DNA of 52,978 bases from Okeania sp. SIO1I7 (lineage in GTDB: Bacteria > Cyanobacteriota > Cyanobacteriia > Cyanobacteriales > Microcoleaceae), in contig JAAHGF010000007.1 of assembly GCA_010672585.1 (NCBI GenBank), forward strand, positions 102,757 through 155,734, in the 5' to 3' direction. The notes under the pieces are model-generated. The model saw only the letters and a list, made by a program, of their open reading frames with translations, ran no database searches and had not been told where the DNA came from. Position 1 is the first letter of the stretch. Every line of letters starts with the position of its first letter. Of the stretch, positions 1 to 52,978 are shown piece after piece. A program made the translations under genes and the position numbers.

Positions 1-192
1 ATTTTCAATGGAATTTACATAAGACAACCTCAAATATCCATCTCTAAATTTTCCATCAGCAGTTCCCAGTAATAAAACAACTTCAGCTTCAGATAATCAA
101 TAATCTGCCAGTATTTTCACAACTTATTGACAGTTGTTTCACATTGAGGAAAATCTTCAAAGCACTAAGGGGGTTTTCCAAAGTCAATATCT
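1..192 (-). pseudogene. Decayed 3'-end copy of the adjacent aminotransferase gene
   Basis: This stretch aligns base for base, at an offset of about 262-264, with positions 265-455 inside the intact aminotransferase gene next to it, with scattered substitutions. Read on the minus strand it encodes the same C-terminal segment, but TGA replaces the TTA leucine codon in the part that reads LADYLLSEAG in the intact gene. The copy runs off the window's left edge, so its full extent is unknown. It is non-functional and probably arose by tandem duplication or recombination. Confidence 0.85.
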
Positions 193-213
193 TATATATT
201 CACCTTCAACTAT

Positions 214-1380
214 TTAACTAAATTTTTCAACAGCTATTTTCATCCGACTAATACCTTCTCGAATATTCTCAATGGAATTAGCATAAGACAACCTCAAATA
301 TCCATCACCAAATTTTCCATAAGCAGTTCCCGGCAACAAAGCAACTCCAGCTTCAGATAATAAATAATCAGCCAGCTTTTCACAACTTATCGACAGTTGC
401 TTCACATTGGGAAAAGCGTAAAAAGCACCTGCGGGTTTTCCACAATTAATACCTCCAATAGAATTTAAACCTTCCACAATAACATCACGTCGTTCCTTAA
501 ATTCTGCAAACATTTCCTTGACAAACTCCTGAGAATTTTTAATCGCTTCAATGCCAGCTATTTGAGTAAATGAACAAGCACAGGAATTAGAATTTAACAT
601 CAACTGGTCTAACTTTTCAGCTATTGCTTTAGGAGAAACAGAATAACCTAAACGCCACCCTGTCATAGCATAAGTTTTTGAATGCCCATCTAATAAAATT
701 GTGCGTTCTTTCATACCAGGAAAACTGATAATACTAGAAAAATTTGAGTCATAGACTAAATGGGAGTAAATTTCGTCAGAAAGGATGTAAAAATTATGTT
801 TAATTGCCAGTTTAGCTATAGCTTCCAAATACTCAGAAGTTAATACACTTCCAGTTGGGTTATGGGGAGAATTTAGAATTAATAATTTTGTCCGCTCAGA
901 AATAGAATTAATCAAATTATCCATACTAAATTGAAAGTCTAATTCCTCCAACAAAGGTAATGGAATAGGTTTGCCTCCGACTAAATTAATCACTGATTCA
1001 TAAACAGGAAATCCAGGGTTAGGATAAATCACCTCATCCCCAGAATTTATTAATGCTAAAAGAGTAAAAAATATGACTGGTTTTGCACCTGGCATTACCA
1101 CAACTTCATCAGGATTAACTAATATATTGCGAGTTTGAGAAATATGTTCTGCTATTACTTCCCTTAACTCCAATAAACCTGCTGCGGGAGTATAAGTTGT
1201 ATAACCATTATTCATGGCTTGAAAAGCAACTTCGCGAATATTTTGAGGAGTCTGAAAATCAGGTTGACCAATTTCTAAATGAATAATATTTCGACCTTGA
1301 GACTCTAAATATTTTGCCTTAGTAAAAACCTCAATAGCAGCATCGCCACCTAAACCATTCATTCTAGTTGCAAAGTTCAT
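214..1380 (-). CDS. PLP-dependent aminotransferase, class I/II (aspartate aminotransferase-like)
   Basis: A 388-residue fold-type I aminotransferase. It should transfer an amino group between an amino acid and a 2-oxo acid in the cytoplasm using pyridoxal phosphate. The N-terminal EIGQPDFQTP segment, the NSPHNPTGS motif, the cofactor-anchoring SDEIYSHLVY region, the Schiff-base lysine in DGHSKTYAMTGWRLGY and the C-terminal RLSYANS substrate-carboxylate arginine motif are all visible. Length is normal for the family. The exact donor (aspartate, alanine, aromatic, or LL-diaminopimelate-type) cannot be told from motifs. It is monocistronic, with no coding sequence on either side in the same direction, and a decayed copy of its own 3' end lies immediately downstream. 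Confidence 0.93.
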   Translation of the reverse strand: MNFATRMNGLGGDAAIEVFTKAKYLESQGRNIIHLEIGQPDFQTPQNIREVAFQAMNNGYTTYTPAAGLLELREVIAEHISQTRNILVNPDEVVVMPGAKPVIFFTLLALINSGDEVIYPNPGFPVYESVINLVGGKPIPLPLLEELDFQFSMDNLINSISERTKLLILNSPHNPTGSVLTSEYLEAIAKLAIKHNFYILSDEIYSHLVYDSNFSSIISFPGMKERTILLDGHSKTYAMTGWRLGYSVSPKAIAEKLDQLMLNSNSCACSFTQIAGIEAIKNSQEFVKEMFAEFKERRDVIVEGLNSIGGINCGKPAGAFYAFPNVKQLSISCEKLADYLLSEAGVALLPGTAYGKFGDGYLRLSYANSIENIREGISRMKIAVEKFS

Positions 1381-2210
1381 AATTAATATAAATGATATTT
1401 TCTGGATAATTTTACTATAGTAATCACCGAATCAAATGTGAGAATTTTAGTATTCTCTAAAAGTATAGAAAATAGCCGCTTAAGGATTCATGTATATTAG
1501 TTCTTTTCTTTGTTATCTGTTCCCTATACCCTATACCTTATCCCCTAAAAGTCTATAATATCTCACAACTAAAATAATTTTACTATAGTAATTAGTTGCT
1601 TGACTACAATACAAGTTATAAAATTAGTTATATAGCAATCACCGAATGATTTCTGAGATATTTTAAGATATTTAAGATGAATCAAAATTCTTTTATCTTC
1701 CGAAGGACGTGACTCTTAATTAACCCTAATTAACTAATTACTAAAAAATTAGGCGATCGCTACTTCATGAGAGTTTTTTCGTAAGCATTCAGCCATCAGC
1801 TATCAGCTATCAGCTATTAATTCATTGCCTTGAGAGCAGGAATTAGTATTAAAAAATGCAAGGAGAATTATAAAGTATTGGAAAGAAACTGACCTTAACA
1901 TTAGCAGTGTATATACATTATCTATGAAAAAGCTAAAAGCTGACCGCTAATAGCTGAATGCTTACGTTTTTTCATCAAGGCAGTTGAGCCAGAAAAATAT
2001 ATCCTTATGCTAAGTAGATTGATTGAATTTTTGGTTAAATAGGAATTAAGATTAAAAAAGCTGAAAACTTCTGAGTAACTGCTTTATAGCTTCATTTTCA
2101 GATTATTCATTTTAATTTGTATTTATAGCTACCTGCTTAATTTGTGATTATGATTTAAAGTTTTTAGTAGTTTAGGGTAAGTATCTTAGTTAAAAAAGGA
2201 ATATTTAGTT
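1381..2210. other. Non-coding spacer with one R1 repeat
   Basis: There is no credible gene here. It is AT-rich and holds one R1 element (1781-1965, listed separately) and the segment 1716-1766, ending in the near-HIP1 string TTAGGCGATCGCTAC. That segment recurs in degraded form at 3748-3795, part of a small segmental duplication around the broken gene that follows. Confidence 0.7.
1781..1965. repeat. R1 inverted-repeat element (MITE-like), copy A
   Basis: Starts GTAAGCATTCAGCCATCAGC followed by repeated AGCTATC, and ends CTAATAGCTGAATGCTTAC, so the ends are inverted repeats. It is about 185 bp and has no reading frame. The same ends bound elements at 6947-7153, 36626-36832 and 42839-43067. 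Its size, inverted ends and lack of coding capacity fit a non-autonomous mobile element; no target duplication is obvious. Confidence 0.8.
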
Positions 2211-2891
2211 ATGCCTAAAACTAGTTTTAGTGTGGGAGAGCATGAATTAGAGTTAATTTGTGAATCGAGTGGTAAAGAATATATCATTTACGATAATCAA
2301 ATAATTTCTGAACAACGAAATTAGCTAACTTTATCTTCTATTCATAATTTTGAAGTTAGTGAAAGTGCCGAAGTAGCTAACTATAGTGTCAGTTTTAAAA
2401 GTACTATTTCAGGTTTAATAAAATACAATGTGAACCGGAATAATATACAAATAAAAAAGGGTGTAATGAGTTCAATTACACTGGGTTTGCTGAGAATATA
2501 TTTTTTCTGCATGGGTTTAGTTTTTATAGGTAATGTAGGGTTATTTATAATAGTAAGAAATTATATAAAATATGGAAGATCGACATATAGTGCCAATGAG
2601 TTAATCGGTTTCTATATCGGACTAGGAATTGAGCTAATTTTTGGAGTTTTCTTTCTGATATTTGCTTTTTGCTTAAAGAAAATTCTCTTGAAACTACCAA
2701 AACTGATAACTACAGTATTATGGATACGAATAGGAATGATGTTAGTTACAACGCCTTTTTTATTCTGGAATTCTATACAAGAACAGACTTTTTCGCCTTG
2801 GTTAATATTGATAATTTTATTTATTTGGCTGTATTGGTTTCTGTTAGAAAATTGTAAAGCTATGTCTCAAGAACTTAAATTACAACCATAG
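2211..2891 (+). pseudogene. Four-helix membrane protein gene broken by an in-frame amber codon
   Basis: An ATG at 2211, behind AAAAAAGGAATA, opens a frame that runs 37 codons to TAG at 2322-2324 and then continues in the same frame with no other stop to 2891. The whole would be 226 residues. The first about 75 residues are beta-rich and polar (SFSVGEHELELICESSGKEY onwards), and the rest has four hydrophobic segments. The second part could be translated alone from the GTG at 2430, but the unbroken frame upstream argues that the stop is a recent nonsense mutation. I do not recognise the family. A degraded copy of its first codons lies at 3895-3995. Confidence 0.6.
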
Positions 2892-3140
2892 TTGCACAGT
2901 AAAAAATTAATCTAGCTAGTATAGCAAATACTTTTTTTTATCAAAATCTTGAATGCTATAGCAATCCTAAATAGGTTGTAAAATCTTATCGTAGTTTGGT
3001 CTTCAAACCCAAGCAAAAATGGGATTGATATGACCAAACTCCCGACAGTTTTTTTCAGGAATCATTTCATATTGCTACAGAACGGAAAATTTAATTTTTT
3101 TCTGTTACTGTAAAGATAAAATAATTTTAAATATTTAACT

Positions 3141-3731
3141 ATGATTGCTTCTTCCCAAAATTTTAATATCACACCCGAAGAATATCTTCAAATGGAAGAT
3201 AAAAGCCAAATTAAACATGAATATATTGATGGAGAAATTTATGCAATGGCTGGAGCTAGCGATGCTCATGTTACAATATCTCTTAATTTAGCAGCATTGC
3301 TCCGTAGTCACGTTAGAGGTCGTGGTTGTCGAGTTTATATTTCTGACATGAAAGCTAGAATTGAAACTAAGAATAAGAATAAATTCTATTATCCTGATGT
3401 GATGGTAACTTGTGACAAACGAGACCAAGAAACTACTAATTATAAAAGTTTTCCTTGTTTAATTGTAGAAGTTATTTCTGATTCTACAGAAGCTTTTGAT
3501 AGAGGAGATAAATTTGCAGATTATCAAACTTTAGAAAGTCTACAAGAGTACGTTTTAATTAATCCAAAATCTCAGAGAGTAGAATGTTTTCGGCGTGGGC
3601 AAGATGGTTTGTGGATATTGGAATTTTACACGGCAGAAAAATCTGTATTTCAACTAAAAAGTGTTGAATTTGAAGGCAGTTTAGCCGACCTTTATGAAGA
3701 AGTCTCTTTTGAATTAGAGTCGGAAATTTAG
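3141..3731 (+). CDS. Uma2 family (DUF820) endonuclease-like protein
   Basis: A 196-residue protein of the Uma2 family, which has a PD-(D/E)XK restriction-endonuclease-like fold and is heavily expanded in cyanobacteria; its biological role is largely unknown. The N-terminal TPEEYLQMEDKSQIKHEYIDGEIYAMAG is the family signature. The predicted catalytic aspartate sits in FYYPDVMVTC, and the paired glutamate follows in CLIVEVISDSTEAFDRGDK. Length is typical. It stands alone between repeat-rich spacers, with no partner gene. ATG at 3141 gives a canonical family N-terminus. Confidence 0.93.
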   Translation: MIASSQNFNITPEEYLQMEDKSQIKHEYIDGEIYAMAGASDAHVTISLNLAALLRSHVRGRGCRVYISDMKARIETKNKNKFYYPDVMVTCDKRDQETTNYKSFPCLIVEVISDSTEAFDRGDKFADYQTLESLQEYVLINPKSQRVECFRRGQDGLWILEFYTAEKSVFQLKSVEFEGSLADLYEEVSFELESEI

Positions 3732-3894
3732 CCATAAATAATCCAGAGGCTAATTAACTTAATTAACTACTCAAAAAATTAGGTGATCGCTACTAAATTC
3801 AAAGCATTAAAATTTCTTTATCAATATAACTGAGAAAGAAAAAATACATCTCTAATCTCGTTCTTGATTTTTTGCTTGTGATTGAAAATGTTGA

Positions 3895-3995
3895 GCATCT
3901 TAGTAAAAAAAAAGGAAGTTTTAGGCATAACTAAAACTCGCTTTAGTGTTGATGTTTCTTGAGAATCACAGAAAGTTTATTTCTATATTTTATAA
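3895..3995 (+). pseudogene. Degraded second copy of the 5' end of the broken membrane-protein gene
   Basis: The block GTAAAAAAAAAGGAAGTTTT, then CATAACTAAAACTCGCTTTAGTG, matches the ribosome-binding site and first codons at 2190-2240, followed by GAATCACAGAAAGTTTAT resembling the codons for ESSGKEY. The start codon is lost and the frame closes quickly. The preceding 3748-3795 also matches 1716-1766, so about 0.5 kb was duplicated and has decayed. The rest of 3732-4120 shows nothing else. Confidence 0.55.
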
Positions 3996-4119
3996 AGGCG
4001 AGCGTAACTCAGGGCAAAATTTTTCAGGGTACTGAATGTCGTGAGCGATCGCGGACTTTCTCTGTCGGATTAAATATATTTTTCTACTTCTATTTATTGA
4101 CCGAATAATTAATAATTAA

Positions 4120-4411
4120 TAATTAGGGTTTGCTGAAAAAGTCTTATGGGTCAGGGTAGGAGATAGGAGACAGGAGACAACCCATCCCTAACCCTTCCCC
4201 CGACCGTGGAGGGGAGGGGAAGACAGGAGTCAGGGGAATTATAGAGGAGGTAGAAGGAAGAATAATCAAGGGATTATTCTGCGCAACTATGCGCCTAAAA
4301 TGCTAATTTTTTGAACCATTACGACCTAAAAGCTTGGACTTTTTTTCACTAAAAAATGCGCTCAACCTTTATATGTGAATGCTTTTAGATTTAATCAGCA
4401 AACCCTAATTA
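4120..4411. repeat. R2 inverted-repeat element, copy A
   Basis: Begins AATTAGGGTTTGCTGAAAAAGTC and ends AGATTTAATCAGCAAACCCTAATT, an imperfect inverted repeat about 290 bp apart. The inside has no coding capacity and includes GGAGGGGAGGGG and a segment reading CTAAAATGCTAATTTTTTGA. Related ends or interiors occur at 22272-22397, 23585-23700, 38368-38505 and 52618-52770. The ends resemble those of transposase-mobilised insertion sequences, so this is probably a deletion derivative. Confidence 0.7.
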
Positions 4412-4423
4412 AATAATTCAGGT

Positions 4424-4511
4424 TAAAACACGGACAAAATAAAGGTGAAAAAAAGAAATAATATTTCCTTATATTCAATTCCGTTACGGTTTTAACCAGA
4501 GGTAATTATCC
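4424..4511. repeat. R3 repeat, partial copy
   Basis: Contains GAAATAATATTTCC, ATTCAATTCCGTTACGGTTT and AACCAGAGGTAATTATCC, nearly identical to 36971-37025. Only one half of the element is present. It abuts the sulfotransferase gene and supplies its stop codon (TAA read on the minus strand from TTA in the GGTAATTATC arm). Confidence 0.7.
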
Positions 4512-5432
4512 ATTATCCATTAATGAATAATCTTCTAGGGTAATTCCTAAAATAGATTCATCCCAATAATCTTTAAATTTAGAGTCAGACATTTTTTTTG
4601 TATATAGATCATTGAAACGTTGATTTTGTTCATCCGTCAAATAATTACGCCAATCTCCTACTATTCCTTTTCTTAAATGTGGAGCTTCATTTTGATTAAT
4701 TATCATCCAATTACAATTAGCTTTATCATTTTTTTTCATCTCATCTAATCTACTGCCAATTGCTACTTTATCTATAACTTCTTCTGAAACTTTAATTTCC
4801 AAAAAAGCTGCTAATTGACGCAAATAAGTTTTGATATTTTTATGCAATTCTTCGTATGTAAGGTATAAGACTTGTTGACGAGATGATAAAAATTTTTCCC
4901 AATGCAAGTGAAAATCAAACCAACTTCCATAATGAACTTGACCTGATAAATATAATTCAAAAAACTCATCCCAATTTCCCTGATAAGATATACTCTTTTT
5001 TGCTCTCAAATGATGGTACATAGAAATAGCAACATCTTTAGGATTTCTAAGTAGAAATATGTATTTTGTATTTGGCAGTCCTGTGGGTATTAAATGAGGC
5101 CAGCCATGAAAAGTTAAAATTCGAGGGGATGGGAGAGATTCAAAATATTCGTAAGAATGTTCTCTAGCAGGATCTGGACATGGAGGTAAACAAAGTTCTA
5201 GCCAGGGAAAAGCCTCCATCATAGTTAAATTAGGTTGATTGCCGTCATGAGTTAAAAGTAACAAAATCTGCTTTAGCCAAGTATTGCCAGATTTTATGTA
5301 AGAAACAAAAAAAATATCTTCATTTCTGGTTTTGAAGCGAGTCAGCATAGTATTTACTTTTTCTTCAGTAACAAATTGAGGATATACTATGCCATCTACC
5401 ATGCAATACCAAGAAGAATCTTGAGTTTTCAT
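4506..5432 (-). CDS. PAPS-dependent sulfotransferase
   Basis: A 308-residue cytosolic-type sulfotransferase that should transfer sulfate from 3'-phosphoadenylyl sulfate to a hydroxyl or amine. The 5'-phosphosulfate loop is YIKSGNTW (residues 45-52, usual form YPKSGTTW), the likely catalytic base is His109 in TFHGWPHLIP, the 3'-phosphate site is RNPKDVAIS (129-137), and the C-terminal RKGIVGDWRNYLT closes the cofactor site. I start at the ATG at 5430-5432; an upstream ATG would add 26 hydrophobic residues and overlap the divergent transporter gene. The divergent 63-bp spacing to an MFS exporter-like gene suggests the two serve one sulfated product. The substrate is unknown. The last residues and the stop codon lie in an R3 repeat arm. 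Confidence 0.92.
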   Translation of the reverse strand: MKTQDSSWYCMVDGIVYPQFVTEEKVNTMLTRFKTRNEDIFFVSYIKSGNTWLKQILLLLTHDGNQPNLTMMEAFPWLELCLPPCPDPAREHSYEYFESLPSPRILTFHGWPHLIPTGLPNTKYIFLLRNPKDVAISMYHHLRAKKSISYQGNWDEFFELYLSGQVHYGSWFDFHLHWEKFLSSRQQVLYLTYEELHKNIKTYLRQLAAFLEIKVSEEVIDKVAIGSRLDEMKKNDKANCNWMIINQNEAPHLRKGIVGDWRNYLTDEQNQRFNDLYTKKMSDSKFKDYWDESILGITLEDYSLMDNG

Positions 5433-5495
5433 TTGAACGACCTGAATAAGTGAATTTTTTGATAGTAAAAAAATGCTTAATTTTATAGCTTTAAG

Positions 5496-6665
5496 ATGAA
5501 TAAAAAACAAATGTTAGCCCTTGGTTTACATCGACTTGCAGTGGCTATGGTAGCTAGAGGTTTATCTCCTCTATTACCAGTATATGCAATATATTTAGGT
5601 GCTAATTCCCAATTAGTAGGTTACTATATGTCTTTTTTGCAAATTGTTTTAATTAGTGGGAATTTTTTGGGTGGTTGGTTAGGAGATAAACTCGGAAATA
5701 AAAAAATTTTGCTTATTGTTAGTACGGTAGCTAGTATTCCAGCTCTCTGGTTGATGGGTCAAGTCAATAATATTTGGCAACTTACTACGTTGACAGCTAT
5801 TATTTGGTGTTTTTATCTCGGTATTGGCATTAATCTTAATCTTACTCTAGTCGGTTTATTGAGCCTACCAGAGGAAAGAGGAAAAGTATTTGGCATATTT
5901 TCTGTTATAGCAGCTTTGGCTGGATTATTAGCAGGTTTAACATTTGGTCCTATTGCCGATCTATGGGGTTATTCGACTATGTTTAAATTTGTCTGTTTAT
6001 TTTCCTGCTTTTTTGCTTTATCGGAATTATTTTTGGAGGATAAACCTCTCTCTAATATTCCCTTACCAGAAACAATAACTAAACAGTCAACAAAAAAATG
6101 GTCGAAAGAATTTTTATTGATGCTAATAGCAACTTTAATAATGGGGTTGGTTTCTTTTGGGGGTAATTTAGGTATTTCTTTGGCTATGAACCAGCAAGGT
6201 TTTCTGTTGAGACATATTTCTTTTGTGATTGGTTTCAGTGCTAGTATTTCTTTTTTATTCTCCCCTCTAAGTGGTTGGATGAGCGATAAATTTGGTCACA
6301 AACCAATATTAATTTCATGTTATTTAATAGGTGCATTGGGTATTTTCTCCCTTGCAAGTGCAGTATCTCTATGGCAATTTTATTTAGCTGCTTGTGGAAT
6401 ATCTTTCTTGTCTTATGTTGCTTTAGGTCCTAGTTTTGCTCTAATAACAGATTTAGTTGCTCCAGATTTTTTGGGAAGAGGTATTTCTTTGTTTAGGACT
6501 GCATTCCGAGTCGGAGGAATTCTTGGCTTTATTTTAACTGGTAGTCTGATTGAAAAAATGGGAATAAGTTTAATATTTGTTTTGGAAGGATTAATTTTAA
6601 TTGTTGCAATTGGTTTGTTAATTCCTCATTTTCCTGAGCGGGGGAGTAGGGGAGTGGGGGAGTAG
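5496..6665 (+). CDS. Major facilitator superfamily transporter
   Basis: A 389-residue MFS permease with about 12 hydrophobic helices. The MFS loop 2-3 motif is GGWLGDKLGNKK in the first half, and its counterpart GWMSDKFGHKP is in the second, showing the internal duplication of the fold. It resembles drug/metabolite:H+ antiporters, but no substrate-specific motif is seen. It is divergent from the sulfotransferase, and export or uptake of a sulfated small molecule is a reasonable inference. The C-terminus (ERGSRGVGE) and stop codon are encoded by the GGGGAGTAG minisatellite, so the native end has probably been replaced. Confidence 0.92.
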   Translation: MNKKQMLALGLHRLAVAMVARGLSPLLPVYAIYLGANSQLVGYYMSFLQIVLISGNFLGGWLGDKLGNKKILLIVSTVASIPALWLMGQVNNIWQLTTLTAIIWCFYLGIGINLNLTLVGLLSLPEERGKVFGIFSVIAALAGLLAGLTFGPIADLWGYSTMFKFVCLFSCFFALSELFLEDKPLSNIPLPETITKQSTKKWSKEFLLMLIATLIMGLVSFGGNLGISLAMNQQGFLLRHISFVIGFSASISFLFSPLSGWMSDKFGHKPILISCYLIGALGIFSLASAVSLWQFYLAACGISFLSYVALGPSFALITDLVAPDFLGRGISLFRTAFRVGGILGFILTGSLIEKMGISLIFVLEGLILIVAIGLLIPHFPERGSRGVGE

Positions 6666-6709
6666 GGGAGTGGGGGAGTAGGGGAGTAGGGGAGTAGGGG
6701 AGTAGGGGT
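6639..6709. repeat. GGGGAGTAG minisatellite
   Basis: About eight 9-bp units of GGGGAGTAG/GGGGAGTGG. The repeat overlaps the last codons of the MFS gene and supplies its TAG stop. Similar G-rich short repeats (GGGGAGATG) occur at 32294-32335. Confidence 0.85.
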
Positions 6710-6720
6710 CTATGCTATAA

Positions 6721-6993
6721 ATGCCTACTCACTGTAAAGTTGACTGGCTCAGGAACAAACTGACCATCATGTCGGGCAAGGAAATACCCATTGGAGATGA
6801 TCCACTCTCCAGACTTCTCCACCAGGACCAGGAACAGGCAGAGAGACAGGCAGATGTAGCCAAAGCTGCAGAGGTAGCAGGTAAACCAGGTGTAGCACAA
6901 TCAGAGGTAGCAAACCTCACACCTGAAACAAGAAAAAAGACAATGAGTAAGCATTCAGCCGTCAGCTATCAGCTATCAGCTATGAGTTATTAA
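6721..6993 (+). CDS. Small hypothetical protein, doubtful
   Basis: A 90-codon frame, MPTHCKVDWLRNKLTIMSGK onward, hydrophilic and Ala/Glu/Gln-rich (helical) around residues 33-70. It lies in a GC-richer patch unlike the spacers around it, and its last about 15 residues are encoded inside R1 copy B. The opposite strand is also open (frames ending in FVPEPVNFTVSRHL and similar), so strand and reality are uncertain. A fragment of a larger former gene is as likely as a live one. No family recognised. Confidence 0.25.
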   Translation: MPTHCKVDWLRNKLTIMSGKEIPIGDDPLSRLLHQDQEQAERQADVAKAAEVAGKPGVAQSEVANLTPETRKKTMSKHSAVSYQLSAMSY

Positions 6994-7153
6994 CTCATTA
7001 TTTGGGAAGGAAGAATTAGTATTCAAGAAAAATGAAAATTCATAAATAAAATAGTCCTCTCAGCTAACCTTAGTCGTTGCTTGACTACTTCAAAAGCTGT
7101 TAACACAGTTCCTCCGCAGGAGGCTGGCTAAATGCTAATAACTGAATGCTTAC
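6947..7153. repeat. R1 inverted-repeat element, copy B
   Basis: Begins GTAAGCATTCAGCCGTCAGC and ends CTAATAACTGAATGCTTAC. The interior includes CTGTTAACACAGTTCCTCCG with the adjoining AGGAGGCTGGCT box, which is also present in copies at 29121-29188 and 42990-43020. It is about 207 bp and non-coding. Confidence 0.8.
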
Positions 7154-7194
7154 GATAGGATTGACTAATCATAAAAATTTTTGCTTGTTTCTCC

Positions 7195-7245
7195 TTTAAA
7201 GGAGAAGCTTTAAACCTTAATTATTCAGTAATGACCGAGGAACGA
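7195..7245. repeat. R3 repeat fragment
   Basis: CTCCTTTAAAGGAGAAGCTT plus TAAACCTTAATTATTCAGTAATGACCG matches one half of the R3 elements (compare 24352-24395). The hairpin CTCCTTTAAAGGAG is a perfect palindrome. Confidence 0.6.
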
Positions 7246-7284
7246 GAAAGACTTAATATATGACCGAATTTTCCTTTCTACTAC

Positions 7285-7713
7285 TTATTGCTGATAAATG
7301 ATTTTGGCAGAGACAATAATATTGCTAGCAGGATTAAGTCCCAAACCAATATTGCGGTCTCCTACTGCCACAATTACCGAACCACTGGGGTTATTACTAA
7401 TTACCTCTAGCTCAACTCCTGCTACCAACCCCATTTTTTTCAAGCGATGAGCCATCTCATCCATAGCATTGATAGTAATAATATGTAAGCGATCGCCTCG
7501 TTTTGCTTGTGTGAGTGGAAAATTAGTTTCTACTGCTTGTTGATAATTTTCTTTAAGAGTTTGATAGTTATTTTCCTTTTTCAACTCAATATAGTTGCTG
7601 TCTCCCAGAAATGTAAATTCCCATGCTTTCTCCTTCCTCTCTACATTATATTCTGACCTATATTCATATTTTTTATCCATTAATTTATGTAAATAATTGA
7701 GATTGATTTTCAT
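7285..7713 (-). CDS. FeoA-domain protein
   Basis: A 142-residue protein whose second half (about residues 65-142) is a FeoA/SH3-like domain: LTQAKRGDRLHIITINA, then RLKKMGLVAGVELEVISNNP, SVIVAVGDRNIGLG and a closing beta strand. FeoA domains assist FeoB ferrous-iron uptake or act as C-terminal domains of metal regulators. No feoB is adjacent. The first about 65 residues are charged and not recognised, and no DNA-binding helix-turn-helix is evident. The function is therefore metal-related at best. ATG at 7713 opens the only long frame. Confidence 0.8.
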   Translation of the reverse strand: MKINLNYLHKLMDKKYEYRSEYNVERKEKAWEFTFLGDSNYIELKKENNYQTLKENYQQAVETNFPLTQAKRGDRLHIITINAMDEMAHRLKKMGLVAGVELEVISNNPSGSVIVAVGDRNIGLGLNPASNIIVSAKIIYQQ

Positions 7714-7954
7714 TTAGTATATTAACGATAGCAGAGTTGTTTGTCAAGTTTAATATTTGACATTATTCAAAACTGGAACTAGAGAAAATCAGGAACTATT
7801 AATTATATTATCTCTCTCATCTACCTGCCATTAAGAAAGTATTAATTATTTATTTTCAATATTTTTACTATTGTTATAGCAGTCGAAGGAAAGGTTAGGA
7901 CAGATAAAAAGCTTAAAACTGAGACAACGTAAGATTTTTACTTCTTCCTTCTTT

Positions 7955-8232
7955 ACCGAAAAATTAATAATTCAAGAATTCAAGAATTCAGGTTTAAAGC
8001 CTCCCCTTTCAAGGGGAAAAAGCGGTCGTTTTGCTAGCGCAAAATGTTTGCGCAGCATGACCTAGGAAAAAGCGCAGCTTCCCGTAGGGTGGGATGGATA
8101 GGTTACCTAACCATATCCAATCGACCAAGAGAATATATTTTTTCCTTTTATTCAATCCTATCCGTTTTAGGGAGAGGTAATTATTAATTATTAATTATTA
8201 ATTATTAATTATTAATTATTAATTATTAATTA
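7955..8232. repeat. R3 repeat element, full copy
   Basis: Opens with TTACCGAAAAATTAATAATTC and TTTAAAGCCTCCCCTTTCAAG, and contains GGGAAAAAGCGGTCG, CGCAGCTTCCCGTAGGGTGG, CCAATCGACCAAGAGAA and CCGTTTTAGGGAGAGGTAA. It closes with many TAATTATTAAT repeats. The same ordered blocks occur at 36835-37055 and, in reverse order, at 24208-24395. There are no reading frames. The rest of the 7714-8264 spacer shows no gene. Confidence 0.75.
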
Positions 8233-8264
8233 TTGAATTCTTCCTTCTGCTATACTCAAAATTC

Positions 8265-9707
8265 TCACCCAATAACTTTTGAAGGAGATTCATCGAACAT
8301 TTCTCCTGCTTGTAAACGCTTCATATAACTTGCTTGGTCTGTTGCAACTTTACCACAGAGAAAATAAGCACCAAGCAAACTCGGAAAAGCAAGAGTTATT
8401 TTCATAGCATCACTAAACTCAATAACTGCTTCTGGGTTAGTAACCGTACCGACAAAGATACCTACTAAAAACAAGATTTTATAGATAATCACACCTCGGT
8501 TTCCAAATAAATATTGCCAGCAAACTTGACCATAGTAACTACTAGAAATCATAGTAGAAAAAGCAAACAAAAATATACAAACTGTCAAAACAGCAGGAAA
8601 CCAGTCAATCACAGTAGTAAAAGCCGCTAAAGTTAGTTCTGAACCGTTGAGAGTCGCAAATTCAGGATTATTGTAAACGCCAGTAATAATCACTACTAAA
8701 GCGGTCATATTACAGATAATAACAGTATCAATAAATGGTTCTAGCATTGCTACAATACCTTCTCGAACAGGTTCATCTGTCTTTGCGGTAGCATGAGCGA
8801 TCGCTGCTAAACCCAATCCTGCTTCATTAGAAAAAGCTGCACGGCGAAACCCTTGTATTAGCGCTCCCACAAAACCTCCTGCCATAGCTTGGAGAGCAAA
8901 AGCGCTATGAATTATAGTAGAAATTGCATGAGGAATAGCAGTAAAATTAGCTAAAATCACCCATGAACCTGCCAGAAAGTAGACGCCACACATTGTAGGT
9001 ACAATGGCAGCAGCTACTCCAGCAATACGTTGAATACCACCTACTATTACTAACCCCACTATTAATACTAAAATTAATCCATAAACCCAGCTTCGTTGAG
9101 CAAAAAAAGGTATCACATTAGCAACAACTACTTGAGACTGGTTAGACTGAAATATGCTGGAACTACCCAAGACAGCTAAGATATTGAACAGTGCAAACAT
9201 CCCGCCTAAAAATTGACCTAATTTTTTTTGTCCTAAGTCAGCTAAACCCATTGATAAATAATACATTGGCCCTCCAATGCTTGTACCATCTTGGTTAACT
9301 ACACGATATTTTTGTGCCAGAGTACATTCAACAAACTTTGTACTCATACCTAACAATCCTGCGATCGTCATCCAAAAAGCTGCGCCAGGTCCTCCAAAAC
9401 TAATAGCAATAGCAACTCCAGCAATATTTCCTAGCCCCACAGTTCCAGATAAAGCAGTTGCCATGGCTTGAAAATGAGAGACTTCACCCTCGTCATTAGG
9501 GTCGTCGTATTTTCCCAAAATAACGTCGATCGCGTGTTTAAAGGCTCGAATATTAATAAACTGCATTCGGAGAGTAAAAAAGAGACCGCCACCAATTAGC
9601 CAAAGTACAATAAGTGGTATTCCTTGGTCGCCACCAATACGATAAAAAATGATCGCATCTACATTTTTTAATAATTGAGAAAAAGTAACAGAAATCCAAT
9701 CTAACAT
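8265..9707 (-). CDS. Sodium:alanine/glycine symporter (AGCS family)
   Basis: A 480-residue polytopic membrane protein of the alanine or glycine:cation symporter family, importing a small neutral amino acid with Na+. The family signature is in the N-terminal half: FFTLRMQFINIRAFKHAI, then SHFQAMATALSGTVGLGNIAGVAIAI and GGPGAAFWMTIAGLLGMSTKF. GGPMYYL and FRRAAFSNEAGLGLAAIAHA also match. Length is normal and about 10-11 helices are visible. Start is ATG at 9707 (MLDWISVTFSQLL). It stands alone. Substrate choice between alanine and glycine cannot be made by eye. Confidence 0.94.
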   Translation of the reverse strand: MLDWISVTFSQLLKNVDAIIFYRIGGDQGIPLIVLWLIGGGLFFTLRMQFINIRAFKHAIDVILGKYDDPNDEGEVSHFQAMATALSGTVGLGNIAGVAIAISFGGPGAAFWMTIAGLLGMSTKFVECTLAQKYRVVNQDGTSIGGPMYYLSMGLADLGQKKLGQFLGGMFALFNILAVLGSSSIFQSNQSQVVVANVIPFFAQRSWVYGLILVLIVGLVIVGGIQRIAGVAAAIVPTMCGVYFLAGSWVILANFTAIPHAISTIIHSAFALQAMAGGFVGALIQGFRRAAFSNEAGLGLAAIAHATAKTDEPVREGIVAMLEPFIDTVIICNMTALVVIITGVYNNPEFATLNGSELTLAAFTTVIDWFPAVLTVCIFLFAFSTMISSSYYGQVCWQYLFGNRGVIIYKILFLVGIFVGTVTNPEAVIEFSDAMKITLAFPSLLGAYFLCGKVATDQASYMKRLQAGEMFDESPSKVIG

Positions 9708-10021
9708 TTGGTTAGTAGTTCATAGTAATATTTAATACCATATTATACCAAGTAGTATATTTTTTTGATTATATTTATTTGAGGAACTAAATAATACTTA
9801 TTGTCGTCAATTTTCACAGTTTTAAACACTAATTTTAAATCTTTTTTAGCCGAATATTAACGTGAATTTGAATCTATTCTTGCTTGTTCAAAATATTCTT
9901 GCTATATCCATAATTGATCACATGGAGGAACACTATAAAAACCATGATTTTTTTACCGAAAAATTGTGTTCTAAAACCTCCCCTTTGAAGAGCATAAAAA
10001 AAAGATAATATTCCAGACCTT
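9708..10021. other. AT-rich spacer
   Basis: No gene, RNA or strong repeat is seen. A fragment TTACCGAAAAATTG..CTCCCCTTTGAAGAG at 9952-9992 resembles one end of R3. Confidence 0.5.
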
Positions 10022-10207
10022 TTACAAATCCTGCCACGCTTCATCCTCTTCTGACTTTAACCAATCTTTTTGTAAGGAAGACTCACTCAACAGACTCACT
10101 TCTTGCTGATATTTGGCTTTCATAAATTGCAAAAAATCCCAAACTTCTTGCAAAATAAAATCAGGACTATTTTCTACTTCTTTGATTAGCAATTCTTTGG
10201 TTTTCAT
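10022..10207 (-). CDS. DUF2281 antitoxin-like protein
   Basis: A 61-residue acidic protein matching the DUF2281 pattern: an N-terminal helical segment (LLIKEVENSPDFILQEVWDF), LQFMKAKYQ, and the C-terminal ESSLQKDWLKSEEDEAWQDL. Proteins of this family usually precede a PIN or similar toxin gene and are treated as antitoxins. Here nothing coding follows for 300 bp on this strand, so it looks orphaned, or it acts on a toxin elsewhere. Confidence 0.8.
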   Translation of the reverse strand: MKTKELLIKEVENSPDFILQEVWDFLQFMKAKYQQEVSLLSESSLQKDWLKSEEDEAWQDL

Positions 10208-10573
10208 CAGAGTTGTAATAGATTAATGATGTAAATTATAATAACAGGAATTACGCAAATTTACTTTTAAAGCACCATTTGTAGGGACGAATGGTATTTG
10301 CCCTCTCTATATATATAGTCTCTGCGTAAGTCATGAATAACTTATTTTAACTGAAACAGAAGCGATCGCTATTTTCATCAAACACAGTATCCAGTCAAAT
10401 TTTTCCATGATAAGGATGTAATTGAGCAGATTTTTAAATTATTCGTTTGACAATTTTTCTATAGGTATTTTAGGTATTAATTGTTAAACCTCGACTTAAT
10501 TCACAAAACATATTGTTATAATATTGCTTGAACTTCCTGAACAGGTTCCATAAGTGAAAATTTAGATCCAGAT
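10208..10573. other. Spacer between the antitoxin-like gene and a membrane-protein operon
   Basis: No gene seen. It contains a HIP1 site and the phrase GTAGGGACGAATGG common to the dispersed R4-like sequences. The promoter of the plus-strand operon should lie near its right end, but no clear -35/-10 pair stands out. Confidence 0.4.
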
Positions 10574-11101
10574 TTGCCTGAAAATAAAATCTTTCCTTAT
10601 TCTCAAACTTCGGAGAGTAAACTCATTTCTCTCGCTAATACAAAAAATTCTGATTTAGATTTGATCCATCAGGTTTTAGCCGAGCGAACTCGTAAAGCAG
10701 AAACAATTCAAGAAATTGAAAATATTGTCAAGCTTCTGCCTTATATAGATAAACTAAAGGAAAATCAGCTTAAACAAAACTTAGCTCTTGCTCAAATTGA
10801 AGAATATCAAAAGCAAGCTGATTTTAATAGAAAAATAGCAACAAGTAAAGAGTTAACCAAAATCGTTGCTAGTATCACTGGAATAGGAGTCGGTTTATAT
10901 TTAATGTCAAGCGCTCCTTTATTTGGTCCACTTTTGATTATTCTTGGACTAGCAAGTCCGCTTCAGTATTCACTAAGAGAGGTGGCCAATTTATGGGACA
11001 GTATGGTTAACTCTACAAAAAATTCAGCATTAAATTTATTATCACCAGACCAAACAGCTAGTGATCGGACAGATAGTTCGGCTCGACTTTCAAATTTATA
11101 A
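10574..11101 (+). CDS. Hypothetical membrane protein
   Basis: A 175-residue protein with a coiled-coil-prone N-terminal half (residues about 30-95, rich in Glu, Lys and Leu) and two closely spaced hydrophobic helices (about 97-133: VASITGIGVGLYLMSSAPLF, then LLIILGLASP). The only usable start is TTG at 10574, since no ATG or GTG is in frame before the upstream stop at 10538-10540. It overlaps no gene but is followed at 16 bp by a second small membrane protein with a strong Shine-Dalgarno site, so the two probably form an operon. Family not recognised. Confidence 0.6.
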   Translation: MPENKIFPYSQTSESKLISLANTKNSDLDLIHQVLAERTRKAETIQEIENIVKLLPYIDKLKENQLKQNLALAQIEEYQKQADFNRKIATSKELTKIVASITGIGVGLYLMSSAPLFGPLLIILGLASPLQYSLREVANLWDSMVNSTKNSALNLLSPDQTASDRTDSSARLSNL

Positions 11102-11117
11102 AGGAGGCAAAACTTAT

Positions 11118-11720
11118 ATGTCAGAATCTAGTAAAAACGATATTTTAGAAAAGTATAAATTCGATAAGTATTATAAGTTTATCACAGCAATTGCTCTCTC
11201 AGGAATCTTGTTAATTTTGATTTTTATTTTAGTATATGTTGCGATTCCTCTTACTATACAACAAGTTTTGATAGCTATTATAGGAATGGTTTTATTGACA
11301 GCATTAGATGCTTTTAAAAGATGCTTTGAATATCCTGACTTATATCAACCTACTACTATTATTGATAACAGAAAGATTAAAAACAATACAGTCTATAACA
11401 CATCTTATGAAAAACAAAATCTGGCAGAAGCAGCGACTGAAATTCAGGAATTACTAGAGCAGCTTTCTCAAACTTATCCAACAAAAACAGAGAAAGAGCA
11501 AATAGAATTAGCTGTGGAAGCTGTAGATGAAATTCAGAAGAATCCTACTCTCAAATCTAGATTAATAACTGCATTAAAAGCAGGAGGAATAGAAGCACTT
11601 AAAGAGTCAATTAACCACCCACTAGCTAATATAATAGTTAATTTCTTAGCTACAGAATATTCACAAGAATGGCAGAAAAGCCCTACAGAGAGCGTGGAAG
11701 ATAAGACGATTGAGAAGTAA
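11118..11720 (+). CDS. Two-helix membrane protein with cyanobacterial EIQ/LLEQL C-terminal domain
   Basis: The 200-residue product starts at ATG 11118, preceded by AAGGAGG at 11101-11107; an upstream frame to 11061 overlaps the previous gene and lacks such a site. Two hydrophobic helices (about residues 22-70) are followed by a cytoplasmic C-terminal part reading TEIQELLEQLSQTY, then ELAVEAVDEIQKNPTLKSRL, then ALKAGGIEALKESINHPLAN. From memory, this segment recurs in cyanobacterial proteins, often behind pentapeptide repeats or membrane helices; its function is unknown. It is the second gene of a pair with the preceding coiled-coil membrane protein. Confidence 0.75.
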   Translation: MSESSKNDILEKYKFDKYYKFITAIALSGILLILIFILVYVAIPLTIQQVLIAIIGMVLLTALDAFKRCFEYPDLYQPTTIIDNRKIKNNTVYNTSYEKQNLAEAATEIQELLEQLSQTYPTKTEKEQIELAVEAVDEIQKNPTLKSRLITALKAGGIEALKESINHPLANIIVNFLATEYSQEWQKSPTESVEDKTIEK

Positions 11721-12214
11721 TACCAAATCCGGTTTTACTCACAATTTACTTAATCACTTTTGATAATTTGGGTGCGTTACGCTATCGCGCTTCAGCACCC
11801 TACTATAGCACTACTATTGATAGTGGAGTGGTACACCTAAAATTGTACACTCTTATTTTTGTTTCTAGGTGTCTCTATCTCCCCCACTCTCCCCAGGACT
11901 GTTTCAAAGTATTGTAAATTAACGATTTAAGGAGAACGGGAGATGAGGGGATAGTTAAACAGTAAAATTTGCCAAAATTTGCCGATTTTTCAGCCAATAA
12001 GTGTCTTTAAGCTCTGAGAAGATATTTGGTTTAATGCCGCTTAAAAGCCTCCATCCCCGTGTCTCCGTGTCTCCGCGTCCCCGTGTCTATTGAGAATGAA
12101 ACAGCCCTGCCAACTCCCCCACTCCTGTACGGACGAATGCCATTCGCCCCTACTGCCTTCCGTATCTGTGTATCCGTGCCATAATCCGTGTGAGCCACTC
12201 CCCCATTTCCCCAT
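11721..12214. other. Spacer with CCCGTGTCTCCGTGTC-type short repeats
   Basis: No gene is supported; the frames reported on both strands here are composed of low-complexity repeats. It contains CCCCGTGTCTCCGTGTCTCC (12055 on), which recurs at 14413-14452, and GTACGGACGAATGCCATTCG at 12128. Confidence 0.55.
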
Positions 12215-13837
12215 CTACTGCTTCTGCAAAACCCACAACATTTCCATCTCATTAGTCAACTCATCCGACCAACTCGCCGTCACCCCAATACCACGAATTG
12301 AACCCAACACCGCCCTCACATCCCGTGGCATCACCACACTCACAAACGGATAACGATTCGCCCAAACCATCATCTGCTCCATATTCAAATAAAAATATCC
12401 CTGATTCGATCTTGGTAAAGACCCCACGACTTCCTCAAAATCATCACTCCCAATTAAACCATTATCAGGCATAGTCATCATCACCTCTATCAACGGTTCA
12501 CCAAGCGCCACAAACAAAGAATCATCATCCAACCACCCATATCCCAAAAAACTACCAATACCAACCATCTGCCATTCCGTCACCGATATCTCTCCTACCT
12601 GTCTTTCCTTCAACGATACACCAGGTTGTTCCACCGCTATTCTATTTAGCTTTCTCAACATCCCATTAGCAGCAAAGCGATCGCTAGTCTCCAAAATCAT
12701 CGCTCCACCAACCCCAGTCTGTGCCAATATTCCTTCATTCGACCGAATCAAACCAACTGCAAACTCCCCATCCATCCAACCAAACACTTCTCTATCCACA
12801 TCCAAATCTACATCTTTAAACGTCTTCCTCAGCATCTCCAACAGTTCCTGCAAATCTTCACTACCCTGCGCTTGCGCCACAAACTGCGACCAAGCTGAAC
12901 TAATATTCTTCCCATTGACCGACATCATCGTCTCCACTGGAAACCGTTGCAAAAGCTCACCCGATACTGTTTCAGTCTGCTCTGGAGGCAACGGAGAATT
13001 CAACTTAGTCACTGTCCGCAACCGCAAACCAGCATCATCCACTCCTATTCCCATCACCACAGAATCTATTTTTTCCAACTGTCCTAAACTTGCAGTAGAC
13101 AACTGTTCATTCTCCGGCAAATCATCAGTAAATGCTTTCATCAATTCACTATAGTGAGGAATAAAAATAGTAGCGAGGGTATTCTCCACCCCTGCACTCT
13201 GCTGTAAACTCTCAGCAGTATCCTCTTTCATTGCCAAAGAAACCTCACCCTGAAACGTATCAATAGCATCTTCCACTGCTGCTGCAAGGGGAGCGATCGC
13301 CAAATAATCTCCCAAAATTGCCAAATTAAAAGTTTTCCCACTCTCATCAGTAACTTCCCGAATAGTCACCCCCTGATATTTCCTCTCAATAACTTGATTT
13401 TCCTCATCCCCTTTCAATTTATTAGCAAATTTCCAAAGCTCCAACTTATTTTTAATCCCCACCAACATCAAAATATTCACCGGATCGGTATTTTGTCCTG
13501 ACTCAGCGGGAACAAAAGCAAACATTATTCCTCCCAACCAAGGTTGAATATCTTTTTCCCAATCAATATTAGCTTCTGCTAAACTTTCCTGCTGAAATTC
13601 TGCATAACTCTGGCTAATTAATTTTCTGGTTTCGGAAGTACCAAACTGTTGTAATTTAGTTAAAGCTTGTTGATTAGGATGAATAAAACTGGCCATAATT
13701 GCCGATTCAGGTACTATTTGGGCGCTATTCAGAGGGTTGGAGACTTTCGCGGCCACATTTCTCAAGTAAAGATAGGTAGCAATACTGCCTGCTGCAATTA
13801 TGGCTGCACCAGCAATTAAAAAGTGTGATTTTTTCAT
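12215..13837 (-). CDS. DUF3352 domain protein, membrane-anchored
   Basis: A 540-residue protein with an N-terminal signal-anchor helix (residues 5-26, LIAGAAIIAAGSIATYLYL) and a long periplasmic or lumenal domain. The segment beginning QIVPESAIMASFIHPNQQAL and the WLGGIMFAFVP block match the cyanobacterial DUF3352 family, which has no defined biochemical role. Length fits. It is isolated on its strand. Base composition is more GC-rich than the surrounding spacers, as expected for a conserved core gene. Confidence 0.87.
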   Translation of the reverse strand: MKKSHFLIAGAAIIAAGSIATYLYLRNVAAKVSNPLNSAQIVPESAIMASFIHPNQQALTKLQQFGTSETRKLISQSYAEFQQESLAEANIDWEKDIQPWLGGIMFAFVPAESGQNTDPVNILMLVGIKNKLELWKFANKLKGDEENQVIERKYQGVTIREVTDESGKTFNLAILGDYLAIAPLAAAVEDAIDTFQGEVSLAMKEDTAESLQQSAGVENTLATIFIPHYSELMKAFTDDLPENEQLSTASLGQLEKIDSVVMGIGVDDAGLRLRTVTKLNSPLPPEQTETVSGELLQRFPVETMMSVNGKNISSAWSQFVAQAQGSEDLQELLEMLRKTFKDVDLDVDREVFGWMDGEFAVGLIRSNEGILAQTGVGGAMILETSDRFAANGMLRKLNRIAVEQPGVSLKERQVGEISVTEWQMVGIGSFLGYGWLDDDSLFVALGEPLIEVMMTMPDNGLIGSDDFEEVVGSLPRSNQGYFYLNMEQMMVWANRYPFVSVVMPRDVRAVLGSIRGIGVTASWSDELTNEMEMLWVLQKQ

Positions 13838-14167
13838 AGAATTTTTTTTGTGACTTAGTATTAATATCTAGCAGGTAAGTGCAATAGTAGGGGCGGGTTT
13901 CGCGTTAAGTTAATGGTTTTACCCACGACCTTATAAACCCGCCCCCGCGCCATTAACGAAGTCAGAAGTCAGAACTCAGAAGTTATTTTTGTCACGAGGA
14001 TTTGAGCAACTCTCCAAAAATATTTCGCCTTAAAAAGTGGGGTTTTAGACCCAATCCTGTTTGATAATCTAATGCATAAAATTAGCTGTGTCAGTCCAGT
14101 AGGTAGACAAAATTCTCTTTAATATTTACTACCAGTTTATATTTTCTGTTTCCTGGTACTTGACCTA

Positions 14168-14318
14168 ATACCGTTTCACGGAAGTCAAAAGTCAAAATTC
14201 AAAAGTCAAAAGTAAGATTTGATAGCTCAAAATTTTTGATACTTCAATAACTTCAGCAAATTATTCGATATCTAAAGTTTGAAACTATTTGTAACATTCT
14301 TTTTTCACGCTTGGTATA
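14168..14318. repeat. R5 dispersed repeat, copy A
   Basis: Begins ATACCGTTTCACGGAAGTCAAA, and later has GATATCTAAAGTTTGAAACT, ATTTGTAACATTC and a final TTGGTATAA. The same order of blocks occurs at 51493-51635 (ATACCGTTTCACGGAAGTCAAA ... AGATTTGAAACTATTTGTGACATC ... TTGGTATTA). The ends (ATACC and GGTAT) are short inverted repeats. It is about 145 bp, non-coding and probably a non-autonomous element. Confidence 0.7.
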
Positions 14319-14521
14319 ACCTACTAAACTAAAAATCATTTAGATTCTATATTTTCTATTCCGGCATTGCATAATTGCCGGATGACTTTATCAGAGAGCA
14401 GAAACTATAATCCCCGTATCTCCGTGTCCCCGTGTCTCCGTGTTCCCGTGTAGCGCTGAAATCATCCCAGTATTCAGCAACGCCTCTATTCCCTATTCCC
14501 TATTCCCTTTGACAAATGGTT

Positions 14522-14631
14522 TACAGAGCTTTTCAAATTGAGGAACCACATCGCTATAAACAAAACCCTGTAGGGACGTTGCATGCAACGTCTCTACTGT
14601 TGTCTACCAAAATGAAAACCGCTATAAATGC
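14522..14631. repeat. R4 hairpin repeat, copy A
   Basis: TACAGAGCTTTTCAAATTGA, GAACCACATC, the palindrome GTAGGGACGTTGCATGCAAC, and AAAACCGCTAT follow in order. The reverse complement of 24487-24592 reads the same blocks. It forms a long stem centred on the GACGTTGCATGCAACGTC palindrome. Confidence 0.75.
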
Positions 14632-14692
14632 AAAACAACTTATATGATGTCTTAGAAAGATAAATTTAGTATTGTGGACAAAGTTTTGAGTA

Positions 14693-15616
14693 ATGAAAGT
14701 AGCTATTACAGGAGCAACAGGGTTTGTTGGCAGTCGCTTGGTAGAGCGTCTACATTCGGAAGGGGAACAAATATTAGTTTTGACCCGCAACCCAGAAAAA
14801 GCTAAACGAATTTTTCCTGACTCAGCCTACCCTAATTTAGAGGTAGTTGCTTACCAACCAAAACAGTCTGGTGCTTGGCAAAAGTTTATAGATGGCTGTG
14901 ATGGTGTGGTTAATCTGGCAGGAGCTGGTATTGCTGATGAGCGTTGGAATGCTAGTCGGAAGCGAGAAATTATGGACAGTCGCAAGGTAACTACGGAAAA
15001 ATTGGTCGAGGCGATCGCTCAGGCTAATTCTAAACCATCGGTATTGGTAAGTGGGTCGGCTATTGGCTATTATGGTACGAGTGAAACGGCAACTTTTGAT
15101 GAACAGAGCAATAGTGGAAATGATTTTCTGGCGGAAGTTTGTCGAGCTTGGGAAGCTGCTGCCCAACCTGTAAAGGATTTAGGGGTGAGGTTGGTTATTT
15201 TGCGGATTGGTATTGTACTGGGTATGGGGGGTACTGTCTCAAAAATGCTCACTCCGTTTAAGTTATTTGCTGGTGGGCCTATTGGTAGTGGTAAGCAATG
15301 GTTTTCTTGGGTACATATTGATGATTTGGTTGGTTTAATTTTACATTCTCTGCGCCACCCAGAAATAGAAGGTAATTTCAATGGTACTTCTCCTAATCCT
15401 GTACGAATGGGAGAATTTTGTCAAGATTTAGGATTAGCTTTAAATCGACCTTCTTGGTTACCTGTGCCAGATTTTGCCATTGAATTGTTATTAGGAGATG
15501 GTGCAGTGGTGGTATTGGAAGGTCAAAAGGTCTTACCAAAACAGACTCAAGCTTCTGGCTTTGAGTATCAATATCCAACTGTTAAGTCTGCTCTGAAAAA
15601 TATTTTAGCTCCTTGA
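14693..15616 (+). CDS. TIGR01777 family NAD(P)-dependent epimerase-like protein
   Basis: A 307-residue extended SDR protein. The Rossmann dinucleotide motif is at the N-terminus (VAITGATGFVGSRLVERL, GxxGxxG). LVSGSAIGYYG carries the active-site Ser/Tyr region, VILRIGIVLGMGGT and WFSWVHIDDLVGLI are family signatures, and the C-terminal about 50 residues form the DUF1731 extension. These proteins are universal in cyanobacteria and plastids; some were once labelled SulA-like cell-division inhibitors, and the reaction is not settled. Start is ATG 14693 in GAGTAATG. It appears monocistronic. Confidence 0.92.
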   Translation: MKVAITGATGFVGSRLVERLHSEGEQILVLTRNPEKAKRIFPDSAYPNLEVVAYQPKQSGAWQKFIDGCDGVVNLAGAGIADERWNASRKREIMDSRKVTTEKLVEAIAQANSKPSVLVSGSAIGYYGTSETATFDEQSNSGNDFLAEVCRAWEAAAQPVKDLGVRLVILRIGIVLGMGGTVSKMLTPFKLFAGGPIGSGKQWFSWVHIDDLVGLILHSLRHPEIEGNFNGTSPNPVRMGEFCQDLGLALNRPSWLPVPDFAIELLLGDGAVVVLEGQKVLPKQTQASGFEYQYPTVKSALKNILAP

Positions 15617-15780
15617 CATAATTGCTACGCGCAAGGTAACAGCTCATCTGGCAACAGGCAACAGAGGAATAAAAAAGGGTTTCAGCCTCTATTTATGTAC
15701 CTTAATATGTAGCGCTATATAAAATGGATGGCTATCATCCCGTCTCTTACAGGAGAGTGCGGGACTTCCCGCTATGGGAG
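15617..15780. other. Short spacer with hairpin-forming block
   Basis: CATCCCGTCTCTTACAGGAG followed by AGTGCGGGACTTCCCGC (15737-15773) can fold into an imperfect hairpin. It could terminate the epimerase transcript or be a remnant of an IS200/IS605-type end, whose right ends often read ATCCTCCC..GGGATTCC. Neither is certain. Confidence 0.35.
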
Positions 15781-15782
15781 TT

Positions 15783-15821
15783 AAAAAAAATCAAGCTGCC
15801 TTAAATTTCAAGGCAGCTCTA
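15783..15821 (-). terminator. Rho-independent terminator of the small minus-strand gene
   Basis: Read on the minus strand: AGCTGCCTT, loop GAAATTT, AAGGCAGCT, then GATTTTTTTT. A perfect 9-bp stem and a run of eight T lie 37 bp downstream of the stop codon of the gene at 15858-16076. Confidence 0.85.
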
Positions 15822-15857
15822 TCGAATAATTTTTAAACCTATAGGTAGTTAAAATCT

Positions 15858-16076
15858 TTATTTCTGAGCAGTTACGGATTCTTTCATTAATTCTTTAGCT
15901 TGTTCCAAGTTATCTGGATCTACATAATGACATACTGCGTCATCTAGGCAAATTAAAGCCCAGCCAGACTCATCTATGCTCATTAGTTTATAATCTCCTT
16001 GCTGTATAAAAAATCCTTTGTGATTACGAGTTTCTGGCTTTAAACTAACTTCTTTATTGTTGTTATTAATTGTCAT
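15858..16076 (-). CDS. Small conserved hypothetical protein
   Basis: A 72-residue soluble protein (MTINNNNKEVSLKPETRNHK start), with a small beta-rich core (FFIQQGDYKLMSIDESGWALICL) and an acidic helical tail. The start is well supported by AAAGGAGTTGAAATACAATG. A strong intrinsic terminator follows, so this is a real independently transcribed gene. I do not recognise a family, and there are only two cysteines (in LICLDDAVCHY). Confidence 0.72.
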   Translation of the reverse strand: MTINNNNKEVSLKPETRNHKGFFIQQGDYKLMSIDESGWALICLDDAVCHYVDPDNLEQAKELMKESVTAQK

Positions 16077-17040
16077 TGTATTTCAACTCCTTTGTATTAT
16101 CTAAAAATTAGGTTTGACTCTCTCAATAGAGACTTTTACTAAAGACTAAACAAGTGGTTAAGTTTTCCCAGACTTGCTTGTGTATATACTAGGTACAGCC
16201 TCACACTCTAAAAATCTTTTTCTGAATTTATTTGTGCTTTACTACCTATTCATTTTTTTATTGCTTAGTGTTTGTTATTGTTTGACTTTCAGCAATTTTT
16301 GTAGCTCATAATAGGCTATTAACTAAAACATTTTATCTCTGTTTTAGGGTTGTACAGATAATTTGCCCCTATCCTCATTTATGCGGACAACTTTATGATA
16401 TTATTTGGGTAAATATCTTTAGGAAGTCAAGGTTTAGCTTAAATTTTACGTCATGCCAAAATTAGCATTCTTCAAGTTTTCGCTAGATCGTTTAGAGGTA
16501 GTTCGTAGAGCTAGATGCTCTTATGGGATTTTCTCAATTTACAACGATTAAGTAATCTCTTAAAGTTCTAAAAATCATAACATGATTTTCTTGGATATTT
16601 CATAAAGTTTTTATATGAATTATTAAGTTTTTTAAACTTATATATTTATACTTCTTAAATAAGTGAGGAGTAGTTGAATTAGGGAAAGGAAAAAAGATTT
16701 AATTTTGACCATTTATGCGAGTTCTATATCTTTGAAAAATAGCTTTTACTGTTTTGCTTAATCTATACAGTTATCAACATCTAGTTATTAGCTATTTGTG
16801 ATAATTTTATTGCTTTGGTATTTCTCATTCCCTGTTGCCTATTTCCTCACAGGAGTGTGCGTTCCCTCTCTTGGTCTCATGGATATGGCGAGGGAACCTC
16901 GCCATCCCTCGACCCCTTGGGACTGTCGTCGTGGGGTCGCACCGCTATTACCTATTCCCTAAAATCTACAATATCTCACAACTCAAATAAGATTGCTATA
17001 TCTTAGAAGTTTATGGATTTTATAACACTGCCTTCTTCAA
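16077..17040. other. Long non-coding spacer
   Basis: About 960 bp without a credible gene on either strand. Most is AT-rich. Positions 16845-16945 are GC-rich (CAGGAGTGTGCGTTCCCTCT, TGGCGAGGGAACCTCGCCAT) with a strong GGCGAGG..CCTCGCC hairpin, similar to blocks inside the R3 elements. The promoter of the 15858-16076 gene lies at its left end. Confidence 0.5.
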
Positions 17041-17463
17041 TTAAACATCGAATAACCAACTCTTAACTCGACTCAAACTAGGCCAATCAGCTCTTCTCTC
17101 AAAACCATCCTGAATATTACCTTTAATTTCCTCCAGCCAATCTGAATCAGCCATAATCATTTGCTGTGCCCTTTCTACATGAGTTCTTACACCCTTTTCT
17201 CCCATTTCCAGCATTGCTAAAGCTAAATTAATTCTTCCTTGTGGATCGTCTGGATTAAGTTTAACTCCTGTTTTCGCTGCTTTGTAAGCTGATTTAGGTT
17301 TTTTCTCTAATAGATATAACCATGATAAACTTATCCAAGTACTACTACTTTTAGGAGAACGATTTGTAATATCTTTGAATACTGGAATTAGAGTTTGGGC
17401 TTCTTCTCCAGCTTTATATCTTTCTAATCCTTCTTTATATAATTCTTCAGGTGTCTGAGTCAT
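17041..17463 (-). CDS. Tetratricopeptide-repeat protein
   Basis: A 140-residue all-helical protein with about three TPR-like units: PEELYKEGLERYKAGEE, then SSTWISLSWLYLLEKKPKSAYKAAKTGVKLNPDDP and GRINLALAMLEMGEKG. It should act as a small protein-binding scaffold in the cytoplasm. It lies 212 bp downstream of the iscA/sufA-like gene on the same strand. From memory, this neighbour pair is found in other cyanobacteria, hinting at a link with Fe-S assembly, but this is not proven here. Confidence 0.85.
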   Translation of the reverse strand: MTQTPEELYKEGLERYKAGEEAQTLIPVFKDITNRSPKSSSTWISLSWLYLLEKKPKSAYKAAKTGVKLNPDDPQGRINLALAMLEMGEKGVRTHVERAQQMIMADSDWLEEIKGNIQDGFERRADWPSLSRVKSWLFDV

Positions 17464-17675
17464 AATATTCGATATTTTCTAGTTGAAAAAATTAATGACA
17501 ATAAGTAAGTTTAAGATTGTACATTAATATACTCAATTTACATAGGATAGGGGCACAATCAATACTGTACCCCTACTCTCTAGTTTGCCTATTATTAAGC
17601 AGTTGTATTTACAGAAGTTCTAGAGAAGACTAGACCTAGATAGCTTCTCACAAATATAATTTGATTTGATTAATT

Positions 17676-18032
17676 TTAGGCAGAAAAGGAACTACCACAA
17701 CCACAGGTTTGAGTTGCATTGGGATTACTAAATTGAAACCCACCCCCAATTAAAGCATTACTATAGTCAAGTACTAAACCGTAGAGATATAGAATACTCT
17801 TGCGATCGCAAACTACCTTAAATCCATCATAATCAAAAACTTCATCATCTTCTCTAATAGTATTAGGGTCAGCAAAATCCATCATGTAGGACATTCCAGA
17901 ACATCCACCTTGACGCACCCCTACTCTGAGGCACAAGTCTTTCCCTTCTTTCTCTCTAAGATAATTAACTTGGGCTAAAGCAGCTTCGCTCATCATGATA
18001 CCTTTTTGCTGAGACTGAGTAGCTTGTGTCAT
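17676..18032 (-). CDS. A-type iron-sulfur cluster carrier (IscA/SufA/HesB family)
   Basis: A 118-residue A-type carrier. It holds or delivers Fe-S clusters in the cytoplasm through three conserved cysteines, here in [14 protein letters not shown] and the C-terminal TCGCGSSFS (CxC near the end). The N-terminal ISEAAL-type element ([17 protein letters not shown]) and the central [24 protein letters not shown] are typical. Length is normal. Cyanobacterial paralogues (iscA and sufA) cannot be separated by eye, so no symbol is given. A weak AGCTAGAAAG precedes the ATG at 18032. Confidence 0.94.
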
Positions 18033-18480
18033 TTTTCTTTCTAGCTCCTTGTACTATTGCTCTAAAATAGTAATTCCTTACTATTTTATTCTATTTCATA
18101 TTTATATTTCTAGATAAAGATTTTAACTATACTTTTTGAATAGTATCCTCAGTAAAAAATCATCATTTTTTAAAATCTGGCCTTATTGTGGTTTCATACT
18201 TTAATATATAGGTATCAAAAACTTAAAGACTGTCGTTAATAATGTTAAAATGATCAAAATTATAGATAGAGAATTATATAGTAAGTCTATATATTTTTAT
18301 GTTAATTCTGATTCATCGCTCAATTGCTCTGAGCAGTCATTAAGATAGTAGAAAATAAAATTCCCGTCACATTAGCAAAGCTGTATAGAGAAAAATGTAT
18401 ATCAAAATACATTAATCATATGGCTTAATGCAACAAGGAAAGAATATTTACCAATTGCTTCACTTTTACAGGCTTAGTCT
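18033..18480. other. Divergent-promoter spacer
   Basis: About 450 bp of AT-rich DNA between the minus-strand Fe-S carrier gene and the plus-strand DUF6930-type gene, so it should hold both promoters. No RNA, repeat or operator stands out. Confidence 0.45.
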
Positions 18481-20118
18481 ATGGCAGCTCTTAATCCTTC
18501 AACAATTCGTAGGTTACAAAAATTACAACAAGTTCCAAGTGTGTGGGAAGGCGATCGTCGCCCTATATACTCAGACTCAAGCTCTAACCCAGAGTTAGAG
18601 CTTGAGACAACAAATGAATGTATTCTCTGGGTCGATGGCTCCCATGGAATGGTACGAGCAATGGACATGGTGACATCAGACATTGGCCCAGAAGCAATTG
18701 TTCGGACACTGCTGCGAGCAATGGAAAATCCTCAAAGTCCAGCTCCAGCAATTAGACCCCAAAAAATAGTAGTCAAAGACCGGGAAATTCAATTTTTTCT
18801 GAGGGGAGTTTTACAAGACCTAGGAATTACTATTGATTATGTCCCTGATTTACCTCTAATTGATGAAATATTTCAAGGACTACAGGAAGTAGCAGAAAAT
18901 CGTCCTCCTAACTTACCTCCTGAGTATGCGGAAGCTTTAGTGGAAAAAGCATATCAAGTTTGGGACGATGCACCATGGGAAATATTAGGGGAACATCAAA
19001 TTATTTCCATAGAACTCAATCAATGGGATATCAAAAATCTCTACGTCTGTGTCTTAGGTAAGTTGGGTATGGACTATGGTGTCTTACTATATCGTTCTTT
19101 AGATTCCCTCAAAAGGTTTCGGGAACGAGTAGCTTATGAAAAATCTTATGAAAATTTAGAAGAAGCTTTTTTGGGGCAAGATTGTTTGTTTATCACTTAC
19201 GACAACCTTCAAGAAGAAGGCGAGGAAGGGGATGAGAGCGAGGAGATCGACCTTCAAAATTTATCTGCATCAGAAATTAAGCCCAATTTTGGTAATCTAC
19301 ATCCTCTAGAAGGTTTAAGGTCTGTTCTATATGAAGAAGAAGCAGTTACAACATTAGTGGCGATAGAGGCACTCCATCGTTTTTTACGTTCTTACCGCAA
19401 AAAGATTATAGGTAATAAGTTTCCTAGCATCAATAGTCGCTACCGTATCCCAATACCAGAATCTGAACAAGTAATTTCAGTCAAAGTGGCTACAATGCCA
19501 GAAGTGGCAGAAGAATTATATGAAATGGCTGCCGAGGCCGATCTTGAGGGAGATGAAGAATTAGAAATTGAAATGCCCATGCTGAAGAATGATTTGGTCC
19601 CGGCTAATTCTTTCTTGAGTTTAGGAGTGGTACCTTGGGATACAGTAGCATATCTACGAGACAATACTAAACTACACCAGGCAGCGGAAGTAGATATTAA
19701 ATCATTAGGAGAAGGTCTACCAATAGTTTTAATTCAAACTTCTCTGCCAAAAGCAACTAAATTGATAGATGATTTACAAGCAGCTCAGGGACTTCATGGT
19801 ATAGGATTTAATATAGGAGAAGACCCCATGGAAGAAACAAGCTACGATTTGGGGATATTTAAAACTTATGATGGTGTGCTTCATTTATTTGGTGAATTTA
19901 TGCAAAATGACCCTGTACACCAGGAAGCTAAACAAAAATGGGACAAGCGTTGCCAGGCTACTCATGGTTGGTGTGGTTTAATTATTGCTAGGGGTATTAC
20001 AGGTGCTTCCCGTGGTCAACCAGATTTTAAGGATATGATGGCTTTGTTTGAGGTGCGCTTTCTCTCAACTCAAGAATTGGGGATAGGGCCATTACAATTA
20101 ATGCCAGTATCTTTTTAA
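18481..20118 (+). CDS. Conserved cyanobacterial protein, DUF6930-type
   Basis: A 545-residue soluble protein found across cyanobacteria with no known activity. The N-terminal half (LWVDGSHGMVRAMDMVTSDI, then PEAIVRTLLRAMENP and KIVVKDREIQFFLRGVLQDL) is the part I associate, from memory, with DUF6930. An acidic insert (EEGEEGDESEEIDL, residues about 248-262) separates it from a C-terminal half ending GLIIARGITGASRGQPDFKD and FEVRFLSTQELGIGPLQLMP. It has no membrane helix or signal. It lies 220 bp upstream of crtQ on the same strand, but with a hairpin repeat between them. Confidence 0.75.
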   Translation: MAALNPSTIRRLQKLQQVPSVWEGDRRPIYSDSSSNPELELETTNECILWVDGSHGMVRAMDMVTSDIGPEAIVRTLLRAMENPQSPAPAIRPQKIVVKDREIQFFLRGVLQDLGITIDYVPDLPLIDEIFQGLQEVAENRPPNLPPEYAEALVEKAYQVWDDAPWEILGEHQIISIELNQWDIKNLYVCVLGKLGMDYGVLLYRSLDSLKRFRERVAYEKSYENLEEAFLGQDCLFITYDNLQEEGEEGDESEEIDLQNLSASEIKPNFGNLHPLEGLRSVLYEEEAVTTLVAIEALHRFLRSYRKKIIGNKFPSINSRYRIPIPESEQVISVKVATMPEVAEELYEMAAEADLEGDEELEIEMPMLKNDLVPANSFLSLGVVPWDTVAYLRDNTKLHQAAEVDIKSLGEGLPIVLIQTSLPKATKLIDDLQAAQGLHGIGFNIGEDPMEETSYDLGIFKTYDGVLHLFGEFMQNDPVHQEAKQKWDKRCQATHGWCGLIIARGITGASRGQPDFKDMMALFEVRFLSTQELGIGPLQLMPVSF

Positions 20119-20121
20119 ATA

Positions 20122-20266
20122 GCTATCAGCATTTCAGCATTTCAGCGGTCAGCACTTCAGCGGTCAGCACTTCAGCATTTCAGCGGTCAGCTCCGTAAAC
20201 ACATACCATTCATTAGATAAGCACTGTTTTTAGGCTGATAGCTGATAGCTGATAGCTAATAGCTAG
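20122..20266. repeat. R1-related inverted repeat with CAGCATTTCAGCGGT direct repeats
   Basis: Starts AGCTATCAGCATTTCAGC, has four to five short direct units of CAGC(A/G)(T/C)TTCAGC type, and ends GCTGATAGCTGATAGCTGAT plus AGCTAATAGCT. The outer arms can fold together. It resembles the ends of R1 without the terminal GTAAGC, so it is probably a derivative. Confidence 0.6.
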
Positions 20267-20337
20267 TTAAGTCAAAAGTGAAAATTTGGAGGTAGAATTA
20301 TTAAGAATTGTAAAAAAAATGAGTAAGGAAGTAAATA

Positions 20338-21807
20338 ATGCGAGTCGCGATCGCAGGTGCAGGATTAGCAGGTATGGCCACAGCCGTCGAATTGGCCGAT
20401 GCTGGACATCAAGTAGAAATATTTGAATCTCGCCCGTTTGTTGGGGGAAAAGTTGGTAGTTGGGTAGATGCGGATGGAAATCATGTAGAGATGGGTTTGC
20501 ACGTTTTCTTTGGTTGCTACTACCAATTGTTTGAATTAATGAAAAAAGTAGGAGCTTTTGAGAATCTCCGTCTCAAAGAACATACTCACAATTTTATCAA
20601 TCAGGGGGGTAAAACCGGTTCGCTAGATTTTCGCTTCTTGACTGGAGCGCCTTTTAATGGGTTAAAAGCTTTCTTTACCACATCTCAGTTATCTGTGCAA
20701 GATAAGTTACAAAATGCGATCGCTCTAGGTACAAGTCCCATAGTTAGAGGGTTGGTAGATTTTGATGGGGCGATGAAAACTATTCGCGATTTGGATAAAG
20801 TTAGTTTTGGAGAATGGTTTCGTGGCCAAGGTGGGTCTGATGGAAGTATCAAGCGAATGTGGAACCCTATTGCCTATGCTCTAGGATTCATTGATGCAGA
20901 TAATATTTCTGCCCGATGTATGTTGACAATATTCCAATTATTTGCTGCTAAAACAGAAGCATCGGTGCTGCGGATGTTGGAGGGGTCTCCTTACGAATAT
21001 CTCCACAAACCAATTGTTGAATATTTGGAGGCCAGGGGGACAAAAATTTATACTAGGAGACGAGTCAGAGAAATTCAGTTTACGGAGAATGATGGGGAAA
21101 CTCGTGTCAGTGGGATAGTTGTCGCTAGTGGGGAGACTGAAGAAACTATTACTGCTGATGCTTATGTGTTTGCTTGTGATGTACCGGGTATTCAGCGCAT
21201 TTTGCCTGAAGCTTGGCGCAAATGGCCAGAGTTTGACAAAATCTATAAATTAGATGCAGTACCAGTAGCAACGGTACAGCTCAGGTTTGATGGTTGGGTG
21301 ACAGAGTTACACGACGAAAAACAACGTCAACAATTAGAGCGTGCTGCTGGTCTGGATAATTTACTTTATACTCCAGATGCGGACTTTTCCTGTTTTGCGG
21401 ATTTAGCATTAACAAGTCCAGGAGATTATTATCGACAAGGACAAGGTTCTTTATTACAGTTGGTGTTAACACCAGGAGACCCTTTTATTAAAGAGAATAA
21501 TGAGGCGATCGCTCATCATGTCTTAAAGCAAGTCCATGAATTATTTCCTTCTTCACGGGAATTAAATATGACTTGGTATAGTGTGGTGAAATTAGCTCAG
21601 TCTTTGTATCGGGAAGCTCCTGGTATGGATTTATATCGCCCTAATCAGCAAACACCAGTGCCTAACTTTTTTCTGGCAGGTAGTTATACTCAACAGGATT
21701 ATATTGACAGTATGGAGGGAGCAACTATTTCTGGAAAGCAAGCTGCTCAGAAAATTTTGGCAAATTTTGAAGGCATTTTAGGGAGTAGTTCAACAATTAA
21801 TAATTAA
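20338..21807 (+). CDS. crtQ: 9,9'-di-cis-zeta-carotene desaturase
   Basis: A 489-residue plant-type zeta-carotene desaturase (Zds/CrtQ) that converts di-cis-zeta-carotene, via neurosporene, to prolycopene on the thylakoid or plasma membrane. The FAD-binding motif is at the start ([28 protein letters not shown]), followed by [30 protein letters not shown], which is diagnostic of the Pds/Zds group. The C-terminal [21 protein letters not shown] is the second FAD/carotene motif. Length fits. ATG at 20338 follows AGTAAGGAAG. The last residues (STINN) and stop codon are encoded by an R3 repeat arm. Confidence 0.95.
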
Positions 21808-21926
21808 CAATTAATTATTAATAATTAATTATTACCTCTTCTTTATAAGAAGAGGATTTGCTAAAGGAATTTTTTTTCTTTTTTCTTGATGAATGGAGAG
21901 GCTTTATACGTTAATTTTTTGGTAAT
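21791..21926. repeat. R3 repeat element, short copy
   Basis: AACAATTAATAATTAACAAT, then ATTACCTCTTCTTTATAAGAAGAGG, a T/C-rich segment, GGAGAGGCTTTATACGTTAA and TTTTTTGGTAAT. The same order occurs at 24208-24395. It overlaps the last codons of crtQ. The hairpin CTCTTCTTTATAAGAAGAG directly after the stop could serve as a transcription terminator. Confidence 0.7.
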
Positions 21927-22034
21927 GGAGCAAAGTCTGCTCTCTAGGGCGTGTCTGCAAACTGTTATATAGGGAGTAGGGATATCTGCTTGTTATACTG
22001 AGCAAAATTATTGAATAAATAACAAGGAGATAAA

Positions 22035-22232
22035 GTGTTTCTTCGTAAAGCGCAATTTATCGTATTAACCTGCATCGCAGTTTTTCTATTTATTCTTTGT
22101 CTTGAAGTTGCTTATATGGATCGAACTTTAGCTCAAGGAAATCCACAAAAGGTAATTATTTGCGATCCTGATAATTGGAATGAATGTGCAGAAGTTAAAG
22201 ACTCTGTACTGGGTGTAAGGAGATACCAGTGA
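22035..22232 (+). CDS. Small secreted or membrane-anchored protein
   Basis: A 65-residue product from GTG at 22035, preceded by AACAAGGAGATAAA. The N-terminal helix (FIVLTCIAVFLFILCLEVAY) with preceding Arg/Lys and a possible cleavage site near TLAQG suggests export. The short mature part (NPQKVIICDPDNWNECAEVK) has two cysteines. No family recognised. It sits between crtQ and the 76-bp array. Confidence 0.6.
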   Translation: MFLRKAQFIVLTCIAVFLFILCLEVAYMDRTLAQGNPQKVIICDPDNWNECAEVKDSVLGVRRYQ

Positions 22233-22271
22233 CAAGTTAAGCTTGCGTACAATTTGGAACTAGAGGTCTAA

Positions 22272-22397
22272 ATAGGGTTTACTGAAAAAGTCTTATTCTG
22301 CGTTTTTAGTTATCATTTTTTTGACAAGGGCAAAAAATCAAGGGGCAATCCTTACTCCTAACCCTTCCCACACTCTGCTTTTTTCAACAAACCCTAA
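22272..22397. repeat. R2 inverted-repeat element, short copy
   Basis: Begins ATAGGGTTTACTGAAAAAGTC and ends TTTTTTCAACAAACCCTAAT, an inverted repeat about 126 bp overall, non-coding. Its right end merges into the first unit of the 76-bp array. Confidence 0.7.
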
Positions 22398-23406
22398 TAG
22401 ATTCATTTTCTGAAGCACCCAGTCACAGGAGGTGGGGAGTGAGATTTTTCTTCTATTGCGTATAGAGCAATAATAGATTCATTTTCTGAAGCACCCAAGC
22501 ACAGGAGATGGGGAGTGAGATTTTTCTTCTATTGCGTATAGAGCAATAATAGATTCATTTTCTGAAGCACCCAAGCACAGGAGGTGGGGAGTGAGATTTT
22601 TCTTCTATTGCGTATAGAGCAATAATAGATTCATTTTCTGAAGCACCCAAGCACAGGAGGTGGGGAGTGAGATTTTTCTTCTATTGCGTATAAAGCAATA
22701 ATAGATTCATTTTCTGAAGCATCCAAGCACAGGAGATGGGGAGTGAGATTTTTCTTCTATTGCGTATAAAGCAATAATAGATTCATTTTCTGAAGCACCC
22801 AAGCACAGGAGATGGGGAGTGAGATTTTTCTTCTATTGCGTATAAAGCAATAATAGATTCATTTTCTGAAGCACCCAAGCACAGGAGATGGGGAGTGAGA
22901 TTTTTCTTCTATTGCGTATAGAGCAATAATAGATTCATTTTCTGAAGCACCCAAGCACAGGAGATGGGGAGTGAGATTTTTCTTCTATTGCGTATAGAGC
23001 AATAATAGATTCATTTTCTGAAGCACCCAAGCACAGGAGATGGGGAGTGTAATTTTTCTTCTATTGCGTATAGAGCAATAATAGATTCATTCTCTGAAGC
23101 ACCCATTCACAGGAGGTGGGGAGTGAGATTTTTCTTCTATTGCGTATAAAGCAATAATCAATTCATTCTCTGAAGCACCCATTCACAGGAGATGGGGAGT
23201 GTAATTTTTCTTCTATTGCGTATAGAGCAATAATCAATTCATTCTCTGAAGCACCCATTCACAGGAGATGGGGAGTGAGATTTTTCTTCTATTGCGTATA
23301 GAGCAATAATAGATTCATTCTCTGAAGCACCCATTCACAGGAGGTGGGGAGTGAGATTTTTCTTCTATTGCGTATAGAGCAATAATAGATTCATTTCCTG
23401 AAGCAC
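22396..23406. repeat. Tandem array of 13 units of 76 bp plus a partial unit
   Basis: The phrase AATAGATTCATTTTCTGAAG recurs every 76 bp from 22396 to 23384 (13 x 76 = 988 bp, with no net insertion or deletion). Each unit holds GCACCC(A/T)..CACAGGAGRTGGGGAG, then TGAGATTTTTCTTC, then a hairpin TATTGC-GTATARA-GCAATA. Variation is by substitution only: units 1-9 mostly have CAAGCAC, the last five ATTCAC; three adjacent units share GTATAAAGC. As 76 is not a multiple of 3 and stops are frequent, it does not encode protein. The lack of unique spacers rules out CRISPR. Its function is unknown. Confidence 0.95.
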
Positions 23407-23724
23407 ACAAGAATGGGAAAGGATTTTTTTTGGTAGTTCTGTAATCTGAAAAGCTTGTATAATCTTCCTATACCTTATGAGTTTTGGTCTGATATGTTTG
23501 CGCAGTATTCCGTAGGAAACCGTATTGCTCTATAATTCCCATTTTTTCCTAACTATGGCTTGCAGATAAAATCTCTAAGCATTGACATATCAAGGTTTTA
23601 GCCTTTTTTAGGTCTAAAAAAGTACCAGGTTTTCAGCTCTTCATGCTCAAAAAGTTAGCATTTTGGGCAAGAGTTGGGCAAAAAAACTACTCCCCTACCC
23701 CCTACTCCCTACTCCCTAAAAATT
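23407..23724. other. Spacer with partial R2 interior
   Basis: GGTTTTAGCCTTTTTTAGGT, then AGTACCAGGTTTTCAG and CTCAAAAAGTTAGCATTTTGGGC at 23593-23670, match the interior of the R2 copies at 38420-38485 and 52665-52745. CCCTACCCCCTACTCCCTAC microrepeats follow. No other feature is seen. Confidence 0.6.
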
Positions 23725-24183
23725 ATGACTGATTGGCTAGAACATAGCGTACAAATAGAGGTAGCTGTTCCAATTGATTTAGTATGGAATCTTTGGTCAG
23801 ATTTAGAACAAATGCCTCAATGGATGAAGTGGATAGAATCTGTTAAAGTTTTGGAAGATAATCCTGATTTATCTCAATGGAAATTAGCCAGTGGTAATTT
23901 CCAATTTAGTTGGCTTTCTCGGATACAAAGAGTAGTTCAGCATCAAATTATTCAGTGGGAGTCTGTGGATGGTCTGCCAAACCGAGGCGCAATTCGTTTC
24001 TACGACCGCCATGGTAGTAGTATCGTTAAGTTAACTGTAGCTTATGGAGTTCCAGGATGGTTAATTAAGATTATGGATAACTTATTTTTAGGTAGGATAG
24101 TAGAATCTACTTTGATGGCAGATATGGAAAGATTTCGTGATTATGCTGTTGCTATAAAGCAGAAGGAAGAAGGAAAAATTTAA
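23725..24183 (+). CDS. SRPBCC (START-like / polyketide cyclase-type) protein
   Basis: A 152-residue protein with the SRPBCC hydrophobic-pocket fold: N-terminal HSVQIEVAVPIDLVWNLWSD, LEQMPQWMKWIESVKVLED, a beta-rich middle and a long C-terminal helix (MADMERFRDYAVAIKQ). I start at ATG 23725; the frame extends 17 codons further up, but through low-complexity CCCTACTCC repeats. From memory, cyanobacterial crtQ is commonly followed by such a gene, for example slr0940-slr0941 in Synechocystis, so a role linked to carotenoid handling is plausible. Here 1.9 kb of repeats separates the pair. Confidence 0.88.
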   Translation: MTDWLEHSVQIEVAVPIDLVWNLWSDLEQMPQWMKWIESVKVLEDNPDLSQWKLASGNFQFSWLSRIQRVVQHQIIQWESVDGLPNRGAIRFYDRHGSSIVKLTVAYGVPGWLIKIMDNLFLGRIVESTLMADMERFRDYAVAIKQKEEGKI

Positions 24184-24207
24184 CTATAATGATGGATGGG
24201 TAATTTG

Positions 24208-24395
24208 TCAACAATTAATAATTAATTATTAATTATTACCTCTTCTTGAAAAGAAGAGGATTGACACGGAGCGTGAAAATTTTTTCTTCTCTTGGTCGAT
24301 GGTCGGACAGCGAGGAGACTTCGCCATGCCTCGACCGCTTTTTTCTCCTTTAAAGGAAGGAGAGGCTTTAAACCTTAATTATTCGGTAATATTTC
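24208..24395. repeat. R3 repeat element, full copy
   Basis: CAACAATTAATAATTAATTA, TTACCTCTTCTTGAAAAGAAGAGG, TTCTTCTCTTGGTCGATGG, CGCCATGCCTCGACCGC, CTCCTTTAAAGG and GAGAGGCTTTAAACCTTAATTATTCGGTAAT follow in order. Read in reverse it matches 7955-8232 and 36835-37055. It is flanked by GGTAAT/ATTACC-type inverted arms. Confidence 0.75.
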
Positions 24396-24486
24396 AAGTA
24401 GTTTAAAAATGTATTCAATGCACATGATATGAAAAGGCAAGCTGATGAGTTTCCTCCCTTTTTAATCAATGATATATAACAATTAT

Positions 24487-24592
24487 TACAGCGGTTTTCA
24501 TGATTAGTAGACCACAGTAGGGACGTTCCATGGAACGTCCCTACAAGTTTTTGTTTGTGAAGATGTGGTTCATCAACTTGAAAAGCGCTGTA
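24487..24592. repeat. R4 hairpin repeat, copy B
   Basis: TACAGCGGTTTTCATGATTA, then GTAGGGACGTTCCATGGAAC with GTCCCTAC completing a perfect palindrome, and AAAGCGCTGTA at the end. It is the reverse complement of copy A at 14522-14631. The remainder of 24184-24787 shows no gene. Confidence 0.75.
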
Positions 24593-24787
24593 AGAAAAAA
24601 ACTTTAAATTTCTGCCTAGAATTATCTACTTCAATACTATAAGCTACTTAATATATATCTATAATTTAGATACTTAGAGTTTGATTTTCTAAATTTATTT
24701 TAAAAGTAGTTTAGTTGAGAAAATTAGCAGAATATAAAGCTCAACAATCAACAGAAAGAGGATTCCGTTTTCTGAAAGACCCCTATG

Positions 24788-26530
24788 TTAGCTTTTAGCG
24801 TCACTTTGCTCGCCATTGCTACTTAATTGCACTACAGAACTACTATTTTTTTGAGGTTTCAAAGATAATGAGGTAGACTCTTGAAAATGAATATCTTGCT
24901 GGGGAATAGGAATCTCTATTCCTGCTTGAACAAATCGTTCCTGAATCTGATGAAGAGTTTCATTATATACTCGCCAGTAATCTGAAGTTTTAGTCCATCC
25001 TCCTACATACATATCGACGAAGTACTCTTCAAATTTCCATGCAAATGCACTTGGTCCTGGTTGGTCTAATACTAAAGGATGAGATTTAAAAACATCCAAA
25101 AGTAATTGCTCAACTTTAGACAAATTCTCACTATAGCTAACCCGAATTTGCAAACTAACGCGACGAGTATCTCTAGCAGTATGATTGATTACCACACTAT
25201 TCAAAACTAAGTTATTGGGAATTGTAACAATCTGACCAGTCCAACCTTTTACTTTTGTATTAGCGAGACTAATAGAATCAATGTAGCCCCATGTCCCAGA
25301 TAATTCTACTTCATCGCCTACGTTAAATGGGTTATAGATCATAATCATTAGACCACTAGCCAAATTTCCAATATTGGTTTGTAAAGCAAATGCCAAGATG
25401 AAGCTAGTACCACCAACTAAGGCGAGAATTGGACCAAGATTTATTTCCAAAGCTGTCAATGCTAATAAGACGCCAACACCAACAGTTGTTTGCCACACAG
25501 TTCTAACCAATAATTGACGCAAAGGGTCAGAAACTCCCCCTACAATTCGCAGACTCCTATTAGTAAGAAAGCCTAAAATTGCAGCCACAATTACAGAAGT
25601 AACCACAATTGCGGAAAAGATACCAATATTTTGGCCCCAACGTAAACCACCTTCTTCTGATTTTAACCAACCAGCTATCCTTAACCACAAACCTTCAGTA
25701 TCGCTCACATCAATCTCGACACCACTAACAGATTCAATATATTGACGGAAAGATTCAGCTTTGCCGCCTTTACTCTCAAATTCATCCAAAACAGTATCAA
25801 AGCGATCGGCAAGAGCAGTTTGTTCCTGTTGAAGCTCAGTGACACCAACGACTAATTGAGTCTTTACTTCCGATGCTTCTTCACTAGAATCTTCGAGTTG
25901 TTGTGATAATGCTTCTAATTGTTTTTCTTTCTCTGCTAATTCCTGTTGACTATCGATATTATCTGTATTACTAACTTCATCTTGGATCGCTTCTGCTACT
26001 ACTTCTAGATTTTGGGTAGCTTCCTCAGTTCCTTCACTTTGCTTTTTAACCTCAACTGCTTCTTCAACTGCTTCTTGAGCTTTGGCGAGTTCTTTTTGTG
26101 CCGCTTCTAGATTGTTTTCAGCTTCTTCTGCTTCTGGAGAAATAGGAGATGCACTCTTTTTTCTTTCCTCTGCTTCCTCAAGAGATTTTTGAGCTTTTTC
26201 TATAGCATCAACTGCTTCTTCAGATTTTCGGGTTTCTCTATTTTTGCGTTTGATGGCAATTTCAGCATCGCTAATTTCCTGAACTTTGGCTTTTAGCAAA
26301 TTTTGCCAAGCTTTTGCTTCGACTTTTAACTCCTCTTGAGTCAGAGGTTTGAGCAAAAGTTTTAGTTCATCGACAGGAATTTCTGGTTCTTCGGTAGTAA
26401 TTGCTGCAATTTCTGTTTCTGTTTCTTGGGAACTAACTGGAGAGACCCATAGCGTTAGAGTACAAGCAATTATTGTTAGGCAAAATGCTTGCCATTGATG
26501 GCTAAAAATTGGTTTTTTTCTTTTTTTCAT
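24788..26530 (-). CDS. MscS family mechanosensitive ion channel with coiled-coil extension
   Basis: A 580-residue protein. The first about 35 residues are a signal peptide (FCLTIIACTLTLWVSPVSS). Residues about 50-240 are a highly charged Glu/Ala/Lys-rich coiled coil, expected in the periplasm. Three hydrophobic segments follow (about 305-385), the last being the pore helix region LALVGGTSFILAFALQTNIGNLASGLMIMI, then the MscS beta domain PFNVGDEVELSGTWGYIDSISL and VTIPNNLVLNSVVINHT. It should release solutes under osmotic downshift. The long N-terminal extension makes it larger than E. coli MscS. It is monocistronic. Confidence 0.92.
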   Translation of the reverse strand: MKKRKKPIFSHQWQAFCLTIIACTLTLWVSPVSSQETETEIAAITTEEPEIPVDELKLLLKPLTQEELKVEAKAWQNLLKAKVQEISDAEIAIKRKNRETRKSEEAVDAIEKAQKSLEEAEERKKSASPISPEAEEAENNLEAAQKELAKAQEAVEEAVEVKKQSEGTEEATQNLEVVAEAIQDEVSNTDNIDSQQELAEKEKQLEALSQQLEDSSEEASEVKTQLVVGVTELQQEQTALADRFDTVLDEFESKGGKAESFRQYIESVSGVEIDVSDTEGLWLRIAGWLKSEEGGLRWGQNIGIFSAIVVTSVIVAAILGFLTNRSLRIVGGVSDPLRQLLVRTVWQTTVGVGVLLALTALEINLGPILALVGGTSFILAFALQTNIGNLASGLMIMIYNPFNVGDEVELSGTWGYIDSISLANTKVKGWTGQIVTIPNNLVLNSVVINHTARDTRRVSLQIRVSYSENLSKVEQLLLDVFKSHPLVLDQPGPSAFAWKFEEYFVDMYVGGWTKTSDYWRVYNETLHQIQERFVQAGIEIPIPQQDIHFQESTSLSLKPQKNSSSVVQLSSNGEQSDAKS

Positions 26531-27120
26531 TGATCTATCTCACTAATAATAGGTGTTAGGTATTAGGTTTTAGGTATTGGGTATTATACCAATTTTACGT
26601 GAGGTGGCATAGAGTTATGAAATTTATTAACTTGTATATCTCGATCTACAGTCAACTCTGATTAAAATATTATTCTATGCAACTTAGAAATGAATTTGGT
26701 ATTCGTGAATTTATCTAAATAAATCTTTCTACATTGAGCAGAAATTTTTCATAGATTTGCCGATGATTGGATTCTTCTTTGCAGAATATGAAAATTAATA
26801 TATCTAGGAAAAATACTCCCATCTCTCCTACTTTCTATCTCCCCATACAGTAATCAGGAATTAATCATTTAAACGCCAGTAAAAGCAATCATTCAAAACG
26901 AAACATCAGTTTTTTTTGAAACATTTACTTTCTCATCAAGTAGAATTATTAGTATTATTATTCATAATAATTACGACTGAACAGGAAAATTCATACTATA
27001 TTTTTTAAAATATGCTTTTGGGCTGTAGCTGTAGGGTGCATTAGTGCTAGGGTAACACACCATTCTATTCTGTAAGATTAGAAAGAATTTAACTTTCTTC
27101 CTATAGTTATTAGAAAGATA
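26531..27120. other. Spacer
   Basis: No gene found. GTATTATACCAATTTTACGTG (26581 on) and GAATTTGGTATTCG (26692 on) form a short ATACCAA/TTGGTAT inverted repeat about 118 bp apart, possibly a small MITE. The remainder is AT-rich and featureless. Confidence 0.45.
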
Positions 27121-28272
27121 TTAATTTTGATTTTCTAAAAGTTCTAAAAATTCATCCACAACTTTATTAGGTTCTCTGTAGCATTTTTTGGAGTCAAATC
27201 GATAAACCCTCACACCATTCTGCTCAAAATATTTTTCTATTTCTTGTTCTTTTACTCGTCTTTCAGGTGTATGAAATAGACCATCAATTTCGAGTATTCC
27301 CCACTTAAGTCCTTTGGCAGTTTTATAGCAAATTAGAAAATCTGGTTCTTGATTTTCTCTTCCGTTTATTGTGGTAAGACGGGCGATACTATTGGGAAAA
27401 AAAAGTAAGCCTCTTGCGTCAAGTACTTGGGCTATCTTAACTTCTGATTCAAAGCGAAAAAGCAGATTTTCCAATGTAAGCATATTGTCTCTCTTTATAT
27501 TTTTTAATCTGCTGTTATTTAATGATAATAATTCGAGCATAGTACCTATAATTTTAGCATTATCTAATCTAGATCTCGTTAAATTTGCACCTGCTAAATT
27601 AGCATAGGTTAAATCAGCATTAGTTAAGTTAGCTCCTTCAAGGTCAGCGCAAGATAAATTTGCTTCACGTAAATCTGTATTTTCAAGGTATGAACCTCCA
27701 AGGTTTGCATCACAGAAAAAAGCACAAGAGAGTTTAGCATTAGTTAAGTCGGCGTTAGTTAAGTCGGCATAACTAAAATTAGCTCCAGTCAAATTTGCAT
27801 CACTCAAATTTGCTTCACTAAAGTTTGTATGGGCACTAAGGAACCTTGTACCGACACTAAACAAGTTGGCATACATCAAGTTAGCACCATGTAAGTTGGC
27901 CTCCGTAAGATTTGCGGATCTCAAGTTGGCATACATCAAGTTAGCACCACTCAAATTAGCTTCCTCTAAGCCAGCATCACTCAAGTTGGCATACATCAAG
28001 TTGGCTTCACTCAAATTGGCTTCACACAAAATTGCATTACTCAAGTTGACATTACTCAAGTTAGCACCACTCAAATTGGCTTCATACAAATTGGCTTCAC
28101 ACAAATTGGCACTACTCAAATTGGCATTACTCAAGTCTGCTTCATCTAAGTCGGCTTTACTCAAATTAGCACTACTCAAATTGGCATTACTCAAGTTAGC
28201 ATTACTGAACTCAACACCCCTAAAATTTCTCTCCCCACTGTTATAACGCTTCAAAAGTTCTTCAGCATCCAT
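27121..28272 (-). CDS. Pentapeptide-repeat protein with C-terminal PD-(D/E)XK nuclease-like domain
   Basis: The 383-residue product starts at MDAEELLKRYNSGERNF (ATG 28272), the usual start for this class; an upstream ATG adds 18 atypical residues. About 45 A(N/D)Lxx pentapeptides (residues about 20-245) form a right-handed beta helix. The C-terminal about 130 residues carry LFFPNSIARL, QEPDFLICYKTAKGLKWGIL, then EIDGLFHTPERRVKE. The order PD-x(12 or so)-E-x-D is that of a PD-(D/E)XK nuclease core, and a following RVYRFDSK strand fits. The nuclease assignment is by motif only. The cellular role is unknown; cyanobacterial pentapeptide fusions are diverse. Confidence 0.85.
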   Translation of the reverse strand: MDAEELLKRYNSGERNFRGVEFSNANLSNANLSSANLSKADLDEADLSNANLSSANLCEANLYEANLSGANLSNVNLSNAILCEANLSEANLMYANLSDAGLEEANLSGANLMYANLRSANLTEANLHGANLMYANLFSVGTRFLSAHTNFSEANLSDANLTGANFSYADLTNADLTNAKLSCAFFCDANLGGSYLENTDLREANLSCADLEGANLTNADLTYANLAGANLTRSRLDNAKIIGTMLELLSLNNSRLKNIKRDNMLTLENLLFRFESEVKIAQVLDARGLLFFPNSIARLTTINGRENQEPDFLICYKTAKGLKWGILEIDGLFHTPERRVKEQEIEKYFEQNGVRVYRFDSKKCYREPNKVVDEFLELLENQN

Positions 28273-28479
28273 ATCAAATCTCACATTATTAACAACTACT
28301 ATATTATAATTCCAAAAGCCAAACAAATAATATTTTCATTCTCAGAGCGATCGCTCTGACAAAACTATAACGTTTGAGTAAAATAACGATGCTAACCAAA
28401 GCTTCATTTATGACTCCTAATATTTCCAATTAATTCATAGTATAATAATCTTAGTAAAACTTGTGAATAGCAAAAAATT

Positions 28480-28809
28480 TTGAGCATACAATTTTTCTGT
28501 TCTTACCTAAACAGTGATGTTGAATTAACAAATGAAAGAGAACTTCATATTACTGAAAAACACCCAGATTTAGGTAGAGGATATCAACAGCTAATTGCTG
28601 ATACCTTACTTGATCCTAATGAAGTTAGATGTGATGTACGGTTTGAAAATACAATCTTATTATCAAGGTGGTATCCTAATATTCGTAAAGGTAGGTACAT
28701 TGTGGTAGCTGTTGTCACTGATACTGTTCCAGAAGAACGCAATTGGATTGTAACTGCTTACCTCACTCTCAAAATTACTCAAGGAGAAGTTATATGGACT
28801 CGAAATTAA
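28480..28809 (+). CDS. Putative toxin nuclease of PBECR-like type
   Basis: A 109-residue basic protein. The block DVELTNERELHITEKHPDLG with a conserved His pair, then FENTILLSRWYPNIRKGRYIVVAVV and NWIVTAYLTLKITQGEVIW, resembles a widespread small family of Barnase/EndoU/ColicinE5/RelE-like predicted RNases (PBECR). The start is TTG at 28480, the only candidate after the upstream TAG. Its 3' end overlaps the DUF2283 gene by 16 bp, an arrangement seen for toxin-antitoxin pairs. Fold assignment is from memory and should be treated as tentative. Confidence 0.7.
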   Translation: MSIQFFCSYLNSDVELTNERELHITEKHPDLGRGYQQLIADTLLDPNEVRCDVRFENTILLSRWYPNIRKGRYIVVAVVTDTVPEERNWIVTAYLTLKITQGEVIWTRN

Positions 28810-29033
28810 CTTTTGAATATGACCGTATTGGAGATATTTTTTATATCAATAAATGCACTCCATATCCAGAACAAGAATCAACAGAAATTGACTATGGAGT
28901 TGTTGCTCGTTTCAACCCGGAAACAAATGAAATTGAAAATTTGGAAGTAATGTTTTTCTCAAAAAGACTATCGGAAAAAAACTGGTTTGAATTGCCCATT
29001 AATGCAGATTTTAGTTTGGTAGGATTAAGCTAA
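28794..29033 (+). CDS. DUF2283 domain protein, putative antitoxin
   Basis: A 79-residue protein starting at ATG 28794 behind AAGGAGAAGTTAT; an in-frame upstream ATG lies deep inside the preceding gene. The pattern LTFEYDRIGDIFYINKC, then VVARFNPETNEIENLEVMFF and FELPINADF, is the DUF2283 signature. Members are usually encoded next to a small toxin-like gene (DUF4258 or PBECR-like), so it is probably the antitoxin of the overlapping gene at 28480-28809. Confidence 0.83.
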   Translation: MDSKLTFEYDRIGDIFYINKCTPYPEQESTEIDYGVVARFNPETNEIENLEVMFFSKRLSEKNWFELPINADFSLVGLS

Positions 29034-29120
29034 AAAAATCAGGTTTGGCTGAATGTATACAATAACTTTTTAGTAAGATTTATTCTGGTTCAATAAAGCT
29101 TTTATGGCGTACCAAAAGCA

Positions 29121-29188
29121 GTAGCTGTTAACGCAGTTCCTCCGGAGGAGGCTAGCTGATTGCTGAATGCTGAATGCTGAATGCTTAC
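29121..29188. repeat. R1 element, right half only
   Basis: GTAGCTGTTAACGCAGTTCC, TCCGGAGGAGGCTAGCTGAT, then TGCTGAATGCTGAATGCTGA and ATGCTTAC. It matches the right half of R1 copy D (42985-43067). The left half is missing, so it is a truncated copy lying just upstream of xseA. Confidence 0.75.
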
Positions 29189-29270
29189 TATCATACTGAT
29201 TTTTTTGACCTTTGAATTCCATCTATTGTAAACTTTACCCACAATAACGAAGGAAACAAAACTATTATCA

Positions 29271-30455
29271 ATGACTCTCAATCTTTCCAATCAATTCATA
29301 GAAGAATCTCCCTTATCAGTTGCAGGAATTACCTTTTATATCCAAGACATTTTCGAAGAAGACTACCAACTTCAACAAATATCAGTTATTGGAGAAGTCT
29401 CTAGCGCCAAGCTAAATTCAGGAAACTTATATTTCACACTTTCTGAACCAGATAATTCTGCTTCTATTCCCTGTGCTATTTGGAGGAATACTCTCAAAAA
29501 TATTCATCATCAACCTGAAAAAGGAGAACAAATAATTGTCACAGGTAGAATTAGTCTCTATCCTCCTAGAGGCGACTATAAATTAATAGTTAATACTGTT
29601 TCTCTTGCTGGAGAGGGAATACAAAATCTCCGCTATTTACAACTGCGTTCCCGTCTAGAAAAAGAAGGTTTATTTGACCAAGAAAATAAACTAACTCTCC
29701 CCAAATTTCCCAAAACAATTGCCGTTGTTACCTCGGATACTGCTGCTGCCTGGGGAGATATTCAACGGACAATTAAACAACGTTATCCTCTGGTAAAAAT
29801 TTTATTATCGCCAACTTTTGTACAGGGAGAATTTGCTCCTACTGCTATAGTTGAAGCCATAAAAAAAGTAGAATTAGACGGACGTGCCGAAGTAATAATT
29901 TTGGCTAGAGGTGGTGGAGCAGTAGAAGATTTATCCTGTTTTAATGATGAAAGAGTTGTTCGAGTTATTGCTGATTGTAAAATTCCAATTATTACGGGTA
30001 TTGGTCATCAAAGAGATGAAACTTTAGCAGATTTAGTGGCAGATTATTCTGCTCATACTCCCACCGCAGCAGCAGAAAAAGTTGTGCCAGACCAAAATCA
30101 ACTTTATGACGAACATTGTCAAAGAGTTGAAAGAATTATTGATGCTTTGAGAACTAAGTTTAATGAGGAAAAGGCAAGTTTAAAGTCTCTGAAAAATCGT
30201 CTGAAAAATATTCCCCAAACTTCCAAAACTTTAGACAAGGCAAATTTTAAATGTCAGATATTAAGGCAAAAGTTAGCGGCACTTGACCCTAAAGCTGTTT
30301 TATCTAGAGGTTATGCAGTGGTGCAAGAAAATAATGGTAAGTTAGTAAATTCAACGTCGGATTTAATGGCAGACCAAGAATTGATTATTCAGTTAAATAG
30401 TGGTAAGGTAAAAGTTAAAATTATGGATATTTTTGAATCTGAGAGTATGGAGTAA
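29271..30455 (+). CDS. xseA: Exodeoxyribonuclease VII large subunit
   Basis: A 394-residue catalytic subunit of the ssDNA exonuclease that works in repair and recombination. The N-terminal OB fold reads [21 protein letters not shown] and CAIWRN, and the nuclease domain carries [61 protein letters not shown] and [10 protein letters not shown] coiled-coil helix follows, and the C-terminal [14 protein letters not shown] is typical. It is four codons upstream of xseB, forming the usual operon. Start is ATG 29271. Confidence 0.96.
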
Positions 30456-30459
30456 AAAA

Positions 30460-30657
30460 ATGGAATTTGATTATGAGGAAACTGTCGTTAATATTGAAGA
30501 GATTATTGCTGAAATTGAATCAGGGGAATTAACATTAGAGGAAGTATTTGAAAAATTTTCTCTTGCTGTGGCAGATTTGCAAAAGTGCGAAGCTTTTCTC
30601 TCTCAAGGTCAACAACAAATGAATTTATTAATTGAAACTTTAGAGGATGATTTTTAG
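30460..30657 (+). CDS. xseB: Exodeoxyribonuclease VII small subunit
   Basis: A 65-residue helical hairpin protein ([20 protein letters not shown], then [26 protein letters not shown]). It binds the coiled coil of XseA and is needed for exonuclease VII activity. ATG 30460 lies 4 bp after the xseA stop, so translation is probably coupled; an upstream in-frame ATG would overlap xseA by 23 bp. A decayed copy of its last about 55 bp follows 140 bp downstream. Confidence 0.93.
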
Positions 30658-30798
30658 GAGGTCTGGCACACAAGGATTTTGCCACGAATGTACGGATTAA
30701 TATGGATAAATCTTTGGATTTTGCCACGAATATCACACAAGGATTTTGCCACGGATGTACGGATTAATATGGAGATTAATATGGATAAACATCTGGAG

Positions 30799-30857
30799 AT
30801 TTTCTCTCTCAAGGTCAACAAAAAATGAATTTCTTAATTGAAATTTTAGAGGATAGT
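30799..30857 (+). pseudogene. Decayed duplicate of the xseB 3' end
   Basis: TTCTCTCTCAAGGTCAACAA, AAAATGAATTTCTTAATTGA and AATTTTAGAGGATAG match 30594-30650 inside xseB with a few substitutions. Between the two lie two imperfect copies of a CACAAGGATTTTGCCACG..GTACGGATTAATATGGA unit (30668-30790), probably an inserted short repeat. Confidence 0.8.
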
Positions 30858-30917
30858 GAGCTACAGTTTAATACTAATCTATCTTCCCTATTTCCTACTC
30901 CCTAAAACTAATAATTA

Positions 30918-31523
30918 TCAAAATGAAAATTTACCATTAATTAGTAATTTTTCCTCATCCCCTTTCTGAATTTCAAAATTTCCAAAAGACTCTTCTTTTA
31001 ATATTGGAGAAATTAATACTACATCAGTAAATTGATTTAAAGACAAATCTTTTTCACAAGACAACCCCCTGTTTATAGGATAAAATTCCTCTTTTGTACT
31101 GTTATTTACTTCCAGGAAAAATATCGCTGGCATTTCTGGATTTGTGAAATAAGAACTGTGCATATAGATAGTGAAACTTTTACCAGATAAATTGTATTTA
31201 GGTTGATATAATTCAAAATCTTTTTTCTCTATCTCTGAAAGTTTACCTCTAAAAGCTATTCCATAAGGGGAACCAGATTTATTTCTGAAATTATCCACCC
31301 TTTGATGAAATTTAACAAAGTTATTCTGGGATTCTTCTCTACTTCTAAGATATATTAGTTCTAAATAATTTTTCTCAAAAAAAATAAACCTTGAACTGGT
31401 TCCTTGTTCAGTATGCTCCCTAATTTCAGAAGGAGAAAAACCTAGTGATGATATTTGATTTATCGCATCCGCATCATCTTCAACTATTCTAAAAATATGG
31501 TCTACTTCCAGATTTTCATACAT
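30918..31523 (-). CDS. VOC / glyoxalase-like domain protein
   Basis: A 201-residue protein. The start EVDHIFRIVEDDADAINQIS, then GFSPSEIREHTEQGTSSRFI and FFEKNYLELIYL, is characteristic of the Glyoxalase_3-like subgroup of the vicinal-oxygen-chelate fold: first metal-ligand His in the first strand, Glu in the fourth. Only one full beta-alpha-beta-beta-beta module is obvious, and the C-terminal half is diverged. Enzyme activity is unknown; it could be a dioxygenase, isomerase or resistance protein. It stands alone on the minus strand. Confidence 0.75.
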   Translation of the reverse strand: MYENLEVDHIFRIVEDDADAINQISSLGFSPSEIREHTEQGTSSRFIFFEKNYLELIYLRSREESQNNFVKFHQRVDNFRNKSGSPYGIAFRGKLSEIEKKDFELYQPKYNLSGKSFTIYMHSSYFTNPEMPAIFFLEVNNSTKEEFYPINRGLSCEKDLSLNQFTDVVLISPILKEESFGNFEIQKGDEEKLLINGKFSF

Positions 31524-31666
31524 ACTTTCAATCCTCTTTAAAGTTTTGGTAGTAGTATAAGCGATCGCTAAGAAAAAATCAATTCCTTAAATATCGGTTT
31601 TTTTACTTTTATGGTCGATCGTTCCCACACTTTCTCAATGCACTACCAAATATTTAATTTTAATTC

Positions 31667-32231
31667 GGCTTTGTTGCATGAAAGTATATAGCTAACGCAC
31701 TTGCTCTGCATATGTACTTAATAACGTGCGGAAACTGCTGTAACTATTGGACAATAGTTAAATCGAAAATATCAGTTTGACATAAAAAGCTGAAACTTTT
31801 ACCTGTAAAAGCTTTGAGGTTTAATCAGTAGTTCGATAACTATTGGACAATAGATAAATAGAACATCAATAATCGCGAAACAGTGCGATTAAGCTGTCGC
31901 CACCATCCTCCGCTAACGCTTTCTCAGCAGAGCAATAACTATTGGACAATAGTTAAATCGAAAATATCAGTTTGACATAAAAGGTTGAAACTATTATCTG
32001 TAAAAGCTTTGAGGTTTAATCAGTAGTTCGATAACTATTGGACAATAGATAAATAGAACATCAATAATCGCGAAACAGTGCGATTAAGCTGTCGCCACCA
32101 TCCTCCGCCAACGCTTTCTCAGCAGAGCAATAACTATTGTCCAATAGTTAAATAGAACATCAATAATCGCGAAACAGAGCGATATAGCTGCGGAATGGAT
32201 GTTAAGAACACTACTTTCATGCAACAAAGCC
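31667..32231. mobile_element. Non-autonomous element with 20-bp perfect terminal inverted repeats
   Basis: The left end GGCTTTGTTGCATGAAAGTA (31667-31686) is the exact reverse complement of 32212-32231. GGCTTTGTTG ends are known from transposase-encoding insertion sequences of the IS903/IS5 and IS6 groups. The 565 bp inside encode no transposase and instead hold the 195-bp palindrome repeats. No clear target duplication is seen at the flanks. It is best explained as a deletion derivative or cargo-carrying MITE. Confidence 0.8.
31741..32198. repeat. 195-bp tandem repeat carrying AACTATTG-CAATAGTT palindromes
   Basis: Units start at 31741 and 31936, and a partial third at 32131, exactly 195 bp apart. 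Each full unit has two near-identical palindromic sites, AACTATTGGACAATAGTT and AACTATTGGACAATAGAT, with the block ATCAATAATCGCGAAACAG between them and the next unit. Five such sites occur in all. They look like binding sites for a dimeric protein or recombination/replication sites; none is known to me. Confidence 0.88.
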
Positions 32232-32503
32232 ATGTAAAGTAGTCAAGTGAACAAAAAATAAGGGTGGTGGTGCATAGTAATGGTAGAGAGAGTGTGGGGA
32301 GATGGGGAGATGGGGAGATGGGGGGATGGGGAGTGTGGGAGAAATTAAAAAATATATATCTTCACCATTACCATGCAGGACTACCAAAATAAGGTCTCAA
32401 GTCTCCCCCTTTTAAAGAGATAAAAAAATTTCCATTGTATTCAAAGTTCCCATAGCTTCAGCCAGAGGTACTGATAACTATAAACTGAAATGACTCCTGA
32501 ATC
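32232..32503. other. Spacer with GGGGAGATG microsatellite
   Basis: GGGGAGATGGGGAGATGGGG repeats at 32297-32334. No gene. Confidence 0.5.
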
Positions 32504-32731
32504 CTACCACTTATCCAACTTTTTCGCCATCGCCTCTGCATGACTCCACCACTTCTGACCTCCTGACCAAATTCGTGAAGGTAAATGACCAACTGGTGCC
32601 CAATTTCTAAACTTAAATCCGCGATCGCGAAAGTGCAAATTATAAGTCAACCAACCAACCTGACTACAAAACTCCCCATAATCTTCATTCACACTTTCAT
32701 AAATCTGTTTTTGCACGCTAAACCCAAACCT
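32504..32731 (-). pseudogene. C-terminal part of a GUN4 domain, cut off by the TnpB element
   Basis: The minus-strand frame reads RFGFSVQKQIYES, then VGWLTYNLHF, FKFRNWAPVGHLPS and a Trp/Lys-rich tail. This is the second half of a GUN4 domain (porphyrin-binding, activator of Mg-chelatase in the free-standing protein). The first half, ending WVKYSQG, is at the end of the kinase gene on the other side of the TnpB element. A GTG at 32716 could in principle start a 70-residue peptide, but it lies inside the conserved FSVQK motif, so the fragment is a disrupted gene end, not a gene. Confidence 0.85.
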
Positions 32732-33970
32732 GCTTCATAAAAACGATATAAAACGTCATAATATGACATTTTACTGTTTACTTCCTGCTTCCACTGAGGC
32801 CGTCGGCGGTTACTCATCCACAGGCATTAACGGTCAAGCCGACCGCATTCCTTAAATTTATACTGGCGTTTAAGTCTCTATCCATTGACAAGCCACATTC
32901 AGGGCAGTCATAAGTTCTCAAATGCAAGGGCATATCCTGAACATGACCACACCTACTGCAAGTCTTTGATGATGGAAAAAATCTATCAACTACCACTAGC
33001 TCAGAACCGTACCATTCGCACTTATATTCTAGCTGTCGCCTGAATTCATAAAATCCTTGGTCGGCTATTGATTTAGCCAGCTTATGATTGCGTAACATTC
33101 CGCTGACATTCAAATCTTCAATTGACACAGTGCCGTGGTTTTTGGCTAAATATGTTGTCAATTTATGAAGTGCATTATGACGGATGTTGGCTATCTTTCT
33201 ATGCAACTTGGCTATCTTGAGTTGTGCCGCCCTCCAGTTAGCAGAACCTAACTCTTTATGACGATTTAGGTATTGCAGCCTAGACAACTTATCTTCAAAT
33301 CTCTGATAAGATTTCACACTTTCAAACACTTGACCGTCACTTAATGTCGCTAGTGTTTTCACTCCCAAATCTACACCGATAACATCAGTTTTTTTTGCTG
33401 TGCTTATGGCGTGAAATTCATAGCTACAGCTAAGATACCAATCGCCTGCTTGTCTACTAATGGTTATTTTTTTAGTTGTTGCTTCAATGGGTTCATAAGT
33501 TTTGACAATACCAATAAAAGGTAATTTGTGACTCCATCCGTTTAATTCTATTAGTTTTCCGCAGTTATCAATTGTAAAGGAATCATGTTTACCTTTCTTC
33601 TTAAACCTTGGGCGTTTACCCAACCCTTGAAAAAACCTTTTAAATGCCTCGCCCAAATGGATGAAAGCATATTGATAAACTTTAGACGATAAGTTCTTCA
33701 TCCAGGGATAAAGAGGTTTTGTATGGTTAGTAAAAACTTCTCTAAGCTTACGAGGATTTGGCTTATAACCATCCCTGTAAGCAGCATTCCATAAACTTAA
33801 ACCCCAGTTATAAACCCATCTTGAATAACCTGCGTGTTGGGCTAAGAGCGTTTTTTGCTTATTATTTAACTTGAGCTTGGTTCTAATGGACTTCATATAT
33901 GGGTCAGATCGGTCTGCCTAATAGTACGCTTTGTAACGTATTATATGTTTATTCTTTGATTAAGTCAATA
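32732..33970 (-). mobile_element. IS200/IS605-type element with tnpB only, inserted in a kinase-GUN4 gene
   Basis: The boundaries are inferred from the interrupted protein: removing about 1.24 kb joins AGT CAG GGG to AGG TTT GGG and restores WVKYSQGRFGFSVQK, the standard GUN4 sequence. Exact ends are uncertain by a few bases (AG is shared). There is no target duplication, as expected for this superfamily. The minus-strand 3' end holds the palindrome GTCATA-A-TATGAC (32755-32767), a likely right-end hairpin. No tnpA Y1 transposase is present. A guide RNA overlapping the tnpB 3' end (about 32732-32900) is expected by analogy, not seen directly. Confidence 0.85.
32814..33896 (-). CDS. tnpB: TnpB, RNA-guided endonuclease of an IS200/IS605-type element
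   Basis: A 360-residue TnpB (OrfB). The N-terminal segment MKSIRTKLKLNNKQKTLLAQ is the family start. The RuvC-like nuclease residues are Asp176 in GVDLGVKTLAT, Glu260 in SIEDLNV and Asp341 in RDLNASINL. A zinc finger of four cysteines (313, 316, 331, 334: CSRCG and CPECG) lies between the last two. Length is complete and all catalytic residues are present, so it may be active. TnpB proteins cut DNA next to a short motif using an RNA from the element's right end and help the element persist. It lies inside the GUN4 domain of a host kinase gene. Confidence 0.95.
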   Translation of the reverse strand: MKSIRTKLKLNNKQKTLLAQHAGYSRWVYNWGLSLWNAAYRDGYKPNPRKLREVFTNHTKPLYPWMKNLSSKVYQYAFIHLGEAFKRFFQGLGKRPRFKKKGKHDSFTIDNCGKLIELNGWSHKLPFIGIVKTYEPIEATTKKITISRQAGDWYLSCSYEFHAISTAKKTDVIGVDLGVKTLATLSDGQVFESVKSYQRFEDKLSRLQYLNRHKELGSANWRAAQLKIAKLHRKIANIRHNALHKLTTYLAKNHGTVSIEDLNVSGMLRNHKLAKSIADQGFYEFRRQLEYKCEWYGSELVVVDRFFPSSKTCSRCGHVQDMPLHLRTYDCPECGLSMDRDLNASINLRNAVGLTVNACG

Positions 33971-35265
33971 CTCCCCTGACTGTACTTCACCCACAGGCGA
34001 TCGATAGTCAGCAAATCTTCACAAGGCAAATTATCAATATCATCCCGAAACAAATAACTTTTTCTCCTCTTCCCCAAAACTTCACATAAAACTGCCCATG
34101 TTTCCATATCCGCTTCCCGCCACTTTTGCACTGCCAACAAATACTGCAATTTCCCATACTCTACCCCCACTGCCGAAATTAACTCATTTTCATCCAGTGT
34201 CAAAACTTGCGGAATAAACCTCCCTACCAAACTCTGAACCGATGGCAACACAGACAACTTTTGATTTACCAACGCCAAAGACTCTATATTTTTCACAGGT
34301 TGCCTGACAATACTAGAGCGAGACTCCAATACCTCCAAAACTTGTTCCGCTGTCTGATAGCGTTGACTCACAGAATTTTGCAACAACTTATCTAATATAT
34401 TGCCGAGATGTTGACTCACACTACTGCCACTCGGCAAAAAATCTCGCCATCTCCAACAGTCGTTAACAACGTCAAACATATCCCACGGCGCAACATTCGT
34501 CAGTAAATGAATGCAAGTTACACCCAAACTAAATAAGTCACTTGCTGGCAGTGCTTTCCCCCTGGTTTGCTCCGGTGCCATATATTCCGGACTACCAATA
34601 ACAGTACCAGTACGAATTAAAGCTGTACCTGTCAGCAGTTTCGCCACGCCAAAATCAATTAATACAAATTCTCCCACTTTTCCTAATTTTTCCCCTGCTC
34701 TATTTTCTCCTGGTAGGTGGGGTGGTTTTTGATAATTAATAGGTGGGGAAGTACGACGAATAATATTTTCTGGTTTAATATCCCGATGAATAATTTGATA
34801 TTGATGAATAAACCGCAATACTGGCAGTAACTCCCGCAAAAATTGCCATATTTGTTCTTCGTTGAAGAGACCTTCTTGTAATTCTTGCTTCAGTGTCAAA
34901 CCTTGAATATATTCCTGCACCAAATACAAATTTTGATTGTATTGAAAATGGTCTAAAAGCAGAGGAATTTGTTGATGTTGTCCCAACTGCCCTAACCTCA
35001 TTACCTCTTGCCGAAATAATCTAGCTGTTGTGTGATGACTTTCGGGGTCGAGGGTGGAAAATGATATTTGCTTGAGAATACATGGGAGCTTCATAGGATG
35101 TTGTTCGTCTACGCCCAAAAATGTTTTGCCAAAGCTTCCCTGACCAACTTTTTTCAGGAGACGATAGCGCCTGTGGAGGAGTAGGGGCGATCGGCAACTC
35201 TGGCAATAGGTTGCTGTGTCAGGATTTTCAGGATTGGGACATAGAGGATTAACGCAATAACTCAT
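33949..35265 (-). CDS. 4-Cys Ser/Thr protein kinase with truncated GUN4 domain
   Basis: A 438-residue reading frame. The N-terminal zinc ribbon (Cys 4, 9, 21, 24) marks the cyanobacterial 4-Cys kinase family. The Hanks-type kinase domain has VGQGSFGKTF (ATP loop), Lys66 in ILKQISF, HRDIKPENI (catalytic), IDFGVAKL (Mg-binding) and GSPEYMAPEQTRG (activation segment end). Residues about 335-432 are the first half of a GUN4 domain (VGVEYGKLQYLLAVQKWREAD, then LPCEDLLTIDRLWVKYSQG). The last seven residues (SIDLIKE) come from the inserted TnpB element. The kinase part is intact and may work; the sensory GUN4 domain is lost. The intact protein would be about 507 residues. Confidence 0.93.
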   Translation of the reverse strand: MSYCVNPLCPNPENPDTATYCQSCRSPLLLHRRYRLLKKVGQGSFGKTFLGVDEQHPMKLPCILKQISFSTLDPESHHTTARLFRQEVMRLGQLGQHQQIPLLLDHFQYNQNLYLVQEYIQGLTLKQELQEGLFNEEQIWQFLRELLPVLRFIHQYQIIHRDIKPENIIRRTSPPINYQKPPHLPGENRAGEKLGKVGEFVLIDFGVAKLLTGTALIRTGTVIGSPEYMAPEQTRGKALPASDLFSLGVTCIHLLTNVAPWDMFDVVNDCWRWRDFLPSGSSVSQHLGNILDKLLQNSVSQRYQTAEQVLEVLESRSSIVRQPVKNIESLALVNQKLSVLPSVQSLVGRFIPQVLTLDENELISAVGVEYGKLQYLLAVQKWREADMETWAVLCEVLGKRRKSYLFRDDIDNLPCEDLLTIDRLWVKYSQGSIDLIKE

Positions 35266-35360
35266 TCAGATATCGGTTTGAGATTTTAGATTTTTGTCTA
35301 GGGGGTTTACAAATATAATTTAATAATGCTATATTAGTTTACTGTAAGAAAAATATGTAT

Positions 35361-35434
35361 GGCGAGCGTGGCCAAGTGGTTAAGGCAGTGGTTTGTGGTT
35401 CCACCATTCGTGGGTTCGAGTCCCATCGTTCGCC
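35361..35434 (+). tRNA. tRNA-His (GTG)
   Basis: A complete cloverleaf: acceptor GCGAGCG with CGTTCGC, D arm GCC..GGC, anticodon loop TTGTGGT with anticodon GTG, and T arm GTGGGTTCGAGTCCCAT. G at 35361 is the extra G-1 typical of tRNA-His, opposite C73 at 35434. CCA is not encoded. It is single and flanked by an insertion-sequence-like remnant on its 3' side. Confidence 0.97.
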
Positions 35435-35449
35435 CTTTGTTAAGTTATA

Positions 35450-35546
35450 GAGTCTGAAGCATCCAAGCCTAGAAGCAGAAAGACCTAAGAGGGTGATGGC
35501 TAGGAATTCCGCGCTGTCTCATAGAGCAGCGTCGGGAGGATGTCAA
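35450..35546. other. Likely remnant end of an IS200/IS605-type element
   Basis: Read on the minus strand this begins TTGACATCCTCCCGACGCTG, forms the hairpin CGCTG-CTCTATGAGA-CAGCG, continues GGAATTCCTAGCC, and ends GCTTGGATGCTTCAGACTC. TGACATCCTCCC followed by a hairpin and GGATTCC is, from memory, common at right ends of cyanobacterial IS605-type elements. The TTGAC overlaps the ksgA stop codon. The GCTTGGRTGCTTCAGA box is shared with every unit of the 76-bp array. Confidence 0.45.
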
Positions 35547-36364
35547 GACATATCTTCTATACTATTTGCTAGTGCTATCCACTCCTGCACACTTAAATCT
35601 TCTGCACGGACTTGAGGATTTACTTTTAACTCTTCTAATAATGGGAAGAGGCGATCGCGTTCAATAACTGCCTTAAGATTATTCCTTAACATTTTCCGTT
35701 TACTAGCAAAACCTAATTTAACTAACATTTCCATTTGTTTAGGATTATTTGCCTGGGGTTCTATTAATTGAGGGCGTAGTCTTACTACTGCTGAATCAAC
35801 TTTTGGTGGAGGATAAAATGCTTTGGCAGGTACATCACAAATAAATTCACAATTTGCTAAATATTGGATTTTTACTGATAGGGAACTATAAGCTTTTGAG
35901 TCTGGTTGAGCGCAAATTCTATCTGCTACTTCTTTTTGTAATAATAAGACGATTAAATCATAAGTATTAGCTACAGGTTGGGCAATTGTTCCTAAGAGTT
36001 TTTCAAGAATCGGACCAGTAATATTATAAGGTATATTCGCCACGACTTTATTGGGATTTTGGAAAGTAGGAAATTGTGCTAAATTTGTTTCTAAATCTAG
36101 GGATAAAATATCTCCTTGTAACAATAAAAAATTTTCTACTCCGCCAATTTTTTTGACTAACTTTTGACATAAATCTCTGTCAATTTCTACTGCAACAACT
36201 GACTCTGCTAGAGGCAATAAACGATGAGTTAGAATACCTGTACCTGGTCCAATTTCTAAGACGCGATCGCTATCTGATAATTCAGCAGCTTGAACAATTT
36301 TATTAAGTGCTTTGTCACTCCTCAACCAATGTTGAGCAAATCTTTTTCGGGGTTGAATAGTCAT
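35543..36364 (-). CDS. rsmA: 16S rRNA dimethyladenosine transferase
   Basis: A 273-residue KsgA/RsmA enzyme that dimethylates two adjacent adenines in helix 45 of 16S rRNA, a late checkpoint in 30S assembly. RFAQHWLRSDKALNKIVQAA is the family start, VLEIGPGTGILTHRLLPLA is the SAM-binding motif, VVANIPYNITGPI is the NxPY adenine-binding motif, and FYPPPKVDSAVVRL and LFASKRKMLRNNL-like (LGFASKRKMLRNNLK) follow. Length is normal. It is alone on the strand; the stop codon overlaps an IS605-like end. Confidence 0.96.
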   Translation of the reverse strand: MTIQPRKRFAQHWLRSDKALNKIVQAAELSDSDRVLEIGPGTGILTHRLLPLAESVVAVEIDRDLCQKLVKKIGGVENFLLLQGDILSLDLETNLAQFPTFQNPNKVVANIPYNITGPILEKLLGTIAQPVANTYDLIVLLLQKEVADRICAQPDSKAYSSLSVKIQYLANCEFICDVPAKAFYPPPKVDSAVVRLRPQLIEPQANNPKQMEMLVKLGFASKRKMLRNNLKAVIERDRLFPLLEELKVNPQVRAEDLSVQEWIALANSIEDMS

Positions 36365-36625
36365 GTTGGTTGTTGTTAAAATTATATAGCAGGAAGAAGG
36401 GGCAAGAAGAAAGTAGGAAATTCTACAAAAAAATTGATAATTTGAAGGAGAATATTTTCTGTAATCCTCTGATTATCTGACAAATAGTTTGGGAGTTTTT
36501 CAAATGTTTTATTTGCTGATTTACGATAATTTTATCTTGGTAAAATCTTTACTAGACTTATAAATTTATAAATAGATTTAGATATGAATAGGAGACTAGC
36601 TTCAAAATAATTAATAATTAATAAT

Positions 36626-36832
36626 GTAAGCATTCAGCAGTCAGCCATCAGCTATCAGATATTTATTTTAGTTTTAAAGAAAGCCTTGATTAATGAGGTA
36701 AATTGAATTTTACTATAAAAGCCGACTTTTAAATGCTATATTCATTTAAAACTCCTCCTTAAGATTTAGATATTATTGCTGAGAGCTGACGGCTAATAGC
36801 TGTTTGCGCAGCATTCCGGAGGAAATGCTTAC
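36626..36832. repeat. R1 inverted-repeat element, copy C
   Basis: Starts GTAAGCATTCAGCAGTCAGC and ends GCATTCCGGAGGAAATGCTTAC, with the preceding GAGCTGACGGCTAATAGCTG pairing with the left arm. It is about 207 bp and non-coding, directly followed by an R3 copy. Confidence 0.8.
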
Positions 36833-36834
36833 TT

Positions 36835-37055
36835 AATAATTAATAATTAATAATTAATTTTTTTTGGTTTAAAGCTTCTCCTTTTAAGGGGGAAAAAGCG
36901 GTCGTTAGCGCAGCTTCCCGTAGGGTGGGATGGCGAGGTCTTTTCGCCATATCCAATCGACCAAGAGAAGAAATAATATTTCCTGATATTCAATTCCGTA
37001 ACGGTTTTAACCAGAGGTAATTATCAATTATCCATTATCAATTATCAATTAATGA
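36835..37055. repeat. R3 repeat element, full copy
   Basis: TTAATAATTAATAATTAATA, TTTAAAGCTTCTCCTTTTAAG, GGGGGAAAAAGCGGTCG, CGCAGCTTCCCGTAGGGTGG, CCAATCGACCAAGAGAAG, ATTCAATTCCGTAACGGTTT and TAACCAGAGGTAATTATCAA, closing with repeated ATTATCAATT. It has nearly the same order as 7955-8232. It ends directly at the decayed gene remnant at 37059. Confidence 0.75.
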
Positions 37056-37058
37056 ATT

Positions 37059-37145
37059 ATAGATGCTTTATTTGAGGGATGAGAATTAACTGCTGAACAA
37101 GTATTTAAGAAGGCTGGAATTCCCAATACAATTTTTACCTGTTGA
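37059..37145 (+). pseudogene. Decayed gene fragment, left bracket of the nucleotide cassette
   Basis: The plus-strand frame reads IDALFEG, stop (TGA), ELTAEQVFKKAGIPNTIF, C, stop. It matches 42288-42352, which reads the same peptide with different lesions; about 58 of 65 bases agree. Its left side is cut by an R3 element. The protein family is not recognised. The 37146-37254 stretch holds nothing else. Confidence 0.75.
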
Positions 37146-37254
37146 TTATATGATTAGTAGTGATGCATTATGATTATTTTGGTAAGTATTTCCTGCGGAA
37201 TGCTTATTTATTTTGGTCACGGTGTACTCTATTGTTCCCCTATTTCAGAGATGT

Positions 37255-38301
37255 TTATTGAAGATTGTTCTGTTTTGACCCACTACTATAAGGTATATTA
37301 TATTCATAAGCTGATTCCCACATCTTAATATCAATTGTATTTTTAAAATATTTTGAATTATCATCAACTAACTTGGCTTTTATTAGGCAGTAATGCATGA
37401 AATTTTTAAATTGCTTTTTTAGGGTTTCCAACCATAGTTTTTCTTGTTCAGATAAAGTTTGGTTCTTATAACAGTACCAATCATAAAAAGAAAATGGTTT
37501 TGGATAGATATATGTTAGCTCCAAATTCCAAATACCATTTGAAAATAACATTGGTAGTTCCTTTTCAATCGAAGCATGATTTTCATCACCTAATGACATT
37601 AAGTATGCTCTATATTCTCCACCAATTACCAAGTGTTCAATAGAACCAATCATACTTTTTCTAAAAATTTCAAGTCCATCTAGACCACCGTTACAATAAA
37701 TCTTTGCCTGTTTATCATTCATTACTGGAACATACGGAAGACCTGAAATAATGAGGTCATATTTATCATCAACAGAATCATATAGATTGCCAATATTATG
37801 CTTAATATTAGAATTCTTAGAATTGATATGAGAATTGATATTTGCTAGTTTTATTGCTCTATGGTTTATATCATAAGAGTCAACTTTAGCAAATTTTTTA
37901 TGGGCAGCTCTAATTCCATAAATACCACAGCCACAACCTAATTCTAGTAGGTTTAAATTATCGCTATTTGGTAAATAAAATTTTGAACATAACGATACTT
38001 CTTCTATGTAAGGTCTAAAAACTTCGTCAGTATTATTACCCTTCCAGTCACACAAAAAAATATCTCCATCAAATCTAAATATGTAGTATTTACTAAAAAT
38101 CTTCAAAGCATCTTTGTATAAGATACCGCTCTCTAAACAAGATGTTATAGAGGATAAGTCTATACTCTTTACATCTATAGACTGATTTTCATTAAACAAC
38201 ATTGAATAGTTTTCTGGAGCTTGATCGGCGAGGTATATTATTTCATTTTTTACTTTTGAATAATCCATATTATTAGCAAAATCTCTAGTAATATTAATCA
38301 T
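37255..38301 (-). CDS. Class I SAM-dependent methyltransferase, HemK-like
   Basis: A 348-residue protein. The SAM-binding motif I is LELGCGCGIYGIRAA (residues about 119-133), the acidic motif II is VDSYDINHRAI, and IISGLPYVP (174-182) occupies the place of the NPPY catalytic motif of N-methyltransferases, with the first two residues changed. The first about 100 residues form a separate domain. It might methylate a nitrogen on a small molecule or protein; the changed NPPY makes a standard release-factor methyltransferase unlikely. It is the last gene of a minus-strand cluster with SDR, OMP decarboxylase, GTP cyclohydrolase II and SLOG genes. Low GC and lack of core orthologue suggest transfer. 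Confidence 0.85.
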   Translation of the reverse strand: MINITRDFANNMDYSKVKNEIIYLADQAPENYSMLFNENQSIDVKSIDLSSITSCLESGILYKDALKIFSKYYIFRFDGDIFLCDWKGNNTDEVFRPYIEEVSLCSKFYLPNSDNLNLLELGCGCGIYGIRAAHKKFAKVDSYDINHRAIKLANINSHINSKNSNIKHNIGNLYDSVDDKYDLIISGLPYVPVMNDKQAKIYCNGGLDGLEIFRKSMIGSIEHLVIGGEYRAYLMSLGDENHASIEKELPMLFSNGIWNLELTYIYPKPFSFYDWYCYKNQTLSEQEKLWLETLKKQFKNFMHYCLIKAKLVDDNSKYFKNTIDIKMWESAYEYNIPYSSGSKQNNLQ

Positions 38302-38910
38302 AAATTATGTCATATATTGATATGATTATAAATCTATTCTGCCCAAATAAATGCAGAACAAGCTTCATTTAATTAGGGCTTGCTGATTAAATCTCAAAGC
38401 ACTGCTAAATAAAGGTAAGTGCCTTTTTGGGGCTTTGAAAAAGTGCCTGGTTTCCAGTCTAAAACGCTCAAAAAGTTAGTATTTTAGGCGCATAGTTGGG
38501 TAGAAAAATCATTCTTACAATTGTTACTCCTACCTCCTCGCTCATTCCCATTTATCCCCTCCTGGGAGGGGAAGAAGAAAAAGGGAAGATATGGGGAGAA
38601 ATAATACACAAAATTCAACACACCAAAAGAAGATTTTCGGTCAAAATTGATGCGCGAAAAGACTTGAATACCATAATTATATAGCGATAAAATTGGTTCT
38701 ATATCACAAATAAATTGTTTTGCAGATTCATGTTGTAAAGTTGAATCATTAGCATAATTTCTGCTATCTTTTGCACATATAGCAATCCGCGCATTAGTTG
38801 TGACAATTTTTATAATAGTTAATTTGAGCTAAAAACATGAGCAAATTCTGAGGACTGAGGACTGAGGACTGACTCCTAACTGCCACCAAAATATTGCAAC
38901 TTAAATAAGT
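38302..38910. other. Spacer with R2 copy inside the cassette
   Basis: Contains the R2 copy at 38368-38505 (listed separately), CTCCTGGGAGGGG at 38559-38571 shared with the 26-bp array at the window end, and GAGGACTGAGGACTGAGGAC at 38850-38869. No gene is supported; the short plus-strand frame here is repeat-derived. Confidence 0.55.
38368..38505. repeat. R2 element, left-end copy
   Basis: TTAATTAGGGCTTGCTGATT, AAATCTCAAAGCACTGCTAA, ATAAAGG, GCCTTTTTGGGGC, AGTGCCTGGTTTCCAGTCTA, CTCAAAAAGTTAGTATTTTA, GGCGCATAGTTGGG. It matches 52618-52765 almost block for block. Confidence 0.8.
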
Positions 38911-39624
38911 TTAACTATATTGACCTCCATTAATATTTAATATAGAACCAGTCAGATAATCTGGTGCATCAAAAGCAACATATTTCACAAAATTAACAAT
39001 TTCCTCAATTCTTCCTTTTCGTTTAATATGTGTACTTTCAACAGCCTGATTTTGCCTTTCTACAGAAACTCCTTTTGCCATTGTTGATTCAAATATACCT
39101 GGATTTACTCCTATAATTACTGCTTTTTTAGAAGAGAGGGATTTTGATAAACTTAAAACTAATCCATTAAGACCTGCTTTTGCAATTCCATAACCTATGT
39201 CTCTACTACCTACATAAGCAGCTGCAGAACCCACAATAATGACTCGATTTTGAATATTTTTTGCCAAACATTTTTTTAGTAAACCAATAATAAAATGAGA
39301 AGTTCCTATTAAATTAACCTGAATACTTTCATATATTTTTTCTTCTTCAAATACAGTTGAATTAAATGTTGGTTCTGCAAATTTTCCGATACAACTGACA
39401 ACAAGATGCTGTTGATATTTTTCAACAGGAATTTTTTCTATGGTCTCTCGAATTTTGTCTCTGTCTTTAAAATCACAATCAAGATAATATTTTAAATTTT
39501 TATTCTTGGTCGTTTGATATATATCTATTCCCAGAATGTCAGCATCTATATCGTCAGAATTAGCAAGAAAAGAACCTAAAGTTCCTTCCACACCTAATAT
39601 GATTAGTAATTTATTTTTCTGCAT
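38911..39624 (-). CDS. Short-chain dehydrogenase/reductase
   Basis: A 237-residue classical SDR. The dinucleotide motif is LGVEGTLGSFL (Gly11, 14, 17), Asp34 after the second strand favours NAD over NADP, and the catalytic residues are Ser133 (VGSAAAY), Tyr145 and Lys149 (YGIAK). The C-terminal DYLTGSILNINGGQYS is typical. It should oxidise an alcohol or reduce a ketone or imine. The start codon lies inside the last codons of the OMP decarboxylase gene (14-bp overlap), so the two are translationally coupled and probably act on the same pathway. Confidence 0.92.
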   Translation of the reverse strand: MQKNKLLIILGVEGTLGSFLANSDDIDADILGIDIYQTTKNKNLKYYLDCDFKDRDKIRETIEKIPVEKYQQHLVVSCIGKFAEPTFNSTVFEEEKIYESIQVNLIGTSHFIIGLLKKCLAKNIQNRVIIVGSAAAYVGSRDIGYGIAKAGLNGLVLSLSKSLSSKKAVIIGVNPGIFESTMAKGVSVERQNQAVESTHIKRKGRIEEIVNFVKYVAFDAPDYLTGSILNINGGQYS

Positions 39625-40528
39625 TTTTCATTTGCTCCAAATTACTGACAAAATTTTCGACATTTTTTCTAATTATTGTTTGATATTTTTCCAAAGATAT
39701 AGTTAAGTCTGAAGTATATGTTATAGCTCTGGAGATAGGTATTATTACACCTTTTATTTCCCGACCAAAATTGATTAAAAAATTTTCGATAGTTCCACCT
39801 TGACTCCCAACTCCTGGAGCTAAAATAATCGCATTAGGCATCAGTTTTCTTAAATTATTTCCCTCAGAAGGAAATGTTGCTCCAACAACAGCACCTATAG
39901 AACTATAACCATTTTTTCCGAGGCTATCTTTACTATAATTGTTGACAAGTTCTGCTAAATACTGAGAAATATTTTTTCCATCGAATACTCTATCTTGAAT
40001 CAATTTAAAACCAGGGTTGGAAGTTTTTACTAATATAAATATCCCCTTATTAAAGTTGATAGCTGATTCTACAAATGGCTGTAAACTGTCTTCTCCTAAA
40101 AAAGGGTTGATTGTCATACAATCAACGGTCATATCTGAAGTTATAGTCAAGCCGTTTTTCAATGTTGTTTTACCTTCTAAATATGCTTTGGCATAAGCTA
40201 GTGATGTAGAACCAATATCGCCTCTTTTCGCATCTAGAATAACCAAAATATTTTTATTTTTAGCATACTCAATAGATTTTGATAAAGCTGTAATACCCAA
40301 GGTTCCAAATTGTTCAAAATATGCAGATTGAAACTTGACAGCAGGAATCAGATCGTATGAACTATCAATAACAATTTTTGAGAAATTAAACAGTGCGTTT
40401 GTAATAGCTATAGAATTATCCGGTTCCGGTATAAGAAAAGTAGGCATCAAATTAAAATTGGGATCGATACCAACAACTATATGGCTTGTATTAGTAATTT
40501 TTTCAATAAGGCGATCGGCAAAATTCAT
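39611..40528 (-). CDS. Orotidine 5'-phosphate decarboxylase, group 2
   Basis: A 305-residue protein of the longer OMP decarboxylase group. The active-site block LDAKRGDIGST (Asp99, Lys101, Asp104) is intact, and FADRL, VGIDPN, VKFQSAYFEQFG, MTINPFLGEDSLQPF and the phosphate-binding LAPGVGSQGG follow. It should convert OMP to UMP. Most cyanobacteria use the shorter group 1 enzyme for pyrimidine synthesis, so this copy inside a transferred-looking cluster may serve a special pathway or protect against a self-made OMP decarboxylase inhibitor. It overlaps the downstream SDR by 14 bp. I leave the symbol blank because it may not be the housekeeping pyrF. Confidence 0.9.
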   Translation of the reverse strand: MNFADRLIEKITNTSHIVVGIDPNFNLMPTFLIPEPDNSIAITNALFNFSKIVIDSSYDLIPAVKFQSAYFEQFGTLGITALSKSIEYAKNKNILVILDAKRGDIGSTSLAYAKAYLEGKTTLKNGLTITSDMTVDCMTINPFLGEDSLQPFVESAINFNKGIFILVKTSNPGFKLIQDRVFDGKNISQYLAELVNNYSKDSLGKNGYSSIGAVVGATFPSEGNNLRKLMPNAIILAPGVGSQGGTIENFLINFGREIKGVIIPISRAITYTSDLTISLEKYQTIIRKNVENFVSNLEQMKNAEK

Positions 40529-40664
40529 AATTTATCTTTACTTTTAAATTGGTATTTTTGTAGTCTACTTTTGTAAAATATCTTTAATTCTCTTGCTGTA
40601 AATTACTTATGTTAAATCAACAAGTTTTTGATTTTATGGAGATGTGTATTATACCATTTAGTCA

Positions 40665-40727
40665 ATCCTATTCTTTATAATAATAGGTAATTATTAATTA
40701 TTAATTATTAATTATTAATTATTGAAT
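40665..40727. repeat. R3 arm fragment
   Basis: CAATCCTATTCTTTATAATA, ATAGGTAATTATTAATTATT and more TAATTATT units. It overlaps the 3' end of the GTP cyclohydrolase gene and supplies its stop codon. Confidence 0.65.
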
Positions 40728-41376
40728 CCCTACTCCCTACTCTCTCTTTTCTTGAGAGTTCTATTTTATGACCAAATTGCTCTTTTTTAGATATTAAATA
40801 ATTTCGCCATTCTGTTTTTTTACTTATTATTGGTATTCTTTGGTTAACCTTAATTCCATTTTCTTCTAAAAACCTCTCTTTATCGGGATTATTGGAAATT
40901 AGGTTGACTTCTTTAATGTTTAAATCTTGCAATATTAAAATTGCTGGATAATAGGTTCTTTGATCTGGTATTAAATTTAAACGTTGAAAAGCTTCAAATG
41001 TTGAACAACCTTCTCGATCCATCAGTGTATAACTTTTCAATTTATTCGTCCAACCTACACCTCTACCTTCATGGTGAAAATGGTATATAATCATTCCATT
41101 TCCTTCTGCATGAATCATTTCCATAGCTTTTGTAAGTTGCCAATTACAGTCACATCTTTGACAACCAAAAATATCACTTGTATAACAAGCAGAATTAATC
41201 CGTAGTAATAATGGAATGTCTGTATCTGTTATATTACCCTTGTAAATGACAGCGTGTTCAGTTTCTATATTACTATACTTGATTGTATATCCTCCCATGT
41301 AAAATTCTCGTTTATTCTTGTCTCTTAAAAAGACATTTAATTCCTTGTTAGTAATTGTGTATTCTGAAAGATTCAT
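40708..41376 (-). CDS. GTP cyclohydrolase II-like protein (RibA family)
   Basis: A 222-residue free-standing GTP cyclohydrolase II. The three zinc cysteines are present (Cys64, 75, 77 in SACYTSDIFGCQRCDC), EGRGVGWTNKLKSYTLMD (103-120) matches the GTP-binding and catalytic block (usual form EGRGIGLLNKLRAYxLQD), with Tyr116 kept, and LISNNPDK follows. It should open GTP to the diaminopyrimidine ribosylamine phosphate used for riboflavin, but the core motifs are diverged and it is not fused to RibB as in typical cyanobacterial ribBA. A dedicated role in a pterin-, deazaflavin- or nucleoside-type metabolite is likely. The C-terminus (SIINN) is repeat-encoded. Confidence 0.9.
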   Translation of the reverse strand: MNLSEYTITNKELNVFLRDKNKREFYMGGYTIKYSNIETEHAVIYKGNITDTDIPLLLRINSACYTSDIFGCQRCDCNWQLTKAMEMIHAEGNGMIIYHFHHEGRGVGWTNKLKSYTLMDREGCSTFEAFQRLNLIPDQRTYYPAILILQDLNIKEVNLISNNPDKERFLEENGIKVNQRIPIISKKTEWRNYLISKKEQFGHKIELSRKERVGSRDSIINN

Positions 41377-41399
41377 AGAATTATATTGTTTGATAATTG

Positions 41400-41560
41400 G
41401 CGATCATTTTACCGAAAAATTTTAGTTTAAAGCCTCCCCTTAGATAGGGGATAATAAATAAAAAATTTCATTATTAGTCAATCCTATCGGTTTCAAGGAG
41501 AGGTAATTAATAATTATTAATTATTAATTATTAATTATTAATTATTAATTGTTGAAATAC
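41400..41560. repeat. R3 repeat element
   Basis: GATCATTTTACCGAAAAATT, TTTAAAGCCTCCCCTTAGAT, AGGGG, CAATCCTATCGGTTTCAAGG, AGAGGTAATTAATAATTATT and repeated TAATTATT. It fills the gap between two cassette genes and supplies the stop codon of the upstream SLOG gene. Confidence 0.75.
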
Positions 41561-42091
41561 TTGATTAACTAAACTAACCGGATTGCTATCAAATATAACT
41601 TGACTATCTGTTTTCTTTTGAAAAAAATCAATCAATAATTTTATACATTCTGTTGCACCTCCTGTATGAGAAAGAATTCCAATTATTTTTTCCATATCAT
41701 AAGCAATTGAAAACTCATTTAGAGTTCCCCATCGTCCTCCAATAATAATAGCGGCATCACATTCTGCAACAGAAGATACGTTCCTATACTTAAGACAATA
41801 TTTTCGCATCTCTTTGTACTTATATTCTTTTGGGATTAAGACAAGACTATCGTATAATTCCAAGGCAGTTCCCATAATTGCTATATGTTGCTCCCGACTA
41901 TAAGCACCAGAAAATCCTATAGAATATCCACCCATAGCTTTAGCACCTTCAACAGCAGCTAGAGGTATACCTTTGCACGCTCCTGTAATAATAGTGTTTC
42001 CTGCTTTGGCAATTTCTTCTCCGATCTTTCTAGCTTTATTTGTAATATCTTCCTCAGTATCTATAGAAGCACCAAAAACACCTATTTTCAT
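41531..42091 (-). CDS. SLOG-domain protein (LOG / TIGR00725-like nucleotide-binding)
   Basis: A 186-residue Rossmann-like SLOG protein. I choose ATG 42091 because GGAG lies 9 bp before it; the alternative ATG three codons earlier abuts that GGAG. IGVFGASIDTEED is strand 1 and loop, TIITGACKGIPLAAVEGAKA is the second nucleotide-binding element, and IIGGRWGTLNEFSIAYD (116-132) corresponds to the PGGxGTxxE phosphate/catalytic motif. Family members bind or hydrolyse nucleotide derivatives (for example LOG phosphoribohydrolases release a base from a nucleotide). It is the first gene of the cassette, upstream of GTP cyclohydrolase II. Its last residues (LIINN) and stop codon are encoded by an R3 arm. 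Confidence 0.85.
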   Translation of the reverse strand: MKIGVFGASIDTEEDITNKARKIGEEIAKAGNTIITGACKGIPLAAVEGAKAMGGYSIGFSGAYSREQHIAIMGTALELYDSLVLIPKEYKYKEMRKYCLKYRNVSSVAECDAAIIIGGRWGTLNEFSIAYDMEKIIGILSHTGGATECIKLLIDFFQKKTDSQVIFDSNPVSLVNQVFQQLIINN

Positions 42092-42143
42092 AATAGACAT
42101 CTCCAGAATTTTGTATTGAATAAAAAATTAACAGGAGATTGTA

Positions 42144-42383
42144 GTGAATTATCAAAATCTTCAAAGTCTCTTAAAGATTATTGAGATGCAGGACTATTAA
42201 GAGTATGGGTTGTTGATTGTAAAGCCAGGAGTATTAGAGTTTTTTTATCCAGATTCACTACCACAAACTTATATGGGAAAAACTTTACTTATAGATGCTT
42301 TATTTGAGGGATTAGAATTAACTGCAAAATAAGTATTTAACAAAGCCGGAATTCCTACTTTTTTCATGAAAATGTTTAAATAA
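42144..42383 (+). pseudogene. Decayed small gene, right bracket of the nucleotide cassette
   Basis: GTG at 42144 behind ACAGGAGATT opens an 80-codon frame in phase throughout: VNYQNLQSLLKIIEMQDY, stop (TAA), EYGLLIVKPGVLEFFYPDSL, PQTYMGKTLLIDALFEGLEL, TAK, stop, VFNKAGIPTFFMKMFK. Two in-frame stops make it non-functional, but the ribosome site and end are preserved. The protein family is unknown to me. A second, shorter copy at 37059-37145 has the same orientation. Confidence 0.75.
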
Positions 42384-42404
42384 TAAATATTGTACTACAT
42401 GATT

Positions 42405-42662
42405 TTAATATACATTTAATTCCCTAATAATTTTTTCTCGTTTTTCTAGAGGAGATTGTGGTAATCTCTTCCCAAGTAAAAATTCCAATTCTGGAGAAAT
42501 AATTATAGTTCTATTATTCTCTATTCTGAGATGTTGGTTGACCTCTTGCTCCGTTAAAATCTGTTTGTTTATATAAGTTTGTAATAATTTATGAATAATT
42601 AGAAAAGAATGATAAATAACTGATGTTAACTTACCTCCGGGAATGTGAATATACTGTTCAAT
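42405..42662 (-). pseudogene. Open fragment of an unknown gene
   Basis: The minus strand is open for 85 codons with protein-like composition: IEQYIHIPGGKLTSVIYHSF, then HKLLQTYINKQILTEQEVNQ, RTIIISPELEFLLGKRLPQ, EKREKIIRELNVY. TAA immediately precedes it and no ATG, GTG or TTG suits, so it is probably the 3' part of a lost gene. Family not recognised. Confidence 0.45.
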
Positions 42663-42838
42663 GGTTTATTTTATATAGTATAAATACTTAAGCAAGCTAC
42701 AGATTTTATACTAATTTTCATGTTACAAATTGAACTGTGGAATGTGGGTAACTTATAGTTACTACATACACTATAAGTTTTACTCATGCCTAGTGACATT
42801 AGGTTGAGCTTTTATATAGAATAATAAACATCATCAGT

Positions 42839-43067
42839 GTAAGCATTCAGCCGTCAGCTATCAGCCATCAGCTATTGCTTTTAGTTTACGATAAAAGCTT
42901 TATTAATTGTCTTACTACAAAAGTTAGCTCCCTTGTCCTTAAAGTCATTTGTTAATTTAAACACTGTCCTATATGAGAGAGTCTTGTTGCTGTTAACGCA
43001 GTTCCTCCGGAGGAGGCTAGCTGACAGCTAATAGCTGTTTGCGCAGCATTCCCCAGGAAATGCTTAC
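42839..43067. repeat. R1 inverted-repeat element, copy D
   Basis: Starts GTAAGCATTCAGCCGTCAGC and ends CATTCCCCAGGAAATGCTTAC; the interior includes GCAGTTCCTCCGGAGGAGGC with the perfect CCTCCGGAGG palindrome. At 229 bp it is the longest copy. It ends 43 bp before the start codon of the P-loop NTPase gene, so it must hold or displace its promoter. Confidence 0.82.
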
Positions 43068-43110
43068 TCATCAGTTTCTTCTCTTACTACAATTTTTTTT
43101 ATACTCAGAA

Positions 43111-44481
43111 ATGCCACTAAACTTACGAACTTTTTTACAAGCGACAAATCCAGGAAGAACTTTATTTTTAAGAGATAATCCTGAAGAAGATAACAATTAT
43201 TATATTGATTTTTCTTCGGTGCGGGGAGGTCAAATTATTGAGAATCTACGAGACAATATTACTTTGTTATCGCCAGATGTAGCGACTTGCGAATTATTTA
43301 CTGGACACATTGGATGTGGAAAGTCTACAGAGTTGCTAAGACTTAAAGCAGAGTTAGAGAGAGAAGGATTTCATGTGGTTTATTTTGACTCTGGGGAATA
43401 TTTGGAATACCATGATGTGGATATTGCAGATATTTTATTGGCGATCGCTCATAGGGTAATAGAAAGTATTGAGCGATTAGAACTTGAAGAAGCTAGAGGA
43501 CTTGAAAGATTATTTGAAGGTGCAGTTAAAGTATTACAAAAGGAGTTTGAACTAGAAGAAGTTGAACTGAAACCTCAAATTCCTAATGTTCCTGATGTTG
43601 GAATTAAGGCGAATAAAAAGGGATTTAGTCTTTCTTTTGGTATGGGTAAAATTACTGCTAAAGCAAAAGAAAGTTCTGAATTAAGGAAGAAGTTGAGGGA
43701 GTATATAGAGCCTCGAATTAGTAATACTATTGAAGCAATTAACAATGAAATTATAGAGCCTTCTATTGAGAAATTGCAACAGCAAGGTAAGAAAGGATTG
43801 GTGGTAATTATTGATAATTTGGATCGTATTGAGGATAATAAAAAACCTTGGGGAAGACCTCAACCAGAATATGTCTTTGTAGACCGGGGACAGCAGTTAC
43901 GTCAGCTAAAATGTCATCTTGTTTATACTATTCCTTTATCATTGCGATTTTCTAATGATTATGGATATCTAACTCAGAGGTTTTTAACAGATCCAAATGT
44001 GTTGCCAATGGTATCAATAAAGTTGCGTGATGGTAGTAATTATCGGGAAGGAATTGAATTACTTCAACAGATGGTTTTAGCAAGAGCTTTTCCTGAACTT
44101 GAATCAAATAAACGTCTCGAAAAAATTACAGAACTTTTTGATAATCCTAAGACTTTAGAGCTTTTATGTTTTGTTAGTGGTGGTCATATTCGTAACTTAT
44201 TAAGGTTCCTATTTGACTGTATTCGTCAGGAAAGGAATTTACCTCTTTCAAGTGAGACTTTGAAACAAGTAATTCAAAAAAAGCGCGACCAAATGGTTTT
44301 GGCAATTGAACCTTATGAATGGGAATTATTGCGTCAAGTAGTTGAGTCTAAAAAAGTTACGGGAGATGATGGATATAAGATTTTAATTCGGAGTATGTTT
44401 GTTTATGAGTATCGTGATGCTGAAGGATCTTGGTTTGATATTAATCCAATTTTAGAAGGTGCGGAAGAGTTGAAGTTATGA
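43111..44481 (+). CDS. P-loop NTPase, first gene of a two-gene signalling module
   Basis: A 456-residue ATPase starting at [20 protein letters not shown] (ATG 43111); an in-frame upstream ATG lies inside the R1 element and is rejected. Walker A is GHIGCGKST (residues about 65-73) and Walker B is [11 protein letters not shown] (about 230-240). Between them is a charged helical insert (about 115-220). [20 protein letters not shown] and [18 protein letters not shown] resemble the sensor-2/lid parts of AAA or KAP/STAND-like ATPases. No catalytic effector domain is seen. Its stop overlaps the next start (ATGA), so the two are translationally coupled and probably form a complex. From memory, similar pairs are widespread in filamentous cyanobacteria. 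Confidence 0.88.
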
Positions 44482-47400
44482 ATGAATTAAATTTATCTTT
44501 TGAGAGTTCTGATAATGAGCGATCGCTTGAAGATATAGTATGGACAATTGAAATGTCTCAGGGACAGTTTTGTTTAATATTAGCTGTATGTGACTCAACT
44601 AAGTTGCGCGATAATATGGCAGAAAAATTACAAGAAGTTTGCCCGAATATAGAAGAGATTGTTGTCAAGTCATCTGATACTTTAATCTATCCCCAACTTA
44701 AGGATATAAACAGTCAAAAACATCTATCAGCAATTATGATTCGTGGTTTTGAATCAGTTACAAAGATAGATCGAATGTTAATTTCTCTGAATCAAGTAAG
44801 AGAAGATTTGTGGAAGTCTTTTAAGTTTCCTATAATTTTATGGATTAATGGGGAAATTTCCAAAAAAATGATTCGACTTACTCCAGATATTGAGAGTTGG
44901 GCAAGCATAACTAATTTTAGTAGTTTCTCTAGAAAACAGGTTGATTACCAAGCAGAAAAGGTAGATAGATTTAATCAGAATCAAGGTTCTGAAGATAGCG
45001 ATGGATTGAAGAATAATAATTTTTTAATTGAGTTGTTTTCGATATTTTCTGTTAAAGTTCTGAGAATTTTTTTCTTGCTTAAATTAAGTAAAGAGTTTTT
45101 ATTTTCATCTTTTGACAGAAAATTAGCAGTATCTCCCAAGATAGATCAGGGTATAGAACTAGCCAAATCTAGTAATGTAGAAGCACTTATAGCAGCACTT
45201 CAGAATCGTGAAGAAGGAATAAAACTAGCCAAATCTGGTAATCTAGAGAAAGCTATATCTGCTTTTAGAAAAGCTTTAGAACTAGATCCTTATATCAATC
45301 TTGATATTACGGGAGAAACTCAAGAAACAGATCCAGAATCCTTTGCCAAAAAATTAGCAGCATCTACCAAAAAGATAGATGAGGGTACAAATAGCCAAAT
45401 ATGTAATGTAGAGACACTTATGTTGTCTGATTTCACAAAACCTTCATCTGGTTTTAAACCTGTAGAACTATATCCTAAAATCAAGCTTGATATTAGGGGA
45501 GAAACTAAAGAAAAATACCCCCAATTATTGGCCCCAAAATTAGCAGCATCTGCCAATATAGATGAGGGTACAGAACTAGCCAAATTTGGTGATTTAGAGG
45601 CAGCTATAGCAGCATTTCAGAATTGTAGTGAAGGAATAAAACTAGCCGAATCTGGTAATGTAGAGAAAGCTATATCTGCTTTTAGAAAAGCTTTAAAACT
45701 AGATCCTTATATCAACCTTGATAACACAGGAAAAACTCAAGAAAAAGACCCCCAATCCTTTGCCAAAAAATTAGCAGCATCTGCCAATATAGATGAGGGT
45801 ACAGAACTAGCCAAATCTGGTAATGTAGAGGCAGCTATATTTTTTTTTAAAAAAGCCTTAGAATTAAATCCTAATGTCCGCCTTGATATCACAGGAGAAA
45901 CTCAAGAAACAGATCCGGAATCCTTTGCCAAAAAATTAGCAGTACCTCAGAAGATCGAAGAAGGAATAAAACTAGGAAAATCTGGAAAACCTGAAGAAGC
46001 AGTAGCCATTTTAAGAGAAGCACTACAATGGGACCCTGAGATTGATATTTATCAGCACTTAAGTCAATTCAATGGTGGGCTAGATCGATGGGCAGATCGA
46101 GTTTACAATTCTCTAGAAGAGAAAGAAAAACCAGTTGCTCTGCGTATTTTCTGGGAACTTGTCGAGATAAAAAATGAAATAATTAACCCAGGTAAAGTTA
46201 ATTACAAATTCAGCGACGCTATTTTAGAAAATTTACCAAATCCAGAGCAATCTCTGGAACTTTTACAGCAAGTGACAAGCAAGTTGGCTGACCCAAAAAA
46301 TAGGTTAATTGAGATATATAAGTTCTCCTCCAGGGAGACAATTTTATTTATTACATATTCATCCTTGTTGTATGATTGGATAACTTTACAAAAATGGCTC
46401 AAAGATTATGAATCTGTAATAGAAATAACACGGGAAATTGAAAGGGTAGCTAAACGTTGGAAAAATCACCAAGCTAATGATGATTGGCTATGGCGAGGAA
46501 CACAATTAGTGGAAGCGGAAAACTATTTAAAAGAACATGGGCATTTAGGGCTATTAAAAGGTTTTGGTTATAAATTTATTGAAGCTAGCAAAGAATTGAA
46601 ACAAAAACAAATAGAGGAAGAACGTAGTCGATTAGAAGTTGTCAATAAACAATTGGAAAAATTAAATCAACTTAAAGATGAATTTTTAGCTAATACCTCT
46701 CACGAACTCCGAACACCTCTCAACGCTATAATTAACCTGGCGGAATCCATGATAGATTCTCCCACCGATCAACTATCAGAATCCCAGAAAAGCAATTTAT
46801 CTCTTATTATTTATAGTGGTTCTAGACTAGCTAATCTTATTAACGATATTCTAGATTTTTCCAAACTTAGAAACAAAGATATTCAACTTCAACAGAAATC
46901 AATTGGTGTCAAAGAAATCACTGAAATAGTTCTTACCCTAAATCAACCTTCAGTGAAAAATAGCGCCTTGAAACTGATTAATTCTATTGATAATAATTTA
47001 CCCCCCGTATATGCTGATGAAAATCGTCTTCAACAAATTCTATTCAACCTTATTGGTAATGCCATTAAATTCACTGAACGGGGTAAAATCGAAGTATCGG
47101 CAAAATTAGTTTCTGAGAAAAATCAGAGACAATTAGCCATTAGTATTTCTGACACAGGTATTGGTATTTCAGAAGATAAATTAGACAGTATTTTTGAATC
47201 TTTTGAACAAGCAGATGGAACTATCTCCCGTGAATATAGGGGAACAGGTTTAGGTTTAGCAATTACGAAACAACTTGTTGAATTACACGGTGGCAAAATT
47301 GTTGTAGAATCAGTGCTTGGAAAAGGTTCTTGCTTTACCTTTACTTTGCCTGTGTCTGAGAAACCAGCAGAAAAAATAGAGACTTCACCAATTTTATCTC

Positions 47401-49850
47401 CAGTCGTACAGACAACTGATATAAATCCTGAAGTTGATGCAGATAATCGAGACGTCACGTTAGCAAAAAAACATGGAGAATGCAGCAAAAATAATTCGGC
47501 AAAAATTCTAATTGTTGACGACGATCTTGTGAATTTAGAAGTGCTTGATAAGCATCTTTCTAATAATAATTATTCTGTTAATCGAGCTGACAATGGACGA
47601 GAAGCATTACAAATTCTGGAGAAAGGTTTCCAACCAGATCTAATTTTACTTGACATAATGATGCCAGGAATGACAGGTTTTGAAGTTTGTCAAAAAATCC
47701 GAGAGAAGTTATCTCCTAATGAACTCCCTATTATTTTTCTTACTGCCAAAAATCAAATTTCTGACTTAGTAAAAGGTTACAATGTAGGAGGAAATGATTT
47801 TATAACTAAACCTTTTTCTAAAGGCGAATTATTAGCACGAATCAAAACTCATATTAGTTTAAAAAAGAAAAATCAGGAAGTTCAAGAGCAGCGTCTACGA
47901 GCTGAAATTGCTGAAATTGAAACATTAATTTCCTTATCTCAAGCTCGTCTATTATCTGATGATTGGTTAGGTTCTTTGGATGCTGTTTTTCAAGCGGGTA
48001 AAAAGTTACAAAATGTGCAAGTTCTACCCGATCTGAAAATGAAAGTAACTTGCCAACTTAGACAAGTAGTTGACAACATCTCAGAGAAAAATAGTTTCCA
48101 ATTTCATACAGCTAAAGTTAACAAAATTATCTTTAGTCCAGATGGTAAAACTTTAGCTTCAGCTAGCAATGATGGTACAGTCAAACTCTGCCGATTAGAT
48201 GATAGTTCAATAGTTACTCTTGAAGGTCATAATAATCCAGTGACTAGCGTTAGTTTCAGTTTCGATAGTCAAATATTAGCTTCTGCAAGTCAAGACAATA
48301 CAGTAAAACTCTGGGGATTAGATGGTACTGAACTAGGAACTTTTGAAAATAAGGGAAATAAAGTAATTTTTTCTCCTAATGAACAAATATTAGCTTCTAC
48401 TAGGGAAGGAACAATAAAGTTTTGGCAAATAGATGGTACGAAATTGCAAGTTATCCCTGATTTAAGAGTAATTGAAGACTTAAGTTTTAGTTCGTTGGAA
48501 CAGATTTTAGTTTGTGCTACTGAAGAGGGTATTAAACTGTGTCAATTAAACAATCCTGATATTCTAAGCATTCATTCCGATCAAGATTGGGTAACAAGTA
48601 TTAGCTTTAGTTCTAATGGAAAAAGTTTAGTTTCTGCCAATCAAGATGGTGTAATAAAACTCTGGCATTGCAATGATGGTAAATTAGAAAAACGGAAAAG
48701 TTTTGCAGCATATAAAGAGCCAATAACTAGCTTGATAATTAGTCCTAATGGCGATAAATTTGCCTCAAGCAGCGAAGATAGAAAAGTTAAAATATGGGAT
48801 TTACAAGGCAATATAATTAATATGTTTAGAGGTCACAGAGACAAAATTACAAGTCTTTGTTTCCATCCCAATAATCAAATTATAGCTTCTGCTGATAATA
48901 GTGGTGCAGTAAAATTATGGAGTTTAAGAAATAACAAACCACCAACTTTTTGTAATCATAATAGCAAAATTACAACTGTTAAATTTAGTCCTGATGGTAA
49001 AACTCTGGCTTCTGCTGATGAATATGGCAATATAAAATTATGGCAAACAGATGGAACAGAACTTGAAAGCTCTCAAACTTACAATAAAAAAATAACCGCT
49101 CTTAGTTTTCATCCAAATAGCGAAATTCTTGCTTTTAGTGATGATGATGGTAATGTTGATTTTTTATCATTAAATAATAGTGAAATACCATTATCTATAC
49201 TTCAAGATTTCGGAATTACTAGCTTAAATTATTTTGGTTCTGATGGTAAATTTATAGCCTTGACTCAAGAGAATGGTAATCTTGAAATTTTTGACCTAGA
49301 TGGTAACTCATTAGCTGTCGGCAGAAATGGCGATCGAATTATTAGTATGGATGTTAGTTCCGATAGTCATACTTTAGCCACTGTTGGTGCAGATAATAAA
49401 ATAAAAATCTGGGATTTCACAAACAATAAACTATTAGAAAAATTCTCTTTTTCAACTAACAGTAGTGTGACTAAAATTCGCTTTAGTCCTAATGGAGAAA
49501 TTCTAGCTTCAGCTAGTGAAGATTGTACTATCAAACTTTGGAATCTTAATGGTGAAGAATTAGCAATTTTCAAAGGACACAGCAAAGCTATTACTAGCAT
49601 TAGCTTTAGTCCTGACAGTCAAATTTTAGCCTCTGGTAGTAATGATAATACCATCAAATTGTGGAGCCTTATTAATGAGACTGAAATATATACGTTACAA
49701 GAGCATACCCAACCGATTACAAGTATAGATTTTAGTCCAGATAGTCAAACTTTAGCTTCTGCAAGTAATGATAAGAAAGTAATTCTGTGGAATTTGAATC
49801 TTGATGATTTACTACGTCGTGCTGATGAATGGTTATATCATGTCCGGTAG
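44478..49850 (+). CDS. Giant hybrid: TPR-like repeats, STAND-type helical region, histidine kinase, receiver, 14 WD40 repeats
   Basis: A 1790-residue protein. Residues 1-155 are a P-loop-less alpha/beta domain (FCLILAVCD, then FPIILWING). About 216-504 are TPR-like repeats with near-identical DNA units. About 505-700 resemble the helical region of STAND proteins ([15 protein letters not shown]). The histidine kinase follows: HisKA with His742 in [12 protein letters not shown], then HATPase boxes [19 protein letters not shown] and GTGLGLAI. The receiver has ILIVDDD and phospho-acceptor Asp1059 in [10 protein letters not shown]. Residues about 1140-1200 are the helical lead-in typical of STAND-WD40 proteins, and about 1210-1775 hold 14 WD40 repeats, enough for two propellers, ending [12 protein letters not shown]. 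Its partner is the NTPase encoded immediately upstream. Ligand and output are unknown. Confidence 0.93.
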
Positions 49851-50098
49851 CATCGGTCTTGTATAGAGAAGGTAAGGAAGAAGGAAGAAGGAAGAAGGAA
49901 GAAGCTTTAAGAGAAGGAAAAATTTTACTTATATGGCAGTAGATATTTTCCCAACTTTTACACGGGACTATACCAACGGACATGATATTACCTAAGCATT
50001 TCAACTTACATCCGCACGACAATAAGTACATGAAGAGAGGAAATTGACCACTATAAACTTTCTTATTACTTATTACTTATTACTTATTACTTTTTAAG
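49851..50098. other. Convergent spacer with microsatellites
   Basis: AAGGAAGAAGGAAGAAGGAA (49874-49907) and repeated TTATTACTTATTACT (50063-50090). No terminator hairpin is obvious between the convergent genes. Confidence 0.5.
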
Positions 50099-51451
50099 CT
50101 ATATTTCAGTAAAATGTTTAAATAATAAATGATGAATAAATTGATAGCGATCGCCTACCCTTTGCAATAATAAACGACTCGCAGCATAATTGAGAAAACG
50201 ACGATAATTCCAGGGAATATGGCCATTAAAAAATAGAATAATCCGCAGCACCAATTTTTTTAATCCCGGTAAACCAAATAACATCCCAATAATTACACCT
50301 CCAATAGCACCACTAATTAACCCTAGATATAAATCTAAGTCTAAAATTAAAGTAAAAATAAACCCAAAAATAAACCCCCAAAATAACACACTAATCAAAT
50401 TAACCATTAACTGATATGTTTGTAACTCGCCATTAGCATCTAACCAAGCTGGCCGTAGTTTTTCTATTGTAAATTCCTGACTGTTATCTGTGGCCATTCG
50501 TTTTGCTAGCCATGCTAACCATCGTCTTGTATGTTCCGGCAGTGGTTCGCGGCCCCTAGAATACCAATTATAATTATTCTCTCGCCCTAATTGACGACGA
50601 ATATAAGCATTTAATAAATATTTTTCTCTTCCCTGCTGAGAAGTAATTCTTCTCCAAGCAGCAATTAAAATTTCCTCATAAGCTAAAGTCATCATACTTA
50701 ACATTAATGGTATTTCAGCTAAGTTTAATAATTCTGGTTCATCCTGAAGATAATGCCAAAGTTCTCTGCTACTAGCTGCTAATAAATAATCTTGAATCTG
50801 ACCTGTGGTTAAAGGCTGTAATAATACAGCAGCATTTAATTTAAACTTAGTCCGACAATTTTTATAAGCGGTAAAACTACTGCAAATAACTAAGTCCTTT
50901 GGTTGCAAATATACTGATAATTTATTAATTTCTTCTAAGCAATTTTTAGATAATTCTGGAGATACTCGATCAAATCCATCTATTAGAAGTGACAATTGTT
51001 GATTTTCTAACCAATCTCTAATGACCTTTTTGGGTATCTTGTACTTAAATTTAATTTGATTCACTAACCAATCTGAAATATCTTGATTTTTATTTTGCCA
51101 TGTCGAAAGGTCTAATAATACTGGGATTGATGTTTGTGGTTCTTTTTCCGCCCGAATTACTAGCTTTCTAGCTAATTCTAGTAAAGTTGTAGTTTTTCCA
51201 CCCCCAGGATTTCCTAATATAAGTAATTTTCCTTTCATTCTGTCAAAAACTTGGATAATACTTATTTTTTCTGGTAGTTGAAAACTAGGACGCTTTCCTA
51301 CTTTTACTTCTATATCCCAAGAACGTTTTAACTGTTGGGGGGGTCGCTGACGAACAAGATTAACTATCACTGCATGGTGTAGAGACTGCGATCGCAGTTG
51401 CAGAACTTCTCTTTTAACTGTATTTAATAGTTTATCGCGATTTCTTTGCAC
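50099..51451 (-). CDS. NACHT-type NTPase with C-terminal membrane segments
   Basis: A 450-residue STAND NTPase of the NACHT clade. Walker A is LLILGNPGGGKTTTLLELA (residues about 76-94), Walker B is LSLLIDGFDRVSPE (153-166) with the NACHT small residue and acidic pattern, LVICSSFTAYK is the sensor strand, and LLQPLTTGQIQDYLLA and EIPLMLSMMTLAYEE are the helical wall typical of NACHT. The RWLAWLAKRMATDNSQEFTIEKLRP winged-helix region follows. Two or three hydrophobic helices (about 348-400; VLFWGFIFGFIFTLIL, then GAIGGVIIGMLFG) precede a short tail (YQFIHHLLFKHFTE). Bacterial NACHT proteins include anti-phage defence ATPases; here the membrane segment could be the effector. There are no C-terminal sensor repeats. 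Confidence 0.9.
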   Translation of the reverse strand: MQRNRDKLLNTVKREVLQLRSQSLHHAVIVNLVRQRPPQQLKRSWDIEVKVGKRPSFQLPEKISIIQVFDRMKGKLLILGNPGGGKTTTLLELARKLVIRAEKEPQTSIPVLLDLSTWQNKNQDISDWLVNQIKFKYKIPKKVIRDWLENQQLSLLIDGFDRVSPELSKNCLEEINKLSVYLQPKDLVICSSFTAYKNCRTKFKLNAAVLLQPLTTGQIQDYLLAASSRELWHYLQDEPELLNLAEIPLMLSMMTLAYEEILIAAWRRITSQQGREKYLLNAYIRRQLGRENNYNWYSRGREPLPEHTRRWLAWLAKRMATDNSQEFTIEKLRPAWLDANGELQTYQLMVNLISVLFWGFIFGFIFTLILDLDLYLGLISGAIGGVIIGMLFGLPGLKKLVLRIILFFNGHIPWNYRRFLNYAASRLLLQRVGDRYQFIHHLLFKHFTEI

Positions 51452-51492
51452 CTTCGTATATTTTGTGAGATGATTTAGTTAGCTGTTATCTT

Positions 51493-51635
51493 ATACCGTT
51501 TCACGGAAGTCAAATTCGTTAACACCCTTGGTATTAGAGGCTCAAAACTTTGAAAATACAGTAATTTCACCGAAATTATTTCACATCTAAGATTTGAAAC
51601 TATTTGTGACATCTCTAAAGTGAATTGGTATTAAT
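51493..51635. repeat. R5 dispersed repeat, copy B
   Basis: TACCGTTTCACGGAAGTCAA, AAAACTTTGAAAATACAGTA, TTATTTCACATCTAAGATTT, GAAACTATTTGTGACATC and TTGGTATTAA. Same order as 14168-14318. It lies upstream of the NACHT gene start (51451). An R1 end fragment (GCAGGAAATGCTTAC) follows at 51661-51675. Confidence 0.7.
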
Positions 51636-51810
51636 TTAACTATATTTAAACTAGTATTCAGCAGGAAATGCTTACATATTTATAGCTATTTTATCGTTAA
51701 AATATTAACAGCATATATCTGTCTTAATAGCTGATAGTGATACTTGTGATAAAAATGCAAATTAGCTAAGAAAGTGAACATAAAATCTAGTTGATAAAGG
51801 AGGAAAAATT

Positions 51811-52590
51811 ATGTCGTTCAACATGGGACAATCGATCCTTATAGGAATAATTGGCCTTGCTAGTTCTACATCTGTTGCTTATTTCACAATTCAGTCTGGT
51901 TCGTCACAATTTTCTACTAATTTTTTACAGACACAAAAATTGGATAGTAACCTAATTTCAGTGGTTCCTAAACATCAATTAAAATCTTCATCTTCAACTT
52001 CTAATTCCTCAGATTTAGTTAGTCAAAATTCTAGTCCAGTTGTGATTACACCACCAACATCGGGGTGTAAAATTAGTATGGCCATAGTAGACGATCCTAA
52101 ACCACCTCTAAATGTTCGTAGCAGTCCAGAAGTTAGAGAAGGCAATAAAGTTGCCCAACTTAACAATAATACCTTTGTTTCTGTCGCAGATGAAAAATCT
52201 GGCTGGCTACAAATTACTGAACCAGTTATAGGTTGGGTTGCTAAGAACCGGACTCGTAGTACTTGTCAGAGAGTAGATAAGACTATTACTTTTTCTCCAG
52301 AAAGTGACACAGCTATTGTTAGAGGGGAGATGATTGGTACTGGTAATCATAACTATCGGGTCAGGATGATCCAGGGTCAGACCATGACTATCAAAAATTT
52401 TGGGGATGTATTTCCGGCTATTATTAGTCCTGATGGCCAACTTATGGCAAGGGAACCTAATATTAAAGGTAATGAAAATGAATGGACAGATACTGTGCCT
52501 ATTAGTGGAGTATATACTTTAGAATTAGATTCTAATTTCCGTGGATTTGAATATGAATTTTTAGTAGAAATTAAAGAAAATAGGCAATAG
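51811..52590 (+). CDS. Secreted SH3-domain protein
   Basis: A 259-residue protein behind AAAGGAGGAAAAATTATG, one of the strongest ribosome sites in the window. An N-terminal hydrophobic helix (ILIGIIGLASSTSVAYFTI) directs export or anchoring; a Ser-rich linker follows (about 30-85). Residues about 87-150 are a bacterial SH3 domain (LNVRSSPEVREGNKVAQLNN, then FVSVADEKSGWLQI and IGWVAKNRT). The C-terminal about 100 residues form a beta-rich domain (YRVRMIQGQTMTI, GVYTLELDSN) like the pre-peptidase C-terminal or lectin-type sandwiches. It probably binds cell wall or extracellular glycan. It is divergent from the NACHT gene. Confidence 0.85.
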   Translation: MSFNMGQSILIGIIGLASSTSVAYFTIQSGSSQFSTNFLQTQKLDSNLISVVPKHQLKSSSSTSNSSDLVSQNSSPVVITPPTSGCKISMAIVDDPKPPLNVRSSPEVREGNKVAQLNNNTFVSVADEKSGWLQITEPVIGWVAKNRTRSTCQRVDKTITFSPESDTAIVRGEMIGTGNHNYRVRMIQGQTMTIKNFGDVFPAIISPDGQLMAREPNIKGNENEWTDTVPISGVYTLELDSNFRGFEYEFLVEIKENRQ

Positions 52591-52617
52591 TTCAACAATT
52601 AATAATTAATAATTAAT

Positions 52618-52770
52618 AATTAATAATTAGGGCTTGTTGATTAAATATCAAAGCACTGCTAAATAAAGGTTTTAGCCTTTTTGGTGTCGAACAAAGTGCC
52701 TGGTTTCAAGTCTAAAAGGCTCAAAAAGGACCGTATTTTAGGCTCATAGTTGGGCAGAACAATCTTGGGA
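52618..52770. repeat. R2 element, left-end copy
   Basis: AATTAGGGCTTGTTGATTAA, ATATCAAAGCACTGCTAAAT, AAAGGTTTTAGCCTTTTTGG, AAGTGCCTGGTTTCAAGTCT, CTCAAAAAGGACCGTATTTT and AGGCTCATAGTTGGGCAGAA. It matches 38368-38505. It is followed by the CTCCTGGGAGGGG array, as the 38368 copy is followed by a single such unit. Confidence 0.8.
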
Positions 52771-52825
52771 TAATTTTTCCGACTACCTCCTCTATAATTC
52801 CCCGTTCTTCCTGTCTTCCCCTCCC

Positions 52826-52978
52826 CTCCTGGGAGGGGCTAGGGGTGGGTTCTCCTGGGAGGGGCTAGGGGTGGGTTCTCCTGGGAGGGGCTAGGGGTGG
52901 GTTCTCCTGGGAGGGGCTAGGGGTGGGTTCTCCTGGGAGGGGCTAGGGGTGGGTTCTCCTGGGAGGGGCTAGGGGTGG
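52826..52978. repeat. 26-bp tandem repeat, truncated by the window end
   Basis: CTCCTGGGAGGGGCTAGGGG plus TGGGTT, repeated without change at 26-bp steps, almost six copies before the window ends. It is G-rich with runs of three to four G on the plus strand and the palindrome CTCCTGGGAG. The array continues beyond the window. Confidence 0.95.

Follow-up and report, generated by a model that had tools for sequence, protein, structure and literature searches.

The genes encoding a SLOG/LOG-like protein, a GTP cyclohydrolase II-like protein (GCHII), a group 2 orotidine-5'-phosphate decarboxylase (OMPDC) and a short-chain dehydrogenase/reductase (SDR) on balance appear to form the core of a small, rare cyanobacterial biosynthetic cluster that would convert a nucleotide into a metabolite with a free or modified base. 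The order of these genes is conserved, their coding sequences are under constraint, they are redundant with housekeeping enzymes and their tailoring-type neighbors are lineage-specific. A literature search returned no description of this gene set among the matches listed, which is weak evidence of absence.

In the window, the 52,978-nt stretch of DNA analyzed here, the ORF list contains five complete, intact ORFs between positions 37255 and 42100, all on the minus strand. These encode the SLOG/LOG-like protein (41531..42100, 189 aa; LDcluster4, PF18306), a proposed nucleotide phosphoribohydrolase; the free-standing GCHII (40708..41376, 222 aa), in which conserved motifs are altered; the OMPDC (39611..40528, 305 aa), which keeps the DAKRGDI and other family motifs; the SDR (38911..39624, 237 aa); and a class I, HemK-like methyltransferase with a GLPY motif (37255..38301, 348 aa). 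The ORFs, together with matches to Pfam and NCBIfam profiles, bear out the five families named in the initial annotation. The SDR gene, for which it proposed translational coupling, overlaps the OMPDC gene by 14 nt. Its description of the genes as AT-rich also holds, with GC contents of 28.7-32.8% for the five genes versus 35.0% for the window; among 18 other window ORFs measured, one has 29.2% GC and the others 33.2-43.1%. The cluster is bracketed by a decayed direct repeat on the plus strand, the left copy of which (37057..37123) is 90% identical to the right copy (42289..42355), the decayed tail of an ORF named Uma2-like by eye, from its likeness to an ORF in locus L078. The bounds first assigned to the cluster, 37059..42383, hold only approximately, beginning inside the left copy and ending 28 bases past the right one. 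Promoter-like sites in the cluster number 36, against 38.4 expected from shuffled sequence. The six terminator-like sites (2.5 expected) all fall within coding sequence, three of them on the strand of the genes, and are uninformative. Compared with their nearest relative, in genome G004 of the same genus, all five window genes are under purifying selection, with 76 synonymous and 72 nonsynonymous differences across the set (P = 1.2e-16 against neutrality) and P values from 5e-07 to 0.014 gene by gene.

The LOG-GCHII-OMPDC-SDR order is intact in five loci, those of the window, G004, G012, G264 and G314, and the four other genomes include one from another family. In G012 a halogenase gene is inserted between the LOG and GCHII genes, and the OMPDC/SDR overlap measures 1 to 14 nt in all five loci. 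The gene neighborhood thus recurs intact in four genomes besides that of the window, as well as in broken form in G011 and at a contig end in G008; counts of intact cores exclude the last two, since the LOG and GCHII frames of G011 are broken and the 3.8 kb contig of G008 carries only OMPDC residues 197-305 and the SDR. What had been described as a five-gene cassette is, as a conserved unit, a four-gene core outside which the methyltransferase lies. A five-gene unit was rejected because the methyltransferase sits beside the core in only two of the five intact-core loci. By tblastn, it is present in the window and G004, survives in part in G016, which lacks the core, and is absent from the fetched G012, G264 and G314 loci (20 kb each for the latter two); the window, G004 and G016 make up its three occurrences in a genome search of 59 relatives that left out G264 and G314. 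For the genes measured, core GC content falls below that of the respective locus in the window, G012 (OMPDC left out), G264 and G314.

Tailoring-type neighbors vary by lineage, comprising the methyltransferase, a halogenase (one locus) and an FAD monooxygenase (two loci). In addition, a DAO-type FAD oxidoreductase gene is intact in G016, split into two pieces in G004 and reduced in the window to a remnant (42408..42665, minus strand, 86 aa). The G012 halogenase matches tetracycline 7-halogenase with an E-value of 1.3e-153, and the monooxygenases of G264 and G314 are 67% identical and flank the core on opposite sides at distances of 0.8-1.1 kb. The window has neither kind of FAD enzyme next to its core, and its pathway may therefore be reduced. 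The tailoring genes differ between lineages and may adjoin the core by chance. A transporter or regulator gene accompanying every copy of the core was not observed, and no other rib genes were recognized beside it in the window or in loci L034, L035, L066 and L067, where some neighbors were scanned and the rest inspected by eye.

Recent transfer between families is not supported by comparison with RibBA and PyrF1. In nine between-genus pairs, cassette identities do not exceed those of RibBA and PyrF1, excepting the LOG of G314 and G264 (77%, against 74 and 71% for RibBA and PyrF1); between the window and G004, cassette identities are 94-97% versus 87% for RibBA. Carriage by plasmids, phages or viruses was rejected. 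GCHII matched 207 plasmid records, all below 60% identity (best among the matches listed, 43.7%), and 5 phage records (best, 40.7%), while SDR matched 120 plasmid records, all below 60% (best among the matches listed, 29.0%), and had no viral-contig relative in one scan.

RibBA and a PyrF of 239-254 aa are encoded elsewhere in all five genomes with an intact core. The Okeania genome of the window thus has both RibBA and another pyrF outside the cassette, and the initial view of the cassette as unlike the usual cyanobacterial ribBA and pyrF arrangement is supported in the window genome, G004, G012, G264 and G314, where the set is separate from both. The cassette OMPDC is 27% identical to the host PyrF1; this comparison does not extend to a 502 aa OMPDC-domain protein. 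In G011, an 83% complete MAG, RibBA was not found, nor was a further free PyrF.

The GCHII scores well above the PF00925 cut-off (146.2 vs 23.3 bits) and passes the RibA subfamily model NF001591 (163.1 vs 148 bits), and it falls below the RibA equivalog cut-off of TIGR00505 (148.2 vs 205.85 bits). Residues C64, C75, C77, Y116, D138 and R140 are invariant in the five cassette copies aligned; from the E. coli enzyme, we take the three Cys to be zinc ligands and the D-x-R pair and Tyr to be catalytic. Eight cyanobacterial RibBA proteins (a subset of those found) share 131 fixed columns, linker positions among them. All five cassette copies keep 47 of these, including the three Cys, D-x-R and a Tyr, and 59 are replaced in all five. 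The replacements include HSEC to NSAC, VEAN to FEAF and QEGRGIGL to HEGRG[AV]G[WL]. A change from QEGRG to HEGRG is also found in RibBA 4i14. HSEC and the AN of VEAN occur in all eight RibBA and in three solved GCHII structures, and NSAC and AF in every cassette copy. Because motifs common to the eight RibBA are replaced, GTP is doubtful as the substrate. A profile of the cassette GCHII scores 28 bits against PDB entries 7ej3 and 7eev, titled GTP cyclohydrolase II, which we take to be UTP cyclohydrolases. The window genome also encodes, on contig C44, a 415 aa protein resembling these two entries by eye, a paralog that was left out of the cassette/RibBA alignment.

These features bear on other explanations. 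The cassette might supply riboflavin and pyrimidine synthesis with backup isozymes, or with regulated ones, and make no new product, as the ordinary OMPDC motifs, the retained GCHII residues, the NF001591 match and the lack of detected counterparts in G011 would allow. We consider this improbable, given the other copies present in all five intact-core genomes, the 59 replaced columns, the tailoring-type enzymes alongside and the fact that no other riboflavin or pyrimidine gene was seen in the cluster. It is similarly unlikely that the set opens a pyrimidine, with OMPDC making UMP, the GCHII-like enzyme opening a uracil nucleotide as UTP cyclohydrolase does, the LOG-like enzyme cleaving the ribosyl product and the SDR reducing an aldehyde. 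Such a route would employ all four genes in one line and accommodate the changed GCHII motifs, and a UTP cyclohydrolase, a superfamily relative of GCHII, has been described (title of a reference in PMC12507026). However, the GCHII reaches 146 bits on canonical PF00925 and only 28 on 7ej3/7eev, the window genome already has the C44 protein, and the abundance of UMP makes a further OMPDC unnecessary for supplying it. Finally, we tentatively regard as possible a new pathway class, in which the GCHII, its motifs having been rebuilt, would open some nucleotide that is not GTP, or yield another outcome from GTP, and OMPDC would serve as a biosynthetic decarboxylase or a built-in resistant target.

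The LOG-like protein matches PF18306 (SLOG cluster 4) with 95.2 bits (cut-off 26.3) and lies below the LOG-family cut-offs of NF058542 (22.7 of 300 bits) and TIGR00730 (24.3 of 96.35 bits). Arg106 and Glu129 are invariant in the five cassette copies aligned and fall on an Arg and a Glu of 1wek in a weak profile alignment; judged from sequence, the protein keeps a phosphoribohydrolase-type Arg/Glu pair. SLOG proteins also occur in nucleotide-signaling systems, and PADLOC weakly matched the LOG-like protein to PsyrA (24.5 bits) and the methyltransferase to mad2 (43.6 bits), as might be expected of a defense or nucleotide-signaling module built around a SLOG sensor. This explanation is very improbable, and defense was rejected for want of a firm PADLOC match: the remaining three of the five proteins have none, no effector domain is evident by Pfam in any of the five, the SDR scan gave no viral-contig relative, and other copies adjoin a halogenase or monooxygenase gene, in keeping with biosynthesis.

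The OMPDC exceeds the cut-off of the group 2 equivalog model TIGR02127 (247.4 vs 110.6 bits), and its D99-A-K-R-G-D-I105 stretch (D-x-K-x-x-D-I motif) is invariant in all six copies aligned. Its motifs are ordinary for the family, and its sequence therefore favors neither a new reaction nor resistance. The SDR matches adh_short_C2 (70.8 bits, cut-off 27), with Ser133, Tyr145 and Lys149 invariant in all six copies aligned. The methyltransferase matches MTS (40.2 bits, cut-off 23) and falls short of every NCBIfam cut-off, with 79.8 of 162 bits at best; its translation reads GLPY where HemK-like methyltransferases usually have NPPY, in agreement with the alteration originally reported.

For the favored nucleotide-derived metabolite, the GCHII-like enzyme would open GTP, or a near analog, by hydrolysis of its imidazole ring, giving a diaminopyrimidinone ribotide from which the LOG-like enzyme would remove ribose 5-phosphate. 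The SDR may reduce a carbonyl or imine intermediate, and tailoring enzymes may methylate, hydroxylate or halogenate. Precedents for this reading come from the 8-azaguanine, pseudoiodinine and vicine systems described below. The group 2 OMPDC most likely sustains UMP synthesis when the host's own OMPDC is inhibited by the product or a pathway intermediate; as a second choice, it could decarboxylate an OMP-like intermediate. Should OMPDC prove to be a resistance copy, the target of the product is already known to be pyrimidine synthesis, and its taking part as a resistant target would suggest that the product mimics OMP. Genome mining easily overlooks clusters that lack polyketide or peptide synthases, and the combination of SLOG cluster 4, divergent GCHII, group 2 OMPDC and SDR would provide a four-gene marker for a possible new nucleotide-analog family in cyanobacteria.

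Among known systems, canonical cyanobacterial RibBA shares with the cassette GCHII the fold family and the 47 of 131 fixed columns kept in all five copies, but differs in the 59 changed ones, which take in the HSEC-to-NSAC and VEAN-to-FEAF exchanges. Pyrazofurin is a nucleoside antibiotic that targets OMP decarboxylase (PMC8724604); that review contains neither "cyclohydrolase" nor "phosphoribohydrolase", and its system differs in that the five window proteins include no C-glycoside synthase by Pfam/NCBIfam. GCHII activity takes part in vicine synthesis in faba bean, where, through VC1, it is diverted to the pyrimidine natural products vicine and convicine (PMC12273248). VC1 differs in being an isoform of a bifunctional plant riboflavin enzyme. 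We know of no bacterial LOG-OMPDC-SDR set for a vicine/convicine-type pathway. The toxoflavin (tox) cluster has a dedicated GCHII-like gene with methyltransferases. Pseudoiodinine (psd) biosynthesis likewise uses a GCHII-like enzyme, encoded by a dedicated gene in a specialized-metabolite cluster with methyltransferases (PMC9911603). Both differ from the cassette in their glyoxalase/dioxygenase, sulphatase-modifying-factor, WD-40 and RibD-like partners, and the psd gene list names no LOG, OMPDC or SDR. In 8-azaguanine (pathocidin) biosynthesis by the ptn/azg system of Streptomyces, LOG-like PtnC acts together with GCH I-like PtnA, and PtnC did not cleave diaminopyrimidinone ribotide (PMC7109123). 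The word "orotidine" is absent from the main text of both 8-azaguanine papers. The system differs in its GCH I-like PtnA and nitric oxide chemistry, and no GCH I-like or nitric-oxide-forming enzyme is present among the five window proteins by Pfam/NCBIfam. Like the cassette, it pairs GTP ring opening with a LOG-like nucleotide nucleosidase, and Arg95 and Glu118 of PtnC lie 23 residues apart, the same spacing as R106 and E129 in the cassette protein.

Profile searches of the five proteins encoded on the minus strand at 37255-42100 (five intact genes in the ORF list) returned the families named in the initial annotation: a SLOG/LOG-like protein (LOG), a GTP cyclohydrolase II-like protein (GCHII), a group 2 OMP decarboxylase (OMPDC), an SDR and a methyltransferase, with the OMPDC and SDR genes overlapping by 14 nt. 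The window spans bases 102757-155734 of contig C77 in a 9.48 Mb genome, which is itself included in the genome counts given here for cassette genes. A scan for the cassette GCHII matched two contigs, from Okeania sp. SIO2C9 (94% identical) and Microcoleaceae cyanobacterium MO_207.B10 (89%), which we take to be genomes G004 and G011. Among 59 relatives, GCHII orthologs were found in four genomes (the window's own, the congeneric G004 at 94%, G011 at 89% and G012 at 64%) and were separate from RibBA domains, which are only 38-44% identical. In 388 genomes sampled from the order, GCHII was detected at E <= 1e-48 in six, adding G264, from another family, and G314; a phylum sample overlapping this one yielded three of 386. 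The SDR profile was found in seven of the 388 genomes (adding G008), in 6/61 genomes of the window's family and in 1/217 of the family of G264. The distribution of the cassette is rare and patchy.

The four core genes are intact and in the order LOG-GCHII-OMPDC-SDR at five loci, those of the window, G004, G012, G264 and G314. LOG and the beginning of GCHII are disrupted in G011, and G008, on a contig too short to judge the core, lies outside this count. Both ribBA and a presumed group 1 pyrF, for which the initial annotation had proposed to look elsewhere in the genome, were located on contigs C1 and C41. Besides the cassette copy, GCHII-type proteins of this genome comprise RibBA (593 aa frame, C1) and one of 415 aa encoded on C44; the OMPDC family is represented, again in addition to the cassette enzyme, by the PyrF of 239 aa (C41) and by a domain within a 502 aa frame (C66). 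RibBA and a PyrF of 239-254 aa, which, judged by its size and a strong PF00215 match, probably belongs to group 1, also occur in G004, G012, G264 and G314, and are therefore present in all five genomes with an intact core. Neither was found in G011, an 83% complete MAG, and we treated this absence as probable incompleteness. The 415 aa GCHII-superfamily protein on C44 (L003:1366-2613), which by eye resembles PDB 7ej3 and 7eev, is possibly a UTP cyclohydrolase.

The genes surrounding the core vary. In G012, a flavin halogenase gene (577 aa, L035:1158-2891), identified by protein matches to tetracycline 7-halogenase (E 1.3e-153) and PltM (2.9e-104), is inserted between LOG and GCHII, an EamA-like gene split over two ORFs precedes LOG, and an MFS gene lies tail-to-tail with SDR; the ORF lists covering 31 kb of this genome showed no recognizable polyketide synthase. 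G264 and G314 carry FAD monooxygenases, 67% identical and encoded downstream of the core in one genome but upstream of it in the second, whose nearest curated models and solved structures are HpxO- and salicylate-hydroxylase-type enzymes; of the eight genomes searched, three others gave a 25% match and three none. An NADPH-oxidase-like protein with EF-hand-like stretches (L066:5158-7167), upstream of the G264 cassette, and an adjoining LysR-like ORF were named by eye, the former from its translation. The window and G004 present the methyltransferase together with a DAO-type oxidoreductase in decay (86 aa remnant, 42408-42665 in the window). Matches to the methyltransferase were MJ0882 and, at lower significance, gentamicin methyltransferases. 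An intact 496 aa DAO-type FAD oxidoreductase adjoins a ksgA-like ORF in G016 (L078:6398-7888), where the methyltransferase is a fragment and genome searches found neither a GCHII ortholog nor the SDR.

Alignment of five GCHII copies revealed that all retain C64, C75, C77, Y116, D138 and R140, which we take, after E. coli RibA, to bind zinc and act in catalysis. Eight cyanobacterial RibBA proteins share 131 invariant columns without gaps in cassette GCHII; all five copies agree with RibBA at 47 of these and all five depart from it at 59. The replaced motifs include HSEC (NSAC in the cassette), QEGRGIG (HEGRG[AV]G) and VEAN (FEAF); three aligned solved GCHII also carry HSEC and the AN of VEAN. 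The change from QEGRG to HEGRG alone is not special, because HEGRG is found in RibBA 4i14 too. The SDR, nearest to FabG-type reductases, a likeness that tells little about its substrate, keeps Ser133, Tyr145 and Lys149 in 6/6 aligned copies. OMPDC, 27% identical to the host PyrF, keeps its family motifs, as in solved enzymes 3r89 and 3v75. Arg106 and Glu129 of LOG, kept in 5/5 copies, align with an Arg and a Glu of 1wek, presumably a LOG-like protein, in a weak second-domain alignment (3.2 bits). Their 23-residue spacing is that of Arg95 and Glu118 in PtnC, named as potentially catalytic in its description (PMC7109123).

Comparison of the five genes in the window with those of G004 gave 76 synonymous and 72 nonsynonymous changes over 804 and 3099 sites, a departure from neutrality for the genes jointly (P = 1.2e-16) and individually (P from 5e-07 to 0.014). 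In more distant pairs dN/dS is 0.09-0.31, with dS mostly saturated and not computable for three GCHII pairs. GC content of the measured core genes falls below that of the locus in the window, G012 (without OMPDC), G264 and G314. Cassette identity between genera is mostly equal to or lower than that of RibBA and PyrF and so does not demonstrate a recent exchange across families. Three direct repeat pairs bracket the cassette with one copy on each side: an innermost pair (37057-37123 and 42289-42355, 90% identical), formed by decayed tails of a Uma2-like gene, and two outer pairs (36612-36694 and 42825-42907; 36784-36833 and 43019-43068). These may have been a substrate for deletion of the cluster, leading to its losses in relatives. 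Repeats of the TTAATAATTAAT type are located at the 3' end of GCHII (40684-40723) and of LOG (41504-41553), where they code for the final residues (-IINN). Further along, a 1790 aa protein (44478-49850) displays, by eye from its translation, TPR-like repeats and histidine-kinase, receiver and WD40-like stretches.

A conserved core with varying tailoring-type neighbors and housekeeping redundancy is a usual mark of a specialized-metabolite cluster. Judged from gene content, the cassette bears this mark: its core is kept, putative tailoring-type neighbors vary and predicted housekeeping copies lie elsewhere. We propose putative ring-opening, nucleosidase and resistance activities. One known route to resistance is to replace a sensitive enzyme by one of a different type. 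Pyrazofurin targets OMPDC (PMC8724604), and self-resistance would be slightly ahead of biosynthetic decarboxylation as the role of the cassette OMPDC, which does not fit the 8-azaguanine, pseudoiodinine or vicine precedents. The pairing of a ring-opening enzyme with a nucleosidase has its precedent in 8-azaguanine, where PtnC left the diaminopyrimidinone ribotide itself uncleaved (PMC7109123). The 8-azaguanine ring opener is GCH I-like, and GCHII-type enzymes have precedents in pseudoiodinine (PMC9911603) and vicine (PMC12273248).
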